Source: Cyclobacteriaceae bacterium
Lineage (GTDB): Bacteria > Bacteroidota > Bacteroidia > Cytophagales > Cyclobacteriaceae
Assembly: GCA_026989535.1 (NCBI GenBank)
Contig: JALSJD010000100.1
Coordinates: forward strand, 1-64,000
DNA length: 64,000 nucleotides
Direction: 5' to 3'
Positions 1-64,000 of the stretch are shown in pieces. The position numbers were made by a program, and so were the translations under genes. Within the stretch, counting starts at the first letter, position 1; every line of letters begins with the position of its first letter. The notes under the pieces were generated by a model. It was not told where the DNA came from. It saw only the letters and a program-made list of their open reading frames with translations, and did no database searches.

Positions 1-41
1 TTAACCTTAGTTCGACCTAAGAATAATTGTCAGCTTTAAAC

Positions 42-3000
42 TTACTCAACAATCAGCTTTACAATTATCGAAGACTTATTATCTGTGATTCGTACCAAGT
101 AGAACCCTGATGTGCTTGTTGGTAGTGCATCTAAAGTAGCAGAAAAGTACCCTCCACTATCAGACTCGGTTTGTCTTGTGTAAATAATATTGCCAAAAAC
201 ATCCATTATTTGAATCAATAATGGATGGGATGCTATAAAATTTCCACCTCTCACATTAATTTGCTGACTCTTACTACTCGGGTTTGGAAAAAGGGCAACG
301 AATGGTTTATTTAACCCACCGTAATTAACCATAATAGTTTTGTGCACAGTCGTAGTTCCATCAAAATCGGTTTGTAATAATCGATAATACACATTTCCTT
401 GGGGTGCCGTAAAATCATCAATTGAATAATTATTTAGCTTACCACTCGTGCCTATTCCTGTTATTTGTGCTACATCTATAAATAGTTCTCCATCAACTGA
501 ACGTTGAACTGTAAAATAATCATTGTTTTTTTCAGAAGCAGTGCTCCAATTTAATTTAACCTTATCGATTTCTGCATCACCTGTAAAATCAACCAAAGTA
601 ACTGGCAAAGGCAACCCATTAGAACCTAACATAAACTCGGTACTTTGAGCGGTAGCTGTGAGTGTGTTGGCAGCAACATCTACTGTGGCTGCAGCATCCG
701 CCCACGGGGTTGCAGCATTATCTGTTCGGCTAAAAAGCGCAAAGTTTGCTTCATCATTTAAATCTACATGCGGGTTGTTTAAATAGTTATAAGTTATAGT
801 ATAGGTAGCTGCATTATCATTGAATTTTCTTATACCAAAGTATCGGTCATTATTACCTATTCCAACAATACCAGTCACATCATTAGGAACGGTTCCCACA
901 TAATATAATAACACCCCAGTTGGAGTTCCTGATACATTACTTATGGTAACATCATCTCTACCACAAGGAGTTAAATTAATAGTTTGCCCTGCCCAAGAAC
1001 CTGTAAAAAGTGAAGCTGTAAAATCTCCAATAGGTGCCGTAGAGGTAACCCAATCTGTAGCTATATCCATATTTGTCAGGATGCCGTCTAAGCCATTATT
1101 AGAGTCATCCAAAAGCGTTGTACCGGTACCAGCATCAAAACGGTAATAAGCAACTAATCCAGATTCGGTTCCAATAAGCCTTTTACCCATATTATCTCTT
1201 ACCTCGGACTGGCTTCGTGCAGTATTCCAAATCCTCACCTCATCCATTTGTCCATTATAATTATTTTGATACCCAGCTCCTAACAAAACAGGACTACCGC
1301 CAGCCACAGCTGCACCATAATCAGCCGCAACAGTATTAGTCTGAATACCATTTACATACCAATGAAGCTGCATATTAGTTAAATCACGAACTAATGCCAC
1401 GTGATTCCATTCATTTAGATTTAATGAGATTCCAGTATTAAAGCCTTGATATGGAGTTGCATCTACTCCTGAAGTTCCATAAAAATAAGTAATTACTCCT
1501 GAGGTTTCTTGTGTAAACGTGCCTTCGCCTCCATAGGCTTTATTATAAGGATTTTGTCGAGTAGCAAAGCTTCTTGGGTACAGCCACATTTCAATGGTTT
1601 GGTCGCCTGTAATTTGTAATTCAGTAGGATTCCCAATCGTTACAAAATCATTGACTCCATCCATATCGAGGGCAAACTCGGCACTTGCGGGGCTTATTAA
1701 CTTAACTGTATCTTGGTCGGTACAACCTGCACCTGCATCTACCTGCACCCAATAGGTGCCTCCTGTAGTGGCATTAAATGTTTGATTGGTTGAGCCATCT
1801 TGCCATAAATAAGAGGCATAACCTGCACCTGCATCTAATAATCGAGATCCTGTACACACTAAATTTTCATCTGCGCCAAGGTTTACTGGAGAACCCGCAA
1901 CCACAGTAGCTGTTACCGCAACTCTTGGGCTTTCGCAAGATTCGCAACTTTGGTCGGGTGAATCGGTTACCCAGTCCGTTGCTGGATCCATATTAGTTAG
2001 GGTGCCATCACTTCCGTTAGATGTTAAGTCGGATAAAGTTGAGTTTCCTGTACCATCATCAAAATCCCAATAGCCTGCAAGATTTACATCGGCAAGGCAA
2101 TCGCAACAGGTGGTCATATTAGATTGTATTTCTACTTGTGACCTTGCACTGTTCCACACTCTAAGTTCATCAATTTGGCCTGCATAATTATCTACATATC
2201 CAGCAGCTATGGTTGCAGGATTTGAACTTAACGTTGCTGCTACATAATCGGCAGCGGTTTGGTTTGTTAATACTCCGTTTATATACCAGTATAATTGGCC
2301 ATTGGTTAAATCTCGCACAATCGCAATATGATTCCATTCATTTAAGGTAAGTGGAGCCACCGAACCAAACCCTTGGTAAGGAGTAGCATCAATACCACTT
2401 GTACCGTAGTAATAATTAAGCAACCCTGTAGTTTCCTGAGTAATAGTGCCCTCACCTCCATACGCTTTGGCATAAGGGTTTCTTCGTGCACTAAAATTGG
2501 TTGGCTTTACCCACATTTCTATGGTCATGTCTCCACTAATTTGTAATTCAGACGGATTACCTAAATCAACAAAATCATTACTTCCATCAAAATCAAGTGA
2601 GTAATTAATTGGTGCGGCCGACACATAAAAATCAGTAGTTGAGCTAATGGAAGGAGTTGTAAAATTAGCTCCTGAACCTAGCAAATTGCCTGCAGTTGAA
2701 GCATCATACCAATTATAGTTTCCTGAAGAGCCAGTTGCAGAAAGAGCAACCGGGCCTGTTCCAAGTCGGCAACCATCCGTTTCTGTAGGCGATACAGGGT
2801 TTAATATCAAGCTTACCGTATCTCTATCTACGCATCCTCCACCATCGTTTGCTTCAACATAATAAATACCTGTGTTAGTTGCACTAAATGTTTGGTTGGT
2901 AGAACCATCTTGCCATAGATACGAGGTAAACCCTGCACCTGCATCTAATAATGCAGTCACATCAAAACATCGGTCGGAACCTAAATCAATAGGCGTACCA

Positions 3001-3971
3001 GTATTTACGGTTGCGGTAACGGTAGTACGCACTGATTCGCAGCTTTCACAAGAAATATCAGGTGAGGCGATGAGCCAGTCTGTAACCGGATCCATATTGG
3101 TAAGCGTGCCATTAAGTGCATTGGTCGTTTTATCGGTTAGTACAGTACCTGCCCCATCTACAAAATCCCAATAAGCTACTAAATTTGGCTCTGTACCCAA
3201 GGCACATAAGTTGTCATTCGTTTGAATTTCTACTTGTGTACGAGCTGTATTCCAAACCATTAGTTCATCAATTTCTCCTGCATAATTACTTACATAGCCT
3301 GCGGCTATCGTTACATTATTGCTGCCTGCTACGGCTGCTCCATAATCAGCCGCTGTTTGATTGGTAAGCACTCCGTTTATATACCAATACAATTGGCCAT
3401 TGGTTAAATCCCGCACAATGGCTATATGGTTCCACTCATTTAAACTCAGAGATGCCACAGAGTTAAACCCTTGGTAAGGGGTAGCATTGCCACCGTTAGT
3501 ACCATAATAAAAATTAAGTGAACCATCTGTTTCTTGTGTAATGGTGCCTTCTCCTCCATAGGCTTTGGCATACGGGTTTCTGCGTGTACTAAAATTGGCA
3601 GGCTTTAACCACATTTCAATGGTTAAATCTCCTGTAATCTGTAGAGCAGCTGGATTACCAAGGCCTATAAAATCATTAACACCGTCAAAACTGAGGCTAT
3701 AATTTGCATTGGCGGCTGCTACAAAATAATTGGTTGTAGTAGCAATTACAGGTGTTTGATAGGTTGCGCCTACTCCAAGAAAGTTTCCTCCGGTAGTGGC
3801 ATCGTACCAACTATAATAACCTGTAGAACCACTTGCTCCTAAAGTAACACTTCCTGTACCCAGCCTACATTCTGACACTGCCGTTGGCGCAACTGCAGGG
3901 CACTGAGCACTCACATTTCCAGTGATAGAAAAACAAACAATTAATAATCCAATATTTTTTTTAAAATCCAT
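42..3971 (-). CDS. Secreted protein with three LamG domains and a type IX secretion sorting domain
   Basis: Predicted secreted or cell-surface protein of 1309 residues. A signal peptide (about residues 1-22, ending VSAQ) is followed by a short Ig-like segment (30-85) and three near-identical LamG/concanavalin A-like modules at about 90-300, 455-665 and 765-965. Each carries the same phrases (TIEMWL, AYGGEGT, TPYQGF, LNEWNH, RDLTN). Cys-rich linkers with a repeated ESCES motif separate the first two modules. The last ~75 residues (FPNPSS, then repeated beta-strand motifs) match a type A T9SS sorting domain, so export by the type IX system is expected. LamG domains usually bind glycans or proteins; no catalytic domain is visible, so an adhesin or matrix-binding role is inferred. 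ATG start at 3971. The gene stands alone. Confidence 0.9.
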   Translation of the reverse strand: MDFKKNIGLLIVCFSITGNVSAQCPAVAPTAVSECRLGTGSVTLGASGSTGYYSWYDATTGGNFLGVGATYQTPVIATTTNYFVAAANANYSLSFDGVNDFIGLGNPAALQITGDLTIEMWLKPANFSTRRNPYAKAYGGEGTITQETDGSLNFYYGTNGGNATPYQGFNSVASLSLNEWNHIAIVRDLTNGQLYWYINGVLTNQTAADYGAAVAGSNNVTIAAGYVSNYAGEIDELMVWNTARTQVEIQTNDNLCALGTEPNLVAYWDFVDGAGTVLTDKTTNALNGTLTNMDPVTDWLIASPDISCESCESVRTTVTATVNTGTPIDLGSDRCFDVTALLDAGAGFTSYLWQDGSTNQTFSATNTGIYYVEANDGGGCVDRDTVSLILNPVSPTETDGCRLGTGPVALSATGSSGNYNWYDASTAGNLLGSGANFTTPSISSTTDFYVSAAPINYSLDFDGSNDFVDLGNPSELQISGDMTIEMWVKPTNFSARRNPYAKAYGGEGTITQETTGLLNYYYGTSGIDATPYQGFGSVAPLTLNEWNHIAIVRDLTNGQLYWYINGVLTNQTAADYVAATLSSNPATIAAGYVDNYAGQIDELRVWNSARSQVEIQSNMTTCCDCLADVNLAGYWDFDDGTGNSTLSDLTSNGSDGTLTNMDPATDWVTDSPDQSCESCESPRVAVTATVVAGSPVNLGADENLVCTGSRLLDAGAGYASYLWQDGSTNQTFNATTGGTYWVQVDAGAGCTDQDTVKLISPASAEFALDMDGVNDFVTIGNPTELQITGDQTIEMWLYPRSFATRQNPYNKAYGGEGTFTQETSGVITYFYGTSGVDATPYQGFNTGISLNLNEWNHVALVRDLTNMQLHWYVNGIQTNTVAADYGAAVAGGSPVLLGAGYQNNYNGQMDEVRIWNTARSQSEVRDNMGKRLIGTESGLVAYYRFDAGTGTTLLDDSNNGLDGILTNMDIATDWVTSTAPIGDFTASLFTGSWAGQTINLTPCGRDDVTISNVSGTPTGVLLYYVGTVPNDVTGIVGIGNNDRYFGIRKFNDNAATYTITYNYLNNPHVDLNDEANFALFSRTDNAATPWADAAATVDVAANTLTATAQSTEFMLGSNGLPLPVTLVDFTGDAEIDKVKLNWSTASEKNNDYFTVQRSVDGELFIDVAQITGIGTSGKLNNYSIDDFTAPQGNVYYRLLQTDFDGTTTVHKTIMVNYGGLNKPFVALFPNPSSKSQQINVRGGNFIASHPLLIQIMDVFGNIIYTRQTESDSGGYFSATLDALPTSTSGFYLVRITDNKSSIIVKLIVE

Positions 3972-4011
3972 TTCAGATGCGCTGGTTAATACTATCTATA
4001 CAGAAACAATT

Positions 4012-4041
4012 AAAAAGGTAGCTCTTACAAACTACCTTTTT
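4012..4041 (-). terminator. Terminator downstream of the yceI-like gene
   Basis: Perfect 10-bp inverted repeat (AAAAAGGTAG at 4012-4021 and CTACCTTTTT at 4032-4041). Because the arms begin and end in A/T runs, it can act as a Rho-independent terminator for the minus-strand YceI gene before the next minus-strand gene begins at 3971. Confidence 0.7.
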
Positions 4042-4107
4042 AACAAAAATATGCTTAATCGTTAATATACACCCAGTGTATTGCCCCGTTGTTAGGGCAT
4101 AACAACT

Positions 4108-4752
4108 TTAGTTACATTCCTTTTTCAACACCGTGGAAACCACAATATCAACATCAGGCCATAACTTGCTCTGCCCGTCTTCATCCATGTGTTTGGCCGA
4201 GCATACTTCGTTTAATGAAGCAATTGCACCTAACCCTTCAAAATCGGTCATATCAACGGAGGTGGTAAGTGTTACTTTATTTCCTTCTACTGAAATTTTT
4301 CCGTTTACATCTACTGATTTATCATTCATTATAATAGTTACAACTGCTTCTCCATTATTTATAGAAATAATTTTACCTTTAATTGTTTCGGTATTAGCAA
4401 GTTTCTTAAAAAAGAACTCCACCAATTTGGGGTCTCTTTCCTCATTACCTGAATTAACAGAAGTAGCATCAATACTAAAATCAGCCCCAATCAGCACTTC
4501 CAAAGGGTTATCACTGCTCTTTGCATTATTTACAGCAATGTGATTAAAAGTTCCACCGACTCCCGCTCTTTTTGTAAATTTATAAGCTGTCCATTTTAGT
4601 GTAGTTGAATCTGATACATACGAATACGTGCAGGATTCTACTACAGCATTTGTTTTTTCTGCACTATCACTTTCTTTCTGTTCTTCTCCACCACAAGAGG
4701 TAAGCAATGCTCCACTTATTAGAGCCACTGCGAGGGTTTTCATAGATTTCAT
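4108..4752 (-). CDS. YceI-family lipoprotein
   Basis: Small lipoprotein of 214 residues. The N-terminus has a lipobox ending at Cys20 (LLTSC, then GGEE), followed by an acidic linker and a YceI-like domain from about residue 42 (pattern TTLKWTAYKFTKRAGVGGTF). YceI domains form lipocalin-like beta-barrels that bind isoprenoid or other amphipathic molecules, and many are periplasmic or envelope proteins; the ligand here is unknown. Two in-frame ATGs lie three codons apart (4752 and 4743) and either could be used. The gene lies between cls and the T9SS protein with its own terminator, so it is probably monocistronic. Confidence 0.85.
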   Translation of the reverse strand: MKSMKTLAVALISGALLTSCGGEEQKESDSAEKTNAVVESCTYSYVSDSTTLKWTAYKFTKRAGVGGTFNHIAVNNAKSSDNPLEVLIGADFSIDATSVNSGNEERDPKLVEFFFKKLANTETIKGKIISINNGEAVVTIIMNDKSVDVNGKISVEGNKVTLTTSVDMTDFEGLGAIASLNEVCSAKHMDEDGQSKLWPDVDIVVSTVLKKECN

Positions 4753-4789
4753 TTTGTCTTATTTATTTGGGTTGTTAATACGCTCAAAT

Positions 4790-6250
4790 TTACAATAATG
4801 GCGCTAATAAGCGTGCTACTGATTCTAATAATTTTGTTCTGATGGGTCTTTGCTCCCATCTATTAAGTTGTAGAGGGATACATTGCCCCACATCTTCTAA
4901 AAATTGCTTTTCTAACTGAGTAGCAAATATTTCGCTATACACCATTGCATTTATTTCATAGTTTTGGTCAAAGCTGCGGTAATCCATATTAGCAGTTCCT
5001 ACGGAAGAGAACACATCATCAACCAGTAAAGTTTTAGCATGAACAAACCCTTTGGTATAAAGGTGCACTTTTACCCCTGCCTCTAGCACTTCTTTCATAT
5101 AACTCATAGAGGCAGCATGCACAATAAGGGAATCTGGCAGGTGCGGAAAAATAATTTGTACATCAATGCCCCTTAAAGCGGCTGTTTTAATGGCCATAAG
5201 TACGGGTTCATTCGGGATAAAATAAGGGGAAGTTATCCAAACACGTTTAGAAGCCGAAGTAATAGCGACAAAAAATGCCTGCATTATGCTTGCCCAATCG
5301 GTATCTGGTCCACTACCTGCTATTTGAACACAAGTACTCCCTGCTGAATGAATCGTTGGGAAGAGGTTTCTGGTAAAGTTTAATTTCTCTTTGGCGGCAT
5401 AATACCAATTTAACAAAAAGGCAATTTGCAAAGAATATACTGCATTTCCTTCCATTTTTAAGTGGGTATCTCGCCAATGCTTTTGTCCTTCTTTGTGTAC
5501 ATACCTATCTGCTATATTAATGCCACCCACATAGCCAATTTTGCCATCTATAACCACTATTTTGCGATGGTCGCGGTAATTAGCCTTGCTAAATTTACGC
5601 AAATACACAGGCATAATGGGTTTTGCTATAATGCCTGCTTTTTTTAGCTTTGCTTTTGTAGCAAGCGGTATGCTCGTTCCTACACCATCGTAAATAAATC
5701 GCACTTTTACACCTTCAGATGCCTTTTTAATAAGTTTATTAAGCACCTTTTTACCAATCTCATCTTCTTCAAAAATGTAATATTCTAAATGAATATGACT
5801 CGTTGCTTTATCAATATCATTCAATAGAGCATCGAACTTTTGCTCTCCGTTAATAAGCATTTTAACCTTATTATTTTTGGTTAAAAAGGCATTATTATTA
5901 CGCAGCAGTAGCTTAATAATGTTCAACTTTTCTTTTACTCTTTCATCATCAATTAGCTCGTGCTGAAAAGCCAAGTTTAGCTGATCGTTTACAATGGAAT
6001 CTACCATACTGCTATCCATCGCTTTTTTACGAGAAAAAAATTTATGACGCCTGTATTCTTGCCCAAAAAACAGGTATATTAACAGCCCTGCTATGGGCAG
6101 TAAAATGAGTAAAAGTACGTAAGAATGCGTTTTTAGCGGGTTTTTATTTTCGAGAAGTATTTTTATTACTGCAAATAATACTAATAAATAATACCCGATA
6201 ACGAGTACAGGAATTAGGTATTCTTTTATATGTAATTGAATCCATTCCAT
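4790..6250 (-). CDS. cls: Cardiolipin synthase (phospholipase D family)
   Basis: Membrane enzyme that condenses two phosphatidylglycerol molecules to cardiolipin and glycerol. The 486-residue length is typical of bacterial Cls. Two N-terminal membrane segments (about 10-30 and 40-60) are followed by two phospholipase D domains, each with an HKD motif: DHRKIVVIDG near residue 225 and HAKTLLVDD near residue 402. The second is followed by the conserved GTANMDYRSF. Both motifs are intact, so activity is expected. It starts at an ATG and is followed 37 bp later by the YceI gene on the same strand. Substrate preference between the Cls subtypes cannot be read from the sequence. Confidence 0.92.
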   Translation of the reverse strand: MEWIQLHIKEYLIPVLVIGYYLLVLFAVIKILLENKNPLKTHSYVLLLILLPIAGLLIYLFFGQEYRRHKFFSRKKAMDSSMVDSIVNDQLNLAFQHELIDDERVKEKLNIIKLLLRNNNAFLTKNNKVKMLINGEQKFDALLNDIDKATSHIHLEYYIFEEDEIGKKVLNKLIKKASEGVKVRFIYDGVGTSIPLATKAKLKKAGIIAKPIMPVYLRKFSKANYRDHRKIVVIDGKIGYVGGINIADRYVHKEGQKHWRDTHLKMEGNAVYSLQIAFLLNWYYAAKEKLNFTRNLFPTIHSAGSTCVQIAGSGPDTDWASIMQAFFVAITSASKRVWITSPYFIPNEPVLMAIKTAALRGIDVQIIFPHLPDSLIVHAASMSYMKEVLEAGVKVHLYTKGFVHAKTLLVDDVFSSVGTANMDYRSFDQNYEINAMVYSEIFATQLEKQFLEDVGQCIPLQLNRWEQRPIRTKLLESVARLLAPLL

Positions 6251-6278
6251 TAAACTTTAACAATAGTTTGTGCGCTGC

Positions 6279-6704
6279 CTAGATATTCAGTTTTCTTCTA
6301 ATAATAGAATCAACACCAAACCTACCCGAGCCTAAAACCACAAATAACAAGCTAATGGATAAGTATAAATACGCTTTTTCTGCCACTGCAAAAGGGTCTG
6401 TACCGTGGTTTACAACAGCCGCCACAAACATAGTAAAAGCTACCATTAAGGCTGCTGGTCTAGTAAAAAGCCCCAATGCCAGTAATAAGGCACCAATATA
6501 CTCTGCGAGTGCTGCAGCCCAAGCAAAAATAGCAGGCATTGGAAAACCAAGAGAGCCAATATGCTCAATAAATCCATCAGAAACGGGAATTTTGCCACTA
6601 CCGTGTACTAGCATAAGGCTAAGGCCTACAAATACCCTTAAAAGAGCAAGTGCTAAATCTGCTGAGTTAGCGTTTTCGATACTCCCAAAAAATAGTTTTT
6701 TCAT
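6279..6704 (-). CDS. DoxX family membrane protein
   Basis: Integral membrane protein of 141 residues with about four membrane-spanning segments and the DoxX signature near the N-terminus (LRVFVGLSLMLVHGSGKI) and the middle (FAWAAALAEYIGALLLALGL). DoxX/SURF4-like proteins have been linked to quinone- or redox-associated functions, but this one has no assigned reaction. The ATG at 6704 is preferred over the upstream TTG at 6728, because homologues begin close to this MKK. It precedes cls on the same strand by 28 bp, so the two may be co-transcribed. Confidence 0.82.
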   Translation of the reverse strand: MKKLFFGSIENANSADLALALLRVFVGLSLMLVHGSGKIPVSDGFIEHIGSLGFPMPAIFAWAAALAEYIGALLLALGLFTRPAALMVAFTMFVAAVVNHGTDPFAVAEKAYLYLSISLLFVVLGSGRFGVDSIIRRKLNI

Positions 6705-6765
6705 ATCACCATTATGTTTACTAATCAAATATATAACTTGGTATTAATATTGCGTTTAATAAATT

Positions 6766-7494
6766 ATGAAAACATTACTCTTCTTTACAATAAGTTATCT
6801 TATTTCATTAAGCAGCTTAGGTCAAAAAATATTTGGCAAAGACACACTAAAAGCATCTTCGGGAGATGTTGCCATTACCTTTATTGGTCATGGTTCTCTT
6901 TTATTGCAATGGGGCGAGCAAAGTATTTATATTGATCCGTCATCGCGCCAAGCCGATTTATATAAATTACCTAAAGCAGATATGCTTTTTGTAACCCACC
7001 ACCATAACGACCATTGCGACCCAGCCGCTTTAAAAGCATTAAGCAATAGTGGCACCAAAACATTTATGAGCGAAATAGCCCACGAAAAATGGCATCAGGG
7101 AATGGTGCTTTACCCCGAACAACAATTAAGCATTGATGGTGTTGGCATTACTGTATTACCTGCCTATAATTTGATACATAAAAACGAAGAAGGGGAACTT
7201 TATCATAAAGAAGGCCAAGGCAACAGTTATATTCTCACATTAGGCGATTTACGCATATTTATTGGAGGTGATACTGAAAATACACCCGAGATGAAAGCAC
7301 TTAAAAACATTGATGCCGCTTTTTTGCCTATGAAACTACCTTATACTATGAACCCTGCCATGGTGGTAGATGCAGTAAAAGCATTTAAGCCAAAAGTGCT
7401 ATACCCCTACCATTACGACCGGAAATTATTACCAGAACTTACAGAACTAATGAAAAATGTGCCTGAAGTAGAATTGAGAATTAGAAAGAATTAA
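6766..7494 (+). CDS. Exported metallo-beta-lactamase-fold hydrolase (UlaG-like)
   Basis: 242-residue MBL-fold metal-dependent hydrolase with an N-terminal signal peptide (hydrophobic stretch to about residue 19). The metal-binding motif HxHxDH is visible as HHHNDH at residues 78-83, with additional ligands plausible in the later GGDTENTPEM and YPYHYD segments. The short UlaG/YtnP-like architecture, without C-terminal extensions, does not identify a substrate. The gene is divergent from doxX. Directly after its stop comes a broken lipoprotein gene, so the two may once have formed an operon. Confidence 0.85.
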   Translation: MKTLLFFTISYLISLSSLGQKIFGKDTLKASSGDVAITFIGHGSLLLQWGEQSIYIDPSSRQADLYKLPKADMLFVTHHHNDHCDPAALKALSNSGTKTFMSEIAHEKWHQGMVLYPEQQLSIDGVGITVLPAYNLIHKNEEGELYHKEGQGNSYILTLGDLRIFIGGDTENTPEMKALKNIDAAFLPMKLPYTMNPAMVVDAVKAFKPKVLYPYHYDRKLLPELTELMKNVPEVELRIRKN

Positions 7495-7497
7495 TAA

Positions 7498-7633
7498 ATG
7501 AAGAAAATCGGAATAATTGCCCTTATTCTTTCTATTAGCCGCTTGTACTACTGATGATGATTCATTTGACCCATCTACCACAACTTACAGGGATGAGATG
7601 CAACCCTCCTTTGTGCGTCATTCCCTAGCGTAA
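7498..7633 (+). pseudogene. Frameshifted small lipoprotein remnant
   Basis: Starting 3 bp after the hydrolase stop, an ATG opens a signal peptide (MKKIGIIALILS) that ends at a TGA at 7552. A one-base frame change near 7534 restores a typical lipoprotein: LAACTTDDDSFDPSTTTYRDEM, to a TAA at 7631. The LAAC lipobox followed by an Asp-rich linker is characteristic of Bacteroidota lipoproteins, so this looks like a frameshifted gene whose 3' part was replaced by the palindromic repeat at 7615. Confidence 0.5.
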
Positions 7634-7649
7634 GACTAGGGAATGACGC
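7615..7649. repeat. Perfect 14-bp inverted repeat of the GTCATTCC type
   Basis: Arms GCGTCATTCCCTAG (7615-7628) and CTAGGGAATGACGC (7636-7649) with a 7-bp loop form a strong hairpin. The GTCATTCC/GGAATGAC core recurs at 49289-49357 and near 25695, marking a dispersed intergenic palindrome family. From here to 7796 only A/T- and C-rich low-complexity sequence is seen. Confidence 0.75.
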
Positions 7650-7796
7650 AGCACTACCGTGCTGAATGTATAGTTCATCATTTGTGGTAAATATTCCTAC
7701 GGAATGACTTTCTAACTGTACTTTCCACTTCCAACTCCAAACTTTTTTTCCAAACCGTTGTAACTTTCCGTAAAGTCAGTCGTCTTCTTTTTGAGT

Positions 7797-8306
7797 ATGA
7801 GTTTGGAAACCTTTAAAACACGTGTACTACCCGTAAAAGACAAGCTTTTTCGCTATACGCTAAGGATTCTTAAAAACGAGGATGAAGCCAAAGATGTAGT
7901 GCAAGAAACCTTTATTAAGGTTTGGAACAAGCGAGATGAAATGCACACCTATGAAAATATGGAAGCTTGGTGTATGCGAGTGGGACGAAATTTAGCCTTA
8001 GATAAGCTTAAATCGAAGCATAAAAATGCAGTAGATATTAATAATGCCTACGACTTGCAAAGCAGTTCTCAAAGCCCCTATTCATCCACCGAACACAACG
8101 ATACAATGCGTGCGATACATCAATACATAAACCAATTACCCGATTTGCAAAAGCAGATTATTCAATTGCGCGATATTGACGGTTTTTCGTACCAAGAGAT
8201 TAGTGAAATACTTAAACAAAATTTAAACACCGTAAAGGTTAATTTGTTTAGGGCAAGAAAACAAGTTCGTGAACAATTAATACAAGTAAACGCTTATGGA
8301 CTCTAA
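7797..8306 (+). CDS. ECF-type RNA polymerase sigma factor
   Basis: 169-residue sigma-70 family regulator with region 2 (residues ~15-80; RILKNEDEAKDVVQETFIKVW) and region 4 (~110-160; LPDLQKQIIQLRDIDGFSYQEISEIL, then a helix-turn-helix ending VNLFRARKQ). The lack of other regions makes it an extracytoplasmic-function sigma factor. The ATG at 7797 is chosen; a TTG two codons upstream would add only two residues. The next gene starts 11 bp before its stop, giving translational coupling with a membrane protein that is the likely anti-sigma factor. The DUF4252 genes downstream are the likely targets or sensory partners. Confidence 0.92.
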   Translation: MSLETFKTRVLPVKDKLFRYTLRILKNEDEAKDVVQETFIKVWNKRDEMHTYENMEAWCMRVGRNLALDKLKSKHKNAVDINNAYDLQSSSQSPYSSTEHNDTMRAIHQYINQLPDLQKQIIQLRDIDGFSYQEISEILKQNLNTVKVNLFRARKQVREQLIQVNAYGL

Positions 8307-8814
8307 AAGAATAGATTTATTGCTGGAGCGCTATTGGAACTGCGTTTCTACCCAAGAGGAAGAAACCGAAATTAAAGCCTTTTTTAATAGTGGAGAAAAT
8401 ATCCCTCCTCATTTAGAAAGTTCCGCTCCCTTATTTCAATACTTTAACCAAGAGGCGAAGGTAAAAATGCTTGACCCAGCGTTTGATAATGCACTAATGG
8501 AGCAACTGAAAAATAGCCCTCAACCTAAAAGCAAAGTTCGAAAGCTGGAGCAAGCCTTTCAAAACTATATGAAGGTAGCAGCAGCCATTGCCCTTATTAT
8601 TGCTACTTCGTTTGTATTTAGAATGGAAATATGGCAAGGAGATAAACCGCAGCTATTATTAGTGGAAGACACCTATAAAAATCCCGAAGAGGCCTATGCC
8701 GAAACAAAGAGGGCTTTATTATTAATTGCCAGCAAAATGAACCATGGCAAAAAAGAAGTAGAAAAAATATCACTGCTTAGCAAAGCAGAATCGAAAATTA
8801 AAAGATCGAAATAA
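8296..8814 (+). CDS. Candidate anti-sigma factor, single-pass membrane protein
   Basis: 172-residue protein with no recognised catalytic domain. The cytoplasmic N-terminal half (about 1-90) is rich in charged residues and begins with a helical segment LLERYWNCVSTQEEE, as in many Bacteroidota anti-sigma-like proteins. One membrane segment lies at about 93-108 and the remainder is predicted periplasmic. It overlaps the sigma gene by 11 bp and the next gene by 1 bp (TAATG). Position and topology support the anti-sigma role; there is no zinc-finger HxxxCxxC motif, so the call is inferred from context. Confidence 0.65.
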   Translation: MDSKRIDLLLERYWNCVSTQEEETEIKAFFNSGENIPPHLESSAPLFQYFNQEAKVKMLDPAFDNALMEQLKNSPQPKSKVRKLEQAFQNYMKVAAAIALIIATSFVFRMEIWQGDKPQLLLVEDTYKNPEEAYAETKRALLLIASKMNHGKKEVEKISLLSKAESKIKRSK

Positions 8815-9353
8815 TGAAAAAAATAGCCATAATATTCGTCTTAACTTTAGGCCCATTGGGAGCCAGTGCGCAAGAAGATGCCATCACCAAATTCTTTTCG
8901 AAATACCAAAATGATGAATCGTTTACGCAAGTAAACATTACCGGGCGTATGTTTAGCCTGTTTGCAAATTTTGATGCCGAAGATCAGGAAGATCAAGACG
9001 TAATTGATGCCATTAGCAAGGTAAAAGGGCTTAAAATATTAGCCAAAGAAGATATTTCGAATGGGCAGGCACTTTATAAAGAAGCCTTTAGCCTTATTGA
9101 TAGCAAAGAGTACGAGGAGCTGATGACCATTAGAGAGAAAGACAACGATATGAAATTTCTCATTAAAGAAAAGGATGGAATCATTGCAGAACTATTAATG
9201 GTAATGGGCAGTGATGATAGCTTTCTGCTGTTAAGCTTAGTAGGCGACATCGACCTTAAGCAAATCTCCAAGCTATCCAAATCAATGGATATAGAAGGTT
9301 TTGAAAAATTAGAAAATATAGATAAAAATAAAAAAAACAACACTCAAAATTAA
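8814..9353 (+). CDS. DUF4252 domain secreted protein (first of three)
   Basis: 179-residue exported protein with a signal peptide cleaved after about SAQ19 and a DUF4252 domain covering the rest (start ITKFFSKYQNDESFTQVNITGRMFSLF; later EYEELMTIREKDNDMKFLIKE). The family is restricted to Bacteroidota and its function is unknown. It overlaps the candidate anti-sigma gene by 1 bp, so it belongs to the sigma operon. The Lys/Asn-rich C-terminal tail is low complexity. Two paralogues follow at 9451 and 10238, sharing the (Y/F)E(E/Q)LM(T/S)I motif. Confidence 0.85.
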   Translation: MKKIAIIFVLTLGPLGASAQEDAITKFFSKYQNDESFTQVNITGRMFSLFANFDAEDQEDQDVIDAISKVKGLKILAKEDISNGQALYKEAFSLIDSKEYEELMTIREKDNDMKFLIKEKDGIIAELLMVMGSDDSFLLLSLVGDIDLKQISKLSKSMDIEGFEKLENIDKNKKNNTQN

Positions 9354-9361
9354 AAAATGGA

Positions 9362-9420
9362 AGTCCGAAGTCGGTAATTGGAAGTTCGAAGTCAAAAAAA
9401 GCACTCCCGGACTTCGGACT
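9362..9420. repeat. Inverted repeat within an AAGTCCGAAGTC-type low-complexity tract
   Basis: Arms AGTCCGAAGTC (9362-9372) and GACTTCGGACT (9410-9420) are perfect reverse complements around a degenerate tandem tract. The same vocabulary (CTCCAAACTTC, TTCCGACTTC) appears at 7711-7752 and 41688-41792. A hairpin here could terminate or stabilise the upstream DUF4252 transcript. Confidence 0.6.
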
Positions 9421-9450
9421 CCAAACTTAAAACAACAAACAACTCAAAAA

Positions 9451-9963
9451 ATGAAAAAATTAACAACATTATTACTCGCCCTTGCATTAATCCCCAGCTT
9501 GGTTTTTGCACAAACAAGATCCATCTCAGAGTTTCAAGACAAATACCGTGAAATGGATAATACCACTTTTGTAGATATTAGTGGGTCGCTGTTCAACTTT
9601 GCCTCTAACATTGCCAAATATGTAGATGAAGACGATGAGGACAAGGAAGACATTGAAGCAGCCAGCAGAATTTTAGGAGCCATTAAGGCAATGCAAGTAC
9701 TAAAAGTGCCTTTTGATTTATTGGATAGAAATGATATTTCTTCGCTCGAGAAAAACATGAAACGTGAAAAATACGAGCAATTAATGAGTATTAAAGAGCA
9801 CGACTCTAACATTAATATTTTGGCGCAAGGCAGCGGAGCGGAGTTAGAGAATGTTACTTTTTTAATTGATAGTGATGACGACTTTGTCCTCTTCACCTTT
9901 CAAGGTATGTTTTCGATGAGTGACGTATCCTACTTGGTTAAAAATAAACAAAACTGGGATTAA
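9451..9963 (+). CDS. DUF4252 domain secreted protein (second of three)
   Basis: 170-residue paralogue of the preceding DUF4252 protein: signal peptide to about residue 21 (VFAQ), then SISEFQDKYREMDNTTFVDISGSLFNF and KYEQLMSIKEHDSNINILAQG. It has an acidic loop (DEDDEDKED, about 60-68). It is separated from the first copy by a 97-bp repeat tract, so it may have its own mRNA boundaries. The function is unknown. Divergence between the copies indicates an old duplication rather than a recent tandem copy. Confidence 0.83.
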   Translation: MKKLTTLLLALALIPSLVFAQTRSISEFQDKYREMDNTTFVDISGSLFNFASNIAKYVDEDDEDKEDIEAASRILGAIKAMQVLKVPFDLLDRNDISSLEKNMKREKYEQLMSIKEHDSNINILAQGSGAELENVTFLIDSDDDFVLFTFQGMFSMSDVSYLVKNKQNWD

Positions 9964-10028
9964 CCAAAAGCATTGTTCTTAGATCGGAATTAAAAAAAAT
10001 CAACGGATACAGATGACAGAAAAGCTTA

Positions 10029-10140
10029 AAAATAGAGACCCCGCAACAGGGTGCGGTGAAACGTTCTTTTTATGTACTTTGCCAGTCAGCCAGGCTGATC
10101 CAGCATCCCCTCTAAAATTCTTTACTCTGTCAATGATAAC
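10029..10140 (-). repeat. Two-hairpin dispersed element (family A), minus orientation
   Basis: Read on the minus strand, this 112-bp segment aligns end to end with 46881-46991 and 47351-47450: a shared start (CATTGACAGA, then TAAAGAATT), GGGGATG, a variable hairpin, CAAAGTA..TAAAAAG, then a second hairpin CCGCA/TGCGG followed by GGTCTC. The first stem here (GTCAGCC with GGCTGAT) differs in sequence from the other copies but is still paired. Confidence 0.6.
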
Positions 10141-10160
10141 TAGATGCCTGCTAGGCAGGA

Positions 10161-10194
10161 GAACCTCAACCCATTATAATCTATGTTGAGGTTC
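10161..10194 (+). terminator. Hairpin before the third DUF4252 gene
   Basis: Perfect 10-bp arms GAACCTCAAC (10161-10170) and GTTGAGGTTC (10185-10194), followed by TTTACTT. It could end transcription from the second DUF4252 gene or be part of a mobile palindrome; the U-tract is short. Confidence 0.45.
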
Positions 10195-10237
10195 TTTACT
10201 TATGTATTAATTTTTCAACACCTCATTCCAATTCCTT

Positions 10238-10690
10238 ATGAAACCACACTTACTTCTTTTAGCCTTACTAATAAGCCAACTCAGTTTTGGGCAGAGCAAG
10301 GCAATGAAAAATTTGGCCAATAAATACCCAGATGCTACCGCCTTTGTAATGTACCATAGTAGCTTTACGATGCTTAACCAATCGGACGACCCTGAAATAG
10401 CTGCTTTGGCAGCCACGATTGAAAAAATTAAAGTACTTACCTTCAATAGTTTTTCGTCTTCTGAAAAAACAAGCTTAATTTCGGACTTAGAAACCAATGA
10501 TTTTGAGCTTTTAATGAGCATAAAACACAAAGGGGCTGATGTAATTGGGTATATAAACGAAGATGAGGGCGAAATTGAGGGTTATTTCTTACTTGTTAAA
10601 GTAGAAGAAAAAACCTTAGCCATTGATGTGCTAGGCAGCCCCAACCCCAAACAAATTGGTAAAATTATAGATACAGTAACAAATCATTAA
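10238..10690 (+). CDS. DUF4252 domain secreted protein (third of three)
   Basis: 150-residue exported protein with a signal peptide (to about FGQ19) and a divergent DUF4252-like domain: KAMKNLANKYPDATAFVMYHSSFTML and DFELLMSIKHKGADVIGYI align with the two upstream paralogues. It ends 2 bp before the ABC transporter ATPase gene, which begins with GTG, so the two are almost certainly co-transcribed. That places a sigma-linked secreted family next to an ABC exporter, though no functional link is established. Confidence 0.75.
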   Translation: MKPHLLLLALLISQLSFGQSKAMKNLANKYPDATAFVMYHSSFTMLNQSDDPEIAALAATIEKIKVLTFNSFSSSEKTSLISDLETNDFELLMSIKHKGADVIGYINEDEGEIEGYFLLVKVEEKTLAIDVLGSPNPKQIGKIIDTVTNH

Positions 10691-10692
10691 TT

Positions 10693-11583
10693 GTGGAAAC
10701 CGTATTAGAAACCAGGCAGCTATCCAAACATTATGGACGCTTAAAAGCCGTAGATAATTTAGAGTTAAAAATACCCAAAGGGTCGGTATTTGGCATATTA
10801 GGTCCAAACGGAAGTGGTAAAACCACCACCTTAGGTATGTTGTTGGATGTAATACAACCTACCACGGGCCAATACCGATGGTTTGGGCAGCCCGGCACCA
10901 AAGAACAGCGCAAAAAGATTGGCGCCATTTTAGAAACCCCTATTTTCTATCCTTATTTATCAGCCTATAAAAATTTAGAGATAGTAGCACTTATTAAAGA
11001 GGTTTCGAATGATAGAATTGAACCAGTATTAAAACAAGTAGGTTTACTCGATAGGCAGCACGATAATTTCAAAACTTTTTCGCTCGGTATGAAACAACGA
11101 CTTTCCATTGCCTCTGCCCTGCTATGCGACCCAGAAGTAATGATTTTAGATGAACCCACCAACGGGCTCGACCCACAGGGGATTGCAGAAATACGAGCAT
11201 TAATTATGGGCATTGCCAGCCAAGGAAAAACCATTATTTTGGCGAGCCATTTATTGGATGAAGTACAAAAAGTATGCTCCGATTTTGCCGTGCTTAAATT
11301 TGGCAAGCTTATTTATACAGGCAAAGTGGCCGATGTAGGCAAAACAGATTTTAAGGTAATTGTAAAGGCAGAAACTGATTTGCATTCTATTTTAAACCAA
11401 TGCAATTTGGTTAGCAAAGCAATTTTAATGCCCAATGGTGCTTTTGAAGTAGAGATGGTTGCAGGCAAAGCAGCCCCAGACCTTAATGCGTATTTGGTAA
11501 AAAACAATATCATCATCAGCTCGCTCGAAACACAATCTAAATCGCTCGAAACACAATTTTTAGAACTTTTAAACAACGCCTAA
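10693..11583 (+). CDS. ABC transporter ATP-binding protein
   Basis: 296-residue ATPase of an export-type ABC system. Walker A GPNGSGKTTT is at residues 37-46, the signature is the degenerate SLGMKQ, and Walker B is VMILDEPTNGLDP followed by a switch histidine in LASHLLDEV. A C-terminal extension of about 80 residues is typical of CcmA/NatA-like ATPases with a two-component permease. The GTG start at 10693 lies 2 bp after the DUF4252 stop. The permease gene starts within its stop codon (TAATG), so the two subunits are translationally coupled. The substrate is unknown. Confidence 0.9.
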   Translation: METVLETRQLSKHYGRLKAVDNLELKIPKGSVFGILGPNGSGKTTTLGMLLDVIQPTTGQYRWFGQPGTKEQRKKIGAILETPIFYPYLSAYKNLEIVALIKEVSNDRIEPVLKQVGLLDRQHDNFKTFSLGMKQRLSIASALLCDPEVMILDEPTNGLDPQGIAEIRALIMGIASQGKTIILASHLLDEVQKVCSDFAVLKFGKLIYTGKVADVGKTDFKVIVKAETDLHSILNQCNLVSKAILMPNGAFEVEMVAGKAAPDLNAYLVKNNIIISSLETQSKSLETQFLELLNNA

Positions 11584-12386
11584 TGCTCCGACTTTTAAAA
11601 ATTGAAATAGCAAAAAACAAATCGTACCGTACTTTTTGGATACTGATTGGCATTTACTTTACCTTTTTGTTGGTTACTACCCTAAGCGGTATGGAGGCGC
11701 TTAAATGGCTGGCAGCCAAAGGAGCAGAATTGGGCGATTTTGATATTATGAAAGTGCCACTTTATCATTTTCCTGATATTTGGCAAAACCTCACCTTCGT
11801 AGCCCAATACTTTCGATTCTTAATCGGCATATTCGTTATCATTTCCATTACCAATGAGTTTTCGTACAAAACCATACGCCAAAATGTAATTGATGGCTTA
11901 AGCCGAGCCGACTTTATAACCTCCAAAGTGTTATTTATTATAGGCTTTAGCCTTATCGCAACAGTTGTTGTGCTTTTTATTGGATTAGGAATGGGTTCTG
12001 TCTATTCGCCAGCATCGGAAATGAAATATATGTTTACACATATTAATTTTGTGGGAGCCTTTTTTATTGCCACCTTAAACTACCTACTTTTGGTAATGAC
12101 CATTGCACTTATTGTAAAAAGAGCAGGTTTAGCTATTGTAATATTAATTATATATCCTGCATTTGAATGGATGTTAAAAATACCATTGCCTTTTAATCTT
12201 GAGTATTTAACCGAATACCTGCCCTATTCAGCACTAGCTAATTTAATAGATATTCCTTTTCCTAAATATGTATTTATGGAAATTAGAGATGCCGTAGAAA
12301 TAAAAAATGTATTAATTAATTTAGCCTGGGCGCCAATCCTTGTTTTTATTGGATATAAATCTATTGCTAATAAAAACCTTAGCTAG
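11583..12386 (+). CDS. ABC transporter permease
   Basis: 267-residue membrane protein with about six hydrophobic segments, beginning with a cytoplasmic MLRLLKIEIAKNKSYRTFW motif as in ABC-2-type permeases. It overlaps the ATPase gene by one base and forms its membrane partner. The architecture fits the two-gene ABC-2 exporter class (drug, lipid or bacteriocin-immunity type), but no substrate-specific motif is visible. It ends 2 bp before a MITE-like element. Confidence 0.87.
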   Translation: MLRLLKIEIAKNKSYRTFWILIGIYFTFLLVTTLSGMEALKWLAAKGAELGDFDIMKVPLYHFPDIWQNLTFVAQYFRFLIGIFVIISITNEFSYKTIRQNVIDGLSRADFITSKVLFIIGFSLIATVVVLFIGLGMGSVYSPASEMKYMFTHINFVGAFFIATLNYLLLVMTIALIVKRAGLAIVILIIYPAFEWMLKIPLPFNLEYLTEYLPYSALANLIDIPFPKYVFMEIRDAVEIKNVLINLAWAPILVFIGYKSIANKNLS

Positions 12387-12387
12387 C

Positions 12388-12569
12388 GCCTGTCTATAAA
12401 GTCAATGTTTTCAGAAATAACAAATGACAATATCCAAATACCTGTCTGCCGACCGGCTGAAATATCAAAATGCAATCACCTAAACACCAAGTACTTGCAT
12501 AGTTTGGTATTTTCGTTTTTGTTATTTTTTTGTTATTTGATTTTTGTTTATTGGAGTTTATAGACGGAT
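12388..12569 (+). mobile_element. MITE-like element, copy 1
   Basis: 182-bp element with inverted ends: GCCTGTCTATAAA at 12388 and TTTATAGAC near 12557-12565. The internal phrase AAATAACAAATGACAATAT and the right-end phrase TGTTATTTGATTTTTGTTTA are shared with the copy at 45918-46086. CTAGCG flanks both ends and may be a target duplication. It codes for nothing and was probably mobilised by a transposase encoded elsewhere. Confidence 0.7.
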
Positions 12570-12636
12570 TCTAGCGAGTGCTTTCCTATTTTTCTTAATA
12601 AGGTAGTATATTCGTATTTTACAAATATTTAGCAAC

Positions 12637-13812
12637 ATGCGATTACTAGGTGTTATTCTATTTTTATTGATTGGGTTCTCTAGTTTGGCAAACAACCTGG
12701 ATAGCCTGGAGCTTTTAGCAAAAGGAAACGACCAAGCTGCGATTAAAGCCAATAACCTCCTTTATAACCATTACATTAATTCAAACCCTAAAAAAGCCCT
12801 CGATTTTACACTCAAAGCACTTGATTTAGCCCTTTCGCAAGAAAACAAAGAAGGCATAGCCGCCAGCTATAATAACATTGGTGTATTTTACAAAAACCAT
12901 GGCGTAGTTGATAAGGCGATGAACTATCATTTGCAATCGATGCAACTGAATAAGGAAATAAATAATGCCAAGGGTTATGCGTATAGTTTAAATAATATTG
13001 GCACTATTTATTCGATGAAAGGCCAACCTAAAAAAGCACTGGAGTACTTTTTGCAATCCTATTGGCTATTAGATTCACTCAAAGACCAAAAAAACTTGGT
13101 GGGTGCGCTCAATAATTTAGGAAACACTTACCTCGAAATGGGCGAAGACTATAGAGCTATTGGCTTTTACAAAAAAGCCATTAAAATATTTGATAAAATT
13201 GAGCACAGCGAATTTGACCCCTACGCCAATATTGGAAACGCCTACTTACGAAGAGGCGAATATAAACGAGCTAAAAAATACTATGAGCTCTCGTTAGAAA
13301 CCAGTATTAAACGAAAGGATATTGTAGGGCAAGCTTTTGCATATCATAACCTAAGTACTTTACTAATCGACCAAGGAAAGAATAAAGAAGCACTAAAATT
13401 AGAGCTTAAAGCACTCTCAAATGCGCAAAATGTAATTAATAAGCCCTTATTAAAAGATATTCATTTGGCACTTGCCAACCTTTATTACAGTCAGGGAGAT
13501 ATAGAAAAAGCCTATGACAACCGTGTGCTTTATGATGCGTATCGCAACGATATTGTCAATGAAACTTCGAGTAAGAAACTAGCCGATTTAGAAGTTACCT
13601 TTCATATGCTCGAAAAAGAAAAAGAAATTGCCTTAATCAAAAAAGAAAACGAAGTAAATAAGCTCAAAGTATCTAATACTAAAACCATTATTATAATAGC
13701 TATCATGGGTGCTATTATCTTGCTGGGTGGCCTTATTGTCTTTTTTACACTAAAAAGGGGAAATAAAACCAATCTGCTCGACCCCCGATGGAAGGTTAAT
13801 AAACCAGAGTAG
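12637..13812 (+). CDS. TPR-repeat membrane protein lacking an output domain
   Basis: 391 residues: signal peptide (to about SLA19), six or more tetratricopeptide repeats (about 55-300; e.g. ASYNNIGVFYKNHGVVDKAMNYHLQS), a coiled-coil (about 310-345), one membrane segment (about 349-370) and a 20-residue cytoplasmic tail. The same layout heads many Bacteroidota sensor kinases and LuxR/HTH regulators, but here it stops right after the membrane segment, with no kinase or DNA-binding domain. It may be a stand-alone sensor partner or a truncated version. It is convergent with the Lrp gene. Confidence 0.8.
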   Translation: MRLLGVILFLLIGFSSLANNLDSLELLAKGNDQAAIKANNLLYNHYINSNPKKALDFTLKALDLALSQENKEGIAASYNNIGVFYKNHGVVDKAMNYHLQSMQLNKEINNAKGYAYSLNNIGTIYSMKGQPKKALEYFLQSYWLLDSLKDQKNLVGALNNLGNTYLEMGEDYRAIGFYKKAIKIFDKIEHSEFDPYANIGNAYLRRGEYKRAKKYYELSLETSIKRKDIVGQAFAYHNLSTLLIDQGKNKEALKLELKALSNAQNVINKPLLKDIHLALANLYYSQGDIEKAYDNRVLYDAYRNDIVNETSSKKLADLEVTFHMLEKEKEIALIKKENEVNKLKVSNTKTIIIIAIMGAIILLGGLIVFFTLKRGNKTNLLDPRWKVNKPE

Positions 13813-13830
13813 CAAAGTACTCTTCCGCCC

Positions 13831-13862
13831 TATCCTGCATAATTCATGAATTATACAGGATA
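13831..13862. terminator. Bidirectional palindrome between convergent genes
   Basis: 32-bp near-perfect palindrome TATCCTG..ATAATTCA/TGAATTAT..CAGGATA in the 56-bp gap between the TPR gene and the Lrp gene, which converge. It probably terminates both transcripts. Confidence 0.65.
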
Positions 13863-13868
13863 GGTTAT

Positions 13869-14324
13869 TTAAACACTCAAAGCAGTGCTATGCTTATCTT
13901 TACTCAGCACAAAAGAGCTTTGCACGTGGGCAATATTTGAATTAACCGATAATTTATTGAGAATAAACAACTGAAAGGCCTCCATATCTTTTAACTGTGT
14001 TTTTAGTAAATAATCGAAATTACCCGCAATATGATAGCACTCCATAATCTCAGGGTAAGAGTTCATCTCTTTTACAAACTTATCTAAGTAAGAACGGGTG
14101 TGGTTTTTTAAGGAGATGGAGATAAACACCGTTAAGTTTCTATCTACTTTTTTAGGGCTTACAAGTGCCACATACTTACTAATTACCCCTTCTTTTTCTA
14201 ATCGTTTCACTCGCTCAAAAACAGGCGTGGTAGTTAAGCCCAATTGGTCGGCCAATGCCTTAATGGTAATTCTCCCATCCTCTTGCAATACCTTTAAAAT
14301 CTTCTTATCCGTAATATCTAGCAT
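13869..14324 (-). CDS. Lrp/AsnC family transcriptional regulator
   Basis: 151-residue regulator: an N-terminal helix-turn-helix (about 1-55; LDITDKKILKVLQEDGRITIKALADQLGLTTTPVFERVKRLE) and a C-terminal RAM/ligand-binding domain. The ATG at 14324 is preferred to the upstream TTG at 14348, since family members begin at MLD(I/E)TD. It is transcribed divergently from the Glu/Leu/Phe/Val dehydrogenase and tyrosine catabolic genes, so it probably senses an amino acid and controls that operon; the 169-bp shared upstream region would hold its operator. Confidence 0.9.
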   Translation of the reverse strand: MLDITDKKILKVLQEDGRITIKALADQLGLTTTPVFERVKRLEKEGVISKYVALVSPKKVDRNLTVFISISLKNHTRSYLDKFVKEMNSYPEIMECYHIAGNFDYLLKTQLKDMEAFQLFILNKLSVNSNIAHVQSSFVLSKDKHSTALSV

Positions 14325-14493
14325 GTAAATAGTTGTTTGTTCTTTCAACCTTCATTTTAAGAAAGTTAAAAATAGGTATTTTCTACAAATTTAACTTTTA
14401 AAAGAATTTTATACCATAATCTCAATAATAACCAGAATTATAGTATAAATAAATGCCACCTGTTTATAAATTTGGAATTAGTTTATTAGGCAC

Positions 14494-15720
14494 ATGATAG
14501 AATTATTAAAAAAGTTCGAAGAAAAACGACCTGAAATTGTTTTCGAATGGAAAGACAGCGAAACTGATGCTGAAGGATGGGTGGTTATCAACTCATTAAG
14601 AGGAGGCGCAGCAGGGGGCGGCACTCGTATGAGAAAAGGACTCAATAAGCGAGAAGTGGAATCGCTCGCTAAAACCATGGAGGTTAAATTTACCGTTTCG
14701 GGCCCTGCCATTGGCGGTGCTAAATCGGGCATCAACTTCGACCCCACCGACCCCCGAAAAGGCGAAGTACTCAAACGATGGTACAAAGCGGTAATTCCTT
14801 TACTTAAAGGCTATTATGGCACCGGAGGCGATATGCACGTTGATGAAATTTCGGAAGTAATACCCTACACCGAAGAATACGGCTTATGGCACCCACAAGA
14901 AGGGGTCGTAAATGGCCATTACTCCTCAACTGATAGTCAAAAAATTAAAAAGATTGGCCAACTGCGCTCGGGGGTATCTAAAATTGTAGAAGACATTAAC
15001 TACACCCCGGCATTAGCCCAAAAATATACCTTAGCGGATATGATAACCGGCTATGGAGTAAGCGAATCGGTGATTAATTATTATAAGATTTGGGGTGGCG
15101 ACATTGCCACCAAAAGAGCCATTATTCAGGGTTGGGGCAATGTGGGAGCCGCTGCCGGATTTTATTTAGCCAAAGCTGGTGTTAAAATTGTGGCCATTAT
15201 TGATGGGCACGGAGGAGTAATAAATACAGAGGGCTATGCGCTTAGGCAAATAATAGATTTAATGCTCAACCGAGATGGAATGTCCTTGAGAGCCAAAGAT
15301 ATCCTTCCATTTGAGGAGGCTAACGAAAAAATTTGGAGTGCAGGTGCTGAAATATTTTTACCATGTGCTGCATCTAGGTTAGTATCTAAAGAAAATGTTC
15401 AAACACTTATCAGCAATGGTTTAGAAATAATTTCGAGCGGTGCTAACGTGCCTTTTGCCGACAAAGAAATTTTCTTTGGCCCCATCCTCGATTTTGCCGA
15501 TTCTAATGTATCTGTAATCCCTGATTTTATAGCCAACTGTGGAATGGCCCGTGTATTTGCCTACTTAATGGGCAAAGAAGTAGAAATTACCGACAAAGCT
15601 ATTTTTGAAGATACTTCAAATACCATTCGAGAGGCATTAGAAAAAGTACACCACGTAAACCATGCAAAAACACATATTACTAAAAAAGCACTGGAACTAT
15701 CTATTGGTCAGTTGGTTTAA
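14494..15720 (+). CDS. Glu/Leu/Phe/Val dehydrogenase family protein
   Basis: 408-residue NAD(P)-dependent amino acid dehydrogenase that oxidatively deaminates an L-amino acid to its 2-oxo acid and ammonia. It carries GGGTRM near residue 49, the substrate-site segment GPAIGGAKSGINFDP, the catalytic region YYGTGGDMHVDE and a Rossmann nucleotide motif QGWGNVGAAAGFYLAK. The GGGTR motif resembles the leucine/phenylalanine branch rather than classical glutamate dehydrogenase. Its position at the head of a tyrosine catabolic cluster suggests it feeds 2-oxo acids or recycles glutamate, but substrate specificity is undetermined. A TAAATTTG -7-like box lies at 14467. Confidence 0.85.
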   Translation: MIELLKKFEEKRPEIVFEWKDSETDAEGWVVINSLRGGAAGGGTRMRKGLNKREVESLAKTMEVKFTVSGPAIGGAKSGINFDPTDPRKGEVLKRWYKAVIPLLKGYYGTGGDMHVDEISEVIPYTEEYGLWHPQEGVVNGHYSSTDSQKIKKIGQLRSGVSKIVEDINYTPALAQKYTLADMITGYGVSESVINYYKIWGGDIATKRAIIQGWGNVGAAAGFYLAKAGVKIVAIIDGHGGVINTEGYALRQIIDLMLNRDGMSLRAKDILPFEEANEKIWSAGAEIFLPCAASRLVSKENVQTLISNGLEIISSGANVPFADKEIFFGPILDFADSNVSVIPDFIANCGMARVFAYLMGKEVEITDKAIFEDTSNTIREALEKVHHVNHAKTHITKKALELSIGQLV

Positions 15721-15779
15721 TCTCTGATTAATAGTATTTTATATGAAATAATAGTAAATTTTAACTTAAAAAAACCATT

Positions 15780-16940
15780 ATGCCTATTTATCATTCATTA
15801 GGAAAAATACCCCATAAACGCCACACCACTTTTGCTAATAAAGAAAAGGGTGGGTTATACCAAGAAGAACTTTTTGGAACTGCCGGATTTGCAGGTATGT
15901 CTTCGTTATTATACCATATTCATCCTCCTACTTTGGTAAAAGAAAAAGCAAAGGCATACTCGGTAAAACCAGAAATTGCCGTGGAAGATAACTTAACCAA
16001 CCTTAGTTTTAAAGGGTTTGATATTAAACCCGAAGCCGATTATATCAAAAGCCGAAAAACACTCTTTGTTAATAACGATATGAACATTGGGTTGATGGCA
16101 CCATCAACTTCAATGAACGATTATTTCTTTAAAAATTCCGAAGCTGACGAAATGCTGTTTGTGCATATAGGTTCAGGCACATTAAAAACCCCTTACGGCT
16201 CCATCTCATTTAAATATGGCGACTACCTCATCATACCAAGAGGTACGGTGTATCAAATGGATTTTGATACGGAAGATAATAGATTATTATTTGTAGAGTC
16301 ATTTTCTCCAATATTTACCCCCAATAAATACCGTAACAATTTTGGGCAACTACTAGAGCACTCTCCTTTTTGTGAAAGAGATTACCGACTACCTCAAAAC
16401 CTTGAAACGATTGACAAAAAAGGCGAATTCGACTTAATGATTAAGAAAAATGGGCTAATATACCCTTATGTGTATGAAAACCATCCCTTTGATTTGGTAG
16501 GCTGGGATGGCTATAATTATCCCTATGCCATTTCTATTTTTGATTTTGAGCCGATAACAGGCAGGGTGCATTTACCCCCTCCAATCCATCAGCAATTTGA
16601 GGGCACTAATTTTGTAATTTGCTCATTTGTACCTCGAATGTACGATTACCACCCAGAGGCGGTTCCTGCTCCTTACCACCACAGCAATATAAACTCTGAC
16701 GAATTATTATACTATGTAGATGGTGATTTTATGAGTAGAAATAATATTAAAAAAGGACAAATAACCCTGCACCCAGGAGGCTTAACCCACGGCCCTCACC
16801 CAGGAGCAATAGAACGTAGCATTGGTAAAACCAGAACCGAAGAAATGGCTGTAATGATTGACCCGTTTAATTCGGTGAAAATTACTAAAGAGGCTTTAGA
16901 AATTGAGGTAGATGGGTATTATAAATCATGGATACACTAA
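15780..16940 (+). CDS. hmgA: Homogentisate 1,2-dioxygenase
   Basis: 386-residue Fe(II) dioxygenase that opens homogentisate to maleylacetoacetate. The C-terminal cupin has the conserved metal region EAVPAPYHHSNINSDELLYY and the later HPGGLTHGPHPGA. It is shorter than animal or pseudomonad enzymes (~430-445 residues), as is common for Bacteroidota versions. The next gene (hppD) begins 11 bp later, so the two form an operon. The start is the ATG at 15780, 59 bp after the dehydrogenase stop. Confidence 0.93.
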   Translation: MPIYHSLGKIPHKRHTTFANKEKGGLYQEELFGTAGFAGMSSLLYHIHPPTLVKEKAKAYSVKPEIAVEDNLTNLSFKGFDIKPEADYIKSRKTLFVNNDMNIGLMAPSTSMNDYFFKNSEADEMLFVHIGSGTLKTPYGSISFKYGDYLIIPRGTVYQMDFDTEDNRLLFVESFSPIFTPNKYRNNFGQLLEHSPFCERDYRLPQNLETIDKKGEFDLMIKKNGLIYPYVYENHPFDLVGWDGYNYPYAISIFDFEPITGRVHLPPPIHQQFEGTNFVICSFVPRMYDYHPEAVPAPYHHSNINSDELLYYVDGDFMSRNNIKKGQITLHPGGLTHGPHPGAIERSIGKTRTEEMAVMIDPFNSVKITKEALEIEVDGYYKSWIH

Positions 16941-16951
16941 TCAAATAAGAC

Positions 16952-18103
16952 ATGGAAAACTTAAAAAATATAAAAAACTACGACTACGGATTAAAAAAAA
17001 TATTTCCGGAAGCTCAGGATTTTTTACCCTTAAAAGGAACTGACTATGTAGAAATCTATGTGGGCAATGCTAAGCAATCCGCACATTATTATAAAACAGC
17101 CTTTGGGTTTCAATCGTTGGCTTATGCCGGCTTAGAAACGGGCTTAAAAGACAAAACCTCTTACGTACTAGTGCAGGATAAAATACGCTTGGTGCTAACC
17201 TCCTCTATGGAGCCAGAAAGTGATATAAACCACCACTTGGCACAGCATGGCGATGGGGTAAAAGTAATAGCCCTTTGGGTAGATGATGCCACCAAAGCAT
17301 TTGAAGAAACTACCAAACGTGGTGCCAAACCTTATATGCAGCCTACCAAAGAAGAAGATGAACATGGGTATGTGGTGCGCTCGGGTATTCATACCTATGG
17401 CGATACCGTTCATATTTTTGTAGAGCGCAGTAATTATAAAGGAGCATTTCTTCCAGGTTTTGAAAAATGGAAATCGACCTATAATCCTGAGCCAACTGGC
17501 TTGCGCTACATAGACCATATGGTGGGCAATGTAGATTGGGACGAAATGAACACTTGGGCCGAATTTTATAAGAATATAATGGGCTTTGCTAACTTAATCA
17601 CTTTTGATGATAAAGATATTTCCACCAAATACACGGCACTTATGAGCAAGGTGATGACCAATGGAAATGGTCGAATCAAATTCCCGATTAATGAACCTGC
17701 CGAAGGAGTTAAAAAATCGCAAATTGAAGAGTATATTGATTTTTATAGGGGAGCAGGCTGCCAGCATATTGCCGTGGCCACCAACGATATTGAACATACG
17801 GTTAGAGAAATGACCAACAGAGGTGTTGAATTTTTATATGTACCCGGCACTTATTACGATACCGTGGGCGACCGTGTGGGAGAGATTGAAGAGGATATGA
17901 ATAAATTAAAAGCGTTGGGCATTATGGTAGATAGAGACGATGAAGGCTATTTGCTCCAAATATTTACCAAACCTGTGGAAGACCGCCCAACGATGTTTTT
18001 TGAAATTATTCAGCGCAAAGGGGCACAATCATTTGGTAAGGGTAATTTTCAGGCTTTATTTGAGTCTATTGAAGCAGAACAAGCACGTAGAGGAACACTT
18101 TAA
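16952..18103 (+). CDS. hppD: 4-Hydroxyphenylpyruvate dioxygenase
   Basis: 383-residue Fe(II)-dependent enzyme converting 4-hydroxyphenylpyruvate to homogentisate, the step before HmgA. Two vicinal-oxygen-chelate modules are visible. The metal ligands fall in YIDHMVGNV, QHIAVATNDI and the C-terminal FFEIIQRKG, followed by the conserved FGKGNFQALFESIE helix. The length and motifs are standard. It follows hmgA by 11 bp. Confidence 0.95.
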   Translation: MENLKNIKNYDYGLKKIFPEAQDFLPLKGTDYVEIYVGNAKQSAHYYKTAFGFQSLAYAGLETGLKDKTSYVLVQDKIRLVLTSSMEPESDINHHLAQHGDGVKVIALWVDDATKAFEETTKRGAKPYMQPTKEEDEHGYVVRSGIHTYGDTVHIFVERSNYKGAFLPGFEKWKSTYNPEPTGLRYIDHMVGNVDWDEMNTWAEFYKNIMGFANLITFDDKDISTKYTALMSKVMTNGNGRIKFPINEPAEGVKKSQIEEYIDFYRGAGCQHIAVATNDIEHTVREMTNRGVEFLYVPGTYYDTVGDRVGEIEEDMNKLKALGIMVDRDDEGYLLQIFTKPVEDRPTMFFEIIQRKGAQSFGKGNFQALFESIEAEQARRGTL

Positions 18104-18113
18104 AATAAATTTA

Positions 18114-18190
18114 ACCGCAAAGGGACGCAGAGAAGGCACAGAGTTCGCAAAATTTTGATGAGTACAAGATTGCGAACTTTGCGTAAACTT
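18114..18190. repeat. Intergenic palindrome between hppD and fahA
   Basis: The 120-bp gap holds the low-complexity phrase CCGCAAAGGGACGCAGAG and a hairpin GTTCGCAA (18143-18150) / TTGCGAAC (18170-18177). It splits the operon and may stabilise the upstream mRNA or partially terminate transcription. Confidence 0.5.
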
Positions 18191-18223
18191 ACCGACATTA
18201 GCGGCTCATAATCACCCAACAAA

Positions 18224-19477
18224 ATGAACATAACAACTAGCTGGGTACAAATTGACCCAAAATCTGATTTTAGCATATATAATATCCCATTCGGTATTTT
18301 TAAGCGAGGAACGCAAATTGGTGCAGCTTCTGCCCTCGGTAATCATGTAATTGATTTAGACTATTTGCATAGCAAAGGCTATTTTAATTCAATTCAATTA
18401 CCTGATGGTATTTTTAAGCATTCCACCTTAAACAATTTTATCGGTTTAGGAAAATCAATCACTAATGCAGTAAGAAATCGAATTATTGCCCTTTTTACTG
18501 AAAGCAACCAGGAGCTGCAATCGAATAAAACAGATTGTGCAAATTGCTTAATTAAAATGACTGAAATAGACATGTTAATGCCTGTTAAGGTGCCTAATTA
18601 TACCGATTTTTATTCGAGTATAGAGCACGCCACTAATGTGGGCACTATGTTTCGCGACCCGGATAATGCGCTACTGCCCAATTGGAGGCATATTCCCGTG
18701 GGTTATCATGGCAGACCATCCTCCATTATAGTTTCTGGCACGCCAATTAAGCGACCCAAAGGGCAAACCAAAGGGCCTGATGCTGCCGTTCCAAGTTTTG
18801 GGCCTACCCAACGGTTAGATTTTGAGTTAGAAATGGCCTTTATAACAAACCAGAACACCAACCTAGGCAAATCAATTTCAACCCAAGAGGCAGAAGATTA
18901 TATCTTTGGGTTTGTGTTATTTAATGATTGGTCAGCCAGAGATATACAAGTGTGGGAATATGTGCCGCTAGGGCCTTTTTTGTCCAAAAACTTTGGCTCC
19001 TCTGTTTCTCCTTGGATTATAACTTTAGAAGCTCTGGAGTATATAAAAGTTGAATCACCAACCCAAGACCCAAAAGTACTACCCTACTTAGAGGTAAGTG
19101 GCAAAAAGAATTTTAACATCAATTTACAGGTGGGTATTAAGCCCAAAGGTGGGCAAGAAACCATTGTTAGCAACTCCAATTTTAAATATATGTATTGGAA
19201 TATTAACCAACAATTGGCGCACCACACGGTAAATGGCTGCAATGTAGAGGTAGGCGATATGTACGCATCTGGCACAATAAGCGGCCCAACCGAAGATTCG
19301 TATGGCTCTATGTTAGAGCTTGCTTGGAAAGGCACCAAACCCATACAAATGAGTGATGGTACAGAACGTAGGTTTATTAATGATAACGACACCGTAATTA
19401 TGCGCGGCTATGCCGAAAAAGACGGCATTCGAGTTGGTTTTGGGGAGGTTAAAACACTTATTTTGCCATCTGATTAA
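18224..19477 (+). CDS. fahA: Fumarylacetoacetase
   Basis: 417-residue hydrolase that cleaves fumarylacetoacetate to fumarate and acetoacetate, the last step of tyrosine breakdown. An N-terminal SH3-like domain (to about 120) precedes the catalytic domain. The metal-site residues are in DFYSSIEHATNVG, LDFELEMAFI and LFNDWSARDIQ, and the later VGDMYASGTISGP is conserved. The length matches the family. The flavin reductase-like gene follows after 5 bp. Confidence 0.94.
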   Translation: MNITTSWVQIDPKSDFSIYNIPFGIFKRGTQIGAASALGNHVIDLDYLHSKGYFNSIQLPDGIFKHSTLNNFIGLGKSITNAVRNRIIALFTESNQELQSNKTDCANCLIKMTEIDMLMPVKVPNYTDFYSSIEHATNVGTMFRDPDNALLPNWRHIPVGYHGRPSSIIVSGTPIKRPKGQTKGPDAAVPSFGPTQRLDFELEMAFITNQNTNLGKSISTQEAEDYIFGFVLFNDWSARDIQVWEYVPLGPFLSKNFGSSVSPWIITLEALEYIKVESPTQDPKVLPYLEVSGKKNFNINLQVGIKPKGGQETIVSNSNFKYMYWNINQQLAHHTVNGCNVEVGDMYASGTISGPTEDSYGSMLELAWKGTKPIQMSDGTERRFINDNDTVIMRGYAEKDGIRVGFGEVKTLILPSD

Positions 19478-19482
19478 GCATT

Positions 19483-20352
19483 ATGATAAAATCCATCAAC
19501 CCCAAAGAAATACCTATTGCCGAACTGCACGGACTATTATTGGGAGCAGTTTCTCCTCGTCCAATTGCATTTGCAAGCACGGTTGATGTAGATGGCAATG
19601 TTAATTTAAGCCCATTTAGTTTTTTTAATGTGTTTAGTGCCAACCCTCCAATTATGATTTTTTCTCCTGCAAGGAGAGTAAGAGGAAATACAACCAAGCA
19701 TACATTGGACAATGCTATGGCAACCAAAGAAGTGGTAATTAATATTGTGAGCTATGCCATGGTGCAGCAAATGTCTTTATCAAGTGCTGAATACCCTAAA
19801 GGTGTAAATGAATTTGAAAAAGCAGGCTTTACCGAAGTAGCTTCTGAAACTGTAACGCCTCCCAGCGTAAAAGAATCGCCTGTTTCGTTTGAGTGCAAAG
19901 TAAATGAGGTAATTCATTTGGGTGCCGAAGGAGGTGCAGGCAACCTTATTATATGTGAAGTAACTAAAATCCATTTAGATACCAACATACTAGATGAGAA
20001 TGGAAAAATTGACCCTAATAAAATAGATACGGTGGCAAGAATGGGAGGAAATTGGTATTCGCGTGCCAGTGGCAATGCCATTTTTGAAATACCCAAACCA
20101 GTTTCATCCATAGGTGTTGGGTTTGATACTATTCCTTCCTCCATAAGAAATAGTAAGGTGCTAACTGGTAATGAACTTGGGCTGCTAGGTAGTATAGAAG
20201 AGATGCCAAAGTCTATTGAGCATAATGATGATGTGAGTGAAATTATAACTTCTGGTACTAATGTAGAAGAGCGATTACATCAATTGGCTAAAGGCTTGCT
20301 TGCCAAAAATAAAATAAAAGAGGCTTGGGCAGTGTTAATGGCCAATAAATAA
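19483..20352 (+). CDS. Flavin reductase-like (FMN-binding split barrel) protein
   Basis: 289-residue protein with a flavin reductase-like domain (about 15-200; GAVSPRPIAFASTVDVDGNVNLSPFSFFN is the conserved core). Such proteins reduce FMN with NAD(P)H or bind flavin without reductase activity. It starts 5 bp after fahA. Homologues commonly lie in tyrosine/homogentisate clusters, but its exact role there is unproven. The C-terminal ~80 residues extend beyond the flavin domain and are not recognised. Confidence 0.82.
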   Translation: MIKSINPKEIPIAELHGLLLGAVSPRPIAFASTVDVDGNVNLSPFSFFNVFSANPPIMIFSPARRVRGNTTKHTLDNAMATKEVVINIVSYAMVQQMSLSSAEYPKGVNEFEKAGFTEVASETVTPPSVKESPVSFECKVNEVIHLGAEGGAGNLIICEVTKIHLDTNILDENGKIDPNKIDTVARMGGNWYSRASGNAIFEIPKPVSSIGVGFDTIPSSIRNSKVLTGNELGLLGSIEEMPKSIEHNDDVSEIITSGTNVEERLHQLAKGLLAKNKIKEAWAVLMANK

Positions 20353-20402
20353 CAAATTAGTTTCGCTTTCGTTTATGAGGTTAACGTAATTTTTAAACTC
20401 TT

Positions 20403-21026
20403 ATGAAAGCTCAATTAAGGTTATCATTCATTCTATTGTTGATTTGTAAATTTTTATTTGTGCAAGCGCAAATTGAAAAACAATACTATGAAAATGGACT
20501 TCTTAGGGCTGAAGGTGAACTAGTTGAAGGTGAAAAAACCGGAGAATGGAAATTTTATTACCCAAAAGGCACTTTACAAGCCATTGAACACTATAAAAAC
20601 GATACGCTAAACGGAGAGGCTCAATCGTACGATTTTGATGGAAAGTTACAGAGTAGGGAGAATTGGATTAATGGAAGTTTAGAAGATTCCGCTTTCTATT
20701 ATTATCCTACTCAACAACTAAAGCGAGAAGGAGCCTATAAAAACAGTCAATACGAAGGAGTTTGGGTCAATTACTATCCAACCGGAGTTTTAAAACGAAC
20801 ATTAGCTTATAAAAATGGATTTCCAGACGGTGTTTGGCTTTATTACTCTGAAAAAGGAGTTCTTCTACAAAAAGGGTTTTATAAAGAAGGAAAAGAAAAT
20901 GGAGATTGGGAATTTTACTCAAAAAAGGGAAAACTTATGTATAAAGGAACTTATGAAAACGGTAGAAAAGCAGGTAATTGGATAGAAATTAAAAACGGAA
21001 AAGAAAGACCGTTTAAATACAAGTAA
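20403..21026 (+). CDS. YwqK/MORN-repeat secreted protein
   Basis: 207-residue exported protein with a signal peptide (to about VQAQ22) followed by eight or so MORN-like repeats (ENGLLRAEGELVEGEKTGEWKFYYPKG, then a 23-residue period to the end). These repeats are annotated as the 'toxin-antitoxin YwqK antitoxin' superfamily, but in Bacteroidota they are usually stand-alone secreted proteins with no partner toxin, as here. The role is unknown. It ends with a basic ERPFKYK tail. Confidence 0.8.
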   Translation: MKAQLRLSFILLLICKFLFVQAQIEKQYYENGLLRAEGELVEGEKTGEWKFYYPKGTLQAIEHYKNDTLNGEAQSYDFDGKLQSRENWINGSLEDSAFYYYPTQQLKREGAYKNSQYEGVWVNYYPTGVLKRTLAYKNGFPDGVWLYYSEKGVLLQKGFYKEGKENGDWEFYSKKGKLMYKGTYENGRKAGNWIEIKNGKERPFKYK

Positions 21027-21063
21027 AAATCACTTGTGAAACTAAAAAAAAACCACACCACCC

Positions 21064-21087
21064 GTTGTTGGTGTTTTCACCAACAAC
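21064..21087. terminator. 10-bp hairpin after the YwqK gene
   Basis: GTTGTTGGTG (21064-21073), loop TTTT, CACCAACAAC (21078-21087), preceded by an A-run and without a clean U-tract. It resembles the hairpin embedded in the R repeats (CTTGTTGGTG/CACCAACAAG), so it may be part of the same repeat system rather than a dedicated terminator. Confidence 0.45.
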
Positions 21088-21130
21088 CTTACCATTGATA
21101 GTGTTTGGTGCTAGTTTGTGTTAGGGGTAA

Positions 21131-21420
21131 AATACAACCCAGTCAGCGGGTGAGTTGATTTACAAATACCAAAACAGTTTAAAAATTGCTGCGCTACTTG
21201 CTAATAACTCACCCGCTGACTTTGCCAAATAAAAAAAGCTTTGCAGCATTATACTGCAAAACTTAGTTCTGATTGTATAGTATTCTTGTTGGTGAAGCAA
21301 CACCAACAAGGGGTAAGGAAAAAATCGAACGCTTCCAATTTATTAATGGAGGTATCGCCTATTATTCCGTCATTGCAAGGCGTAAGCCTTGCAATCTCCA
21401 ACCTCCACCGAGTTTGATTA
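21131..21420 (+). repeat. R repeat, copy 1 (left flank of lpxR)
   Basis: ~290-bp repeat also present at 22580-22865 and, truncated, at 22866-23053. It contains a perfect 15-bp inverted repeat GTCAGCGGGTGAGTT (21142-21156) / AACTCACCCGCTGAC (21206-21220), a hairpin TTTGCAG/CTGCAAA and the hairpin at 21285-21310 (CTTGTTGGTG/CACCAACAAG), then a CCGTCATTGCAAGGCG palindromic tail. No protein is encoded. The rest of the 540-bp gap before lpxR shows nothing further. Confidence 0.75.
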
Positions 21421-21566
21421 GACCAAATAATACTCAGAGCGCAACTCCCCCATTGCACCCTGAATGTAAGAAGCTAATAATTTTTAATGAAACTTGACCT
21501 GATTTTATAACTTTTTAAGTTGAAGTAAAACGCAATAAAGGCGAAATCAATGTAATTTTGCTGTCT

Positions 21567-22535
21567 ATGTATTTAATCAAAATAATAAGCCTACTCTCCT
21601 TTTTATTACCCTTGGCAGCTTTAGCGCAACGAACAGAAACTGCCCTTGATTTTTCCGAAAGGAATAGCCGGTTTGTACTTGAAGTGGAGAATGATATGCT
21701 ATTTAGTACTGATAGTTATTATACGGCAGGTATTGGGTTAGCTTATACTCATAAAAATTTACGTAAAACGCTAGCTCAACTCATTCTTACCCCTAAAAGC
21801 CAAAAGGTGTTAACATTTACAGGTTTTGGCATTGAACAGCGAATTTTTACTCCTTCTTCCATCACCGAGCCCGAAGAAATAGAGAATGACCAACCTTATT
21901 CGGCCTATCTTTTAGCAACAAATTACACCGTGATTATAAATCCAAAGAAAAACCTAAAACTATCTAATGAAATTGGTATCGGTATTATGGGACCAGCAGC
22001 CGGAGGAGAGCAAGTACAGACTTTTGTGCATAAAATTGTAAATTCTCCTATCCCTCTTGGTTGGGAAAGCCAATTACAAAACACTTTTTTGATTGATTAC
22101 CGCTTCAGAGTTGAAAAAGGATTTGGCGGCAATTGGTTAGCCAATCACTTAATACCTTTTTTTGGTGCACGAGTAGGAACATTAACCAGCAGAATACAAA
22201 TTGGCACTATGCTCAAATGGGGCAATAAACATAAATTCTTACTTACTGATCAAAAGCTTAACAAATTGCAAAATAAATTTATTTGGGAGTGGATTTTTTC
22301 GGCCAACTTGCAGGGCGTATTCTACGATACTACTTTGCAAGGCAGCATGTTTAAAGATGACCCCAGTGCCCTAGATAACTCTGAGAAGATTTCGCATCAG
22401 TACCAATTTCGCACTGGGGTAAATTTGTATTATTCTAATTTTACACTTCGGTATATGTTAAATTTCAACTCTGCTAGTTTTAATTCTGCTGTTTATCATA
22501 GGTTTGGTGGCATTAATATTGGCTATTCCTTTTAG
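21567..22535 (+). CDS. Lipid A deacylase LpxR family outer-membrane protein
   Basis: 322-residue predicted beta-barrel with a signal peptide (to about ALAQ21). The N-terminus has the LpxR motif RFVLEVENDMLFSTDSYYTAGIGLAYTH, which contains the conserved Asn-Asp pair of the active site, and later QPYSAYLLATNY. LpxR removes the 3'-acyloxyacyl chain from lipid A in the outer membrane; Bacteroidota homologues are less studied. The ATG at 21567 is preferred over a TTG at 21558; a TAATTTTG box ends 6 bp upstream. The gene is flanked by the R repeat on both sides, which permits loss or copy-number change by recombination. Confidence 0.78.
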   Translation: MYLIKIISLLSFLLPLAALAQRTETALDFSERNSRFVLEVENDMLFSTDSYYTAGIGLAYTHKNLRKTLAQLILTPKSQKVLTFTGFGIEQRIFTPSSITEPEEIENDQPYSAYLLATNYTVIINPKKNLKLSNEIGIGIMGPAAGGEQVQTFVHKIVNSPIPLGWESQLQNTFLIDYRFRVEKGFGGNWLANHLIPFFGARVGTLTSRIQIGTMLKWGNKHKFLLTDQKLNKLQNKFIWEWIFSANLQGVFYDTTLQGSMFKDDPSALDNSEKISHQYQFRTGVNLYYSNFTLRYMLNFNSASFNSAVYHRFGGINIGYSF

Positions 22536-22579
22536 TAAACAATAACCTTATTATTTTCGTCATTTCCTTGTGTAAGACA

Positions 22580-22865
22580 ACAACCAGTCAGCGGGTGAGT
22601 GGTTTGCAAACACCAAAACAGTTTAAAAATTGCTGCGATACTTGCTAATAACTCACCTACTGACTGTACCAAATAAAAAAAGTTTGGCAGCATCATACTG
22701 CAAAACTTAGTTCTGATTGTATAGTATTCTTGTTGGTGAAACAACACCAACAAGGGGTAAGGAAAAAACCAAACGCTTCCAATTTATTAATGGAGGTATC
22801 GCCTATTATTCCGTCATTGCAAGGCGTAAGCATTGCAATCTCCAACCTACACCGAGGTTGATTAG
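22580..22865 (+). repeat. R repeat, copy 2 (right flank of lpxR)
   Basis: Second near-identical copy of the R repeat in the same orientation as copy 1, with the same hairpins (CTTGTTGGTG at 22729-22738, CACCAACAAG at 22745-22754). Its outer inverted repeat has two mismatches compared with copy 1. It ends in the GAGGTTGATTAG tail that abuts copy 3. Confidence 0.75.
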
Positions 22866-23053
22866 GTGTAATACAACCCAGCCAGCGGGTGAGTGATTTA
22901 CAAACACCAAAACAGTTTAAAAATTGCTGCGATACTTGCTAATAACTCACCTACTGACTGTACCAAATAAAAAAAGTTTGGCAGCATCATACTGCAAAAC
23001 TTAGTTCTGATTGTATAGTATTCTTGTTGGTGAAGCAACACCAACAAGGGGTA
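22866..23053 (+). repeat. R repeat, copy 3 (truncated)
   Basis: Third copy, directly adjacent to copy 2, ending just after its CTTGTTGGTG/CACCAACAAG hairpin (23023-23048) where a gene remnant begins. It lacks the GGAAAAAATCGAACG tail of the other copies. Confidence 0.75.
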
Positions 23054-23191
23054 AAAACCTACGTAACCGTATTGGTGGGCTCACGCGATAAAATTGATTT
23101 TGAAAATTTGACCAAATATGGCGAAGTAAAAGAATTGAGCTTAGATGAACTATTGGGCTATGAAAACACCATTTATGTAGAATCGAGATGA
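23054..23191 (+). pseudogene. C-terminal remnant of a probable M16 (insulinase-type) peptidase
   Basis: Open frame with no start codon, beginning inside the end of R copy 3 and reading KTYVTVLVGSRDKIDFENL, then TKYGEVKELSLDELLGY, to a TGA at 23189. This resembles the conserved tail of Bacteroidota M16 zinc peptidases (VGDK-K-ID, KYG-V-EL). The rest of the gene is missing, apparently removed at the repeat junction. Its original terminator survives at 23209. Confidence 0.45.
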
Positions 23192-23208
23192 TTTATAAAT
23201 TTTGCAAA

Positions 23209-23237
23209 AGCCCCTTTCTAACATAAAGAAAGGGGCT
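23209..23237 (+). terminator. Terminator of the M16 remnant
   Basis: Perfect 11-bp hairpin AGCCCCTTTCT (23209-23219) / AGAAAGGGGCT (23227-23237) just after the remnant stop codon. Confidence 0.6.
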
Positions 23238-23777
23238 TAGACTTCTTCAAGTGGCAATAATTCAAGGAAACCTCTACTAATGCGTTGCGATTAAACTTAC
23301 TTCTCCCATATATCCTTATTTAGTTATGAATAAAAAGAAAAATACTTTCGTATTATTTCTATTTTAACAAAACTATTTTATTAGTCTTCTTGCATTCATA
23401 TACGTATGGCTGCAAAAATTTTTAACAAAAAAAAGGGACTACCACTTTCGATAGCCCCTAAATCAACCAAGTATTTCTTTAGAACGAGGTTCAAGTAAGA
23501 TATTTATGTTAACCACTTTATTGTTATAAACAATTATTTCGAAAACATTTAAGTAATAATTGATAGCATGAAACAAACAATAAGGTAATGAATGTAAATT
23601 TATCACAAAAAGAAACGAATAGCAAGCTAAATGCTTTTTTTTATTAATTAATTTAAAAAACAGAAACACTTAAGCCCTCTTTATGCAAGGTTTATCTCAA
23701 AAGCCATCTCCTAAACCCCCAAGAGAAATTAACTAAATTGCAGAAAGAAATAGACAACTTTTTAATACCCCTTTGGA
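23238..23777. other. Gene-poor AT-rich stretch
   Basis: No gene is recognised. An imperfect hairpin at about 23430-23458 with an A-run on its left would act as a minus-strand terminator (AGGGACTACC with GATAGCCCCT), but the only minus-strand frame ending beside it (68 codons, 23463-23669) has no recognisable protein features. Confidence 0.4.
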
Positions 23778-23826
23778 TGGTCAGTTTCCACCGGAATGCC
23801 CTGGTCAGTTTGACCGGCATTTGCAA
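23778..23826. mobile_element. IS21-like terminal repeat remnant
   Basis: Two adjacent imperfect repeats, TGGTCAGTTTCCACCGGAATG and TGGTCAGTTTGACCGGCAT, resemble the multiple end repeats of Bacteroidota IS21-family elements. No istA or istB remains nearby. The assignment rests on similarity recalled from that family. Confidence 0.4.
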
Positions 23827-23988
23827 TAAGCTTCAAGAGCATATGAATATGTTGCAAAGCAAAAGCAAGCAATCAAGCAGCCAACAGCGTGTTGAGAAAT
23901 ATTTTAGGCATAAAGATATCAGGTATGCAGCTTAGTGCAATCACAAGCTATATCCGCGTCTGGTTAATAAAATGCGTAATACACCTTA

Positions 23989-24138
23989 TCACAACTTTTT
24001 GATTCCTTTCTCGATTAGGATACCCAAACGTTTTTTATAATTCTTTTTAAAATTTCGAAATTCTTTATGCTGATTTAAGCGGCTCAAAGTTAATTTAGCT
24101 TTGAATATGATGAGTCTATCACCTAACCCTAATAACAC
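23989..24138 (-). pseudogene. Small unidentified coding remnant
   Basis: 49-codon frame with a possible GTG start (24138), reading LLGLGDRLIIFKAKLTLSRL and a basic C-terminal half (FKKNYKKRLGILIEKGIKKL) to a TGA at 23989. The composition is protein-like but I do not recognise it. It abuts the palindrome at 24143, so it could be a fragment truncated by that element. Confidence 0.25.
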
Positions 24139-24142
24139 CTAA

Positions 24143-24205
24143 ATTGAGCGATTCACCAAAGCGATAAGCACTAATGCACTTCTTATCTCTACTGAATCGC
24201 TCAAT
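24143..24205. repeat. Palindromic element with 13-bp arms
   Basis: ATTGAGCGATTCA (24143-24155) and TGAATCGCTCAAT (24193-24205) are perfect inverted arms; GATAAG/CTTATC pairs inside. A half copy (CTCTACTCAATCGCTCAATT) lies at 47464-47483. It sits just after the COG3014 gene's stop (minus strand) and may terminate it. Confidence 0.6.
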
Positions 24206-24228
24206 CTAGGTAACAAGTGAGCAAAAAG

Positions 24229-25635
24229 TTACTGCGTTACATTATAGCCCCTCATTTGCCACGGCATAGCGGCCATGGTATTAATCGGAAATATAACAGT
24301 GCCTTTTTGTTTTGATTTTATCTTAAACTCATGCTTAACCACTGTACCGTTTGCCTCTTTAAGGTTTAGGGTCATGTGATTATCTTTATGTGCATCAACA
24401 AAAATTCTTGTGTAATATATGCTATGGGGCAGGGTTTGCCAGTTTCGGGTATCGGCACTTTCGGTGGCCGATGCCAAAAGGCTTAGTGCCATCCCAAGGC
24501 CTTCGTTATCTTTACCCACCTGAGCAGCCGCTGCTTGTTTTAATGCTACCCTGCCTAACGATTTAGCAAATTCTAGCAACATACGTTCTTCCAGCACTTT
24601 AAACGAAATAGCATTCAAATCCTCAATCTTGCTTAAAGGAATGGTTTCATTATTATAAGAGATAGTGCCTGATTTATAGCGTAATGGCCTTTCTACATAT
24701 GTAGGAAACACTACTTTAATCCATGTAAGCCCATTTAAATTTCTATCGCCTAAGTAAAAAGGAAAGCTCATTCCATAATCGGCATTTACAAAGGATACCC
24801 AGCCATTGCCTGTGTAAACAATGGCAAAATTAATACCCCACTCATCTTTAATGGGCCCAAGCCCATTATTCCACAATACAACAGCCTGCACCTGATTAGC
24901 TTTAGGCCTCGTATATTTAATGCCAAATTTTTTCTTAAACCGATCGCGTTCATCGTAAATACCCGAAAGATCAGCGGTACGCACTAAATCGTGCTTAAGT
25001 TGCTGCGGAACATCAAATTTAAAGAGGTCTTTATACGAACCTTCGTAAATAGCAAGTGCATTTCGATAGGCGATAAAGGCATTATTATAGTCGCCCGTGC
25101 CATCATAAATAATGCCCATAAGGGTATGTATAAAAGCATCCTCTTTATACTTTCTATCCGATTTGTACTTATCACTTAACTGTTGTAAACGGATATTCAT
25201 CCGCTTACATTCTACAATGGCTTCGTCATATTCTCCCATCTGATAATAATTGAGAGCCTTGTAATAGTTTATCATTAACTTTTCCTGATCCTCTCCACGA
25301 TAAGTGGATAAATTCGGGTTTAATAATAACGCAGCCCCTTCTTCTGCTACGTTCTTTTTACTGTCTTCAATAAATAAATCTGCTTTTTCAAAGTAAGCAT
25401 TACTTTCTTTAAAATGACCCTGCATAAATTCAACTATGCCCGCATTAACCCAGAAAAGAAACCGCATTTTACTGGTAGATAACTTCTCTTCATTTGATTT
25501 TACTAAGTTTTCGGCCGTCTCAAGGTTGCCATCACTTACCAATTTATTAAAGTTATATAACTTTTGATAAAATGTTGGGGTTGTACACGACCAGCTTAAA
25601 AAAAGTATAAAAAAATAAATAAGGGTTCGTTTCAT
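24229..25635 (-). CDS. COG3014-like TPR lipoprotein
   Basis: 468-residue predicted lipoprotein: lipobox FLSWSC (Cys17), then TPR-like helices (about 25-215; MGEYDEAIVECKRMN and TGDYNNAFIAYRNALAIYEGSYKD are clear repeats) and a beta-rich C-terminal domain. The family (COG3014) is often encoded beside LpoB, as here, with LpoB upstream after about 90 bp. A role in the cell envelope near penicillin-binding proteins is inferred from that context. No enzymatic motif is visible. Confidence 0.75.
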   Translation of the reverse strand: MKRTLIYFFILFLSWSCTTPTFYQKLYNFNKLVSDGNLETAENLVKSNEEKLSTSKMRFLFWVNAGIVEFMQGHFKESNAYFEKADLFIEDSKKNVAEEGAALLLNPNLSTYRGEDQEKLMINYYKALNYYQMGEYDEAIVECKRMNIRLQQLSDKYKSDRKYKEDAFIHTLMGIIYDGTGDYNNAFIAYRNALAIYEGSYKDLFKFDVPQQLKHDLVRTADLSGIYDERDRFKKKFGIKYTRPKANQVQAVVLWNNGLGPIKDEWGINFAIVYTGNGWVSFVNADYGMSFPFYLGDRNLNGLTWIKVVFPTYVERPLRYKSGTISYNNETIPLSKIEDLNAISFKVLEERMLLEFAKSLGRVALKQAAAAQVGKDNEGLGMALSLLASATESADTRNWQTLPHSIYYTRIFVDAHKDNHMTLNLKEANGTVVKHEFKIKSKQKGTVIFPINTMAAMPWQMRGYNVTQ

Positions 25636-25676
25636 ACCAATATTGGGACGTTATTTTTCATAGGGCAGAATCCCAC

Positions 25677-25700
25677 TTAGTCTTAGCGAGACACTGAGGA
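25677..25700. repeat. Short shared intergenic motif
   Basis: The 16-mer TTAGTCTTAGCGAGAC (25677-25692) recurs exactly at 50866-50881, followed here by CTGAGGAATGACG, linking it to the GTCATTCC palindrome family. Confidence 0.5.
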
Positions 25701-25728
25701 ATGACGTTAAAACCAACAGTGTAATAAA

Positions 25729-26331
25729 CTAATTTTTGATAAACTTCTTTATCTCCTTATCTCCTATCCATACTTTTTCGGTGGTCTCAAGGTTAATCAA
25801 CTCAAGATTAACTTTATAATTCACCAATCTTTCTTTTTTATACTCATCGGTAGTTGAGTTAATAGTACCAAAAAGCATAAAGTCTGCTCCTAGCTCAGCA
25901 GCAATCTTTTGTTGCGATTCTGGAGTGGCATTAGTTTGTTGCTGATCTTTCTCTTCACGAAGTTTCTCTCTAAACAAATCGCTGGCTACTACCCTTACTT
26001 TACCCGAGTTAATAAATTCAATTTCTACATCTTTTACAAAGGTTTCTGCTTCAATATGTTCAGAAGTTCTATTGATAATAATGCCAATAATAACCACAGG
26101 AGGGCGTTCTTGGTTGCCTTCAAAACGAGTCAACCAAGGCTTACTAAGCACATCTCGGCTCATTTGCTCTGCCACTTGTTTAGAATCTGTATCATTCCAT
26201 CGACCGCTTAGGTCAATCTGATCTGCAGGATCTACTCTTGTTACTTTTCGGGTGGCACAGCCAGTAATTAATACTGTTAAAACAAGTACGGCAGCTATTT
26301 TTAATGAGTTATTAATTTTCATAAAATACAT
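25729..26331 (-). CDS. lpoB: Penicillin-binding protein activator LpoB
   Basis: 200-residue outer-membrane lipoprotein related to LpoB, which in enterobacteria reaches through the periplasm to stimulate PBP1B. Lipobox LITGC near residue 25, a short linker, then the LpoB core: DLSGRWNDTDSKQVAEQM and INRTSEHIEAETFVKDVE, with LGADFMLFGTI and LELINLETTEKVWIG to the end. An alternative ATG three codons in (26322) gives a more typical signal peptide. It is followed by the COG3014-like gene and preceded by a small secreted protein gene, all on the same strand, forming a likely envelope operon. Confidence 0.85.
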   Translation of the reverse strand: MYFMKINNSLKIAAVLVLTVLITGCATRKVTRVDPADQIDLSGRWNDTDSKQVAEQMSRDVLSKPWLTRFEGNQERPPVVIIGIIINRTSEHIEAETFVKDVEIEFINSGKVRVVASDLFREKLREEKDQQQTNATPESQQKIAAELGADFMLFGTINSTTDEYKKERLVNYKVNLELINLETTEKVWIGDKEIKKFIKN

Positions 26332-26374
26332 TGATTTGGTATTAGAATATAATAATAGGGCTTAAATTCAAAAG

Positions 26375-26806
26375 CTATCTGAATACAATTTTACCTTTAG
26401 GGCTTGGTGAAATTCTTTTAAGGTATAGCTCAGATTTTGAGAGTCGTTTAATTTTGTAAACCGTATTCTCTAACCTATTGGTAGCATCTCTTGCATCGTG
26501 TATTAGAAGAAGTTCTTTTCCATTAAGTACCCATTTGCCCGACATATACTCATAATCGTTATTCTTATAGCCGAATTTATGATCAATCCCCATCGAAAAT
26601 TCATTACCAACCTCCAAACGAAAGCCATCCATTTTCTTAAGTTTTCCTAGTTTCTTACGCTTTACCTCAACAATAGTCCACTTTTTAGAAGATAAAATAC
26701 TCTCTTGCTGGCGTTTGTTTCGTTCTTGTGCTTGCGAGGTTGTGTTACTAAAAATACTTGCAACGAGTAAAACACTTGCTATTTTAAGAAGTTTAGAAGT
26801 TTTCAT
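26375..26806 (-). CDS. Small secreted protein, lipocalin-like fold possible
   Basis: 143-residue exported protein with a signal peptide (to about QAQ26) and no recognised domain. The mature part alternates short beta-strand-like stretches (KKWTIVEVKRKKLGK, YMSGKWVLNGKELLLIHDARD, YKIKRLSKSELYLKR), a pattern common in lipocalin-like Bacteroidota proteins. The ATG at 26806 is used; the upstream in-frame codon is TTG. It lies 43 bp before lpoB, so it is probably the first gene of the three-gene set. Confidence 0.6.
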   Translation of the reverse strand: MKTSKLLKIASVLLVASIFSNTTSQAQERNKRQQESILSSKKWTIVEVKRKKLGKLKKMDGFRLEVGNEFSMGIDHKFGYKNNDYEYMSGKWVLNGKELLLIHDARDATNRLENTVYKIKRLSKSELYLKRISPSPKGKIVFR

Positions 26807-26861
26807 GGCGTTCAATTTATGGTGTAAATTTCGATTTTGTACAATAGAATAACGAACAAAA

Positions 26862-27623
26862 TCAAATTATTTTATCAATAAAGCGTACTTCTTCGTTTTT
26901 TTCTACTGCTTTTATAAAAGCACTTCCAATAATCGCGCCATTTGAGTATTTATTAGCTTCCTCTACCATTTTTTTTGATGAAATACCGAAACCAATCATA
27001 GTAGGCGAGCTTAATTTCATTTTTTGAATACGTTTAAAATACTTGATTTGAACTGCACTAAAACCACTTGCGTTAGCCCCGGTAAGTGAGTTATCAGAAA
27101 CAATGTATAAAAATGAAGTGCAGGCAATATCTAATAATTTAATTCGCTGTTCGCTTGTTTGGGGTGTAATTAAAAAAGAAATTTTTACTTGATACTGCGC
27201 AAACAAACGTCTATACTTTTGTTGATATACCTCCATTGGTAAGTCTGGAATAATGAGCCCATCTACCCCTGCTTTAGCGCATTGTTGCAAAAACGGGGCT
27301 ACACCAAATTGCAATAATTGGTTAAAATAACCCATTATTATTAACGGTATTGAGGAGGAGAACTTACGTATTTCAGCCGCCTGATTAAAAATTAAATCCA
27401 TTGTAATTCCATTACTCAAGGCAATAGCACTTGCTTTTTGTATTGCCTCTCCTTCGGCTAGTGGGTCTGAGCTTGGCATACCAATCTCAATTATGTTAAC
27501 ACCTTGATTTATAAGCTCTTTAGCTATATCAGGTAAACTATTAATTTGCGGATAACCTGCCGTGATAAATATATTAATCCGGCTTTCTTTTTGTTCAAAT
27601 ACGTGGTCTATTCTTTTTTCCAT
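26862..27623 (-). CDS. trpA: Tryptophan synthase alpha chain
   Basis: 253-residue TIM-barrel enzyme that cleaves indole-3-glycerol phosphate to indole and glyceraldehyde 3-phosphate, passing indole to TrpB. The catalytic Glu is in NIIEIGMPSSDPLAEG and the phosphate-binding loops are MIGFGISSK and GAIIGSAF. It starts 29 bp inside the end of the TrpF-TrpB fusion and is the last gene of the trp operon. Confidence 0.95.
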   Translation of the reverse strand: MEKRIDHVFEQKESRINIFITAGYPQINSLPDIAKELINQGVNIIEIGMPSSDPLAEGEAIQKASAIALSNGITMDLIFNQAAEIRKFSSSIPLIIMGYFNQLLQFGVAPFLQQCAKAGVDGLIIPDLPMEVYQQKYRRLFAQYQVKISFLITPQTSEQRIKLLDIACTSFLYIVSDNSLTGANASGFSAVQIKYFKRIQKMKLSSPTMIGFGISSKKMVEEANKYSNGAIIGSAFIKAVEKNEEVRFIDKII

Positions 27624-29421
27624 TCTTAAAGTGTTTCATATAGGTAGCCATATCTTTATCTCCTCTACCCGATAAATTTATAACAACTGTATCGGTTGGG
27701 TTAAATTGTATTTTTTCAAGTGCTGCTATGGCATGAGCCGATTCCAGTGCGGGAATTATGCCCTCTAGCCTTGTTAATAACTCTGCAGCCACCAACGCTT
27801 CCGCATCTGTAGCATCCAACCCGATACCCCTTTTATTAGTAAGCAGTTCGGCAAGCATGGGCCCTATGCCGGGGTAATCGAGCCCGGCAGATATAGAAAA
27901 TGGTTCTATTATTTGCCCTTCGGATGTTTGCATAACCAAAGTTTTGTTGCCGTGTATTACACCCACACTGCCCAATTGAAAAGTAGCAGCCGACTTGCCC
28001 GAATGAACCCCTTTACCTGCGGCTTCTACTGCCACTAGTTTTACGTCCTCATTATCAATAAAATGATAGAACGCACCTGCTGCATTGCTGCCACCTCCCA
28101 CACAGGCAATCACGTAGTCAGGCTGTTCAATGTTGTTTTCAGTGTTTAGTTGCTCCTTTATTTCCTTACTAATAACTGCCTGTAAACGAGCTACTAAATC
28201 AGGGTATGGGTGTGGCCCTACCACCGAACCAATTAAATAATAGGTTTCAGGGTTGGCTATCCAGTACCGAATGGCTTCATTGGTGGCATCTTTTAAAGTT
28301 TTACTGCCAGATGTGGCCGGTATTACTTCGGCTCCAAGCATTTTCATTCGGGCCACATTGGGTGCTTGTCTTTCAATGTCTAGCTCACCCATAAATACCT
28401 TGCAGGGCAATCCAAATAAGGCACAAGCAGTTGCCGTGGCAACCCCATGCTGCCCTGCTCCTGTTTCGGCAATTATGCTGGTTTTGCCCATTTTTATGGC
28501 AAGCAATATTTGCCCCAAGGCATTATTTATTTTGTGAGCACCCGTATGATTTAAGTCCTCACGCTTAAGAAAAATGGTTACACCGTATTTAGTAGATAAG
28601 TTCTTGGCCTTGTAAAGAGGTGTGGGCCTGCCCACATAATTTTTTAGCAAGCCTGCCAATTCATTTTGGTAACTTTTAGAGGCTAAAATTGTGAGGTAAT
28701 TCGCCTTTAACTCTTCTACATTTTTGTGCAGCATTTCTGGAATAAATGCTCCTCCAAATGCTCCATAAAATCCATCTTTTGTGGGGTGTTTTGAATTTAC
28801 TCGGGTAACAGTAGTTATAAATAAAGAAAGTACTTCTATGTTTTTAATACCTGGCTCAGTTTCGAATCGGCTGTTTACATCTATACCCATAAGCATTGGG
28901 TGGTTTAACTTTCTAATTTTTTGGGCATCTTCAGGACCAATTCCGCCACTTAAAAAGAATGGCTTATCGATCGTGTAGTTGTTGAGCATGTTCCAATCAA
29001 ACTTTTTGCCACTGCCGCCATAGGTAGCAGAGCTGGTATCAAATAAAAATTTAGAACACACTGGTAAATAAGCACTTAATGACCTAAAGTTAAAGTTATT
29101 ATGTACCTGAAATGCTTTAAATACGGGTTTTACTTTACTGACTTTTTGGCAAAAACCATGCGTTTCATCTCCATGCAGCTGAATAATGTCTAACTTATAA
29201 TCCCGCACTTTTTTTTGGATAAAACGTACCGATACATTTACAAACACCCCTACTCTTTTGGCTTTGCAGCCCTCAACCTTAGGAACAAATGCGGGGCTTT
29301 CAACCAATCGTTTTGACTCATCATAAAAAATAAACCCAACATAATCAGGGTTTAAACTACAGACCTGTTGCAAGTTATTTGCCTCTGTGTTACCACATAC
29401 TTTCACTTTCAATTGTCTCAT
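27595..29421 (-). CDS. trpFB: Bifunctional phosphoribosylanthranilate isomerase / tryptophan synthase beta chain (TrpF-TrpB fusion)
   Basis: 608 residues in one frame. TrpF occupies about 1-205: catalytic Cys in KVCGNTE, Asp in LFDTSSATYGGSGKKFDW, and the phosphate loop FLSGGIGPEDA. TrpB occupies about 212-600: it begins GFYGAFGGAFIPEML, carries the PLP lysine in NHTGAHKINNALGQ, the GETGAGQHG-like AETGAGQHGVATA and the GGGSNA loop. Both active sites look intact. There is only a very short linker between them, so the domains are directly joined. It overlaps trpC by 4 bp and trpA by 29 bp. TrpF and TrpB catalyse non-consecutive steps, so the fusion is not for simple channelling. Confidence 0.93.
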   Translation of the reverse strand: MRQLKVKVCGNTEANNLQQVCSLNPDYVGFIFYDESKRLVESPAFVPKVEGCKAKRVGVFVNVSVRFIQKKVRDYKLDIIQLHGDETHGFCQKVSKVKPVFKAFQVHNNFNFRSLSAYLPVCSKFLFDTSSATYGGSGKKFDWNMLNNYTIDKPFFLSGGIGPEDAQKIRKLNHPMLMGIDVNSRFETEPGIKNIEVLSLFITTVTRVNSKHPTKDGFYGAFGGAFIPEMLHKNVEELKANYLTILASKSYQNELAGLLKNYVGRPTPLYKAKNLSTKYGVTIFLKREDLNHTGAHKINNALGQILLAIKMGKTSIIAETGAGQHGVATATACALFGLPCKVFMGELDIERQAPNVARMKMLGAEVIPATSGSKTLKDATNEAIRYWIANPETYYLIGSVVGPHPYPDLVARLQAVISKEIKEQLNTENNIEQPDYVIACVGGGSNAAGAFYHFIDNEDVKLVAVEAAGKGVHSGKSAATFQLGSVGVIHGNKTLVMQTSEGQIIEPFSISAGLDYPGIGPMLAELLTNKRGIGLDATDAEALVAAELLTRLEGIIPALESAHAIAALEKIQFNPTDTVVINLSGRGDKDMATYMKHFKNGKKNRPRI

Positions 29422-30218
29422 CTTTTTAGTAAGTTTTGCAACCTCTTGTTAAATTCGATAAATGCCACAATGGGTTCTTGTTGTTTCATAAAATATTCTC
29501 CCATTAAAAATCCTTTAAACCCTTCCGAAAGAAGCTGCTCAATTTCGGTAATACTGGATAAACCACTTTCTGAAATTAGCGGAAAGTCTGTATTTCCTAA
29601 CTGGTTTTTAATTTTAATCGACTGGTTAATATCTACTTCAAATGTTTTTAGATTTCTATTATTCACTCCTACCACATTTTCCTCTCCACATAATTTATCA
29701 ATTTCATGGCTATTATGCAATTCAATAAGCACTTCTAACTTTAAACGATGCGCCAGTCTTGTAAAGTTCTTAATCTCTTGAGCCGTAAGTACTGCTGCAA
29801 TTAATAAGATAACATCCGCCCCCATCGCCTTGGATTGGTAAATTTGATATTCATCAATAATAAATTCTTTGCGTAGCAACGGTTTATTCGTAGCTTTTCT
29901 TGCCATCGAAAAATCGGTGTCTTGGGCTTTAAAATAGTCAACATCTGTAAGCACCGAAATACCAACTGCACCATTTGTATCATAGCCTTTTATAATGTCT
30001 GCAGGGTTTACCTCCTCATTTATAATACCTTTAGAAGGAGAAGCACGTTTAAATTCTGCTATTATACCAGGTTGTAATCGTAAGCTGGCTGCCAACGACC
30101 TTATAGGTACACCATTAGTTTCGATAATCTTTTGCAAGCCATTAGTAGTAAGCAGGTTTTTAGCTTGTGCCACCTCTTGCTTTTTAGTTGCTACAATTTT
30201 GTTGAGTATATTAGCCAT
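29418..30218 (-). CDS. trpC: Indole-3-glycerol phosphate synthase
   Basis: 266-residue TIM-barrel enzyme that closes the indole ring of CdRP. Conserved motifs are IIAEFKRASPSKG, LLRKEFIIDEYQIYQ, VLIELHNSHEIDK and VGVNNRNLKTFEVD, with SESGLSS near the C-terminus. It overlaps trpD by 8 bp and the fusion gene by 4 bp, so it is translationally coupled with both. Confidence 0.95.
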   Translation of the reverse strand: MANILNKIVATKKQEVAQAKNLLTTNGLQKIIETNGVPIRSLAASLRLQPGIIAEFKRASPSKGIINEEVNPADIIKGYDTNGAVGISVLTDVDYFKAQDTDFSMARKATNKPLLRKEFIIDEYQIYQSKAMGADVILLIAAVLTAQEIKNFTRLAHRLKLEVLIELHNSHEIDKLCGEENVVGVNNRNLKTFEVDINQSIKIKNQLGNTDFPLISESGLSSITEIEQLLSEGFKGFLMGEYFMKQQEPIVAFIEFNKRLQNLLKR

Positions 30219-31203
30219 TAATCAACGTATTAAAATTTGATTCTGCGTTACCGCTTAAAAGGCTCTCTTTTGCTTCGAGCAGGCAATCTTCCAATTTTTT
30301 AGCTGTATCAAAAGTATTGATGGCCAATGCAGCATTGGTTAGCACTGCTGTATTTTGGGCATCTGACCCCTTACCACTTAACACCATTTTAAATATATCC
30401 GCAGCAGCTTCTAATGTTTCGCCACCATGCAAATCAGCAGCCTTTAACGAAATTTTACACAGCAAATCTTGAGGTGTTTTTATGCCATCAAACGAGTTGG
30501 AAATTATTCTGGTGTCATCGGTTAAGGTTATTTCATCATAGCCATCTAAACTATGCACAATGGTATATTGTTTATCAGATTGCTGAAAAAGGTATTGATA
30601 TTGCCGTGCTACCTGCAAATTATACACGCCCACCATTTGATACCTAGGTTGTGCAGGGTTAACTAAAGGCCCCAACATGTTAAAGAATGTTTTAATGCCC
30701 AAGTTTTTACGAATGCCTCCAACCTCTTTTAGTGCCGGATGAAATAAAGGAGCATGAATAAACGTTAGGTTGCATACGCTTAATTGCTGTGCCAGTATAT
30801 TGCTATTAGTGCTAAACGTGTAACCGAGCTGCTCTAACACATTAGAAGAACCGCTGACACTTGTAACCCCGTAATTGCCATGCTTGGCTACTTTATAGCC
30901 CGCACCTGCTACAACCACAGCCGTAAGTGTAGATATGTTAAAGGTGTTTTTACCATCGCCTCCGGTACCACATAAATCTATGGCGTTAGAGGCATCTAAA
31001 TTTAAGGAAACGGCTAATTCTAACAGGGCTTTTCTAAAACCGGATAACTCTTGTGTAGTGATGGGTTTGTACCAAAAATGGGTTATAAAAGCTGTTATTT
31101 GTACTGGGCTGTATTGCCCATGACCGATGCCTTTCATTATCTCAAAAGCTTCTAATTCGGTTAAGCTATTGCCTGCTAATAAAAATTTTAGTGTTTCCTT
31201 CAT
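30211..31203 (-). CDS. trpD: Anthranilate phosphoribosyltransferase
   Basis: 330-residue enzyme transferring the phosphoribosyl group of PRPP to anthranilate. Diagnostic motifs: DLCGTGGDGKNTFNIST, KHGNYGVTSVSGSSNVLEQLG and FNMLGPLVNPAQPRYQMVGVY. The length is typical. It is 21 bp downstream of trpG and overlaps trpC by 8 bp. Confidence 0.95.
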   Translation of the reverse strand: MKETLKFLLAGNSLTELEAFEIMKGIGHGQYSPVQITAFITHFWYKPITTQELSGFRKALLELAVSLNLDASNAIDLCGTGGDGKNTFNISTLTAVVVAGAGYKVAKHGNYGVTSVSGSSNVLEQLGYTFSTNSNILAQQLSVCNLTFIHAPLFHPALKEVGGIRKNLGIKTFFNMLGPLVNPAQPRYQMVGVYNLQVARQYQYLFQQSDKQYTIVHSLDGYDEITLTDDTRIISNSFDGIKTPQDLLCKISLKAADLHGGETLEAAADIFKMVLSGKGSDAQNTAVLTNAALAINTFDTAKKLEDCLLEAKESLLSGNAESNFNTLING

Positions 31204-31224
31204 CTATGTTTTAACTTATATGCT

Positions 31225-31794
31225 TTAACTTAAAAAATTAGAAATTATCTGTTTCCCATCTTTGGTTAAAATAGATTCAGGATGAAATTGCACGCCCAAT
31301 ATTGGCAATGATTTATGCCTTAACCCCATAATTTCATTATTAGGCCCTTTGCAAATAATAGCTAACTCTTTCGGAAAATTTACTTTATTCACAATCCAAG
31401 AGTGATACCTGCCTGCTTCAAATCCTGTAGGAATACCTTTAAAAAGTGAATCTTCTTTGGTAATGGTTATTTTATCACTAACGCCATGATACACCTTATC
31501 TAAATTAACTAATGAGCCTCCAAAATGTTCTGCAATGGCTTGTTGCCCCAAGCACACCCCTAATGTGGCAATTTTTAGGTTGGCTAGTTCGGCTATGGCT
31601 TCTTTTAGCTCACCTGCTTCATTGGGCAATCCAGGACCGGGGGATAAAATAACATGGGTATAATTAGATAAATTTATTTTATCCAATACATCGTTTCTAA
31701 CCACTCTGGGTCTTTCTCCTACTATTTCCTCTACCAATTGAACCAAGTTGTAGGTAAACGAATCGTAATTATCAATGATTAAAACTTTTATCAT
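31225..31794 (-). CDS. trpG: Anthranilate synthase component II (glutamine amidotransferase)
   Basis: 189-residue class I glutamine amidotransferase subunit that supplies ammonia to TrpE. The catalytic triad is visible: Cys in LGVCLGQQAIAEHFGG and His/Glu in GVQFHPESILT. It overlaps the trpE stop by 4 bp (ATGA). Without a pabA in this window it could also serve p-aminobenzoate synthesis, but that cannot be judged here. Confidence 0.94.
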   Translation of the reverse strand: MIKVLIIDNYDSFTYNLVQLVEEIVGERPRVVRNDVLDKINLSNYTHVILSPGPGLPNEAGELKEAIAELANLKIATLGVCLGQQAIAEHFGGSLVNLDKVYHGVSDKITITKEDSLFKGIPTGFEAGRYHSWIVNKVNFPKELAIICKGPNNEIMGLRHKSLPILGVQFHPESILTKDGKQIISNFLS

Positions 31795-33131
31795 ATCTGT
31801 TCTGCCAGCTCAATGGCTTGGTTTATAGCTCCTAATTTATTTTCTACTTCTTGCAACTCATTTTCCTCCACAGAATCGATTACAATTCCTGCACCTGCCT
31901 GGTAGTGCAACGTATTATTTTTACTCATTAGGCTACGAATCATAATGGCCATATTTAGGTCGCCTTTAAAATTAATATAACCAATAGTACCTCCATAAAA
32001 ACCCCTGGTTTGTTTTTCGTAAGTTGTAATTAATTCTACTGCTTTAAATTTAGGTGCTCCTGACAGGGTGCCTGCTGGAAAAGAATGAGCCAAAGCCTTA
32101 ATGGGGCTTGATTCTGCTCTTAAATTTCCTTTAATAATAGACACAAGGTGAATTACGTGGCTAAAGTGTTGCAGGTGTTTTTCTTTATCAACAACTACTT
32201 GTTTGCACGATTTTGAAAGATCGTTACGTGCTAAATCTACCAACATCGCATGCTCTGCGTTTTCTTTGGGATCAACTTTTAACCTTTCGGCAGCGGCCTC
32301 GTCTTCCACATCCTCCCCTGTTCTTTTTACTGTGCCGGCAATCGGATGTATTTCAGCCTTTTGGTCTTTAACAATAATTTGCGCTTCGGGCGAGGAACCC
32401 ATTAATTTAAAGCTGCCAAAATCAAAGTAAAATAAATAGGGCGAAGGATTAATGGAGCGCAAAGCACGATATACATTAAATTCATCACCCTGAAAAGCTC
32501 TTTGGTATGGCCTTGATAGTACCAATTGAAAAACATCTCCTCTTTTACAATGCTGCTTGGCTTTGGTTACTAACTCCTTGAACTCATTAGTAGAAATTGA
32601 GCTCTGCTTATTTTGTGCGGCAAAATCAAATTGCGCTCCATTTAATTGATTTATCATTTTTTTAATAGGCTCAATATTGCTTGCTTCCGCAGGGTCGAGC
32701 TTATTTTCGATGATATGCAGCTTGCTATTAAAGTGGTCGAATGCAATTATGTACTTATAATACGTAAACTTAATTTCAGGAATATCAGAAGGGTTTATTG
32801 TACTGTATGAATCGAAATACCGCACAGATTCGAACGACAAATACCCAAAAGCACCATTAAATACGCTGGCTAACACGCTATCTGTTATAAGGTTGTATTT
32901 GTTGGTAAACGATTCTAATTTTTCAATTACATTTTTTTGATTACCCTCAATTACCAAGGAATCAAGTGGGTGGAATGCAATAAAAGAATAGCTGTTTTCT
33001 TTGCCTTGGTAATCGGAGCTTTCGAGCAATGCAGATACGGGGTACTGCTCTCGAATTTTAAGATAAACACTTACTGGAGTAACGAGGTCACCTAGTTGGG
33101 TGTAAATTTGGGAATATATTTTTGGTTTCAT
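31791..33131 (-). CDS. trpE: Anthranilate synthase component I
   Basis: 446-residue chorismate-utilising enzyme converting chorismate to anthranilate with TrpG. Conserved C-terminal motifs: GDVFQLVLSRPYQRAF, SPEAQIIV, HPIAGTVKRTGEDVEDE, ERLKVDPKENAEHAMLVDLARNDL, and SFPAGTLSGAPKFKAVE, followed by GFYGGTIGYI. The N-terminal region includes LESSDYQGKENSYSF, where the LLES tryptophan feedback element is found in TrpE. The ATG at 33131 lies 17 bp after the T-run of a terminator hairpin and downstream of a Trp-rich leader peptide. Confidence 0.95.
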   Translation of the reverse strand: MKPKIYSQIYTQLGDLVTPVSVYLKIREQYPVSALLESSDYQGKENSYSFIAFHPLDSLVIEGNQKNVIEKLESFTNKYNLITDSVLASVFNGAFGYLSFESVRYFDSYSTINPSDIPEIKFTYYKYIIAFDHFNSKLHIIENKLDPAEASNIEPIKKMINQLNGAQFDFAAQNKQSSISTNEFKELVTKAKQHCKRGDVFQLVLSRPYQRAFQGDEFNVYRALRSINPSPYLFYFDFGSFKLMGSSPEAQIIVKDQKAEIHPIAGTVKRTGEDVEDEAAAERLKVDPKENAEHAMLVDLARNDLSKSCKQVVVDKEKHLQHFSHVIHLVSIIKGNLRAESSPIKALAHSFPAGTLSGAPKFKAVELITTYEKQTRGFYGGTIGYINFKGDLNMAIMIRSLMSKNNTLHYQAGAGIVIDSVEENELQEVENKLGAINQAIELAEQI

Positions 33132-33147
33132 TTTAAAAATTAGTCAT

Positions 33148-33177
33148 AAAAAAAGCCTGCTGAGTGTATCAGCAGGC
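33148..33177 (-). terminator. trp attenuator terminator
   Basis: On the minus strand: GCCTGCTGA, loop TACAC, TCAGCAGGC, followed directly by seven T (33154-33148), 17 bp ahead of the trpE start. A perfect 9-bp stem plus U-tract placed between the leader peptide and the first structural gene is the hallmark of an attenuator. The hairpin loop and 3' arm (CACTCA, 33166-33161) can instead pair with TGAGTG at 33213-33208, overlapping the leader stop codon, giving a candidate antiterminator. Confidence 0.75.
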
Positions 33178-33206
33178 CTATGTATTTTTACAAACGGACG
33201 TTACTT

Positions 33207-33263
33207 TCACTCACTTTGTGTAATTAAAAGCCACCTCCAATTTGTAGTTATTGCCGTATTCAT
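33207..33263 (-). CDS. trpL: trp operon leader peptide
   Basis: 18-codon frame MNTAITTNWRWLLITQSE with Trp at positions 9 and 11, ending in TGA 30 bp before the terminator stem. Two of 18 residues being Trp immediately upstream of trpE, with a terminator and a mutually exclusive pairing that overlaps the leader stop, supports ribosome-mediated attenuation: a ribosome stalled at the Trp codons leaves the antiterminator free, while one reaching the stop codon covers it. It is too short to be caught by standard gene calling. A -7 box TACATTTG lies 4 bp upstream of its ATG, so it may be translated from a leaderless or nearly leaderless mRNA. Confidence 0.7.
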   Translation of the reverse strand: MNTAITTNWRWLLITQSE

Positions 33264-33267
33264 ACAG

Positions 33268-33299
33268 CAAATGTAAGTTTATTATTTAGTAAGTAACAA
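33268..33299 (-). promoter_or_regulatory. Putative trp operon promoter
   Basis: Minus strand TTG (33299-33297), 21-bp spacer, TACATTTG (33275-33268), matching the Bacteroidota TTTG/TAnnTTTG promoter consensus. Transcription would begin at about 33264-33261, at or next to the trpL ATG. Confidence 0.6.
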
Positions 33300-33372
33300 G
33301 AAACTATGCAAGATTGTTTAAAATTCCTTACTCCTCCCGCAGATTACGCTGACGAACGCAGACCCTATGAGT

Positions 33373-33630
33373 GCCTGTCCATAAAGTCAATGTTTTCAGA
33401 AATAACAAATGACAATATTCAAATCAATGTCGTTTAGTTAAGCTTTCCGTCACTGCGATCCGCCATTTGGAGAAGCAGTCTGTTCAGCTTAACCCTGTAG
33501 TCTTCAAATTAGAGATTGCTTCGTTCCTCGCAAAGACGTTTTGGCTTAACTAAACGACATTGATATGCAAATAGCAAATACATGCCAAAATGCAATCGCC
33601 TAAACACCAAACACTTGCATGGTTTTAAAT
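33373..33630 (+). mobile_element. MITE-like element, copy 2 (interrupted)
   Basis: Left end GCCTGTCCATAAA (33373-33385) plus the family interior (GTCAATGTTTTCAGAAATAA) and, beyond the nested insertion, the shared phrase CGCCTAAACACCAAACACTT (33588-33607). The right inverted end is not found. The sequence TTTCAGCCGGTCGGCAGG at 33644-33661 occurs in reverse orientation inside copy 1. Confidence 0.65.
33424..33563. mobile_element. 140-bp palindrome-ended element nested in the MITE
   Basis: Perfect 20-bp terminal inverted repeats TCAATGTCGTTTAGTTAAGC (33424-33443) and GCTTAACTAAACGACATTGA (33544-33563). The interior holds CACTGCGATCCGCC and GAGATTGCTTCGTTCCTCG, typical Bacteroidota intergenic repeat words. 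No coding frame. No other copy is present in the window. Confidence 0.7.
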
Positions 33631-33663
33631 TTTTATTGTTGAGGTTTCAGCCGGTCGGCAGGT

Positions 33664-33901
33664 ATTTATTAATTGAACATACTGCTTGAGATAATTTTAG
33701 CGCTTTTCTTTTTACTCAGAGAGTCCTCTGCGAGAGACTCTTTCAGAAGCATTATTTTCAGCAGGTATCATTTGATGATACCTATTTATAAATAATTTAG
33801 GTTAAATGAGTGAATGTTAATTCAGAGGGGTGTATTTAGCTTACAATAAATAAACCCTAAAACAATCTACTTGAAACCTAATTGCCTTAATTTTGAAATA
33901 A
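33664..33901. repeat. Small hairpins upstream of pdxH
   Basis: The stretch contains AGAGTC/GACTCT near 33719-33741 and a perfect 8-bp hairpin AGGTATCA (33763-33770) / TGATACCT (33776-33783). A TAATTTTG box (33888-33895) ends 6 bp before the pdxH ATG but has no well-spaced upstream element. No gene is seen here. Confidence 0.45.
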
Positions 33902-34549
33902 ATGGTAACTAATAAATCAATTGCAGCTATCCGTAAAGACTACTCGGCCAAGAGTTTGTCCAAAACAGATGTGGATAAAAATCCTACAGCCCAATTTAAC
34001 AAATGGTTTAAGGAAGCCATACACGCTGAGGTTGAGGAAGTAAACGCTATGACACTTTCTACAGCCACTAAGCAAGGCAAACCAAGTGCACGAATTGTAT
34101 TATTAAAAGGGATTGATAATAACGGATTTGTATTTTTTACCAATTATAATAGTACCAAAGGGCAGCAATTAGCAGAAAATCCTTTTGCGGCACTTACCTT
34201 TTTTTGGAAAGAATTAGAACGACAGGTACGTATTGAAGGTACGGTACAAAAAATTTCGGAGCAAGACTCAATCACCTATTTTAATTCGCGCCCTTATAAA
34301 AGCAGGGTTGGTGCTTGGGTTTCTAACCAAAGTAAGCCTCTTATTTCAAGAGTAGAATTAATGCGAAAATTTACGTTAAAAGCGGCTACTTTTATTGGAC
34401 AAAAAGTACCCAAGCCTAATTTTTGGGGTGGCTATATTCTTATGCCTACACGCATAGAGTTTTGGCAAGGCAGGCCTAGCCGTTTGCACGATCGGATTAA
34501 TTATAGCTTAGAAAATGGCACGTGGCACGTAGAAAGACTATCGCCTTAA
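33902..34549 (+). CDS. pdxH: Pyridoxamine 5'-phosphate oxidase
   Basis: 215-residue FMN enzyme oxidising pyridoxine or pyridoxamine 5'-phosphate to pyridoxal 5'-phosphate. Conserved features: MTLSTATKQGKPSARIVLLKG (FMN site), GFVFFTNYNSTKGQQLAENP, FWKELERQVRIEGT and the C-terminal EFWQGRPSRLHDRINY. The length matches the family. The following glycosyltransferase gene starts in its stop codon (TAATG), so the two are translationally coupled although functionally unrelated. Confidence 0.95.
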   Translation: MVTNKSIAAIRKDYSAKSLSKTDVDKNPTAQFNKWFKEAIHAEVEEVNAMTLSTATKQGKPSARIVLLKGIDNNGFVFFTNYNSTKGQQLAENPFAALTFFWKELERQVRIEGTVQKISEQDSITYFNSRPYKSRVGAWVSNQSKPLISRVELMRKFTLKAATFIGQKVPKPNFWGGYILMPTRIEFWQGRPSRLHDRINYSLENGTWHVERLSP

Positions 34550-35814
34550 TGAGTATTTATTTAGAACGGTACGCCTACCCTCCGCTTTACATTTTACCAG
34601 TAGCAAAACCAACTACTGGGCTTATTATTGTAATACCTGTATTTAACGAACAGCATACCATTACAGCATTAAACAGCCTATTTAAATCAGACCTCCCTCC
34701 TGTTAACACCGAAGCACTCATCATCATTAACCAACCAGAGCATTGCGATAAAACTGTAAAACACCAAAACAACCACACCCTTAATGAGGTTAAAAATTGG
34801 ATTAGCCTTAACCAAAAACCATATCTTCAGTTTTTTGTTACTCATATTACTTTACCCAAAAAGCACGCTGGTGTAGGGCTTGCCCGCAAAGCAGGTATGG
34901 ATGAGGCCGTACGAAGGTTTGAAGAAATAAATAATGTGAAAGGCATTATTCTTTGTTTTGATGCGGATTGTACATGTAGCTCTAGCTACCTCAAAAATGT
35001 TTACTCAAGTTTTAAAAACAAGAAATTAACCGGAGCTTCCATCAATTTTGAGCATACCTATCATACCTTATCAACAGATAAAGAAGAGGGAATTATTCAA
35101 TACGAGCTGCATTTAAGGTATTATGTGAATGGGCTAAGAAAAGCAGGTTATCCGTATGCTTTTCATACCATTGGCTCAAGCATGGCAGTACGAGCCGATG
35201 TATATGTAAAAGCGGGCGGTATGAATAGGCGAAAGGCAGGCGAAGATTTTCATTTTTTACACAAAATAATCCCTTATGGTAATTATGATGAGATTACCAC
35301 CGCTACGGTGTTCCCTTCCGCAAGAACTTCGGATCGTGTACCCTTTGGCACGGGCAAAGCCATGGGCGATTGGTTGCACAAAAAAGAAACAGACATGATA
35401 ACGTATCATCCTCAAATTTTTAAAGAACTAGAGGCGCTATTTAAAATTGTTCCGTCTTTTTACGCCACACCCGACCCACAGGTTTTGTTAAAGCCACTTT
35501 CAACAGGGATTAAAGCCTATTTAGCCCAAGAAAATTATGCACATGTTTTAAGCAACATTCAAAGGCAAAGCACCAATTTGCCCACCTTTATTCATCGGTG
35601 GTTTAATTGGTTTAATGGGCTGCGAACCTTGCATTTGGTACACTACTTGCGCAATAATTACTATCCTTCTATTGCTGTAAGCAAAGCGGCTGCTCAGCTA
35701 CTAGAGGTAAAGGAGGGTGATACGGAAAAACTACTTGGTATGTACCGAACATTGGATAAAAATTTTAAAGCAGACCAAATAAGTCTGAAACACCTGTATT
35801 CCGAGTTCCTATAA
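34549..35814 (+). CDS. Glycosyltransferase family 2 protein
   Basis: 421-residue GT-A fold transferase. The N-terminal nucleotide-sugar domain starts GLIIVIPVFNEQHTI, with a DxD-type motif in ILCFDADCTCS and a later acceptor region MNRRKAGEDFHFLHK, in which ED is the usual catalytic-base position. There are no strong membrane segments. The start is the ATG at 34549, overlapping the pdxH stop by one base; a GTG at 34522 would extend it 9 residues. Donor and acceptor are unknown. Its last 50 bp overlap the end of bshB1 on the opposite strand. Confidence 0.8.
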   Translation: MSIYLERYAYPPLYILPVAKPTTGLIIVIPVFNEQHTITALNSLFKSDLPPVNTEALIIINQPEHCDKTVKHQNNHTLNEVKNWISLNQKPYLQFFVTHITLPKKHAGVGLARKAGMDEAVRRFEEINNVKGIILCFDADCTCSSSYLKNVYSSFKNKKLTGASINFEHTYHTLSTDKEEGIIQYELHLRYYVNGLRKAGYPYAFHTIGSSMAVRADVYVKAGGMNRRKAGEDFHFLHKIIPYGNYDEITTATVFPSARTSDRVPFGTGKAMGDWLHKKETDMITYHPQIFKELEALFKIVPSFYATPDPQVLLKPLSTGIKAYLAQENYAHVLSNIQRQSTNLPTFIHRWFNWFNGLRTLHLVHYLRNNYYPSIAVSKAAAQLLEVKEGDTEKLLGMYRTLDKNFKADQISLKHLYSEFL

Positions 35815-36490
35815 ATCCTTCGCCAAATTTAACTCCAATAGAGTGGCCAAACATTTTGCCTCTGGCATTAAGCATTTTTAAAAACTCCGGAGAAGAAATA
35901 AACGTTTCCCCTTTCGGGTCGTTCGGGTTGTGTAATTGAGAAGCAAACGCCCAAATGGCTTTGTCTCTTAGTTCTAAATAATCCGATACATCCAATATAA
36001 AATCGGGTGTAAGCATTTGGCTTTGAATGTAATGGTACACGGCTCTTGGCCTAAAAACAGCTTGGGGCTTACCATCAACCTTTGTTTCTATTTTTTTTAG
36101 CCCTGCCAAAAACACGGCCGCTTTTGACATGGCAGATGCGCGTACATGATCGGGATGCCTTTCTTCGGGTGCGTTAATAAGTAATACTTCGGGGCGGTAT
36201 TTTCGAATCACTTCAACAATTTTCAATTGATTCTCTACTGAATTTTCGAAAAACACATCTTGCAATCCTAAATTCTCTCTTGCAGCCAACCCAAGTACCT
36301 TAGCAGCATTGGCCGATTCCTCTAATCGTAGTTCGGGAGAGCCTTTTGTACCCATTTGCCCTTGGGTAAAATCTACAATACCCACTTTTTTTCCTTCGGC
36401 ACAGTATTTAGCAATGGTGCCGCCACACGATAATTCAACATCATCTGGATGAGCGGCTAAAGCAAGTATATCAAGTTTTATTTGTGTCAT
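35765..36490 (-). CDS. bshB1: Bacillithiol biosynthesis deacetylase BshB1
   Basis: 241-residue LmbE/PIG-L zinc deacetylase removing acetate from GlcNAc-malate in bacillithiol synthesis. The metal-binding AHPDDVE motif is at about 13-19 and a second ligand region is ERHPDHVRAS; the C-terminal GVKFGEGFIGTR is typical of BshB1. Its presence indicates that this organism uses bacillithiol as its low-molecular-weight thiol. The gene is convergent with the glycosyltransferase, sharing 50 bp at the 3' ends. Confidence 0.88.
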   Translation of the reverse strand: MTQIKLDILALAAHPDDVELSCGGTIAKYCAEGKKVGIVDFTQGQMGTKGSPELRLEESANAAKVLGLAARENLGLQDVFFENSVENQLKIVEVIRKYRPEVLLINAPEERHPDHVRASAMSKAAVFLAGLKKIETKVDGKPQAVFRPRAVYHYIQSQMLTPDFILDVSDYLELRDKAIWAFASQLHNPNDPKGETFISSPEFLKMLNARGKMFGHSIGVKFGEGFIGTRNTGVSDLFGLL

Positions 36491-36789
36491 TATTAAGTAA
36501 TCCTACGTTTTACACAAAAATACTCATTTGAATTTAACCTAGCAGCAGTGGTCGCCAGGATTAAAGCCGCTATTGTTTATGATATATGCTAAAAGATGGT
36601 TTATGATGATACCTTACACAAATGTTGCATAAGTTACATAACATCGAACTTGCAACTTAGCCAGTTTTAGCAACCATCAAATACTATCCCCTTATGCTTT
36701 TTTAGCTCCTCTGTAAAACATAAGCCCTTATCAACAATCATCCATAACTTGTGGAGTTGCAATTTTAATCCATTTAAAAATAAGGACTT
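36491..36789. other. Intergenic stretch with no gene seen
   Basis: About 300 bp upstream of bshB1. Read in all frames it has frequent stops. It probably includes the bshB1 promoter (minus strand) and the left end of the following IS110 remnant. Confidence 0.4.
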
Positions 36790-36906
36790 ATGAAAAATGA
36801 AAGTATTGATTTTTTAGGAATGAATACCTATGTTGGTATAAATATTTACAAAAAGAGTTGGTCGGCAACTGGAATGCTCAGAATTTCGTCAGCTTACGCC
36901 CCGTAA
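36790..36906 (+). pseudogene. N-terminal fragment of an IS110-family transposase
   Basis: 38-codon frame from ATG: MKNESIDFLGMNTYVGINIY, then KKSW, to a TAA at 36904. The YVGI(D/N)I-KKSW segment matches the start of the RuvC-like DEDD domain of IS110-family transposases, where the first catalytic Asp would be in VGID; here it is Asn. The rest of the transposase is gone. Confidence 0.5.
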
Positions 36907-36914
36907 TGAACTAG

Positions 36915-37724
36915 CTAAAAATCATCTTCCCCATCATCTTCTTCGTTGGCAGGAGGGTTTGGAGGAGGGTTTGGAGCAGTATTTTCCAGCAGCTTTTTAT
37001 TTTTTTTAGATTTGTCCTTTTTTTGCTTAACTTTTTTCTGTTTAGCCTCTTTAGGCTTCTTTTCTTTCTTTTTAAAGAGGCCTTTCTTTTCGGGTTCTTT
37101 CTCTAAGTCTCCTTCTTCTTGCGCGGTCGAACTTTCTAGCTCTTCTGTATCGTCAGTGGTTTTATCTTTCTTTTTAAAAAGGTTCTTAAAAAAACTAAAG
37201 AATCCAGCCTTCTCTACTTTTTCTTCTGCGGAGTCTTCTTCTTTCGATTTTTTGCCTTCTAATTCATCTTTCCATACTAATTTGTCTCTAAAATACCAAT
37301 TATAGTATTTTTGGTCGGCTCCATATCTAAATGTTTGTGCGGCCATACGCGCACTATCTAAAGCGATGCTATCCACTACGTCTGTTTCGGCATACATCAT
37401 TGCATCTCCGGCAAATAATAAAGAATCGGATACTACCGGATAGATAACTTCCATAGTTACCGTTCTAATTTCTCTACTTCTAACCCAATCCTGATCTACA
37501 TAAGCAAGCAGGTTTGTTTTAGCCACCAAGCCGTTTTTATCGAGGGTGGAATGAAATACATCTCTACGTGGAAGAGAATCTTGCGCAAAATATCCGAATT
37601 GGTCGCGTTGTGCAGTTTCATCAATTAGAAAATAAGATTGATAGGCAGAGCATATCATATCAGCCTTACAACCAGCCAATGCAATACATATCATTAGTAT
37701 AGAAAAAGAGTTGAGTATTCTCAT
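36915..37724 (-). CDS. Lipoprotein of unknown function with Lys/Glu-rich tail
   Basis: 269-residue predicted lipoprotein (lipobox ALAGC, Cys19). The first half (about 20-165) is a compact domain with several conserved-looking acidic and aromatic positions (YQSYFLIDETAQRDQFGYF, NWYFRDKLVWKDEL), while the second half (about 170-269) is low complexity: repeated KKK/EEK blocks, then PNPPPNPP and an acidic end. No family is recognised. A hairpin-forming interaction or binding to a polymer through the charged tail is possible but unsupported. Confidence 0.65.
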   Translation of the reverse strand: MRILNSFSILMICIALAGCKADMICSAYQSYFLIDETAQRDQFGYFAQDSLPRRDVFHSTLDKNGLVAKTNLLAYVDQDWVRSREIRTVTMEVIYPVVSDSLLFAGDAMMYAETDVVDSIALDSARMAAQTFRYGADQKYYNWYFRDKLVWKDELEGKKSKEEDSAEEKVEKAGFFSFFKNLFKKKDKTTDDTEELESSTAQEEGDLEKEPEKKGLFKKKEKKPKEAKQKKVKQKKDKSKKNKKLLENTAPNPPPNPPANEEDDGEDDF

Positions 37725-37816
37725 CTAATAAACCTTACCTTTTATGGCAAACGGCAAAAGTACGTTCTTTATTTTAATTTATTGCCTATTAGCAAACCTC
37801 TACACTGTTAAAACTC

Positions 37817-38398
37817 TTAGAATTGAACTTCTGGAGCTTCATCACTGCCCTCAGCGGCCTCAAACGGAGGTCGTCTTTCAAACCCAAACATACCGGCAAA
37901 CATCGAAGTTGGAAACTTACGAATGTACACATTATAGTCTTTGGCCACTTCGTTATACCTTCTGCGTTCTACCGCAATTCTGTTTTCGGTGCCTTCTAAT
38001 TGCGCTTGCAACTCTAAAAAATTTTGATTGGCCTTTAAATCTGGATATCGTTCTGAAACCGCCAACAATTTAGATAAAGCCGAAGTTATGCCACTTTGTG
38101 CCGATTGGTATTGTTGAATCATGGCAGGTGTAAGGTTGGAGGCATCAATTTTAATGCTTGTAGCCGATGCTCTGGCTTTCATTACTGCTTCTAACGTTTC
38201 TTTTTCGTGCGAAGCGTATCCTTTTACAGTATTAACTAAATTAGGTATCAAATCGGCTCTACGTTGATATTGCGTTTCAACATTAGCCCATTGGGTTACC
38301 ACGCTTTCATCTTTATCTACCATGGTGTTATACTTACTCATCGCCACTAAGCCTAGTACCACCACAACTGCTACTATTATCCAAACTGATTTGCTCAT
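37817..38398 (-). CDS. LemA family protein
   Basis: 193-residue membrane protein: an N-terminal membrane segment (about 5-23; WIIVAVVVVLGLVAMSKYN) and the LemA helical domain (VTQWANVETQYQRRADLIPNLVNTVKGYASHEKETLEAV...; later DLKANQNFLELQAQLEGTENRI). The upstream in-frame extension to 38542 is rejected, because family members begin close to this MSKS. It is divergent from two TPM-domain genes, a common pairing in which LemA and TPM proteins act together in envelope processes. Confidence 0.9.
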   Translation of the reverse strand: MSKSVWIIVAVVVVLGLVAMSKYNTMVDKDESVVTQWANVETQYQRRADLIPNLVNTVKGYASHEKETLEAVMKARASATSIKIDASNLTPAMIQQYQSAQSGITSALSKLLAVSERYPDLKANQNFLELQAQLEGTENRIAVERRRYNEVAKDYNVYIRKFPTSMFAGMFGFERRPPFEAAEGSDEAPEVQF

Positions 38399-38439
38399 TA
38401 TGATTAATTTTTTAGCAAGTTTAGTATTATTACAAACAA

Positions 38440-39294
38440 ATGAAAATACTAACACAAAAAATACTACTCTTATTCCTGTTTTTATTGTGCACAAATACTG
38501 TTTTCGCACAAAAAAACCAGCCATTACCAACATTAAAAGCACGAGTAACTGATTTAACAGCTACGCTTTCTACAACCGAAATTGCGAATTTGGAAAACAA
38601 GTTAGCTCAATTTGAAAAGGAAAAAGGCAGCCAAGTCGTCCTTTTGATTATCCCTACCACAGAGCCCGAAGCTATTGAGCAATATGGAATCCGTTTGGCT
38701 GAAAAATGGAAAATTGGCAGAGCCAATACCGATGATGGTGTAATTTTAATTATTGCAAAAGACGATCGAAAGCTTCGCATTGAGGTGGGCTATGGACTGG
38801 AAGGAGCCATTCCTGATATTTATGCCAAACGAATTATTGAAAACATCATAATTCCTAATTTTAGACAAGGGCAGTTTTATACAGGTATTTACGAAGGCAC
38901 TAATGCCATTATGAGCTTAATTTCTCAAGAAGAGTTACCAGGTGTTACCCGTAAAATAGTATCATCAGGAAAAAGAAGCAATAACCTTTTTACAATTTTG
39001 ATTATGGTTATTTTTATTATTGGTTTTGTGATTAAAGCATTTGTAAAAAATAAAAAAATAAAATTTGCCATTATAGCTGCCATTGCAGTACTTATTGGAT
39101 TTTATGGGGGTTCTATCATTTTTGGCATTATAGGGTTTGTGTTTTCAGGAGTCTTCTTGTTTGGTAACTCAAGTGGAACTGGCAGATATTACGGGGGAGG
39201 AAGCAGTTTTGGAGGTGGTGGATTTTCCGGAGGCGGAGGTTTTTCTGGAGGTGGTGGCAGCTTTGGAGGCGGGGGTGCTTCTGGAGGGTGGTAA
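38440..39294 (+). CDS. TPM domain membrane protein with Gly-rich tail
   Basis: 284 residues: signal peptide (to about FAQ24), TPM/YgcG domain (about 30-150; NLENKLAQFEKEKGSQVVLLIIPTT, GDDGVILIIAKDDRKLRIEVGYGLEGAIPD), two membrane segments and a C-terminal Gly/Ser-rich tail (SFGGGGFSGGGGFSGGGGSF). TPM domains can have phosphatase-like activity, but roles vary. The Gly tail after the last membrane segment is common in this family. It is divergent from LemA and followed by a second TPM gene after 60 bp. Confidence 0.88.
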   Translation: MKILTQKILLLFLFLLCTNTVFAQKNQPLPTLKARVTDLTATLSTTEIANLENKLAQFEKEKGSQVVLLIIPTTEPEAIEQYGIRLAEKWKIGRANTDDGVILIIAKDDRKLRIEVGYGLEGAIPDIYAKRIIENIIIPNFRQGQFYTGIYEGTNAIMSLISQEELPGVTRKIVSSGKRSNNLFTILIMVIFIIGFVIKAFVKNKKIKFAIIAAIAVLIGFYGGSIIFGIIGFVFSGVFLFGNSSGTGRYYGGGSSFGGGGFSGGGGFSGGGGSFGGGGASGGW

Positions 39295-39354
39295 TAGGAA
39301 AATGCTCAAAATAATAAATAACAAAATAGTAGATAGAACTAAAGCTTAAAGCAG

Positions 39355-40005
39355 ATGTCTAAAAATATATTTACAGCAAACGAAAAAGAAGAAATTAAAG
39401 CAGCAGTTGCTTCACTCGAAAAAGAATCATCGGGCGAACTGGTATTATATTACGCTAAAAACAGCGATGATTATGTAAATGCCAATTGGAAATTTAGTGG
39501 CATTCTTGCCTTCGTATTTTCGATGGCAACCATTGTTTTATCATATTTTTGGTTGCTCCCCTCCTACTATACACCAATGGTAATAGGAAGCACCATTATG
39601 GGTGTTATGGTTATCGGGTATGCCATTGCCTTCTTCTTTCCATACCTTCGGTTTGCTGTTACTAGCAATTCTATTGTATCGCAACGAGTACTAACTAAGG
39701 CCAAGGATATGTTTTTGCAAGAGCAAGTTTTTAACACCATTGACCGTACGGGCATTTTAATTTACATCAGCGCATTAGAACACCAAGTAGTTGTTATTGG
39801 AGATCAAGGCATTAACGAAAAAATTAACCCTACCGACTGGGAACATATTGTTGCCTTGGTGGTAAATGGTATTAAAAGTAAACAAATGACCGCAGGTATA
39901 ATTGAAGCTATTGATGCCTGCAAAAAATTACTACTCGATAATGGGTTTATAATTAAGCCTGAAGATAAAAATGAACTCCACGATGCTATTCGAATAGAAG
40001 AGTAA
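39355..40005 (+). CDS. TPM domain membrane protein
   Basis: 216-residue protein with the TPM motif near the N-terminus (IKAAVASLEKESSGELVLYYAKNSD) and two membrane segments at about 45-95, then the second half of the TPM fold (VVVIGDQGINEKINPTDWEHI). The domain is split by the membrane segments, as in the YtkA/YgcG-like branch. It completes the LemA-TPM-TPM cluster. Confidence 0.82.
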   Translation: MSKNIFTANEKEEIKAAVASLEKESSGELVLYYAKNSDDYVNANWKFSGILAFVFSMATIVLSYFWLLPSYYTPMVIGSTIMGVMVIGYAIAFFFPYLRFAVTSNSIVSQRVLTKAKDMFLQEQVFNTIDRTGILIYISALEHQVVVIGDQGINEKINPTDWEHIVALVVNGIKSKQMTAGIIEAIDACKKLLLDNGFIIKPEDKNELHDAIRIEE

Positions 40006-40281
40006 TCACTTGCCTCTCCACTTCATATTGGTGACAGATATCAATTTTATGCCTGCTATTCATCATTGGCTAACGTTTTATCTTTTGCTACTTTTAATTG
40101 TGCAAAACAGTAACCAAAACAATTTATCAGTACGTAATACCCTAAACCATATTCATAATAGATTTTATTGCTAACTATAGCGGTATAATAATAGATTAAA
40201 TAGCAAAGTTGTTCATATTCTTAGAGTTAGGCTTTTAAGAGAGCAGTTTTCACTAATAAGGCTAGTATTTTATTTGAGGCA
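40006..40281. other. Intergenic stretch with no gene seen
   Basis: Low-complexity AT-rich sequence after the TPM gene. No hairpin or coding pattern of note; the remnant at 40282 begins where it ends. Confidence 0.4.
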
Positions 40282-40479
40282 TTAGAATTTAATATGAATT
40301 TGCGATGTGTTTTTAAGGATGGTTGTTACATCGCCATTTGGTTGACCATCCTTTACTTCTCGTAATCTTCGAGTTCTTGTTTTATCTTCTTGGGTAATTC
40401 TAGAAAATGCTTCGTGACTCAGCGAAACAAAATATTCTGCAATTTTACTTAATGGCAGAAATTCAAGTGGACGCTTGAA
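40282..40479 (-). pseudogene. Unidentified C-terminal coding remnant
   Basis: A 65-codon open frame without a start codon, reading FKRPLEFLPLSKIAEYFVSL, then SHEAFSRITQEDKTRTRRLR, and ending QIHIKF at TAA (40282). The LPLSKIAEYF..HEAFSRI portion resembles the recognition-helix region of Crp/Fnr-type regulators, but the downstream part does not fit. It is upstream of the DEAD-box gene's 3' end and probably degenerate. Confidence 0.3.
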
Positions 40480-40525
40480 TTAATATAGAATCTGCGTTTG
40501 CCTGCGGAATCTGCGGGCAAACCCT

Positions 40526-41647
40526 CTACCTCACCTGCCGAATTTGATCGAAGCTAATGCCTAATGCTTTTTCGAAGTAGCGTAGTTGCTTTAGCTCTGT
40601 GGTGGTAACAATGCTTAACGAAAGGCCTCTTTTGCCCGCTCGGGCAGTTCTGCCACTACGGTGGGTGTAATATTCTTCTTTATCGGGCAATTGGTAATGC
40701 ACCACAAACGACAGTGCTTCTACATCAATGCCTCGGGCCGCTAAATCGGTGGCCACAAGCACTTGTAAATTTTCATTTTTAAAAGCACGCATTACTTTAT
40801 CACGCTCTTTTTGTTTTAAGTCACCGTGTATGCCATCCGCAGGCACATTTTTAGCCATCAATTGTTTGGCTAGTTTTTGAGTAGCCGCTTTTGTTTTGCA
40901 AAAAACAATGCCTCTATTTTCCTTTTCCGTTTTTAAAAATTGGAGTAAAACCGTAAGTTTATCCTGCTCATCACAAATAAGAAATTTATGCTCAATATTT
41001 TTATTAACCGTATTTCTTCCACTTATTTCAATGCGATGTGCATCTTCAGCAAGGTAATTATTAATAATCTGCTTAATACCATGTGGCAAAGTAGCTGAGA
41101 ACAACCACTTACTATCCGCATTTTTTACATACTCTAATATAGTTTCGAGGTCTTTTTTAAACCCCATACTTAGCATTTCGTCTGCCTCATCTAGCACCAC
41201 CGTTTTTACGTTATATAAATCTACCGCCTTGCGCTTTACTAAATCGATGAGCCGGCCCGGTGTAGCCACCACAATATGAGTGGGCCTCTTAAGCGCCTGA
41301 ATCTGTTTATCTATTTGAGCACCTCCAAAAACAGCCTCCGTAAAAATTTTATCGGTGTATTTGGTAAATTTAAAGAGCTGCTTGGCTACTTGTTGCCCTA
41401 ACTCACGTGTAGGGCAAAGCACTAAGGCTTGTACTACTTTTTTAGATGGATTAATCCGATGGAGCAACGGTAAGCCATAAGCAGCGGTTTTACCTGTACC
41501 TGTTTGTGCTTGGCCTACCAAATCCATATTGGCATTCAGCAAAAGTGGAATTACGTCCGCTTGAATTTCAGTTGGAACTGTGATTTTAAGGTCGTTTAAC
41601 CCTTTTATAATGTTAGCACTTACGCCTAGCTCTTTAAATGTTTTCAA
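40526..41647 (-). CDS. DEAD-box RNA helicase
   Basis: 373-residue helicase core with all motifs: Q motif, AQTGTGKT (I), PTRELGQQ (Ia), TPGR (Ib), DEAD (II), SAT (III), ATDLAARGIDVE (V) and HRSGRTARAG (VI). It lacks the C-terminal RNA-binding extension found in larger DEAD-box proteins, ending at the helicase core, so it is a minimal type. The start is TTG at 41647; no ATG or GTG is available in frame. It is probably cold- or ribosome-assembly related, by family knowledge only. Confidence 0.9.
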   Translation of the reverse strand: MKTFKELGVSANIIKGLNDLKITVPTEIQADVIPLLLNANMDLVGQAQTGTGKTAAYGLPLLHRINPSKKVVQALVLCPTRELGQQVAKQLFKFTKYTDKIFTEAVFGGAQIDKQIQALKRPTHIVVATPGRLIDLVKRKAVDLYNVKTVVLDEADEMLSMGFKKDLETILEYVKNADSKWLFSATLPHGIKQIINNYLAEDAHRIEISGRNTVNKNIEHKFLICDEQDKLTVLLQFLKTEKENRGIVFCKTKAATQKLAKQLMAKNVPADGIHGDLKQKERDKVMRAFKNENLQVLVATDLAARGIDVEALSFVVHYQLPDKEEYYTHRSGRTARAGKRGLSLSIVTTTELKQLRYFEKALGISFDQIRQVR

Positions 41648-41687
41648 TGCAGTATGTATTAAGCTGCAAAAGTAGTCATTCCCTACT

Positions 41688-41792
41688 CCTAACTTTCAAC
41701 TTCCGACTTCAAACTTCTCACTCCAAACTTCTCACTCCAAACTCCCGACTCCAAACTCCGAACTTCCGACTTCAAACTCCTCACTTCTCTAA
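41688..41792. repeat. Degenerate tandem tract between helicase and glutamate-synthase gene
   Basis: About 105 bp of repeated words (ACTTCAAACTTC, ACTCCAAACTCC, CGACTCCAAAC) with a period of roughly 11-15 bp, similar to those at 7711-7752 and 9355-9430. The glutamate synthase-like gene ends within it. Confidence 0.6.
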
Positions 41793-43507
41793 TACTCTTT
41801 CATTTTCATTTCGCCCACCGTCATTCCCAACTCTTGGGCTTTACGCCTTTCTAAGCTTGATTCATACGCAGAAACTCCGTGTAACTCAGATAGGTAATCT
41901 AGGTGTCCGGGTGAAGTAACCACCATAATATCGTCAGGCGTAATTTCATTAGGATGGTCATATCCACAAGACTCCGCCAACATTTGAGTTTCTTTGTAAA
42001 GCACCTCGGCATAAGTGGCCACTCGCTTGGCTGCTGCCTGAATATCGAGGGCTTTTTCTAAGCTTTTATTTTGCGTAGCAATGCCCGTAGGGCAGCTATT
42101 GGTATGGCACTCTAACGCTTGAATACACCCTAATGAAAGCATAAACCCACGTGCCATATATACGGCATCGGCACCCAGTGCCATGGCAACAGCTACATCA
42201 ATCGGTGTAGAAATTTTACCACTCGCAAAAATCACGATTTTATCTCTGATGCCTTGGCTTTTAAACGCCCAATCGGCTACGGCTACAGCCTGTTTCATAG
42301 GCAAACCGGCATACGAACTTAGTACGTGAGGAGCAGCACCTGTGCCCCCATCTCCCCCATCAATTACAAGATAATCGGGCCCTCTGCCAGGTTGCTCTTT
42401 CATCGTTTTGGCCACTTCTTCAATTTCGGCTGTATGACCAATTACCATTTTGATTCCTACGGGTTTCTTTACAATACTACGAATATGCTCTATAAAATCG
42501 AATAAGCCAGCCACATCGCTAAACTCACGGTGACGGGCAGGAGAATAAGCATCTTTGCCCATCGGAATTTTTCGTATTTCGGAAATTTCTTTGGTAATTT
42601 TTTCCTTTAACAACATACCACCCTTGCCTGGTTTTGCTCCTTGCGCCAGTTTAATTTCAAACATCTTTACTTGTGGATGTTCTGCTTTTTCGCGCAATAA
42701 GTTATCATCTAAATTGCCCTCCGCATCTCTAATGCCATATTTGGCAGTACCAATCTGAAATATTAAATCTGCGCCACCATACTCGTGGCAAGGAGCTAAA
42801 GAACCCTCACCTGTATTATGCATAATGCCCGCCATTTTTGCACCTGCATTAAGTGCTGCGTGCGCCCGATACGACAATGCCCCAAACGACATAGCACTTA
42901 TATTTACAAAATGCTCCATTACCACAGGTTCAACACCTGTTTGCTCACCAATTACCACTTTATAAGCTCTGCCTACCTTATCGCCTGTTTTAGATTTAGT
43001 ATTGGTAAAAGTGGCAGGCATTATAAGGGTAGTACCCACTTTATCCATATCTATTTGGCTACCAAAACCAATGGTATTGCGCACACCTAAGGAGGATTCA
43101 TAAATCCAATTACGGGTAATTCGGCTGTATGGTGTTTCTTCCTGATCGTTTAAAAATAAATATTGACGGAGCAACGGCCCCATTTTTACAAGTAATTTTC
43201 TTCCCCAAATAATAACAGGAAACACACGTTGCACGGGGTAATTTTTTTGCCTTTTATCGTGGATAAAAAGTACGATAATAGCCATAGCCAAAGCAATGAG
43301 TAAAAATTGACTGTAAAGCAATTTCATTAATTGCCAAACGGAATAATCAGCAAAGTCAACTTCCATTACAAAATAGCCGTAAGCAAATGTGGCAGCACTA
43401 GAAAGCAAAAACCAACTGATTACATAAATATTTAACGATTTTAAAAGGGAACGAAATGACGGTGCTTTGGTAACACTCGTACCTGCAAATTTTCTTTCTT
43501 CAGCCAT
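41789..43507 (-). CDS. FMN-binding glutamate synthase family protein
   Basis: 572-residue protein: two N-terminal membrane segments (about 27-48 and 65-85) followed by a GltS-like FMN-binding synthase domain (about 150-530) with DKVGTTLIMPATFTN, SFGALSYRAHAALNAGAK, the catalytic DGGDGGTGAAP motif and C-terminal Cys-rich GCIQALECHTNSCPTG, which provides the 3Fe-4S ligand Cys residues. It lacks the N-terminal glutaminase domain of true glutamate synthase and may act with another amidotransferase or have a different substrate. The membrane anchor is unusual. Confidence 0.85.
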   Translation of the reverse strand: MAEERKFAGTSVTKAPSFRSLLKSLNIYVISWFLLSSAATFAYGYFVMEVDFADYSVWQLMKLLYSQFLLIALAMAIIVLFIHDKRQKNYPVQRVFPVIIWGRKLLVKMGPLLRQYLFLNDQEETPYSRITRNWIYESSLGVRNTIGFGSQIDMDKVGTTLIMPATFTNTKSKTGDKVGRAYKVVIGEQTGVEPVVMEHFVNISAMSFGALSYRAHAALNAGAKMAGIMHNTGEGSLAPCHEYGGADLIFQIGTAKYGIRDAEGNLDDNLLREKAEHPQVKMFEIKLAQGAKPGKGGMLLKEKITKEISEIRKIPMGKDAYSPARHREFSDVAGLFDFIEHIRSIVKKPVGIKMVIGHTAEIEEVAKTMKEQPGRGPDYLVIDGGDGGTGAAPHVLSSYAGLPMKQAVAVADWAFKSQGIRDKIVIFASGKISTPIDVAVAMALGADAVYMARGFMLSLGCIQALECHTNSCPTGIATQNKSLEKALDIQAAAKRVATYAEVLYKETQMLAESCGYDHPNEITPDDIMVVTSPGHLDYLSELHGVSAYESSLERRKAQELGMTVGEMKMKEY

Positions 43508-43591
43508 AATAACAGAGTAAGGTTTTAGGTTTAATCGTAAAAATTAAAGCAATTTCATCTTTAATGCAACTAAATAAGAAATTACAACTAA

Positions 43592-43662
43592 GAATCCACT
43601 CCAAAAACAGACAATTTTCAAAAAAGAGTTATTTTGGTTTTAGGTGTTTTCGGAGTGGGCTC
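43592..43662. mobile_element. Short inverted-repeat element (possible IS end remnant)
   Basis: GAATCCACTCCAAAAACAG (43592-43610) and the reverse complement of 43643-43662 match at about 16 of 20 positions, and 56931-56957 carries the same end sequence (GACTCA-type end with TTTTCGAAGTGG). Probably ends of the same transposon family left behind. Confidence 0.45.
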
Positions 43663-43764
43663 AACTAACTATCTCATAAATAAAATCTACTTTGAATAGA
43701 TTAATTTGATTTGCTACACTGCACTCAATTATGCTATTTTTACATTCAACTTACTCCTAATTTT

Positions 43765-44538
43765 ATGCTAGTTCTCATTTCTCCTGCTAAATCATTCGAC
43801 CCAAAGGCATTTGGGTTAGATGCACCTAAAACTCCTGTTTTTTCAGAACCCAATTTTAAAAAAAGCTCCGAAAAGCTTATTAAAAAACTGAGTGTATTTT
43901 CGGAAAAGGAGCTTGCTGAATTAATGCATATTAGCCCCGAACTTGCGGCACTTAATGCAAATCGTTATCAAAAATGGGTACTTAATCCTAAAAAAGAAAA
44001 TACCGCACACGCTATTTTGGCTTTTAATGGGGAGGTATATAGAGGATTAGGTGCTAAAAAAATGAATAAGCAGGAGTTAGATTTTGCACAAGAGCATCTT
44101 CGTATTTTATCAGGATTGTATGGGGTGCTTCGCCCCTTAGATTTAATACAAGCATACCGATTAGAGATGGGTACAAAACTTAATTTGCACAGTTATAAAA
44201 ATTTATACCAGTTTTGGGGTGATAAAATAACCGAGTTTATAAACAAAGAGTTGGGTAACAGCAATGCAGTCATAAATTTGGCTTCAAACGAGTACTATAA
44301 ATCTGTAAAGGAATCAAAATTAAAAGCCAACGTAATTACGCCTGTTTTTAAGGATTATAATAATGGGAAGTACAAAATAGTAGCCGTATATGCAAAAAAT
44401 GCCCGGGGTGTAATGGTTAATTATATTATCAAAAACCGTATTACCAACCCTGAATTGCTAAAATCGTTTGATGGCAATGGGTATGCGTTTGACTCAACTC
44501 AATCGAGTGAGTACAATTGGGTGTTTTTAAGAGGATAA
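43765..44538 (+). CDS. yaaA: Peroxide stress protein YaaA (DUF328)
   Basis: 257-residue cytoplasmic protein with the YaaA core (LVLISPAKSFDP; FNGEVYRGLGAKKMNKQELDFAQEHLRILSGLYGVLRPLD; NLASNEYYKSV). In E. coli YaaA limits hydroxyl-radical damage by lowering free iron. The ATG at 43765 is used; the ORF upstream contains no domain sequence. The gene is isolated between the glutamate synthase-like protein and a lipoprotein gene. Confidence 0.93.
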   Translation: MLVLISPAKSFDPKAFGLDAPKTPVFSEPNFKKSSEKLIKKLSVFSEKELAELMHISPELAALNANRYQKWVLNPKKENTAHAILAFNGEVYRGLGAKKMNKQELDFAQEHLRILSGLYGVLRPLDLIQAYRLEMGTKLNLHSYKNLYQFWGDKITEFINKELGNSNAVINLASNEYYKSVKESKLKANVITPVFKDYNNGKYKIVAVYAKNARGVMVNYIIKNRITNPELLKSFDGNGYAFDSTQSSEYNWVFLRG

Positions 44539-44615
44539 AAATTTCTTAAATTCATCACTTTGCTTTCTATTTTTACTTATATTTAATCTTTAATAATTAT
44601 TAGACCGAAACGCCA

Positions 44616-45317
44616 GTGAAAAAACTTTTTCAATTTATGCTATTATTAGTTGTTATAGCAGCTTGCAAAAACAAAAACGAGGATTTTATAAGAATTGACC
44701 CCTATGATAAACAAGTAATTGATTACTTTGAGCAAATCGCTTTAGGGTTTTCAGATGGCTCTATAAGCCAGATTACTCGTAAATGGAAAGCACCTATGAA
44801 AGTGTATATGAGTGGTAGCCCAAGTGAGCCTCTCAAAAATGAGTTGAACAAAATTGTAACAGAAATAAATTCGATTGCTACCGATGGTTTTCAAATTGAA
44901 GTAACGGAAGATTCGTTGGGTGCTAACTTTGATATTATCATAGGTACAGCAAAACAATATTATACAATTTTCCCTTCGCAAGGCGATACTACAAGCACTT
45001 TTGCAGGTAATTATTATATCTATTGGCATAATAAAAGCAATATTTTTTATGGAAATATGTTTATTGATGTTACTCAAGGCACATTTTCTTATTCCACATT
45101 TTTATTGCGTAGGTTATTAACAAATGCCATTGGGCTCACAAACCAATCGCATGAATACCAAAATAGCATATTTTATAGTGGATGGGAAACTGTAAATTCG
45201 TACCAGCGTATTGATAAAGATATGATTCGGCTTTTATACCACCCTGATATGCAAACGGGTTGGAATGCGGAGGTAGCAAGAACCAAAGTGCTTAATATTT
45301 TAATGAATGAGAAGTAA
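44616..45317 (+). CDS. DUF2927 domain lipoprotein
   Basis: 233-residue predicted lipoprotein with a GTG start and a lipobox VIAAC (Cys17). The mature part contains the DUF2927 features IALGFSDGSISQITRKWKAPMKVYMSG and STFLLRRLLTNAIGLTNQSHEYQNSIFY. The family is uncharacterised; the His/Asp content suggests a possible metallopeptidase-like fold but no motif is firm. It precedes a toxin-antitoxin pair but is separated from it by the TA promoter. Confidence 0.72.
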   Translation: MKKLFQFMLLLVVIAACKNKNEDFIRIDPYDKQVIDYFEQIALGFSDGSISQITRKWKAPMKVYMSGSPSEPLKNELNKIVTEINSIATDGFQIEVTEDSLGANFDIIIGTAKQYYTIFPSQGDTTSTFAGNYYIYWHNKSNIFYGNMFIDVTQGTFSYSTFLLRRLLTNAIGLTNQSHEYQNSIFYSGWETVNSYQRIDKDMIRLLYHPDMQTGWNAEVARTKVLNILMNEK

Positions 45318-45350
45318 ATTATTATTACGAATATGCAAAATATTAAAAAA

Positions 45351-45391
45351 TTTGAATTTGCTGTATATTGTGCATATATTTGTACAATATA
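45351..45391 (+). promoter_or_regulatory. yefM-yoeB promoter with autoregulatory operator
   Basis: TTTG (45351-45354), 20-bp spacer, TATATTTG (45375-45382): a textbook Bacteroidota promoter. Overlapping it is a palindrome TATATTGT (45364-45371)/ACAATATA (45384-45391) with a core TGTACA at 45381-45386, the same core hexamer bound by the E. coli YefM-YoeB repressor complex. The antitoxin ATG is 13 bp further on. Confidence 0.65.
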
Positions 45392-45403
45392 AAGTACGTT
45401 TTT

Positions 45404-45655
45404 ATGCAAACCACTACCCTGTCAGATTTTAGAAAAAACATCAAACATTACATTGATAACGTAATCGAAAACTTTGAAACCTTAATAATTAACAGGGGTA
45501 AAGACAGTGGAATTGTTGTTATGTCTTTAGAGGAGTACAACGCCTTGCAATCAACTCAGCACGAATTGGCATCAAACGCTAACAAACAAAGGCTAGATTC
45601 AGCCATCAAAAAAATAGAGGATGGGAACACGTTTGAAAAAGAGTTAATAGACTAA
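45404..45655 (+). CDS. yefM: Antitoxin YefM (Phd/YefM family)
   Basis: 83-residue Phd/YefM antitoxin. The DNA-binding N-terminal domain (MQTTTLSDFRKNIKHYIDNV; VMSLEEYNALQST) is clear and the C-terminal helix would neutralise YoeB. The ATG at 45404 is used; the upstream frame reads through the operator and is not real. The toxin gene begins in its stop codon (TAATG). Autoregulation is expected from the operator at 45364-45391. Confidence 0.9.
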   Translation: MQTTTLSDFRKNIKHYIDNVIENFETLIINRGKDSGIVVMSLEEYNALQSTQHELASNANKQRLDSAIKKIEDGNTFEKELID

Positions 45656-45912
45656 TGAACTACATTTTTGTTGATGAATCGTGGGAGGATTATCTCTATT
45701 GGCAAAAAACGAATAAAAAAATTGTTAAAAAGATAAATGATCTGTTAAAATCCATTTCCCGAGAGCCATATACGGGCATTGGCAAACCAGAGCCGTTAAG
45801 GTATAATTATAAAGGGTTTTGGTCTCGTAGAATCGATTCAGAACATCGGCTTATTTACAAAATCAAGGATGGCGAAATTCATATTGCTAAATGTAGATAC
45901 CATTACGACTAA
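45655..45912 (+). CDS. yoeB: mRNA interferase toxin YoeB (Txe family)
   Basis: 85-residue RelE/YoeB toxin that cleaves mRNA in the ribosomal A site. It has the family pattern WEDYLYWQKTNKKIVKKIN, GIGKPEPLRYNYKGFWSRRID, and the C-terminal EHRLIYKI with the catalytic His/Tyr pair in CRYHYD. All key residues appear intact, so the toxin should be active when not bound by YefM. It overlaps the antitoxin gene by one base. Confidence 0.92.
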   Translation: MNYIFVDESWEDYLYWQKTNKKIVKKINDLLKSISREPYTGIGKPEPLRYNYKGFWSRRIDSEHRLIYKIKDGEIHIAKCRYHYD

Positions 45913-45917
45913 ATAGT

Positions 45918-46086
45918 GCCTGTCCATAAAGTAATTTTTTTTAGAAATAACAAATGACAATATTCAAATAACAACTAAATCTCAAAATACAATTATCTAA
46001 ACACCAAACACTTACATGGTTTTATGTTTTCGTTTTTGAGATTTTTTTGTTATTTGATTTTTGTTTATTGGAGTTTATGGACAGGC
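45918..46086 (+). mobile_element. MITE-like element, copy 3 (best preserved)
   Basis: 169 bp with perfect 13-bp inverted ends GCCTGTCCATAAA (45918-45930) and TTTATGGACAGGC (46074-46086). The internal phrase AAATAACAAATGACAATATTCA matches copies 1, 2 and 4. It sits 6 bp after the yoeB stop. Confidence 0.75.
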
Positions 46087-46119
46087 TCTAAAATTAGGAA
46101 TATTTTCTTTTATCTAACA

Positions 46120-46734
46120 TCACTTCTTTCCCACCATCATAAATAGCGGGTACTCTTTAATACCGCCATCTTCCATTTCTTTTTCGATGGTATGGCAAAT
46201 GCCATAATGGGTAGGTGCTAAACCTGAATCTTTGAGTTTTTGCTCGAGATTAGATTGCACAAATCCTTTATGTCCGTGAAACTCATCTTCGTGAAAACTG
46301 CCATCTTCTTGTACCAAATCTATGATAACCAAATGGCCACCTCTATTTAATAATTGTGAAGATTTTTGGATAAAAAGCGCAGTATCATCAATATGATGCA
46401 GGGTTTGTAAAATAAAAATTAAATCGTACCGATTAGCGGGCAGTCCTTGTGTCATAATATCATATTGCACAGGGTGTAAACTGGCTATGCCTTGGTCTGT
46501 TACTTTTTGCTGCGCTGCTTTGGTCATTTCTATGGAAGCATCCATTAAATCAATAGATGGCAGTTTGTCTTTTAATGCAAAGCTTAACAACCCCGTTCCG
46601 CTGCCATACTCCATTGCTTTTTTTACTTTGCCTAAGTCTATTTGAGAAGCCAGGTAGTTAGCTAATTTATTGGCTCTAGTGGCGTGGTCGTGGTTTTTAT
46701 CCCATTCGGCTGCTTTTTTATCGAAATCGCTCAT
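46120..46734 (-). CDS. Class I SAM-dependent methyltransferase
   Basis: 204-residue methyltransferase with the SAM-binding motif MEYGSGTGLLSFAL (about residues 41-53), a second motif LDASIEM and the post-motif LIFILQTLHHIDD. The substrate is not evident. It is flanked by repeats on both sides and stands alone. Confidence 0.82.
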   Translation of the reverse strand: MSDFDKKAAEWDKNHDHATRANKLANYLASQIDLGKVKKAMEYGSGTGLLSFALKDKLPSIDLMDASIEMTKAAQQKVTDQGIASLHPVQYDIMTQGLPANRYDLIFILQTLHHIDDTALFIQKSSQLLNRGGHLVIIDLVQEDGSFHEDEFHGHKGFVQSNLEQKLKDSGLAPTHYGICHTIEKEMEDGGIKEYPLFMMVGKK

Positions 46735-46736
46735 TG

Positions 46737-46842
46737 GTAATTAATGGTTAATGGTTAATGGTTATTGGTTATTGGTTATTGGGTATTGGGTATTGGTTAT
46801 TGGGTATTAGTTATTGGTTATTGGGTATTGGTTATTGGGTAT
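46737..46842. repeat. TTATTGG/GGGTATTGG tandem tract
   Basis: Degenerate short tandem repeat of GGTTATT and GGGTATT units directly upstream of the methyltransferase start. Of the same vocabulary class as the CTCCAAACTTC tracts. It probably slips in length between strains. Confidence 0.65.
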
Positions 46843-46880
46843 TTATCAAACAGATTGCTTCACTCGGTAGTTATCGGGTA

Positions 46881-46991
46881 TTTGTCATTGACAGACTAAA
46901 GAATTTCAAAAGAGGGGATGCCGGAACATATCCGGCAAAGTGTATAAAAAGTACGGTTCCCCACATCCGTTGCGGGGTCTCCATTTTAAAG
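46881..46991 (+). repeat. Two-hairpin element (family A), copy with flank B1
   Basis: GGGGATG, hairpin CCGGA/TCCGG (46921-46935), CAAAGTGTATAAAAAG, then hairpin CCCCACA/TGCGGGG and GGTCTCC. Runs directly into repeat B1. Confidence 0.65.
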
Positions 46992-47080
46992 AGATTCTTC
47001 AGTCGTTCCTCCTTCTGAATGACGGTTCGAAAAAGAGTACACGTCACTCACCTGGCTACAAGCTCGAAGAGTCTCCTATT
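46988..47080 (+). repeat. Repeat B, copy 1
   Basis: 93-bp repeat almost identical to 47255-47347 (AGAGATTCTTCAGTCGTTCC to CGAAGAGTCTCCT), with inverted ends GAGATTCTTC/GAAGAGTCTC. Contains GAATGACGG. Confidence 0.7.
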
Positions 47081-47082
47081 GA

Positions 47083-47253
47083 TTACCCCCTCTTTATATC
47101 CTCCCACAAATCTCTGAAAGAAGGATTTTTATTGGTAATCAATTCTAGTTTATATCTACTCTTTCCTTTTATATACTTTTCTCGTTCAATGGCAGATTCA
47201 ATATTATCAATAATTTCAAAATGTATTAGTTTATTGCAATTATAATTGTTTTG
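47083..47253 (-). pseudogene. GIY-YIG nuclease remnant between two B repeats
   Basis: Open frame without a start, LQNNYNCNKLIHFEIIDNIE then SAIEREKYIKGKSRYKLELI, to a TAA at 47083. The K-IH-E-ID-IE-AI-REK-IKGKSR pattern is the second half of a GIY-YIG domain; the N-terminal GIY-YIG half is missing. It is bounded exactly by the two B repeats. Confidence 0.55.
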
Positions 47254-47254
47254 T

Positions 47255-47347
47255 AAAGAGATTCTTCAGTCGTTCCTCCTTCTGAATGACGGTTCGAAAA
47301 AGAGTGTACGTCACTCAGCCGGCTACAGCCCGAAGAGTCTCCTAATT
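47255..47347 (+). repeat. Repeat B, copy 2
   Basis: Direct copy of 46988-47080, same orientation, differing at a few bases (CAGCCGGCTACAGCC here). It abuts family A copy 47351. Confidence 0.7.
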
Positions 47348-47350
47348 GTT

Positions 47351-47450
47351 TAGTACTAAACCTTTTAATTAAGGGGATGTCGAAACAGATTCGGCAAATG
47401 TATAAAAAGTACGATTCCCCGCATCCGTTGCGGGGTCTCCATTTTAAAGG
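47351..47450 (+). repeat. Two-hairpin element (family A), copy next to B2
   Basis: As at 46881, but the first stem is GTCGAA/TTCGGC (47380-47396 region, with one G-U pair) and the second is CCCCGCA/TGCGGGG. A half copy of the TTGAGCGATT palindrome follows at 47464-47483. Confidence 0.65.
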
Positions 47451-47476
47451 TTATATTTTCATCTCTACTCAATCGC

Positions 47477-48283
47477 TCAATTTAGGTTTACATGTTTTTT
47501 AATCATTGCCCACTCAAAGATAGCGGGAAAATATTGATGCATTATACGTGTAAATTTACCAATACCTGATAGGGTTTGTTTGTATGTTCGATGTTCGATG
47601 CCACGAACAAAATAATTTGCCACTTTGGTTAAGGGCATTCGCTTAAACTGTTTTCGCACAGGCATTAATTTAATATTTCCATTGGCATCGTAATACGTTT
47701 TGTCTTTATCATTTTCGGCAAACCCTACATAATTAATGCCTACGTGTACTCCTGTGCCTGCCAATTCAATTTTTAAGGATTGCACCAAAGCAGTGAGTGA
47801 CATTTTAGAAGCGGAGTACGCAGAATAATTAGGCAGCCCCATATATCCGGCAATGCTGCCTGTAAACACAACGCTTCCCTTCGATTTTTTTAGATGTGGC
47901 AAGGCCGCTTTAGTAGGAAAAAGCACACCCATAATATTGGTATGAAATACTTGTTCAAATACTTCGGGTTGGGTGTCGGCAATGCTCCCTTCCATTGCAA
48001 TGCCTGCATTATTAATCAGCATATCTAGCTGCCCAAATCGATCGATGGTTTGTTCAATTAAATTTTCGCATTCCTCATATTTACCCACATCTGCTTGTAC
48101 TGCCAACACTTCATAGCCTTGGGCAAATAATTCAAGTTTGGCTTGGGTAAGCTTATCTACATTGCGGCCATTTAATACCACTTTAACCCCTTTTTTTGCC
48201 AAGGCAATAGCAATGGCCTTGCCAATGCCTTGGCTTGACCCCGTAATGATAGCTACTTTATCCTTTAAATTTACTTTCTTCAT
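47477..48283 (-). CDS. SDR family oxidoreductase
   Basis: 268-residue short-chain dehydrogenase: cofactor motif TGSSQGIGKAIAIALAKKG (about 15-33), NNAG, catalytic YSASK preceded by a Ser in GSIAGYMG. The preference for NAD or NADP is unclear. The upstream epimerase gene overlaps its start by 4 bp, so the two are translationally coupled and may act on the same small molecule. Confidence 0.9.
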   Translation of the reverse strand: MKKVNLKDKVAIITGSSQGIGKAIAIALAKKGVKVVLNGRNVDKLTQAKLELFAQGYEVLAVQADVGKYEECENLIEQTIDRFGQLDMLINNAGIAMEGSIADTQPEVFEQVFHTNIMGVLFPTKAALPHLKKSKGSVVFTGSIAGYMGLPNYSAYSASKMSLTALVQSLKIELAGTGVHVGINYVGFAENDKDKTYYDANGNIKLMPVRKQFKRMPLTKVANYFVRGIEHRTYKQTLSGIGKFTRIMHQYFPAIFEWAMIKKHVNLN

Positions 48284-49272
48284 TTTGTTGTAAGATACCC
48301 ATTTTCTTTAAACCATTCAAAGGCCTCTTTAATTGCTATTTTAATAGATGTTTGAGGCATATTAAGTTCCTTAACTGCTTTAGCTGCTGTAAAGTAATTG
48401 GTAATTAGGCTTAGTTGCGCTACCGAATAACTCACTTTTGGGGGCTTTTTAGTTAGCTTACTTACCCATTGCGAAAGAATGCCATAGAATAAAATAATCA
48501 AATTAGGGATTTTTAGCTTTGGAGGCTTAACACCTAATTCATCAGCCACTAACTGGTTAAAATCCTTATAGCTTAGGTTCTTGTTGGCCATTAAATAACA
48601 TTCGCCTTTTTTGCCCAATTTAAGGGCATTGCAAGCTGCTATGGCTACATCTTTTACATACACAAAATTTTTACCTCCATTGGTGTAGCCCGGAATTTCA
48701 CCCTTATAAAGAGCCAATAATAAAGCACCACTGCTTGGTTTGGTATCATAAGGCCCAAGCATAAAGGTGGGGTTCAGAATTACCGCATCAAGACCTGCAT
48801 CCTTCACCGATTTAATAATTGCTTGTTGTGCGGCTAGTTTTGAGTCGATATAATCTAGCCCATACTTGGCTGATTTAAAAGGTGATTCTTCAGTACCAGG
48901 TTGCTCTAATGTTCCGTGACCAAACGAAGTAGCAGTGCCAATAGCTACCAATCGTTTTACTTTTGGCTTTAGTGCTGCTGAGATAACATTTAAGGTGCCA
49001 TCATAATTAACTTTCCAACTAATTTCTGATCGCTGAGGCCAAATGGAGGTATTTGCCGCTGCGTGAATAATATAGTCACAGGATTTGGCAGCGCCTTCTA
49101 CTTCAGATGGATTCAAAATATCACCTGCTAGCTTTTCGATGGGTAAGTCGTCTAGTGTTGTTACTGGGCTATTTTTTTGAACAAAAGCACGTACTTCAAT
49201 CTTTCTATTCAAAAGCTCACGCACTATATTATTACCTAAAAATCCATCTGCTCCAGTAACGAGTACTTTCAT
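48280..49272 (-). CDS. NAD-dependent epimerase/dehydratase family protein
   Basis: 330-residue extended SDR: VTGADGFLGNNIVRELLNRK cofactor motif, HAAANTSIWPQ, active-site region KYGLDYIDSKLAAQQAI (YxxxK). Resembles dihydroflavonol reductase-like or sterol dehydrogenase-like proteins; the substrate is unknown. Overlaps the SDR gene by 4 bp. Confidence 0.88.
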   Translation of the reverse strand: MKVLVTGADGFLGNNIVRELLNRKIEVRAFVQKNSPVTTLDDLPIEKLAGDILNPSEVEGAAKSCDYIIHAAANTSIWPQRSEISWKVNYDGTLNVISAALKPKVKRLVAIGTATSFGHGTLEQPGTEESPFKSAKYGLDYIDSKLAAQQAIIKSVKDAGLDAVILNPTFMLGPYDTKPSSGALLLALYKGEIPGYTNGGKNFVYVKDVAIAACNALKLGKKGECYLMANKNLSYKDFNQLVADELGVKPPKLKIPNLIILFYGILSQWVSKLTKKPPKVSYSVAQLSLITNYFTAAKAVKELNMPQTSIKIAIKEAFEWFKENGYLTTK

Positions 49273-49288
49273 TTATTATTATTTTTAT

Positions 49289-49357
49289 CCGTCATTTTCG
49301 CGAAGGCGGGAATCTGTGCAATGAATGAAGGGATTCCTGCCTTCGCAGGAATGACGG
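49289..49357. repeat. CCGTCATT..AATGACGG intergenic palindrome
   Basis: Inverted repeat built of CGAAGGCGGGAATC (left) and GATTCCTGCCTTCG (right) bounded by CCGTCATT/AATGACGG. Same core as the palindrome at 7615-7649. Lies upstream of the epimerase gene (minus strand). Confidence 0.7.
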
Positions 49358-49384
49358 TGTGGATGGGGTGTTTGGTTAACAAAA

Positions 49385-49639
49385 TTAACACGATTGTGGG
49401 AGTTGCTTGCCATTAAAGCTAATCAATTTATCCAATCGAATTTCTTGGCTATTTTTAAGCAGCATATACTCCACCTTATTCTTTATAAACAGTGTTTTAA
49501 TTCTTGCCTCTACTATTTCAGTAACACCTTCATTCAAATAGAGGTGTCCTTAAACAATGGTAGCCACTTGTTTTAGCGTTGCCGCTTCTTCTAAATAATC
49601 ATAAAAAGAGCAACTAATGGGTGTATAGGGATTATCCAT
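49385..49639 (-). pseudogene. rof: Rho-binding antiterminator (Rof) homologue with internal stop
   Basis: 85-codon frame (84 residues) starting ATG (49639) inside the 3' end of the mobA-like gene. It reads MDNPYTPISCSFYDYLEEAA then LKQVATIV, a TAA at codon 30 (49552-49550), then GHLYLNEGVTEIVEARIKTL, continuing NSQEIRLDKLISFNGKQLPQSC to its normal stop. The PISC-YD-LE-A start and LRLDKI-SF-like end match the Rof family (Rho inhibitor, ~84 residues). The single in-frame stop, with no frame loss, points to a recent nonsense mutation or an assembly error. Confidence 0.65.
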
Positions 49640-50744
49640 TAATAATTTTTAAAGCCTCCTCAAATTCTTCGGGTGTGTTTACATTGGTAAGTGCTTGTAC
49701 ATTGCGCTCTGTTATAATTTCCACATTATTATTAATTAATACTTTACGAGGGCACGAATAGCCTTTCGAAAGAAAATCGAGCATTCGAGGATATGCCCTA
49801 GGCTCCCAAATAGAAATGAGTGGCTCTGGAAACTCATTTTGAGGATCGATAAAACAAGTGGCCAATTTCGATGGGTTTCTATGCTCAACTAAATTACTTA
49901 TAGTTGCTTTATCCAAGAAAGGTAAATCAACGGCTATCACTAACCAAGCCACATTCGGCTCTTGCATAAAAGCACTTAAAATACCTCCGTAGGGACCAAG
50001 TCCGATAAATTTATCGGCAATGCTTGGCACGGCTAATTCACTCGATTGGCCTTCATCTCGGCTCGAAACAAATACCTCCTCGCACACGTTCTCTAATAAT
50101 TCTATGGCGTGTTGTTGCTGTGGTTTGTTATGGTATTTGAGCTGTGATTTATCTTTATTCATACGAGTGCTTTTGCCACCCGCCAGTACTAATCCGTATA
50201 ATTTTGGTATTCGATTGCGAAGCCAACCATCAATAAATTGGGTAATTTTTTCTAGTTCAGATGCCTTAAAAACAGGCACGTCCGTATTATTTATATGGGC
50301 AACCAAGTAGTCTGGTACTGCCTCAACCGATTTCTCTAAAATCACCATTACTACATTGGTAAGCTTATCCTGCTTTTTGGCTAAGTCCTTTTTAGGATGC
50401 ACAAAAGCTATTTGAGCCGCTGCCAGATTATGATTGGCATTGATAAGGGTTAAATCGATATGCCTAAAATCGGGTGCTGCCGCTAATGAATCTAATCGTT
50501 TATACGAAATGCGATCTACAAATTCGGTTACTGCACCAAATTGCAGCGCACTCCAACCATCAGGCTCAGGCGCATTATGGTCTGCATCTATATAGCCAAT
50601 ATTCCAATGGGCTTTTAAAGTGGTTATCAATTGAGCAGATAGGGCTTTTATTTCGCCACAAGGAGCGCCCATAATGCCAAGTTCGTTTCTGCCAAATTTA
50701 CCTCCTATTGGCTTTTGTAGTTTTGTGTGTTTTTGATGTGCCAT
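49632..50744 (-). CDS. mobA: MobA-like NTP transferase with extra N-terminal domain
   Basis: 370-residue protein. The C-terminal part (about 175-370) is a molybdenum-cofactor guanylyltransferase-type domain: LYGLVLAGGKSTRMNKDKSQL, then the DLPFLD metal site and LTNVNTPEE. The N-terminal ~165 residues (KLQKPIGGKFGRNELGIMGAPCGEIK, later GYIDADHNAPEPDG) occupy the place where MobB is found in MobAB fusions, but lack a clear P-loop GxxGxGKT. So either a degenerate MobB or an unrelated adaptor. Likely transfers GMP to molybdopterin. The upstream frame to 50813 is not used. Confidence 0.82.
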   Translation of the reverse strand: MAHQKHTKLQKPIGGKFGRNELGIMGAPCGEIKALSAQLITTLKAHWNIGYIDADHNAPEPDGWSALQFGAVTEFVDRISYKRLDSLAAAPDFRHIDLTLINANHNLAAAQIAFVHPKKDLAKKQDKLTNVVMVILEKSVEAVPDYLVAHINNTDVPVFKASELEKITQFIDGWLRNRIPKLYGLVLAGGKSTRMNKDKSQLKYHNKPQQQHAIELLENVCEEVFVSSRDEGQSSELAVPSIADKFIGLGPYGGILSAFMQEPNVAWLVIAVDLPFLDKATISNLVEHRNPSKLATCFIDPQNEFPEPLISIWEPRAYPRMLDFLSKGYSCPRKVLINNNVEIITERNVQALTNVNTPEEFEEALKIING

Positions 50745-50865
50745 TTTAAATTTCGAATTAATAAAAATACAGATTGTGCTTAAAGTCTTTTCGTTATTTA
50801 CTGGTCTTAGCATCTAGCTAAGTCCCTGCCAATCAATACAAAAATAATGCTTTTCATAATAGTTT

Positions 50866-50881
50866 TTAGTCTTAGCGAGAC
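50866..50881. repeat. Second copy of TTAGTCTTAGCGAGAC
   Basis: Exact 16-mer shared with 25677-25692, in the gap between mobA and moaC. Confidence 0.5.
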
Positions 50882-50909
50882 GCTATTAACCAGTAGTGCA
50901 TAGTTACAG

Positions 50910-51383
50910 TCAAACAAATTTAAAATCTTTCTTCCCGCCTGTCTTTTCGAGTAATCGAGTACTCACAATTTCAATATCGTGGCTCATTGCTTTACACATA
51001 TCGTATATAGTTATGGCAGCTACACTGGCTCCTGTAATCGCCTCCATTTCGATGCCTGTTTTGGCTGTTACTTTAGCGGTGCAGGTAATAATGGCTCTGG
51101 TTCCTTCGGTAACAATTTCAATTTTACAATCTTCTAATCCAACAGGGTGGCAAAACGGAATAAGTTCCGATGTTTTCTTCGCGCCCATCGTGCCAGCAAT
51201 AATAGCGGTGTGAAATACTGGTCCCTTTTTGGTAAAGATTTCTCCTTCTTTTAGCTCTGCCATTATCTGCTCCCCAAGTTCTACAATACTTTGGGCTGTA
51301 GCCGTTCGTTGCGTGATTTGTTTTACAGAAACATCCACCATTGCAGGGTTGCCTTTGTTATCGATATGTGTTAGTTCAGCCAT
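50910..51383 (-). CDS. moaC: Cyclic pyranopterin monophosphate synthase MoaC
   Basis: 157-residue enzyme forming cPMP in molybdenum-cofactor synthesis. Diagnostic segments: MVDVSVKQITQRTATAQSIV, KGPVFHTAIIAGTMGAKKTSELIPFCHPV and TGIEMEAITGASVAAITIYDMCKAM. The key Lys and His/Asp residues are all present. It lies upstream of mobA (minus strand) and divergent from moeA. MoaA, MoaD and MoaE are not in this window. Confidence 0.95.
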   Translation of the reverse strand: MAELTHIDNKGNPAMVDVSVKQITQRTATAQSIVELGEQIMAELKEGEIFTKKGPVFHTAIIAGTMGAKKTSELIPFCHPVGLEDCKIEIVTEGTRAIITCTAKVTAKTGIEMEAITGASVAAITIYDMCKAMSHDIEIVSTRLLEKTGGKKDFKFV

Positions 51384-51458
51384 TTTTGAGTAATATTTTA
51401 CAGTTAAACAAAGATAGCTAATGATTGCCGCATTACTTTTGTCTAAACATTTTTTGAT

Positions 51459-52655
51459 ATGATTACAGTAGCCGAAATTGATAAGATAATCCTTGATTTA
51501 GTAAAAATAACAGATACCGAAGTAGTAAATTTTAGCAACTGCCTTGGCAGAGTGCTGGCAGAAGATATTATCGCAGACAGGGATTTCCCTCCTTTTGATC
51601 GGGTAATGATGGATGGAATTGCCGTTAGATATACTGATTGGCAAGCTGGTAAACGAAGTTTTAACGTGCAAGAACTTTTACCTGCTGGTTCACCAAGTGT
51701 AACTTTACAAGAATCTGGAAGTTGCATTGAAGTAATGACGGGGGCTGTTTGCCCAGTATATGCCGATACTATAATTAAATATGAAGAGATTACAATTAAG
51801 GATGGTATTGCTTTTATTGATAATGGCATTGAAGTAAAAGCCCAGCAACACGTACACCCTCAAGGTTCTGACCGCAAAGCCAACGATGTGCTAATTAAGA
51901 AAGGTAAACTACTAACTGCCGCAGAAATTGGCGTATTGGCCACTGTGGGTAAGAGCAAGGTGTTGGTTCAACAAAGAATGAGTGTTGGCATTATAGCCAC
52001 GGGCGATGAATTGGTAGAAATTAATGAAACTCCACGGGCTCATCAAATCCGTAAATCGAATGTATATAACCTACAAGCACACCTAACAGCCAAAGGGTTT
52101 AAAAGCAATATTTTTCATATTGTGGATGATAAAAAGAAACTCAGAAAATCGCTCGAAAAAATACTAAACAACCATCAAGTAGTTATTTTAAGTGGGGGCG
52201 TATCTAAAGGAAAACTCGATTTTGTGCCAGAAATTTTAACCGAACTAGGTGTAAAAAAACATTTTCACTTTGTAAAACAACGCCCTGGTAAACCGTTTTG
52301 GTTTGGCACCACTAATAACACCGCAGTATTTGCCTTGCCAGGCAACCCAACTTCTACTTTTGTGGGGTTAAACAGGTATGTACTTCCCTTTTTACTAAGA
52401 AGTGAAGGGATAGAACCTGTTAAAATCAAGGCGCGTTTGGCGCAAGATTTTACTTTTAAGCCCGACTTAACGTACTTTTTGCAAGTGCAATTAGCCTATG
52501 ATGAGGAAGGGCATTTAATGGCTACGCCTTTACCCGGTCATGGCTCGGGCGACTTAGCCAATTTAGTAGATGCCGATGGATTTTTGGAACTGCCAACTGG
52601 CACTACTACTTTTAAGGCAGGAAAAGTATTTGATTGTTTTGCGTATCGGTTTTAG
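51459..52655 (+). CDS. moeA: Molybdopterin molybdenumtransferase MoeA
   Basis: 398-residue enzyme inserting molybdate into adenylylated molybdopterin. Conserved: DRDFPPFDRVMMDGIAVR, GAVCPVYADTIIKYE, IIATGDELVEI, the active-site SGGVSKGKLDF and ALPGNPTSTFVGLNRYV, ending in the domain IV segment PLPGHGSGDLANL. The length and order are normal. It is divergent from moaC with a 75-bp gap that probably holds both promoters. Confidence 0.95.
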   Translation: MITVAEIDKIILDLVKITDTEVVNFSNCLGRVLAEDIIADRDFPPFDRVMMDGIAVRYTDWQAGKRSFNVQELLPAGSPSVTLQESGSCIEVMTGAVCPVYADTIIKYEEITIKDGIAFIDNGIEVKAQQHVHPQGSDRKANDVLIKKGKLLTAAEIGVLATVGKSKVLVQQRMSVGIIATGDELVEINETPRAHQIRKSNVYNLQAHLTAKGFKSNIFHIVDDKKKLRKSLEKILNNHQVVILSGGVSKGKLDFVPEILTELGVKKHFHFVKQRPGKPFWFGTTNNTAVFALPGNPTSTFVGLNRYVLPFLLRSEGIEPVKIKARLAQDFTFKPDLTYFLQVQLAYDEEGHLMATPLPGHGSGDLANLVDADGFLELPTGTTTFKAGKVFDCFAYRF

Positions 52656-52668
52656 AGGAAGATACTTA

Positions 52669-52728
52669 GCCTGTCCATAAAGTCAATGTTTTCAGAAATA
52701 ACAAATAGGCAATATTCAAATAATCAGC
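52669..52728 (+). mobile_element. MITE-like element, copy 4 (left fragment)
   Basis: GCCTGTCCATAAA (52669-52681) followed by GTCAATGTTTTCAGAAATAA and ATATTCAAATAATCAGCC; the right inverted end is absent, since the element ends at the stop codon of the DUF4136 gene. Confidence 0.6.
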
Positions 52729-53322
52729 CTATTCTTTAACTGCTTCTATTGGGTAGGTAGCCATAATTTTTTGAACTGCAATGGCTATATTTTTCTCCTT
52801 CGCTTCTGGTGTTTTAGCTTCAGCAACAGTGCCTTTACCAATACTTTCCCAAATTAGCTTTTTATCATTGGCATCATATACATCAATAATTAATGTGCCT
52901 ACTGTATAATCTTGCTCGGAGTAGGTTGTGGTAGATGAATGCATACCAGCTCCACCCCAACCATACGCTGGACCATAGCCATAATAACCACCATACCCGT
53001 AACCACCCATACCCGCACCAGTAGTGTGTGCTGTGGTACTTGTTTTTTGCTCTGTAACTACATAAAGTGTAATTATCAAATCTCCACCTTCTCCTTTTTT
53101 TACATAAGATAAACCTCGCTTATTTAGCTCCTTTCCAAAAGCATCTTCAATTCTTTCTTGCTCTAATTGATTTAAGATTTTATTACTTTCTTCTGCCCAA
53201 CCGTAGTACTCAAATGTTTTAAACTTTGTAAAATCTACCGTGGTATCATAGTCTGATGTAACTTTAATGGAAGAACATCCAAAAAAAGTGAGTGCTAAAA
53301 ATGCTGCAATTATATATTTCAT
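52729..53322 (-). CDS. DUF4136 domain lipoprotein
   Basis: 197-residue predicted lipoprotein (lipobox FFGCS, Cys16). DUF4136 features: VTSDYDTTVDFTKFKTFEYY at the start, LGLIITLYVV-like DLIITLYVV strand and TLIIDVYDANDKKLIWESIG. A Gly/Tyr-rich insert (GYGYGGYYGYGPAYGWGG, about 105-125) lies in the middle. Function unknown; the family is abundant in Bacteroidota. Confidence 0.85.
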   Translation of the reverse strand: MKYIIAAFLALTFFGCSSIKVTSDYDTTVDFTKFKTFEYYGWAEESNKILNQLEQERIEDAFGKELNKRGLSYVKKGEGGDLIITLYVVTEQKTSTTAHTTGAGMGGYGYGGYYGYGPAYGWGGAGMHSSTTTYSEQDYTVGTLIIDVYDANDKKLIWESIGKGTVAEAKTPEAKEKNIAIAVQKIMATYPIEAVKE

Positions 53323-53366
53323 AACCTCTATTTTTTTGTTTAATGTTCAAATATAAGAAATTCAAC

Positions 53367-53855
53367 CTAATGATGATGCCCACCAACTCCATGCACGTGC
53401 CCGTGGTCAATTTCTTCTTCTGTCGCTTCTCTAACATCCATTACTTCGATGTCGAAATTTAAGGTTACCCCAGCCAACGGATGATTTAAATCTAAGGTTA
53501 CATTATCTCCTTCAATATTTGTGACCATTGCGATAGAAGGGCCATTATTTGTTTCTATTTGCACCTGCATCCCAGGCACAAGCTCCTCTCCTTCTTCGCT
53601 TTGAAAACCACTTTTAGCAACTTCTTGAACCATTTCCTCATTACGTTCACCATATCCATCTTCAGGATTGATACTTACGTGTAACTTGTCACCTTTGGCT
53701 TTTCCTTCAAGGGCATCCTCTAACCCTGGCACTACATTTCCAATTCCTTGGATGTAAGCCAATGGCTCTTGCCCATCTGATGTATCAATGGTATCTCCAT
53801 TTTCATCTTTTAAGGTATAGTGCATTTGCACTACTCTGTTTTGTGCTATTCTCAT
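53367..53855 (-). CDS. slyD: FKBP-type peptidyl-prolyl isomerase, SlyD-like
   Basis: 162-residue prolyl isomerase of the SlyD type: N-terminal FKBP half (VVQMHYTLKDENGDTIDTSDG), the inserted IF chaperone domain (about 70-125) and FKBP C-terminal half (NHPLAGVTLNFDIEV), ending in a His-rich metal-binding tail (DHGHVHGVGGHHH). SlyD assists folding and nickel handling in enterobacteria; nickel use is inferred from the tail alone. Confidence 0.92.
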   Translation of the reverse strand: MRIAQNRVVQMHYTLKDENGDTIDTSDGQEPLAYIQGIGNVVPGLEDALEGKAKGDKLHVSINPEDGYGERNEEMVQEVAKSGFQSEEGEELVPGMQVQIETNNGPSIAMVTNIEGDNVTLDLNHPLAGVTLNFDIEVMDVREATEEEIDHGHVHGVGGHHH

Positions 53856-53880
53856 GTTTAACGTTAGATTATTAGGTATT

Positions 53881-53919
53881 AGATGTTAGACACAAGAGGT
53901 AATCTTATGTCTAACGTCT
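53881..53919. terminator. Hairpin between slyD and the aldolase gene
   Basis: AGATGTTAGACACAAG (53881-53896) and CTTATGTCTAACGTCT (53904-53919) pair at 14 of 16 positions. It would end the aldolase transcript (minus strand), 11 bp past its stop. Confidence 0.6.
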
Positions 53920-53929
53920 TGTATCTTAA

Positions 53930-54994
53930 TTAGTTTCTGTTTAAACAATTCAAATCCTCAAAGCTAACTTTCAAACGAGCAATCATGCTTTGTTCTGCTT
54001 TACGCATCCATGTTCTTGGGTCGTAGTATTTTTTGTTTGGGCTTTCTTCTCCGTCAGGGTTTCCAATTTGGCCTTGCAAATACGCATGATTTTCAGCTTC
54101 GTAAGCTCTTACTCCATCCCAAAATGCCCATTGCATATCGGTATCAATGTTCATTTTAATGGCTCCATACTCAACCGCTTCTCTAATTTCATCTCTCGAA
54201 GAACCAGAACCACCATGAAAAACAAAATTAACAGGATTTTTACCCGTGCTAAATTTTTCTTCAATATACTTTTGAGAGTTATCTAGTATTTTAGGGGTTA
54301 ACTCTACATTACCAGGCTTATAAACACCATGCACATTGCCAAAGGCCGCTGCAATTGTAAATCGGTTACTAATTTTTCCAAGTTTTTCGTAAGCATAAGC
54401 TACTTCCGAAGGTTGTGTATAAAGACGAGCACTGTCCATATCTGTATTGTCCACTCCATCCTCTTCACCGCCTGTACAGCCTAGTTCTATTTCTAACGAC
54501 ATCCCAATTTTAGCCATACGCTCAAAATATTTAGCGGATACTTCTATATTTTCTTCGAGTGGCTCTTCGCTCAAATCAAGCATATGTGAGCTATAAAGTG
54601 GTTGTCCGGTTTCGGCAAAATACTTTTCTCCAGCTTCTAATAGTCCATCTATCCAAGGCAATAATTTTTTAGCTGCATGGTCGGTGTGTAGTACTACCGT
54701 TACCCCATAAACCTCTGCAATATTATGCACATATTTAGCGCCTGCAACACCTCCTTGTATGGCACTAAACTGGTTTTCGCTACTCAATCCTTTACCCCCA
54801 AAAAAAGTGGCTCCCCCGTTCGAAAATTGAATAATAACAGGTGAATTTAAATCTCTGGCTGTTTCTAACACAGCATTTACCGTGCTTGTGCTTGTTACAT
54901 TTACGGCAGGAATCGCAAAATCATTTTCGTTTGCATACTTGTATAATTCGGTTACTTCGTCACCAAATAATACACCACTTCTAAATTTTCCCAT
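53930..54994 (-). CDS. fbaA: Class II fructose-bisphosphate aldolase
   Basis: 354-residue zinc-dependent aldolase of glycolysis and gluconeogenesis. Motifs: NSPVIIQFSNGG, TVVLHTDHAAKKLLPWID (catalytic Asp and first zinc His), EIELGCTGGEEDGVD, GNVHGVYKPG (zinc His) and VFHGGSGSSRDEIREAVEYG. The ATG at 54994 (MGKFRSG) is used, since the upstream frame to 55063 has no family sequence. It lies next to a GH13 enzyme but with its own promoter region. Confidence 0.95.
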   Translation of the reverse strand: MGKFRSGVLFGDEVTELYKYANENDFAIPAVNVTSTSTVNAVLETARDLNSPVIIQFSNGGATFFGGKGLSSENQFSAIQGGVAGAKYVHNIAEVYGVTVVLHTDHAAKKLLPWIDGLLEAGEKYFAETGQPLYSSHMLDLSEEPLEENIEVSAKYFERMAKIGMSLEIELGCTGGEEDGVDNTDMDSARLYTQPSEVAYAYEKLGKISNRFTIAAAFGNVHGVYKPGNVELTPKILDNSQKYIEEKFSTGKNPVNFVFHGGSGSSRDEIREAVEYGAIKMNIDTDMQWAFWDGVRAYEAENHAYLQGQIGNPDGEESPNKKYYDPRTWMRKAEQSMIARLKVSFEDLNCLNRN

Positions 54995-55089
54995 ATTTGT
55001 TTTGTTTGAGGAATTGGATATAAATTTCAGCGCAAAAATCGGATATTTTTTATCTTTTAACACACTCTTTGGGCTAAAAAAAACAAATC

Positions 55090-56637
55090 TTATTGAAGAA
55101 TAACTGACTGGTAAGGTTCAATCTCCATTTTTCCATTCTTAATAAGTGCTGCAGAGCCTACAGAAAAAATGATTTTAGTACAGCCCAAATCTGATAGATT
55201 TACTTCAACTTTATTATTTGTAAGGTTATGAAGCACTACTATTCTTGTGCTATCCAAACTACGTGCATAGCCCAGTATATTATCCGGCAAGGGTAAGCTA
55301 AGCAGTTCTCCAGTTTGTAAAATTTGCTGCTCGTTGCGTTCTTGAATCCATGCCTTAAAATAATTATACGTAGAGTTTTTATCTTCCATTTGAACCTTTA
55401 ATGGAACTACGGTTAAATCGTTGCTATTTACCGGGTTTATCCAACGAGTACGAAGCGAGTCTTTTTCTGCAACATCCCATAGAAATGGTTCACGAATCAT
55501 TTCATCAGGCTTTTTACCTAACATAGCAATTTCATCCCCATAATAAATGTAAGGCGTACCTGGCAAGGTTAGCAGTATAGCTACGGCCAGTTTATTTTTG
55601 GCAATAGAGTTATTTACATTGCTTATCAACCGGTTCTGGTCGTGATTATTAACAAAAATGGCATCTAAATAATTGGGTTGTATAACTGCATAAGTAGCTC
55701 TGGCAGCAATTAGGTCGTCTATAATGCCATTATTCCTCTCTGTTCGCATAAGGTCGTTAATGGCATGATGAAAATCGAAATTAAACATAGAGGGTAGCCC
55801 TTTTAAATAAGGCCCAACCAGTTCAGCATCTCCCCATACCTCTCCTACTAAATACACTTCTGGCTTCACTTTTCGCATGGCATCGCCAAACTCAATCCAC
55901 CATGCATGGCTTTTATCTGCTTGCTCATCAGGAAAAATATGCTTGGCAGCATCTAGCCTAAAGCCATCTATCCCAACTTCCTGTAACCAAAATTTGCCTG
56001 CATTTATCATCTCAGCTCTTAAGGTTGGATTGTCATAATTTAGGTCTGGCATTCCTCCATAAAAAAAGCCATAATAATACTCCCTGTCCTCCCCATTTTT
56101 ATGCCATTGTGTAATATTATCCGAGTCAAGTGTTATTTCTTTTTTAGATAGCTGATCTTGAATAGAATCAATAGCTGCCCACACATAATAATCACGATAT
56201 TTACTCTCCTTGCTCGACTTGGCATCCAAAAACCACGGGTGTTCCGAGGAGGAGTGATTGACTACAAAATCCATTACCACTTTAATGTTCCGCTTATGGG
56301 CTTCTGACACAAAGTTTTTAAAATCGTCCATGGTGCCATAATCAGGATGCACACCATAATAATTGGTTACATCATATTTATGATAACTGGGTGATGGACT
56401 AATTGGCATTAACCAAATGCCTTGAATGCCTAAATTTTGCAAGTAATCCAGCTTGGAGGTCATTCCATTAAAATCTCCAATGCCATCACCGTTGGAGTCG
56501 GCAAAGCTTTGCACAAAAATTTCGTACATTACTCCATTCGGCCAACTATTTTGTGGGGCTACTTGTTGTTCCTGTTTTGGTTGCGAGCATGCTAAAAACG
56601 AGAATAGGCTTAGGGTTAAAATTGATAGCTGTTTCAT
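55090..56637 (-). CDS. GH13 alpha-amylase family lipoprotein
   Basis: 515-residue glycoside hydrolase: lipobox FLACS (Cys17), then the GH13 catalytic barrel with region I DFVVNH, region II GFRLDAAKH (nucleophile Asp), region III EVWGD (acid/base Glu) and region IV FVNNHDQNR (stabilising Asp), followed by a C-terminal beta domain. All catalytic residues are intact. It would act on alpha-glucans at the periplasmic or outer face. Followed on the same strand by the aldolase, which uses the resulting sugar phosphates indirectly. Confidence 0.92.
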   Translation of the reverse strand: MKQLSILTLSLFSFLACSQPKQEQQVAPQNSWPNGVMYEIFVQSFADSNGDGIGDFNGMTSKLDYLQNLGIQGIWLMPISPSPSYHKYDVTNYYGVHPDYGTMDDFKNFVSEAHKRNIKVVMDFVVNHSSSEHPWFLDAKSSKESKYRDYYVWAAIDSIQDQLSKKEITLDSDNITQWHKNGEDREYYYGFFYGGMPDLNYDNPTLRAEMINAGKFWLQEVGIDGFRLDAAKHIFPDEQADKSHAWWIEFGDAMRKVKPEVYLVGEVWGDAELVGPYLKGLPSMFNFDFHHAINDLMRTERNNGIIDDLIAARATYAVIQPNYLDAIFVNNHDQNRLISNVNNSIAKNKLAVAILLTLPGTPYIYYGDEIAMLGKKPDEMIREPFLWDVAEKDSLRTRWINPVNSNDLTVVPLKVQMEDKNSTYNYFKAWIQERNEQQILQTGELLSLPLPDNILGYARSLDSTRIVVLHNLTNNKVEVNLSDLGCTKIIFSVGSAALIKNGKMEIEPYQSVILQ

Positions 56638-57001
56638 CTATTTATAATTATTATTCAGTGGAAATGTAGTTCTGGCAGCATACAGGCTGCTTTGTATTTA
56701 TAGGCAAGCAAGTTACGCTGCTTTGTAGTGGCAATCAAACTTATTTAATGTGAACACACGAACCAAGGATAAGGGTATCTTTTCGATTTGTCTAAATTGC
56801 AGACCTTGCTTTCATTTGTAGGTAACGACTTATTCCATAATTAGGGCTCGCTGAAAAAGTTCTAAGTGTGAAATATTCCTTTTTGACAAGACGATGTTGT
56901 ATTATTATACTACGAGGCGCAGGAAAAGAGGAAATTGTCTGTTTTCGAAGTGGACTCATTACTGCTTTTTTTTTAAGGTCTTGAAACTAAGATTAATTTA
57001 A
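56638..57001. other. Intergenic stretch with transposon-end remnants
   Basis: No gene. 56851-56957 begins GGGCTCGCTGAAAAAG and ends GAAATTGTCTGTTTTCGAAG (56931-56950), the latter matching the reverse complement of 43592-43618 at about 23 of 26 positions. The two ends may bracket the debris of an insertion sequence. Confidence 0.4.
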
Positions 57002-57784
57002 TTACAGCACAAACTCAACCCTATGAAGTGTTAAGCCCGAAGACGGTGCTACATGCTTAATTTGCGTGCCATTAAAATTGATTAGCGATTGCTTCAGGTC
57101 ATCAATGCTCCAAATACCACGGCCAACTTCCACCAAGGCGCCCATCATCAGCCGTACTTGGTAGCGCATAAAGCCTTTGGCTCTTACTTTAAAAACAAAC
57201 GCATTATGCGCTACAAAATCACCTGTAAATTTTGTGTTGGGTTCAATTACTGCACTACTAATGAGTCGTTCAAAATCAGTTCCTGTCGCAGGTTTGCTTA
57301 CATATCGCTTAAAATTATGTGTGCCTTCAAACAGTTTGGCAGCGGCTTTCATATTTTCTATATGCAGGGCTTTGCCAAAATCTCTGATAAATGGAGCATT
57401 AAATGGGTGCGATTTTTCGCCTGAGGAGAAATGGTAATGATACTCCTTCGTTTTAGCGTGCTGAATGATATTAAATTTTTCATCTACCACCTCAATCGAC
57501 TTAGCTCTTATATCAGATGGGAGGTTCTTGTTGAGGGAATGAAGCAATTTTTCAGGAATAATATCTTCGTTAATAAAGAGTTCAAAAGCATAATCATCGG
57601 CAGAAACTTTGGCATCGGTGCGGCCACACCCCAAAGTTTTGAAATTGCTATGCTCCAAAATGAACTCAAACGTTTTATCCACCATGCCATGTACACTTTT
57701 AAACTTAGGTTGCTTTTGCCAACCGTGGTATCTAAAGCCTAGAAACTCTATGCGGATAAGGTAGAAATGAGTGTATTTGAGCAT
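57002..57784 (-). CDS. truA: tRNA pseudouridine synthase A
   Basis: 260-residue enzyme making pseudouridine in the anticodon stem (positions 38-40). The catalytic Asp is in GCGRTDAKVSADDYAF (about residues 53-58). Other conserved parts: FRYHGWQ near the N-terminus and RAKGFMRYQVRLMMGALVEVG near the end. Standard length, stand-alone gene. Confidence 0.94.
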   Translation of the reverse strand: MLKYTHFYLIRIEFLGFRYHGWQKQPKFKSVHGMVDKTFEFILEHSNFKTLGCGRTDAKVSADDYAFELFINEDIIPEKLLHSLNKNLPSDIRAKSIEVVDEKFNIIQHAKTKEYHYHFSSGEKSHPFNAPFIRDFGKALHIENMKAAAKLFEGTHNFKRYVSKPATGTDFERLISSAVIEPNTKFTGDFVAHNAFVFKVRAKGFMRYQVRLMMGALVEVGRGIWSIDDLKQSLINFNGTQIKHVAPSSGLTLHRVEFVL

Positions 57785-57800
57785 GAGTAATTTTAATTAA

Positions 57801-57880
57801 AAGTAGAGAAATTACCGGACTTGTTCCGGTATCTCCCATTGATTAAAAGGAGACCCCGCAATAAATGCGAGGATACGTTT
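57801..57880. repeat. Family A-related hairpin sequence
   Basis: Hairpin TACCGGA/TCCGGTA (57813-57819 and 57825-57831) and GGAGACCCCGCAATAAATGC, the reverse complement of the family A second stem. A decayed or variant copy upstream of truA. Confidence 0.5.
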
Positions 57881-57886
57881 CATACA

Positions 57887-59416
57887 TCACCAATCAATGG
57901 GTCTGTAATCTTTTAAAAATTTACCACACCAATGTTTGCCCGTATTTATGCCATCAATCAAAGGATCCATTACACGGGCGGCACCATCCACAATATCTAG
58001 CGGTGGTTGAAAATCATGTACTTCTTCTTTCTTTCTCGATAGTTCAGCAGGGTCTTCATCTGTTACCCAACCCGTATCTACGGCATTCATATAAATGCCA
58101 TCCTTGGCAAAATCAGAAGCAGCGGTATGGGTCATCATATTGAGGGCAGCTTTGGCCATATTGGTATGTGGGTGGCGGTCTTCCTTATGAAAACGATGGA
58201 ACTTGCCTTCCATAGCCGATACATTAATAATATGCTTTTTGCCCGTATTTTTTTTACGCATTAAATGAGATAGTTTATTGCATAGCACAAAGGGCGCTAC
58301 TGCATTAACCAATTGAACTTCTACCATTTCTGGAGTTTCTATCTCGCCTAATTTTAATCGCCAACTATTCGTTTTTCTTAAATCCACCTGTTGCAAATCA
58401 GCATCTAACTTACCTTCAGGAAAAACTTCTTTGCTGGGTAACGAGTTATCGAAACTATAAGGTATTTGCGATAATTTAGCAGAAGCTCTTAAACCTATGC
58501 CGGGTTCCGAGCCGTGCCAGCTAACAGGTAAATTAGTATGTTGATTATTGGTTGAAATGGATGAGAGCGACCTCAATTCTTGTAAGCACGTATTATGATT
58601 GTTCAAAACCTCTTTAACAGATGGAGGAAGCTCTTCGAAGGGCATGGCTTCTTTATCCATTAAATGTTGGTAAAAGCCAGCAGGCCTGCGTACCGTTTGG
58701 GCTGCATTATTAATTAAAATATCCAACCGATCGTATTGCTGCTCAATGTAATTGCAAAATATTTCCACACTAGGGATATGCCGAAGGTCTAATCCGTGTA
58801 TATGCAATCGCTTGCCCCATTTATAAAAGTCCTTTTCTTTAGCAAAACGTTGCGCGGAATCCACCGGAAAACGTGTAGTAGCCACTACGGTAGCTCCAGC
58901 TCTAAGCAGCATTAAGGTAATATGATAACCAATTTTTAAACGAGCACCAGTTACTACGGCTACTTGGTTGGTTAAATCAGTGGTTTGAAACCGCTTGGCA
59001 TAATTAAAATCGCCACAGTTGGGACACATCGTATCATAAAAATGGTGCATTTTGGTATAAACCGTTTTGCATACATAGCAATTTCTAGGCGACTCTAATT
59101 TTCGATTTTCATCGTTAGGAGCCTCCAATAAGAGAGGAGCTTCAAACACAATGGACTCTCGTGCGCTACGAATACCCGTTTCTTTTCGTGTATGTTTGTC
59201 TCGCTCAATCATTTTACGCTTGGCCGCCTTTTTTGCATCTTTTCTGCGTTGCTGAAATTTATCACGGATTGGGCGAGACAACAGGCCAGCAGCTTTCATT
59301 AAGCTAATTCGTTGGTCTTCGGGTAAACTAAAGAGTGTGTCGGCATTATTATTTAATTTATCTAAAATAGAAATACATTGCTCAATTTCTTGGGGACTTA
59401 ATTGCTCTTCGACCAT
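57887..59416 (-). CDS. Two-part SDR protein with zinc-ribbon-like motif
   Basis: 509 residues. The N-terminal third (1-~130) is helical and basic ([20 protein letters not shown]), then a CxxC..CxxC motif ([18 protein letters not shown], about 115-140) that could bind zinc. An SDR domain follows (about 150-509): [20 protein letters not shown] (glycine-rich cofactor motif), INNAAQT and, at a late position, the YDxxKxA-like NMAKAALNM. It is longer than typical SDRs and the fusion resembles eukaryotic-type sequences known from other Bacteroidota. Substrate unknown. The ATG at 59416 is used instead of the upstream TTG at 59440. Confidence 0.78.
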
Positions 59417-59532
59417 TTTATAGAAAAAATTAGTGTGCAAAGGTAAGTTGTAAAGAATTTAGATATCAAGTTGAGGCAGTGATTCATAATCATGATACCT
59501 TAGAGAAATAGAATAGATACAACCCATAAATT

Positions 59533-60198
59533 ATGATTTCAAAAGAACTGTTTCAGTTTTTAAAAGACCTTAAACAAAATAATACGAGGGAATGGTTTAA
59601 TAACCACAAACCTATATTTCAACATCACCAAAAGGAAGTAAAAGTGTTTTACCAAGCGGTGGAAGACCGTTTGTTGCAAACAGACCAAATTGAGAAGCAT
59701 AAAGTATTTCGAATTTACCGTGATGTTCGGTTTTCGAAGGATAAAACGCCTTACAAAACCCGGTTTGCGGGCTATTTTATTCGTGCTACCAAAGAATTAC
59801 GAGGAGGATATTACCTAAATATTGAACCTGGTAATTGCATTGTTGGGGGCGGGTTTTATGGGCCAGAACCAGACGACTTAAAACGTATTCGTAAAGAATT
59901 TGAGCAAGATGATTCTGAAATGCGAGCCATTTTAAACGAACCAACGTTTAAATCTATCTTTGGCGGACTGCAAGGCGAAGAAGTTAAGTCTGCTCCCAGA
60001 GGGTTTAACCCTGCACATCCGGCTATCGACTTAATCCGTAAAAAGCAGTTTTATGTGTTTCGTAAGTTTACAGATAAAGAAGTGCAAAGCCCCAATTTTA
60101 TAGAGGAGGTGGTGGAAACCTTCCTTGCTATCAGGCCATATTTCGATTATATGAGTGCGGTGCTAACTACCAATATGGATGGGGAGAGTGTGTTGTAA
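59533..60198 (+). CDS. DUF2461 family protein
   Basis: 221-residue cytoplasmic protein with the DUF2461/TIGR02453 pattern FLKDLKQNNTREWFNNHKPIF, VFRIYRDVRFSKDKTPYKTRFAGYF and GGGFYGPEPDDLKRIR. The family is uncharacterised. Downstream 92 bp lead to the AGCS transporter. Divergent from the SDR protein. Confidence 0.9.
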   Translation: MISKELFQFLKDLKQNNTREWFNNHKPIFQHHQKEVKVFYQAVEDRLLQTDQIEKHKVFRIYRDVRFSKDKTPYKTRFAGYFIRATKELRGGYYLNIEPGNCIVGGGFYGPEPDDLKRIRKEFEQDDSEMRAILNEPTFKSIFGGLQGEEVKSAPRGFNPAHPAIDLIRKKQFYVFRKFTDKEVQSPNFIEEVVETFLAIRPYFDYMSAVLTTNMDGESVL

Positions 60199-60290
60199 TT
60201 TCCCAAAAAATGGCGGCTATGTATTTTCTAAAAGCGATTCCTTAGGTACGAACTCAAATTTTAAGGTATTTTTAAGTAATATCGCATCTT

Positions 60291-61670
60291 ATGGATACTA
60301 TTTTTCAACACATACACGATGCTGTCTTGGCTTTTTCGGGCTGGATATGGGGCACACCCCTTCTTTTATTATTGGTGGGAGGAGGTTTGTTTTTTGTATT
60401 TTACTCAAGATTTACACCTTACCGGTATTTTTTTCACGCGATAAATATTTTACGTGGCAAGTACGATAAACCTGGAGAAGAAGGTGAAATTAGCCATTAC
60501 GAGGCACTTTCCACGGCACTTGCTGCAACGGTAGGTATGGGTAATGTTTCGGGGGTGGCAGTTGCCATTACTATGGGTGGCCCTGGTGCCATATTTTGGA
60601 TGTGGGTAAGTGCTGTTATTGGCATGGTTACTAAATATTTTACCATCACTTTGGCCGTAATGTTTCGTGGGCGCGATGATGCCGGTGTTGCACAAGGAGG
60701 CCCTATGTATGTTATTCAAGAAGGGATGGGTAAAAAATGGAGACCGCTGGCCGTCTTTTTTAGTTTAACTGCTATGGTAGGCGTACTGCCAATTTTTCAA
60801 GCCAATCAACTAACTAAAGTAATTAGAGATGTAATACTCGTACCCAATGGGCTAGATCAAGGAGCCACCTCGCAATGGATTATAGGGGTTACACTAATGG
60901 TGCTTGTAAGTTTTGTAATTTTTGGTGGCATCAAGCGAATTGCTAAAATTGCGGGTAAGCTAGTACCCTTAATGGTAGTGATTTATTTCTTTTCAGTTAT
61001 ATACATCATTATTGTAAATTTGGAGGTAGTGCCTGCCTCTTTGGCCTTGATTTTTACCGATGCTTTTAGTGCAAAATCTGTTTTGGGTGGTGCAGTAGGC
61101 GCCATTATTATTATTGGGGCAAAAAGGGCCGCTTTTTCAAACGAAGCTGGTATTGGAACGGCTCCAATGGTGCAGGCACAGGCTAAAACAGATGAGCCTG
61201 TAAGAGAAGGGCTTGTAGGTATGTTAGGGCCAGCCATTGATACTTTATTGGTATGCACACTTACTGCATTGGCTATTTTAGTAACAGGCACTTGGCAAGA
61301 GGAAGGCATAGATGGAATTACTGTTACTGTTCACGCTTTTAATAATGCCATTCCTTATGTAGGCAGCTATTTGCTATTCTTGGCTGTTTTAATTTTTGCA
61401 ATCACCTCATTATTCTCCTTGTCGTATTATGGCGAAAAAAGTTTAGCGTTTTTGATAGGAACTAAGAAAGCCCACTTTTATAGAGTAGTATATGTAGTAA
61501 GTATTGTGTTGGGCGCAGTTGCCTCTTTAGATTTTATTATAAATGTGATTGACTCTTTTTATGCTATGATGGCCATTCCTACTATGATATCTGCACTTTG
61601 GCTCGCACCTAAGGTGATGGAAGCAACCAAAAAGTATTTTTTAAAAATGAAAAAAGAAGGGATACTTTAG
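60291..61670 (+). CDS. Alanine/glycine:cation symporter (AGCS family)
   Basis: 459-residue membrane protein with about ten transmembrane segments. Signature: ALSTALAATVGMGNVSGVAVAITMGGPGAIFWMWVSA, then MFRGRDDAGVAQGGPMYVI and, near residue 280, RAAFSNEAGIGTAPMVQA. These are the substrate/sodium-site motifs of the AGCS family (alanine, glycine uptake with Na+ or H+). Length and topology are normal. Confidence 0.92.
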   Translation: MDTIFQHIHDAVLAFSGWIWGTPLLLLLVGGGLFFVFYSRFTPYRYFFHAINILRGKYDKPGEEGEISHYEALSTALAATVGMGNVSGVAVAITMGGPGAIFWMWVSAVIGMVTKYFTITLAVMFRGRDDAGVAQGGPMYVIQEGMGKKWRPLAVFFSLTAMVGVLPIFQANQLTKVIRDVILVPNGLDQGATSQWIIGVTLMVLVSFVIFGGIKRIAKIAGKLVPLMVVIYFFSVIYIIIVNLEVVPASLALIFTDAFSAKSVLGGAVGAIIIIGAKRAAFSNEAGIGTAPMVQAQAKTDEPVREGLVGMLGPAIDTLLVCTLTALAILVTGTWQEEGIDGITVTVHAFNNAIPYVGSYLLFLAVLIFAITSLFSLSYYGEKSLAFLIGTKKAHFYRVVYVVSIVLGAVASLDFIINVIDSFYAMMAIPTMISALWLAPKVMEATKKYFLKMKKEGIL

Positions 61671-61743
61671 ACAATTAGTTTACCTCTTCTGCTACAGGTG
61701 GGCATCTGGTAAGAGAGGTCTAAAAAATAAAATTGGCATTAAA

Positions 61744-61900
61744 ATGATAAAAAAAAGTTGAAAAAGCACCTAAGCATTGGATTGAACAGAGTAAAACCAT
61801 AGTTTCGGGCATTAAAAAAAACAAAGAGGCAGAACGAAGATTTAAAACAGATGCTGTAACCTTATTAATTGATAATAGCGGAGAACTTGTTGCCACTTAA
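61744..61900 (+). pseudogene. Small frameshifted gene with an A8 run
   Basis: ATG (61744) opens MIKKS then stops, but removing one A from the 8-A run (61749-61756) gives MIKKVEKAPKHWIEQSKTIV and continues GIKKNKEAERRFKTDAVTLLIDN to a TAA at 61898: about 50 residues. The composition is coding-like but no family is recognised. Either a pseudogene, a slippage-regulated gene or a sequencing error in a homopolymer. Confidence 0.4.
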
Positions 61901-61933
61901 ATTATAATTTTAACCTACATCAATAACCTAAAC

Positions 61934-63313
61934 ATGTCACAAAACGATAGTACCCCTTTGGTAGAAAGATCGAATACAGTAATGCCAATGATTATTTTGG
62001 CTGCCTTGTTTTTTATATTTGGATTTGTTACCTGGTTAAATGGGCCGTTAATTCCATTTTTTAAATTGGCCTGTGAGCTTACGGAGTCTCAAGCCTATTT
62101 TGTCACCTTTGCTTTTTACATTGCTTATTTTGTAATGGCCATTCCTTCCTCTTGGGTAATCGAAAAAGTGGGCTATAAAAATGGCTTAACCTTGGGATTA
62201 GGCGTAATAGGGCTAGGTGCGTTTATGTTTTACCCTGCAGCCGAAGCCCGTACGTACGAATTGTTTTTGGCTGCTTTATTTGTTATGGGTACAGGGTTAG
62301 CCATTTTGCAAACCGCAGCCGGCCCTTATGTAGTGGTTATTGGCCCCCGCGAAAGTGCTGCGGCAAGAATAAGTGTGTTGGGTATTGCCAATAAACTGGC
62401 AGGGTTTATAGCACCACTGGCGTTAACTGCCTTGGTGCTTTCTAATATGCAAGATTACACGGCTGATAAAATTGCAGCCCTTGATGTGGTAGCTAGAGGA
62501 GAAGCCTTGGATGCCTTGGCACTTCAACTGCAATCACCTTACATTTATATGGGCATTGTTATTTTGGTATTGGCTGTAATGATTAAATTTTCTCCACTAC
62601 CAGAAATTAACCTTGACGAAGATGGAGAGGTTGCTCATTTAAGTATATTTAAACAGATAAAAGGAGCTTTTAAACACCCTCAATTAGTACTGGGTGTAAT
62701 TACGCTAATGCTTTACGTTGCTGCAGAGGTTATTGCCGGAGATTCTATTGGCAGTTTTGGTAAGCAGTTAGGAGTATATGGCGAAAATGGTGATTTTTAC
62801 CTTAAGCTAACCTCCTTTACCATGACCTCGATGATGGTGGGCTATGTGTTAGGTATTTTGTTAATCCCTACGTATGTGTCGCAAATGGCCGCTTTAAAAC
62901 TATCAGGCTTTTTAGGAATCGTACTTGTACTAGCCATCGTAGTTGTTCCAGATTCTATCTTGATTAATTTACCAGGTATGCCAGCCATTCCGTGGGTTAT
63001 TATTTTAGTGTCGTTGCTTGGGTTGGCTAATGCACTTTGTTGGCCAGCTATTTGGCCATTAGCACTTGAAGGAGTTGGTGGTTACACTAAAATTGCTGGA
63101 GCACTATTGGTGATGGGTATTATTGGGGGAGCTGTTTTTCCATTATTATATGGAGCTTGGGCTGGTGCTATTAACGAGGCTAATATGGCTGAAGGAATTG
63201 CAGACACGGCTAAAAGCGGCAATCAAATTGCTTACCTTATTCTTATTCCGGCCTATTTAATGATTATATTCTACGCATTTAAAGGCTATACGTATAGAAG
63301 TTGGAAGAAATAA
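61934..63313 (+). CDS. FucP-type sugar MFS transporter
   Basis: 459-residue twelve-helix major facilitator. Family features: FFIFGFVTWLNGPLIPFFKLACEL, YFVTFAFYIAYFVMAIPSSW, and ILQTAAGPYVVVIGPRESAAARIS, matching the fucose:H+ symporter/glucose-galactose transporter branch. Substrate unassigned. Ends 5 bp from a convergent gene. Confidence 0.85.
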   Translation: MSQNDSTPLVERSNTVMPMIILAALFFIFGFVTWLNGPLIPFFKLACELTESQAYFVTFAFYIAYFVMAIPSSWVIEKVGYKNGLTLGLGVIGLGAFMFYPAAEARTYELFLAALFVMGTGLAILQTAAGPYVVVIGPRESAAARISVLGIANKLAGFIAPLALTALVLSNMQDYTADKIAALDVVARGEALDALALQLQSPYIYMGIVILVLAVMIKFSPLPEINLDEDGEVAHLSIFKQIKGAFKHPQLVLGVITLMLYVAAEVIAGDSIGSFGKQLGVYGENGDFYLKLTSFTMTSMMVGYVLGILLIPTYVSQMAALKLSGFLGIVLVLAIVVVPDSILINLPGMPAIPWVIILVSLLGLANALCWPAIWPLALEGVGGYTKIAGALLVMGIIGGAVFPLLYGAWAGAINEANMAEGIADTAKSGNQIAYLILIPAYLMIIFYAFKGYTYRSWKK

Positions 63314-63318
63314 CCATA

Positions 63319-64000
63319 TTACTTCGTCTTAAACCAGCCTGTTTTACCAGCTTTCTTCTCTTGTTTTTTCACATCAGATAAGGCGGGCGCCATGGTGTAA
63401 ATAATTCCTGATTGTACCGTATGCCATAAGTACGGAAAAATGTTTTTATTTTGCACTCGTTGTGCCTTAATTACTCCTTGTGAGTAGTTTTTGCCTTGCT
63501 CTTTTAGGTTATTAGATTTTAATACCGTGTTGGCAGCAAGGCTCATAAACCCTTGTTTTTTTGTTTGTTCTGTTTTGTTTAGTACTTCTAATTTAACGTT
63601 TTCATATTCAAAATCCAGCGTACCAAACGCTTCTGTATCAGTAGCAGTATATTGGTAATCTAATGAAATAATTTTTCCTGATTTTACCACTACAAGCATC
63701 ATTGGCTCCAACACTTTATTAAACACACTCATTTGTGCCGAGCCAACTTTAGCTTTAATAGTATGCGTATCGTTCGTGCTTAAAAGATTAAACTGAGCTT
63801 CAAAATTTACCGGTGCAGCGTTCATAATTTTAGTTTGGGCATATACCGATAAATAATTATTAATGCTTAATTTGATGGAGTCGTTAGTAAAGCCATACAC
63901 TTGAGCATTCAATTCATTAAAACTAAGCATACTTACCTGACCTGATATCTTGCTTTTTTCATTAATCACAATTCTGCTGCGTTTAACTTCTATGGTATCA
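63319..64000 (-). CDS. C-terminal part of a large uncharacterised protein, cut by the window edge
   Basis: At least 227 residues in an open frame that runs past the right edge, so the start is outside. Beta-strand-rich (FEAQFNLLSTNDTHTIKAKVG, FGTLDFEYENVKLEVLNK) and ending with a short amphipathic and basic tail (YLWHTVQSGIIYTMAP, KKQEKKAGKTGWFKTK). The layout resembles the C-terminus of AsmA/DUF748-like envelope proteins, which are long beta-rich transporters of lipids; this is a weak inference. Confidence 0.5.
   Translation of the reverse strand, partial: DTIEVKRSRIVINEKSKISGQVSMLSFNELNAQVYGFTNDSIKLSINNYLSVYAQTKIMNAAPVNFEAQFNLLSTNDTHTIKAKVGSAQMSVFNKVLEPMMLVVVKSGKIISLDYQYTATDTEAFGTLDFEYENVKLEVLNKTEQTKKQGFMSLAANTVLKSNNLKEQGKNYSQGVIKAQRVQNKNIFPYLWHTVQSGIIYTMAPALSDVKKQEKKAGKTGWFKTK

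Follow-up and report, generated by a model that had tools for sequence, protein, structure and literature searches.

We describe a putative ribosome-dependent transcription attenuator of the trp operon, a reading that the comparative evidence makes very probable, in a stretch of 64,000 nucleotides of bacterial DNA (the window). Comparison with related sequences, nearly 80 altogether, establishes a short leader with clustered Trp codons, a hairpin (P1), an intrinsic terminator, and a pairing between a strand downstream of the Trp codons and the terminator apex at a conserved spacing. On balance, we lean towards a Trp-attenuator design that is shared across the class and undescribed as such, in which the strand lies about 17 nt past the Trp codons, blocks the terminator through its apex and not its 5' arm, and often goes with a leaderless upstream open reading frame (ORF); operons for other amino acids, his among them, may use it too. 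The best matches of the window in the genome collection are Cyclobacteriaceae metagenome-assembled genomes (MAGs) and other Bacteroidota, and the window therefore belongs to the Bacteroidota. Its features are the following.

33297 to 33299, minus strand: -33 element TTG, read from the sequence, 21 nt upstream of the -7 box
33268 to 33275, minus strand: -7 box TACATTTG, of the Bacteroidota sigma-A type TAnnTTTG, from the sequence and 5/5 genus members
33207 to 33263, minus strand: leader peptide ORF MNTAITTNWRWLLITQSE, 18 codons, from the sequence and the conserved Trp-run leader in relatives
33231 to 33239, minus strand: sensing codons TGG AGG TGG (Trp-Arg-Trp), in place of the TGG TGG TGG of the four remaining genus members
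33189 to 33246, minus strand: P1 hairpin, the Trp-codon region paired with the stretch after the stop codon, from folding, own-versus-swapped pairing, a compensatory change, and a partial match to RF01692
33208 to 33213, minus strand: antiterminator strand TGAGTG, overlapping the stop codon and 17 nt past the last Trp codon, from comparative pairing tests
33153 to 33179, minus strand: intrinsic terminator hairpin, from the sequence, relatives, and folding
33161 to 33166, minus strand: CACTCA, which comprises the terminator loop and the first bases of the 3' arm and pairs with the antiterminator strand, from the sequence and pairing tests
33148 to 33154, minus strand: seven-T run, the U tract of the terminator, read from the sequence
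31791 to 33131, minus strand: trpE, first gene of the operon, from annotation of downstream ORFs
26862 to 31794, minus strand: trpG, trpD, trpC, trpFB (fused), and trpA, from annotation of downstream ORFs

The tetranucleotide CTGT separates the -7 box from the leader ATG (33263-33261, minus strand), and the leader reads ATG AAT ACG GCA ATA ACT ACA AAT TGG AGG TGG CTT TTA ATT ACA CAA AGT GAG TGA, with its stop codon at 33209-33207 on the same strand. The 9-bp core of the terminator is formed by GCCTGCTGA (33177-33169) and TCAGCAGGC (33163-33155), again on the minus strand, and 16 nt lie between the T run and the trpE ATG. The initial annotation of this region had placed the promoter, the 18-codon leader, the 9-bp terminator with its seven T, and trpE correctly base for base. 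The operon, in the order trpEGDC(FB)A, follows directly 3' of the leader region. Control by TrpR or TRAP was considered and rejected: searches of the window's own genome and 18 relatives detected the positive controls and no homologue of either regulator. Elsewhere in the window, positions 34522-35814 on the plus strand hold a 430-aa ORF that adjoins pdxH and is without an NCBIfam match.

Two marks of a ribosome-mediated Trp attenuator are present here: a short ORF in which Trp codons cluster and which relatives share, and an intrinsic terminator between this leader and the first structural gene. Across the order, we analysed the regions upstream of trpE in 51 genomes, the window's own included. 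In 44 of them, a short ORF with WWW, WW, or WxW is followed by an intrinsic terminator; in the other seven, no leader with terminator precedes trpE. A class-wide sample of 28 loci, three of which are from the same family, has leader and terminator in every locus. The annotators' proposal of a Trp attenuator with two Trp codons is thus borne out, and the alignment of relatives, in which a lack of conserved leader frame or stems was to count against it, finds both conserved. These counts also bear on the reading that a terminator and an unrelated short ORF stand before trpE by chance. Taken alone, the window exceeds chance only modestly, with a strand:apex energy of -8.2 kcal/mol that 4% of shuffles equal (p ~0.04); taken together, the relatives carry leader, position, and pairings far beyond chance, conserved in dozens of genomes, and this comparison already contradicts an accidental arrangement, which we regard as vanishingly improbable.

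The Trp-Arg-Trp (WRW) run occurs only in the window, and the four other members of the genus have WWW. The difference is a TGG to AGG change at the middle codon, matched by a change of its partner base in P1 (A-U in the window; U-A in the genus member G002). A sequencing error is probably not the source of WRW, because the P1 partner has changed in compensation. The leader is a WWW leader whose middle codon has turned to Arg in this species, and the two Trp codons first noted stand. The loss of a Trp codon confined to one species could instead mean that the attenuator is decaying here, with a weak response and a mostly constitutive terminator. We consider this quite improbable, since the change is compensated in P1, since nothing is broken in the leader frame, strand, apex, or terminator, and since fewer or interrupted Trp codons exist in other leaders (WW, WYW, WLW). 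Three loci (L062, L135, and L137) have a Trp run interrupted as WYW or WLW, a parallel to the WRW of the window. In Bacteroidales-type MAGs (L002-L009 and L012), the trp terminator, AAAGGTCTGTCGTTCGCGGCAGGCCTTT, is nearly invariant, as is the stretch after the leader, GCTGATGAAnTGATGTGAC; this invariance exceeds what a plain terminator needs.

The pairing of TGAGTG with CACTCA, proposed at the outset as the antiterminator, was examined by searching each leader for the strongest duplex that the sequence past its Trp codons can form with its own terminator apex (loop +/- 4 nt). The mean is -11.75 kcal/mol for own apices and -7.78 kcal/mol for apices swapped among leaders, and 0 of 5,000 permutations come near. 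With the strand fixed at +12 to +32, the 44 Cytophagales leaders give -11.9 kcal/mol per sequence for own and -7.0 for swapped apices (z -12.2, some 12 standard deviations), and displacing the strand by -30 or +30 leaves no pairing signal in these leaders. Swapping with the nearest relative leaves the own apex better in 19 of 28 cases, worse in 2, and equal in 7 (p = 1e-4). In the genus, the outer strand:apex pair varies among U-A, U-G, and C-G. The test was repeated on 25 leaders of the class from outside the order; it was written down beforehand and was not wholly blind, as a few of the 25 come from the same genomes as RF01692 matches examined earlier. Here own duplexes reach -9.30 against -7.12 for swapped ones (0/20,000 permutations), and the strand starts within the predicted +13 to +21 in 20/25. 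Bacteroidales-type relatives by themselves (10 sequences, with nearly invariant terminators) give weak pairing evidence, at z -2.2. In the 10 sequences found by the Rfam model, the strand likewise pairs with the apex; it lies at +16 and overlaps the stop codon. On their own, these sequences are too similar among themselves for the swap test.

The position of the strand is kept relative to the Trp codons. It starts a median of 17 nt (IQR 15-18) past the last Trp codon and falls at +13 to +21 in 49 of 54 sequences, against 9.6 expected from shuffles. Its position varies with a standard deviation of 3.3 nt when counted from the Trp codons and of 10.8 nt when counted from the stop, which rules out the stop codon as the anchor. 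The overlap of strand and stop codon that had been pointed out for the window is real and is common among relatives, but it is no rule. Given the size of the ribosome footprint, a strand at about 17 nt would lie just past the front edge of a ribosome stalled on the Trp codons. In four loci (L056, L077, L082, and L084), the strand (e.g., GGGAAGAACC) lies within the coding region, well before the stop, and its partner is a loop of the GGTTTTTCCC type.

The second conserved pairing is P1, the counterpart of the RF01692 stem, although the RF01692 match of the window is weak. Over 54 sequences, own P1 pairings sum to -727, against -574 +/- 16 for swapped ones. In the window, the antiterminator strand is itself among the bases paired in P1. 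Some P1 changes in other genus members break pairing in the alignment used, and these count against the attenuator as best explanation.

To relate these pairings to translation, the window leader was folded with a ribosome masked at different positions. With no ribosome, P1 and the terminator form. A ribosome at a Trp codon blocks P1, and the strand:apex helix reaches P ~1.0 once nt 103-105 are exposed, and only in this state. With a ribosome at the stop codon, the terminator forms. These computations and the pairing tests agree with the earlier suggestion that a stalled ribosome would free the strand and a ribosome at the stop codon would mask it, as a ribosome-mediated attenuator is expected to do. 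In the full-length equilibrium fold, the terminator forms in every ribosome state. The strand:apex helix falls short of the terminator in stability, both in the window (-8.2 vs -17.1) and on average across leaders (-11.8 vs -18.4), and the terminator wins at equilibrium; antitermination must therefore be kinetic, with the hairpin blocked while it forms. The partner in the window lies directly against the 3' arm, and the full lower stem would be unlikely to coexist with the strand:apex helix.

This weakness, together with the fact that the strand touches only about 3 bp of the terminator, gives some room to a different reading, in which the attenuator is real and antitermination works mainly through another helix (e.g., a partner of the terminator 5' arm), the strand:apex pairing being secondary or transient (e.g., a pseudoknot that merely delays the terminator). 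We judge this unlikely, if slightly less so than decay: covariation is confined to a single place, +12 to +32 past the Trp codons, and is lost on shifting to either side, and strand:apex is the dominant fold with a ribosome at the Trp codons while the apex emerges.

Under the preferred reading, a ribosome-dependent attenuator acting through the apex, we infer the transcription start, the stalling, the direction of regulation, and the kinetic trapping as follows. Transcription probably starts at the A of the leader ATG (33263), and the leader would be read from its 5' end. With little charged tRNA-Trp available, the ribosome would stall at the Trp codons, hold P1 open, and leave UGAGUG free just ahead; the free strand would pair with CACUCA as the terminator apex leaves RNA polymerase, and transcription would continue into trpE. 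With ample Trp, the ribosome would get as far as the stop codon and cover UGAGUG, and the terminator would form. With no ribosome, UGAGUG would be trapped by P1, and the terminator would form too.

Near-leaderless initiation, suggested initially from the closeness of the -7 box to the ATG, gains comparative support. The arrangement TTG-N21-TACATTTG is retained in G001-G003, and the distance from the -7 box to the leader ATG is 4 nt in 5/5 genus members. In 22 of 55 leaders, a box precedes the leader ATG by 3 to 9 nt, against 0.5 expected, and the nearest box is never less than 4 nt away. In Flavobacterium psychrophilum, the TAnnTTTG box lies at -12 to -5 (PMC9723704); with the 4-nt gap seen here, this sets the predicted +1 on the A of the ATG, making the leader a candidate leaderless upstream ORF. 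Leaderless mRNAs are rare in the phylum, at 3.7-5.5% (PMC7366714 and PMC9723704). A published precedent for a leaderless leader peptide is trpL (rnTrpL) of Sinorhizobium meliloti (PMC7298713), in which the ATG is the RNA 5' end and attenuation operates without transcriptional repression. The two systems differ in that the S. meliloti leader is alphaproteobacterial and its 5' end was mapped experimentally, whereas leaderlessness in the window is predicted from the spacing of the -7 box.

The closest known relative is Bacteroid-trp (RF01692; Weinberg et al. 2010, PMC2864571), a Bacteroidota leader that precedes trp biosynthesis genes, encodes a Trp-run peptide, and has a long stem connecting the Trp-codon region with the sequence past the stop. 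Position and stem are also those of the window, which aligns along the full model. Its score of 35.3 bits (E 0.22) is below the gathering cut-off of 49, which rules out membership by score; the window is thus of the same kind as RF01692 by position, leader, and stem, not by score. The model has no match in the window's own genome and reaches the cut-off in 1 of the 59 genomes searched (own plus relatives). It also differs in extent, as it stops within the terminator 5' arm and leaves out the apex pairing. Such attenuators had been called seldom annotated in Bacteroidota, which is too strong if read as unannotated: RF01692 has been in Rfam since 2010, and two F. psychrophilum papers (PMC9723704, PMC6414381) treat structured 5' regions in this same phylum, propose leader-peptide attenuation for amino-acid operons, and note Bacteroid-trp before trp. 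In the parts consulted we found neither the antiterminator mechanism nor the apex pairing. The literature searched yielded no described Bacteroidota trp antiterminator, though the apex pairing may be described in Lopatovskaya 2010 or the supplement of Weinberg 2010. What is new is the breadth and the mechanistic detail given to an element already known; the system itself is not of a new kind.

The trpL attenuator of Escherichia coli shares with the window the stall at Trp codons, the mutually exclusive antiterminator and terminator, and the masking by a ribosome at the stop codon. Its antiterminator uses the 5' arm side of the terminator. In the leaders studied here, the strand pairs instead with the loop and a few flanking bases from both arms; for the window, the partner is the loop and the 3' arm. 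The Rfam model of the proteobacterial Trp leader has no listed match in 31000-36000 up to E 5.

Bacteroidota Trp attenuation has been represented by one Rfam model that reaches essentially one family in the genomes searched; the comparison indicates that ribosome-dependent Trp attenuation is the usual control before trpE in the class. It supplies a concrete, testable antiterminator, predicts that the leader is translated from an mRNA lacking a 5' untranslated region, a rare type in this phylum, and makes possible a better RNA model that would catch many leaders now missed. Beyond trp, the strand:apex test on 10 His leaders gives a weak result (own -6.8, swapped -5.7; 364/5,000 permutations as good). 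His-rich short ORFs precede hisG in about half of the loci examined, the window's own genome included. There, on contig C10 (L117), a His leader, MNMIFTSLHHHHHNCPQANR, and a terminator lie upstream of hisG, likely a second attenuator in the same genome.
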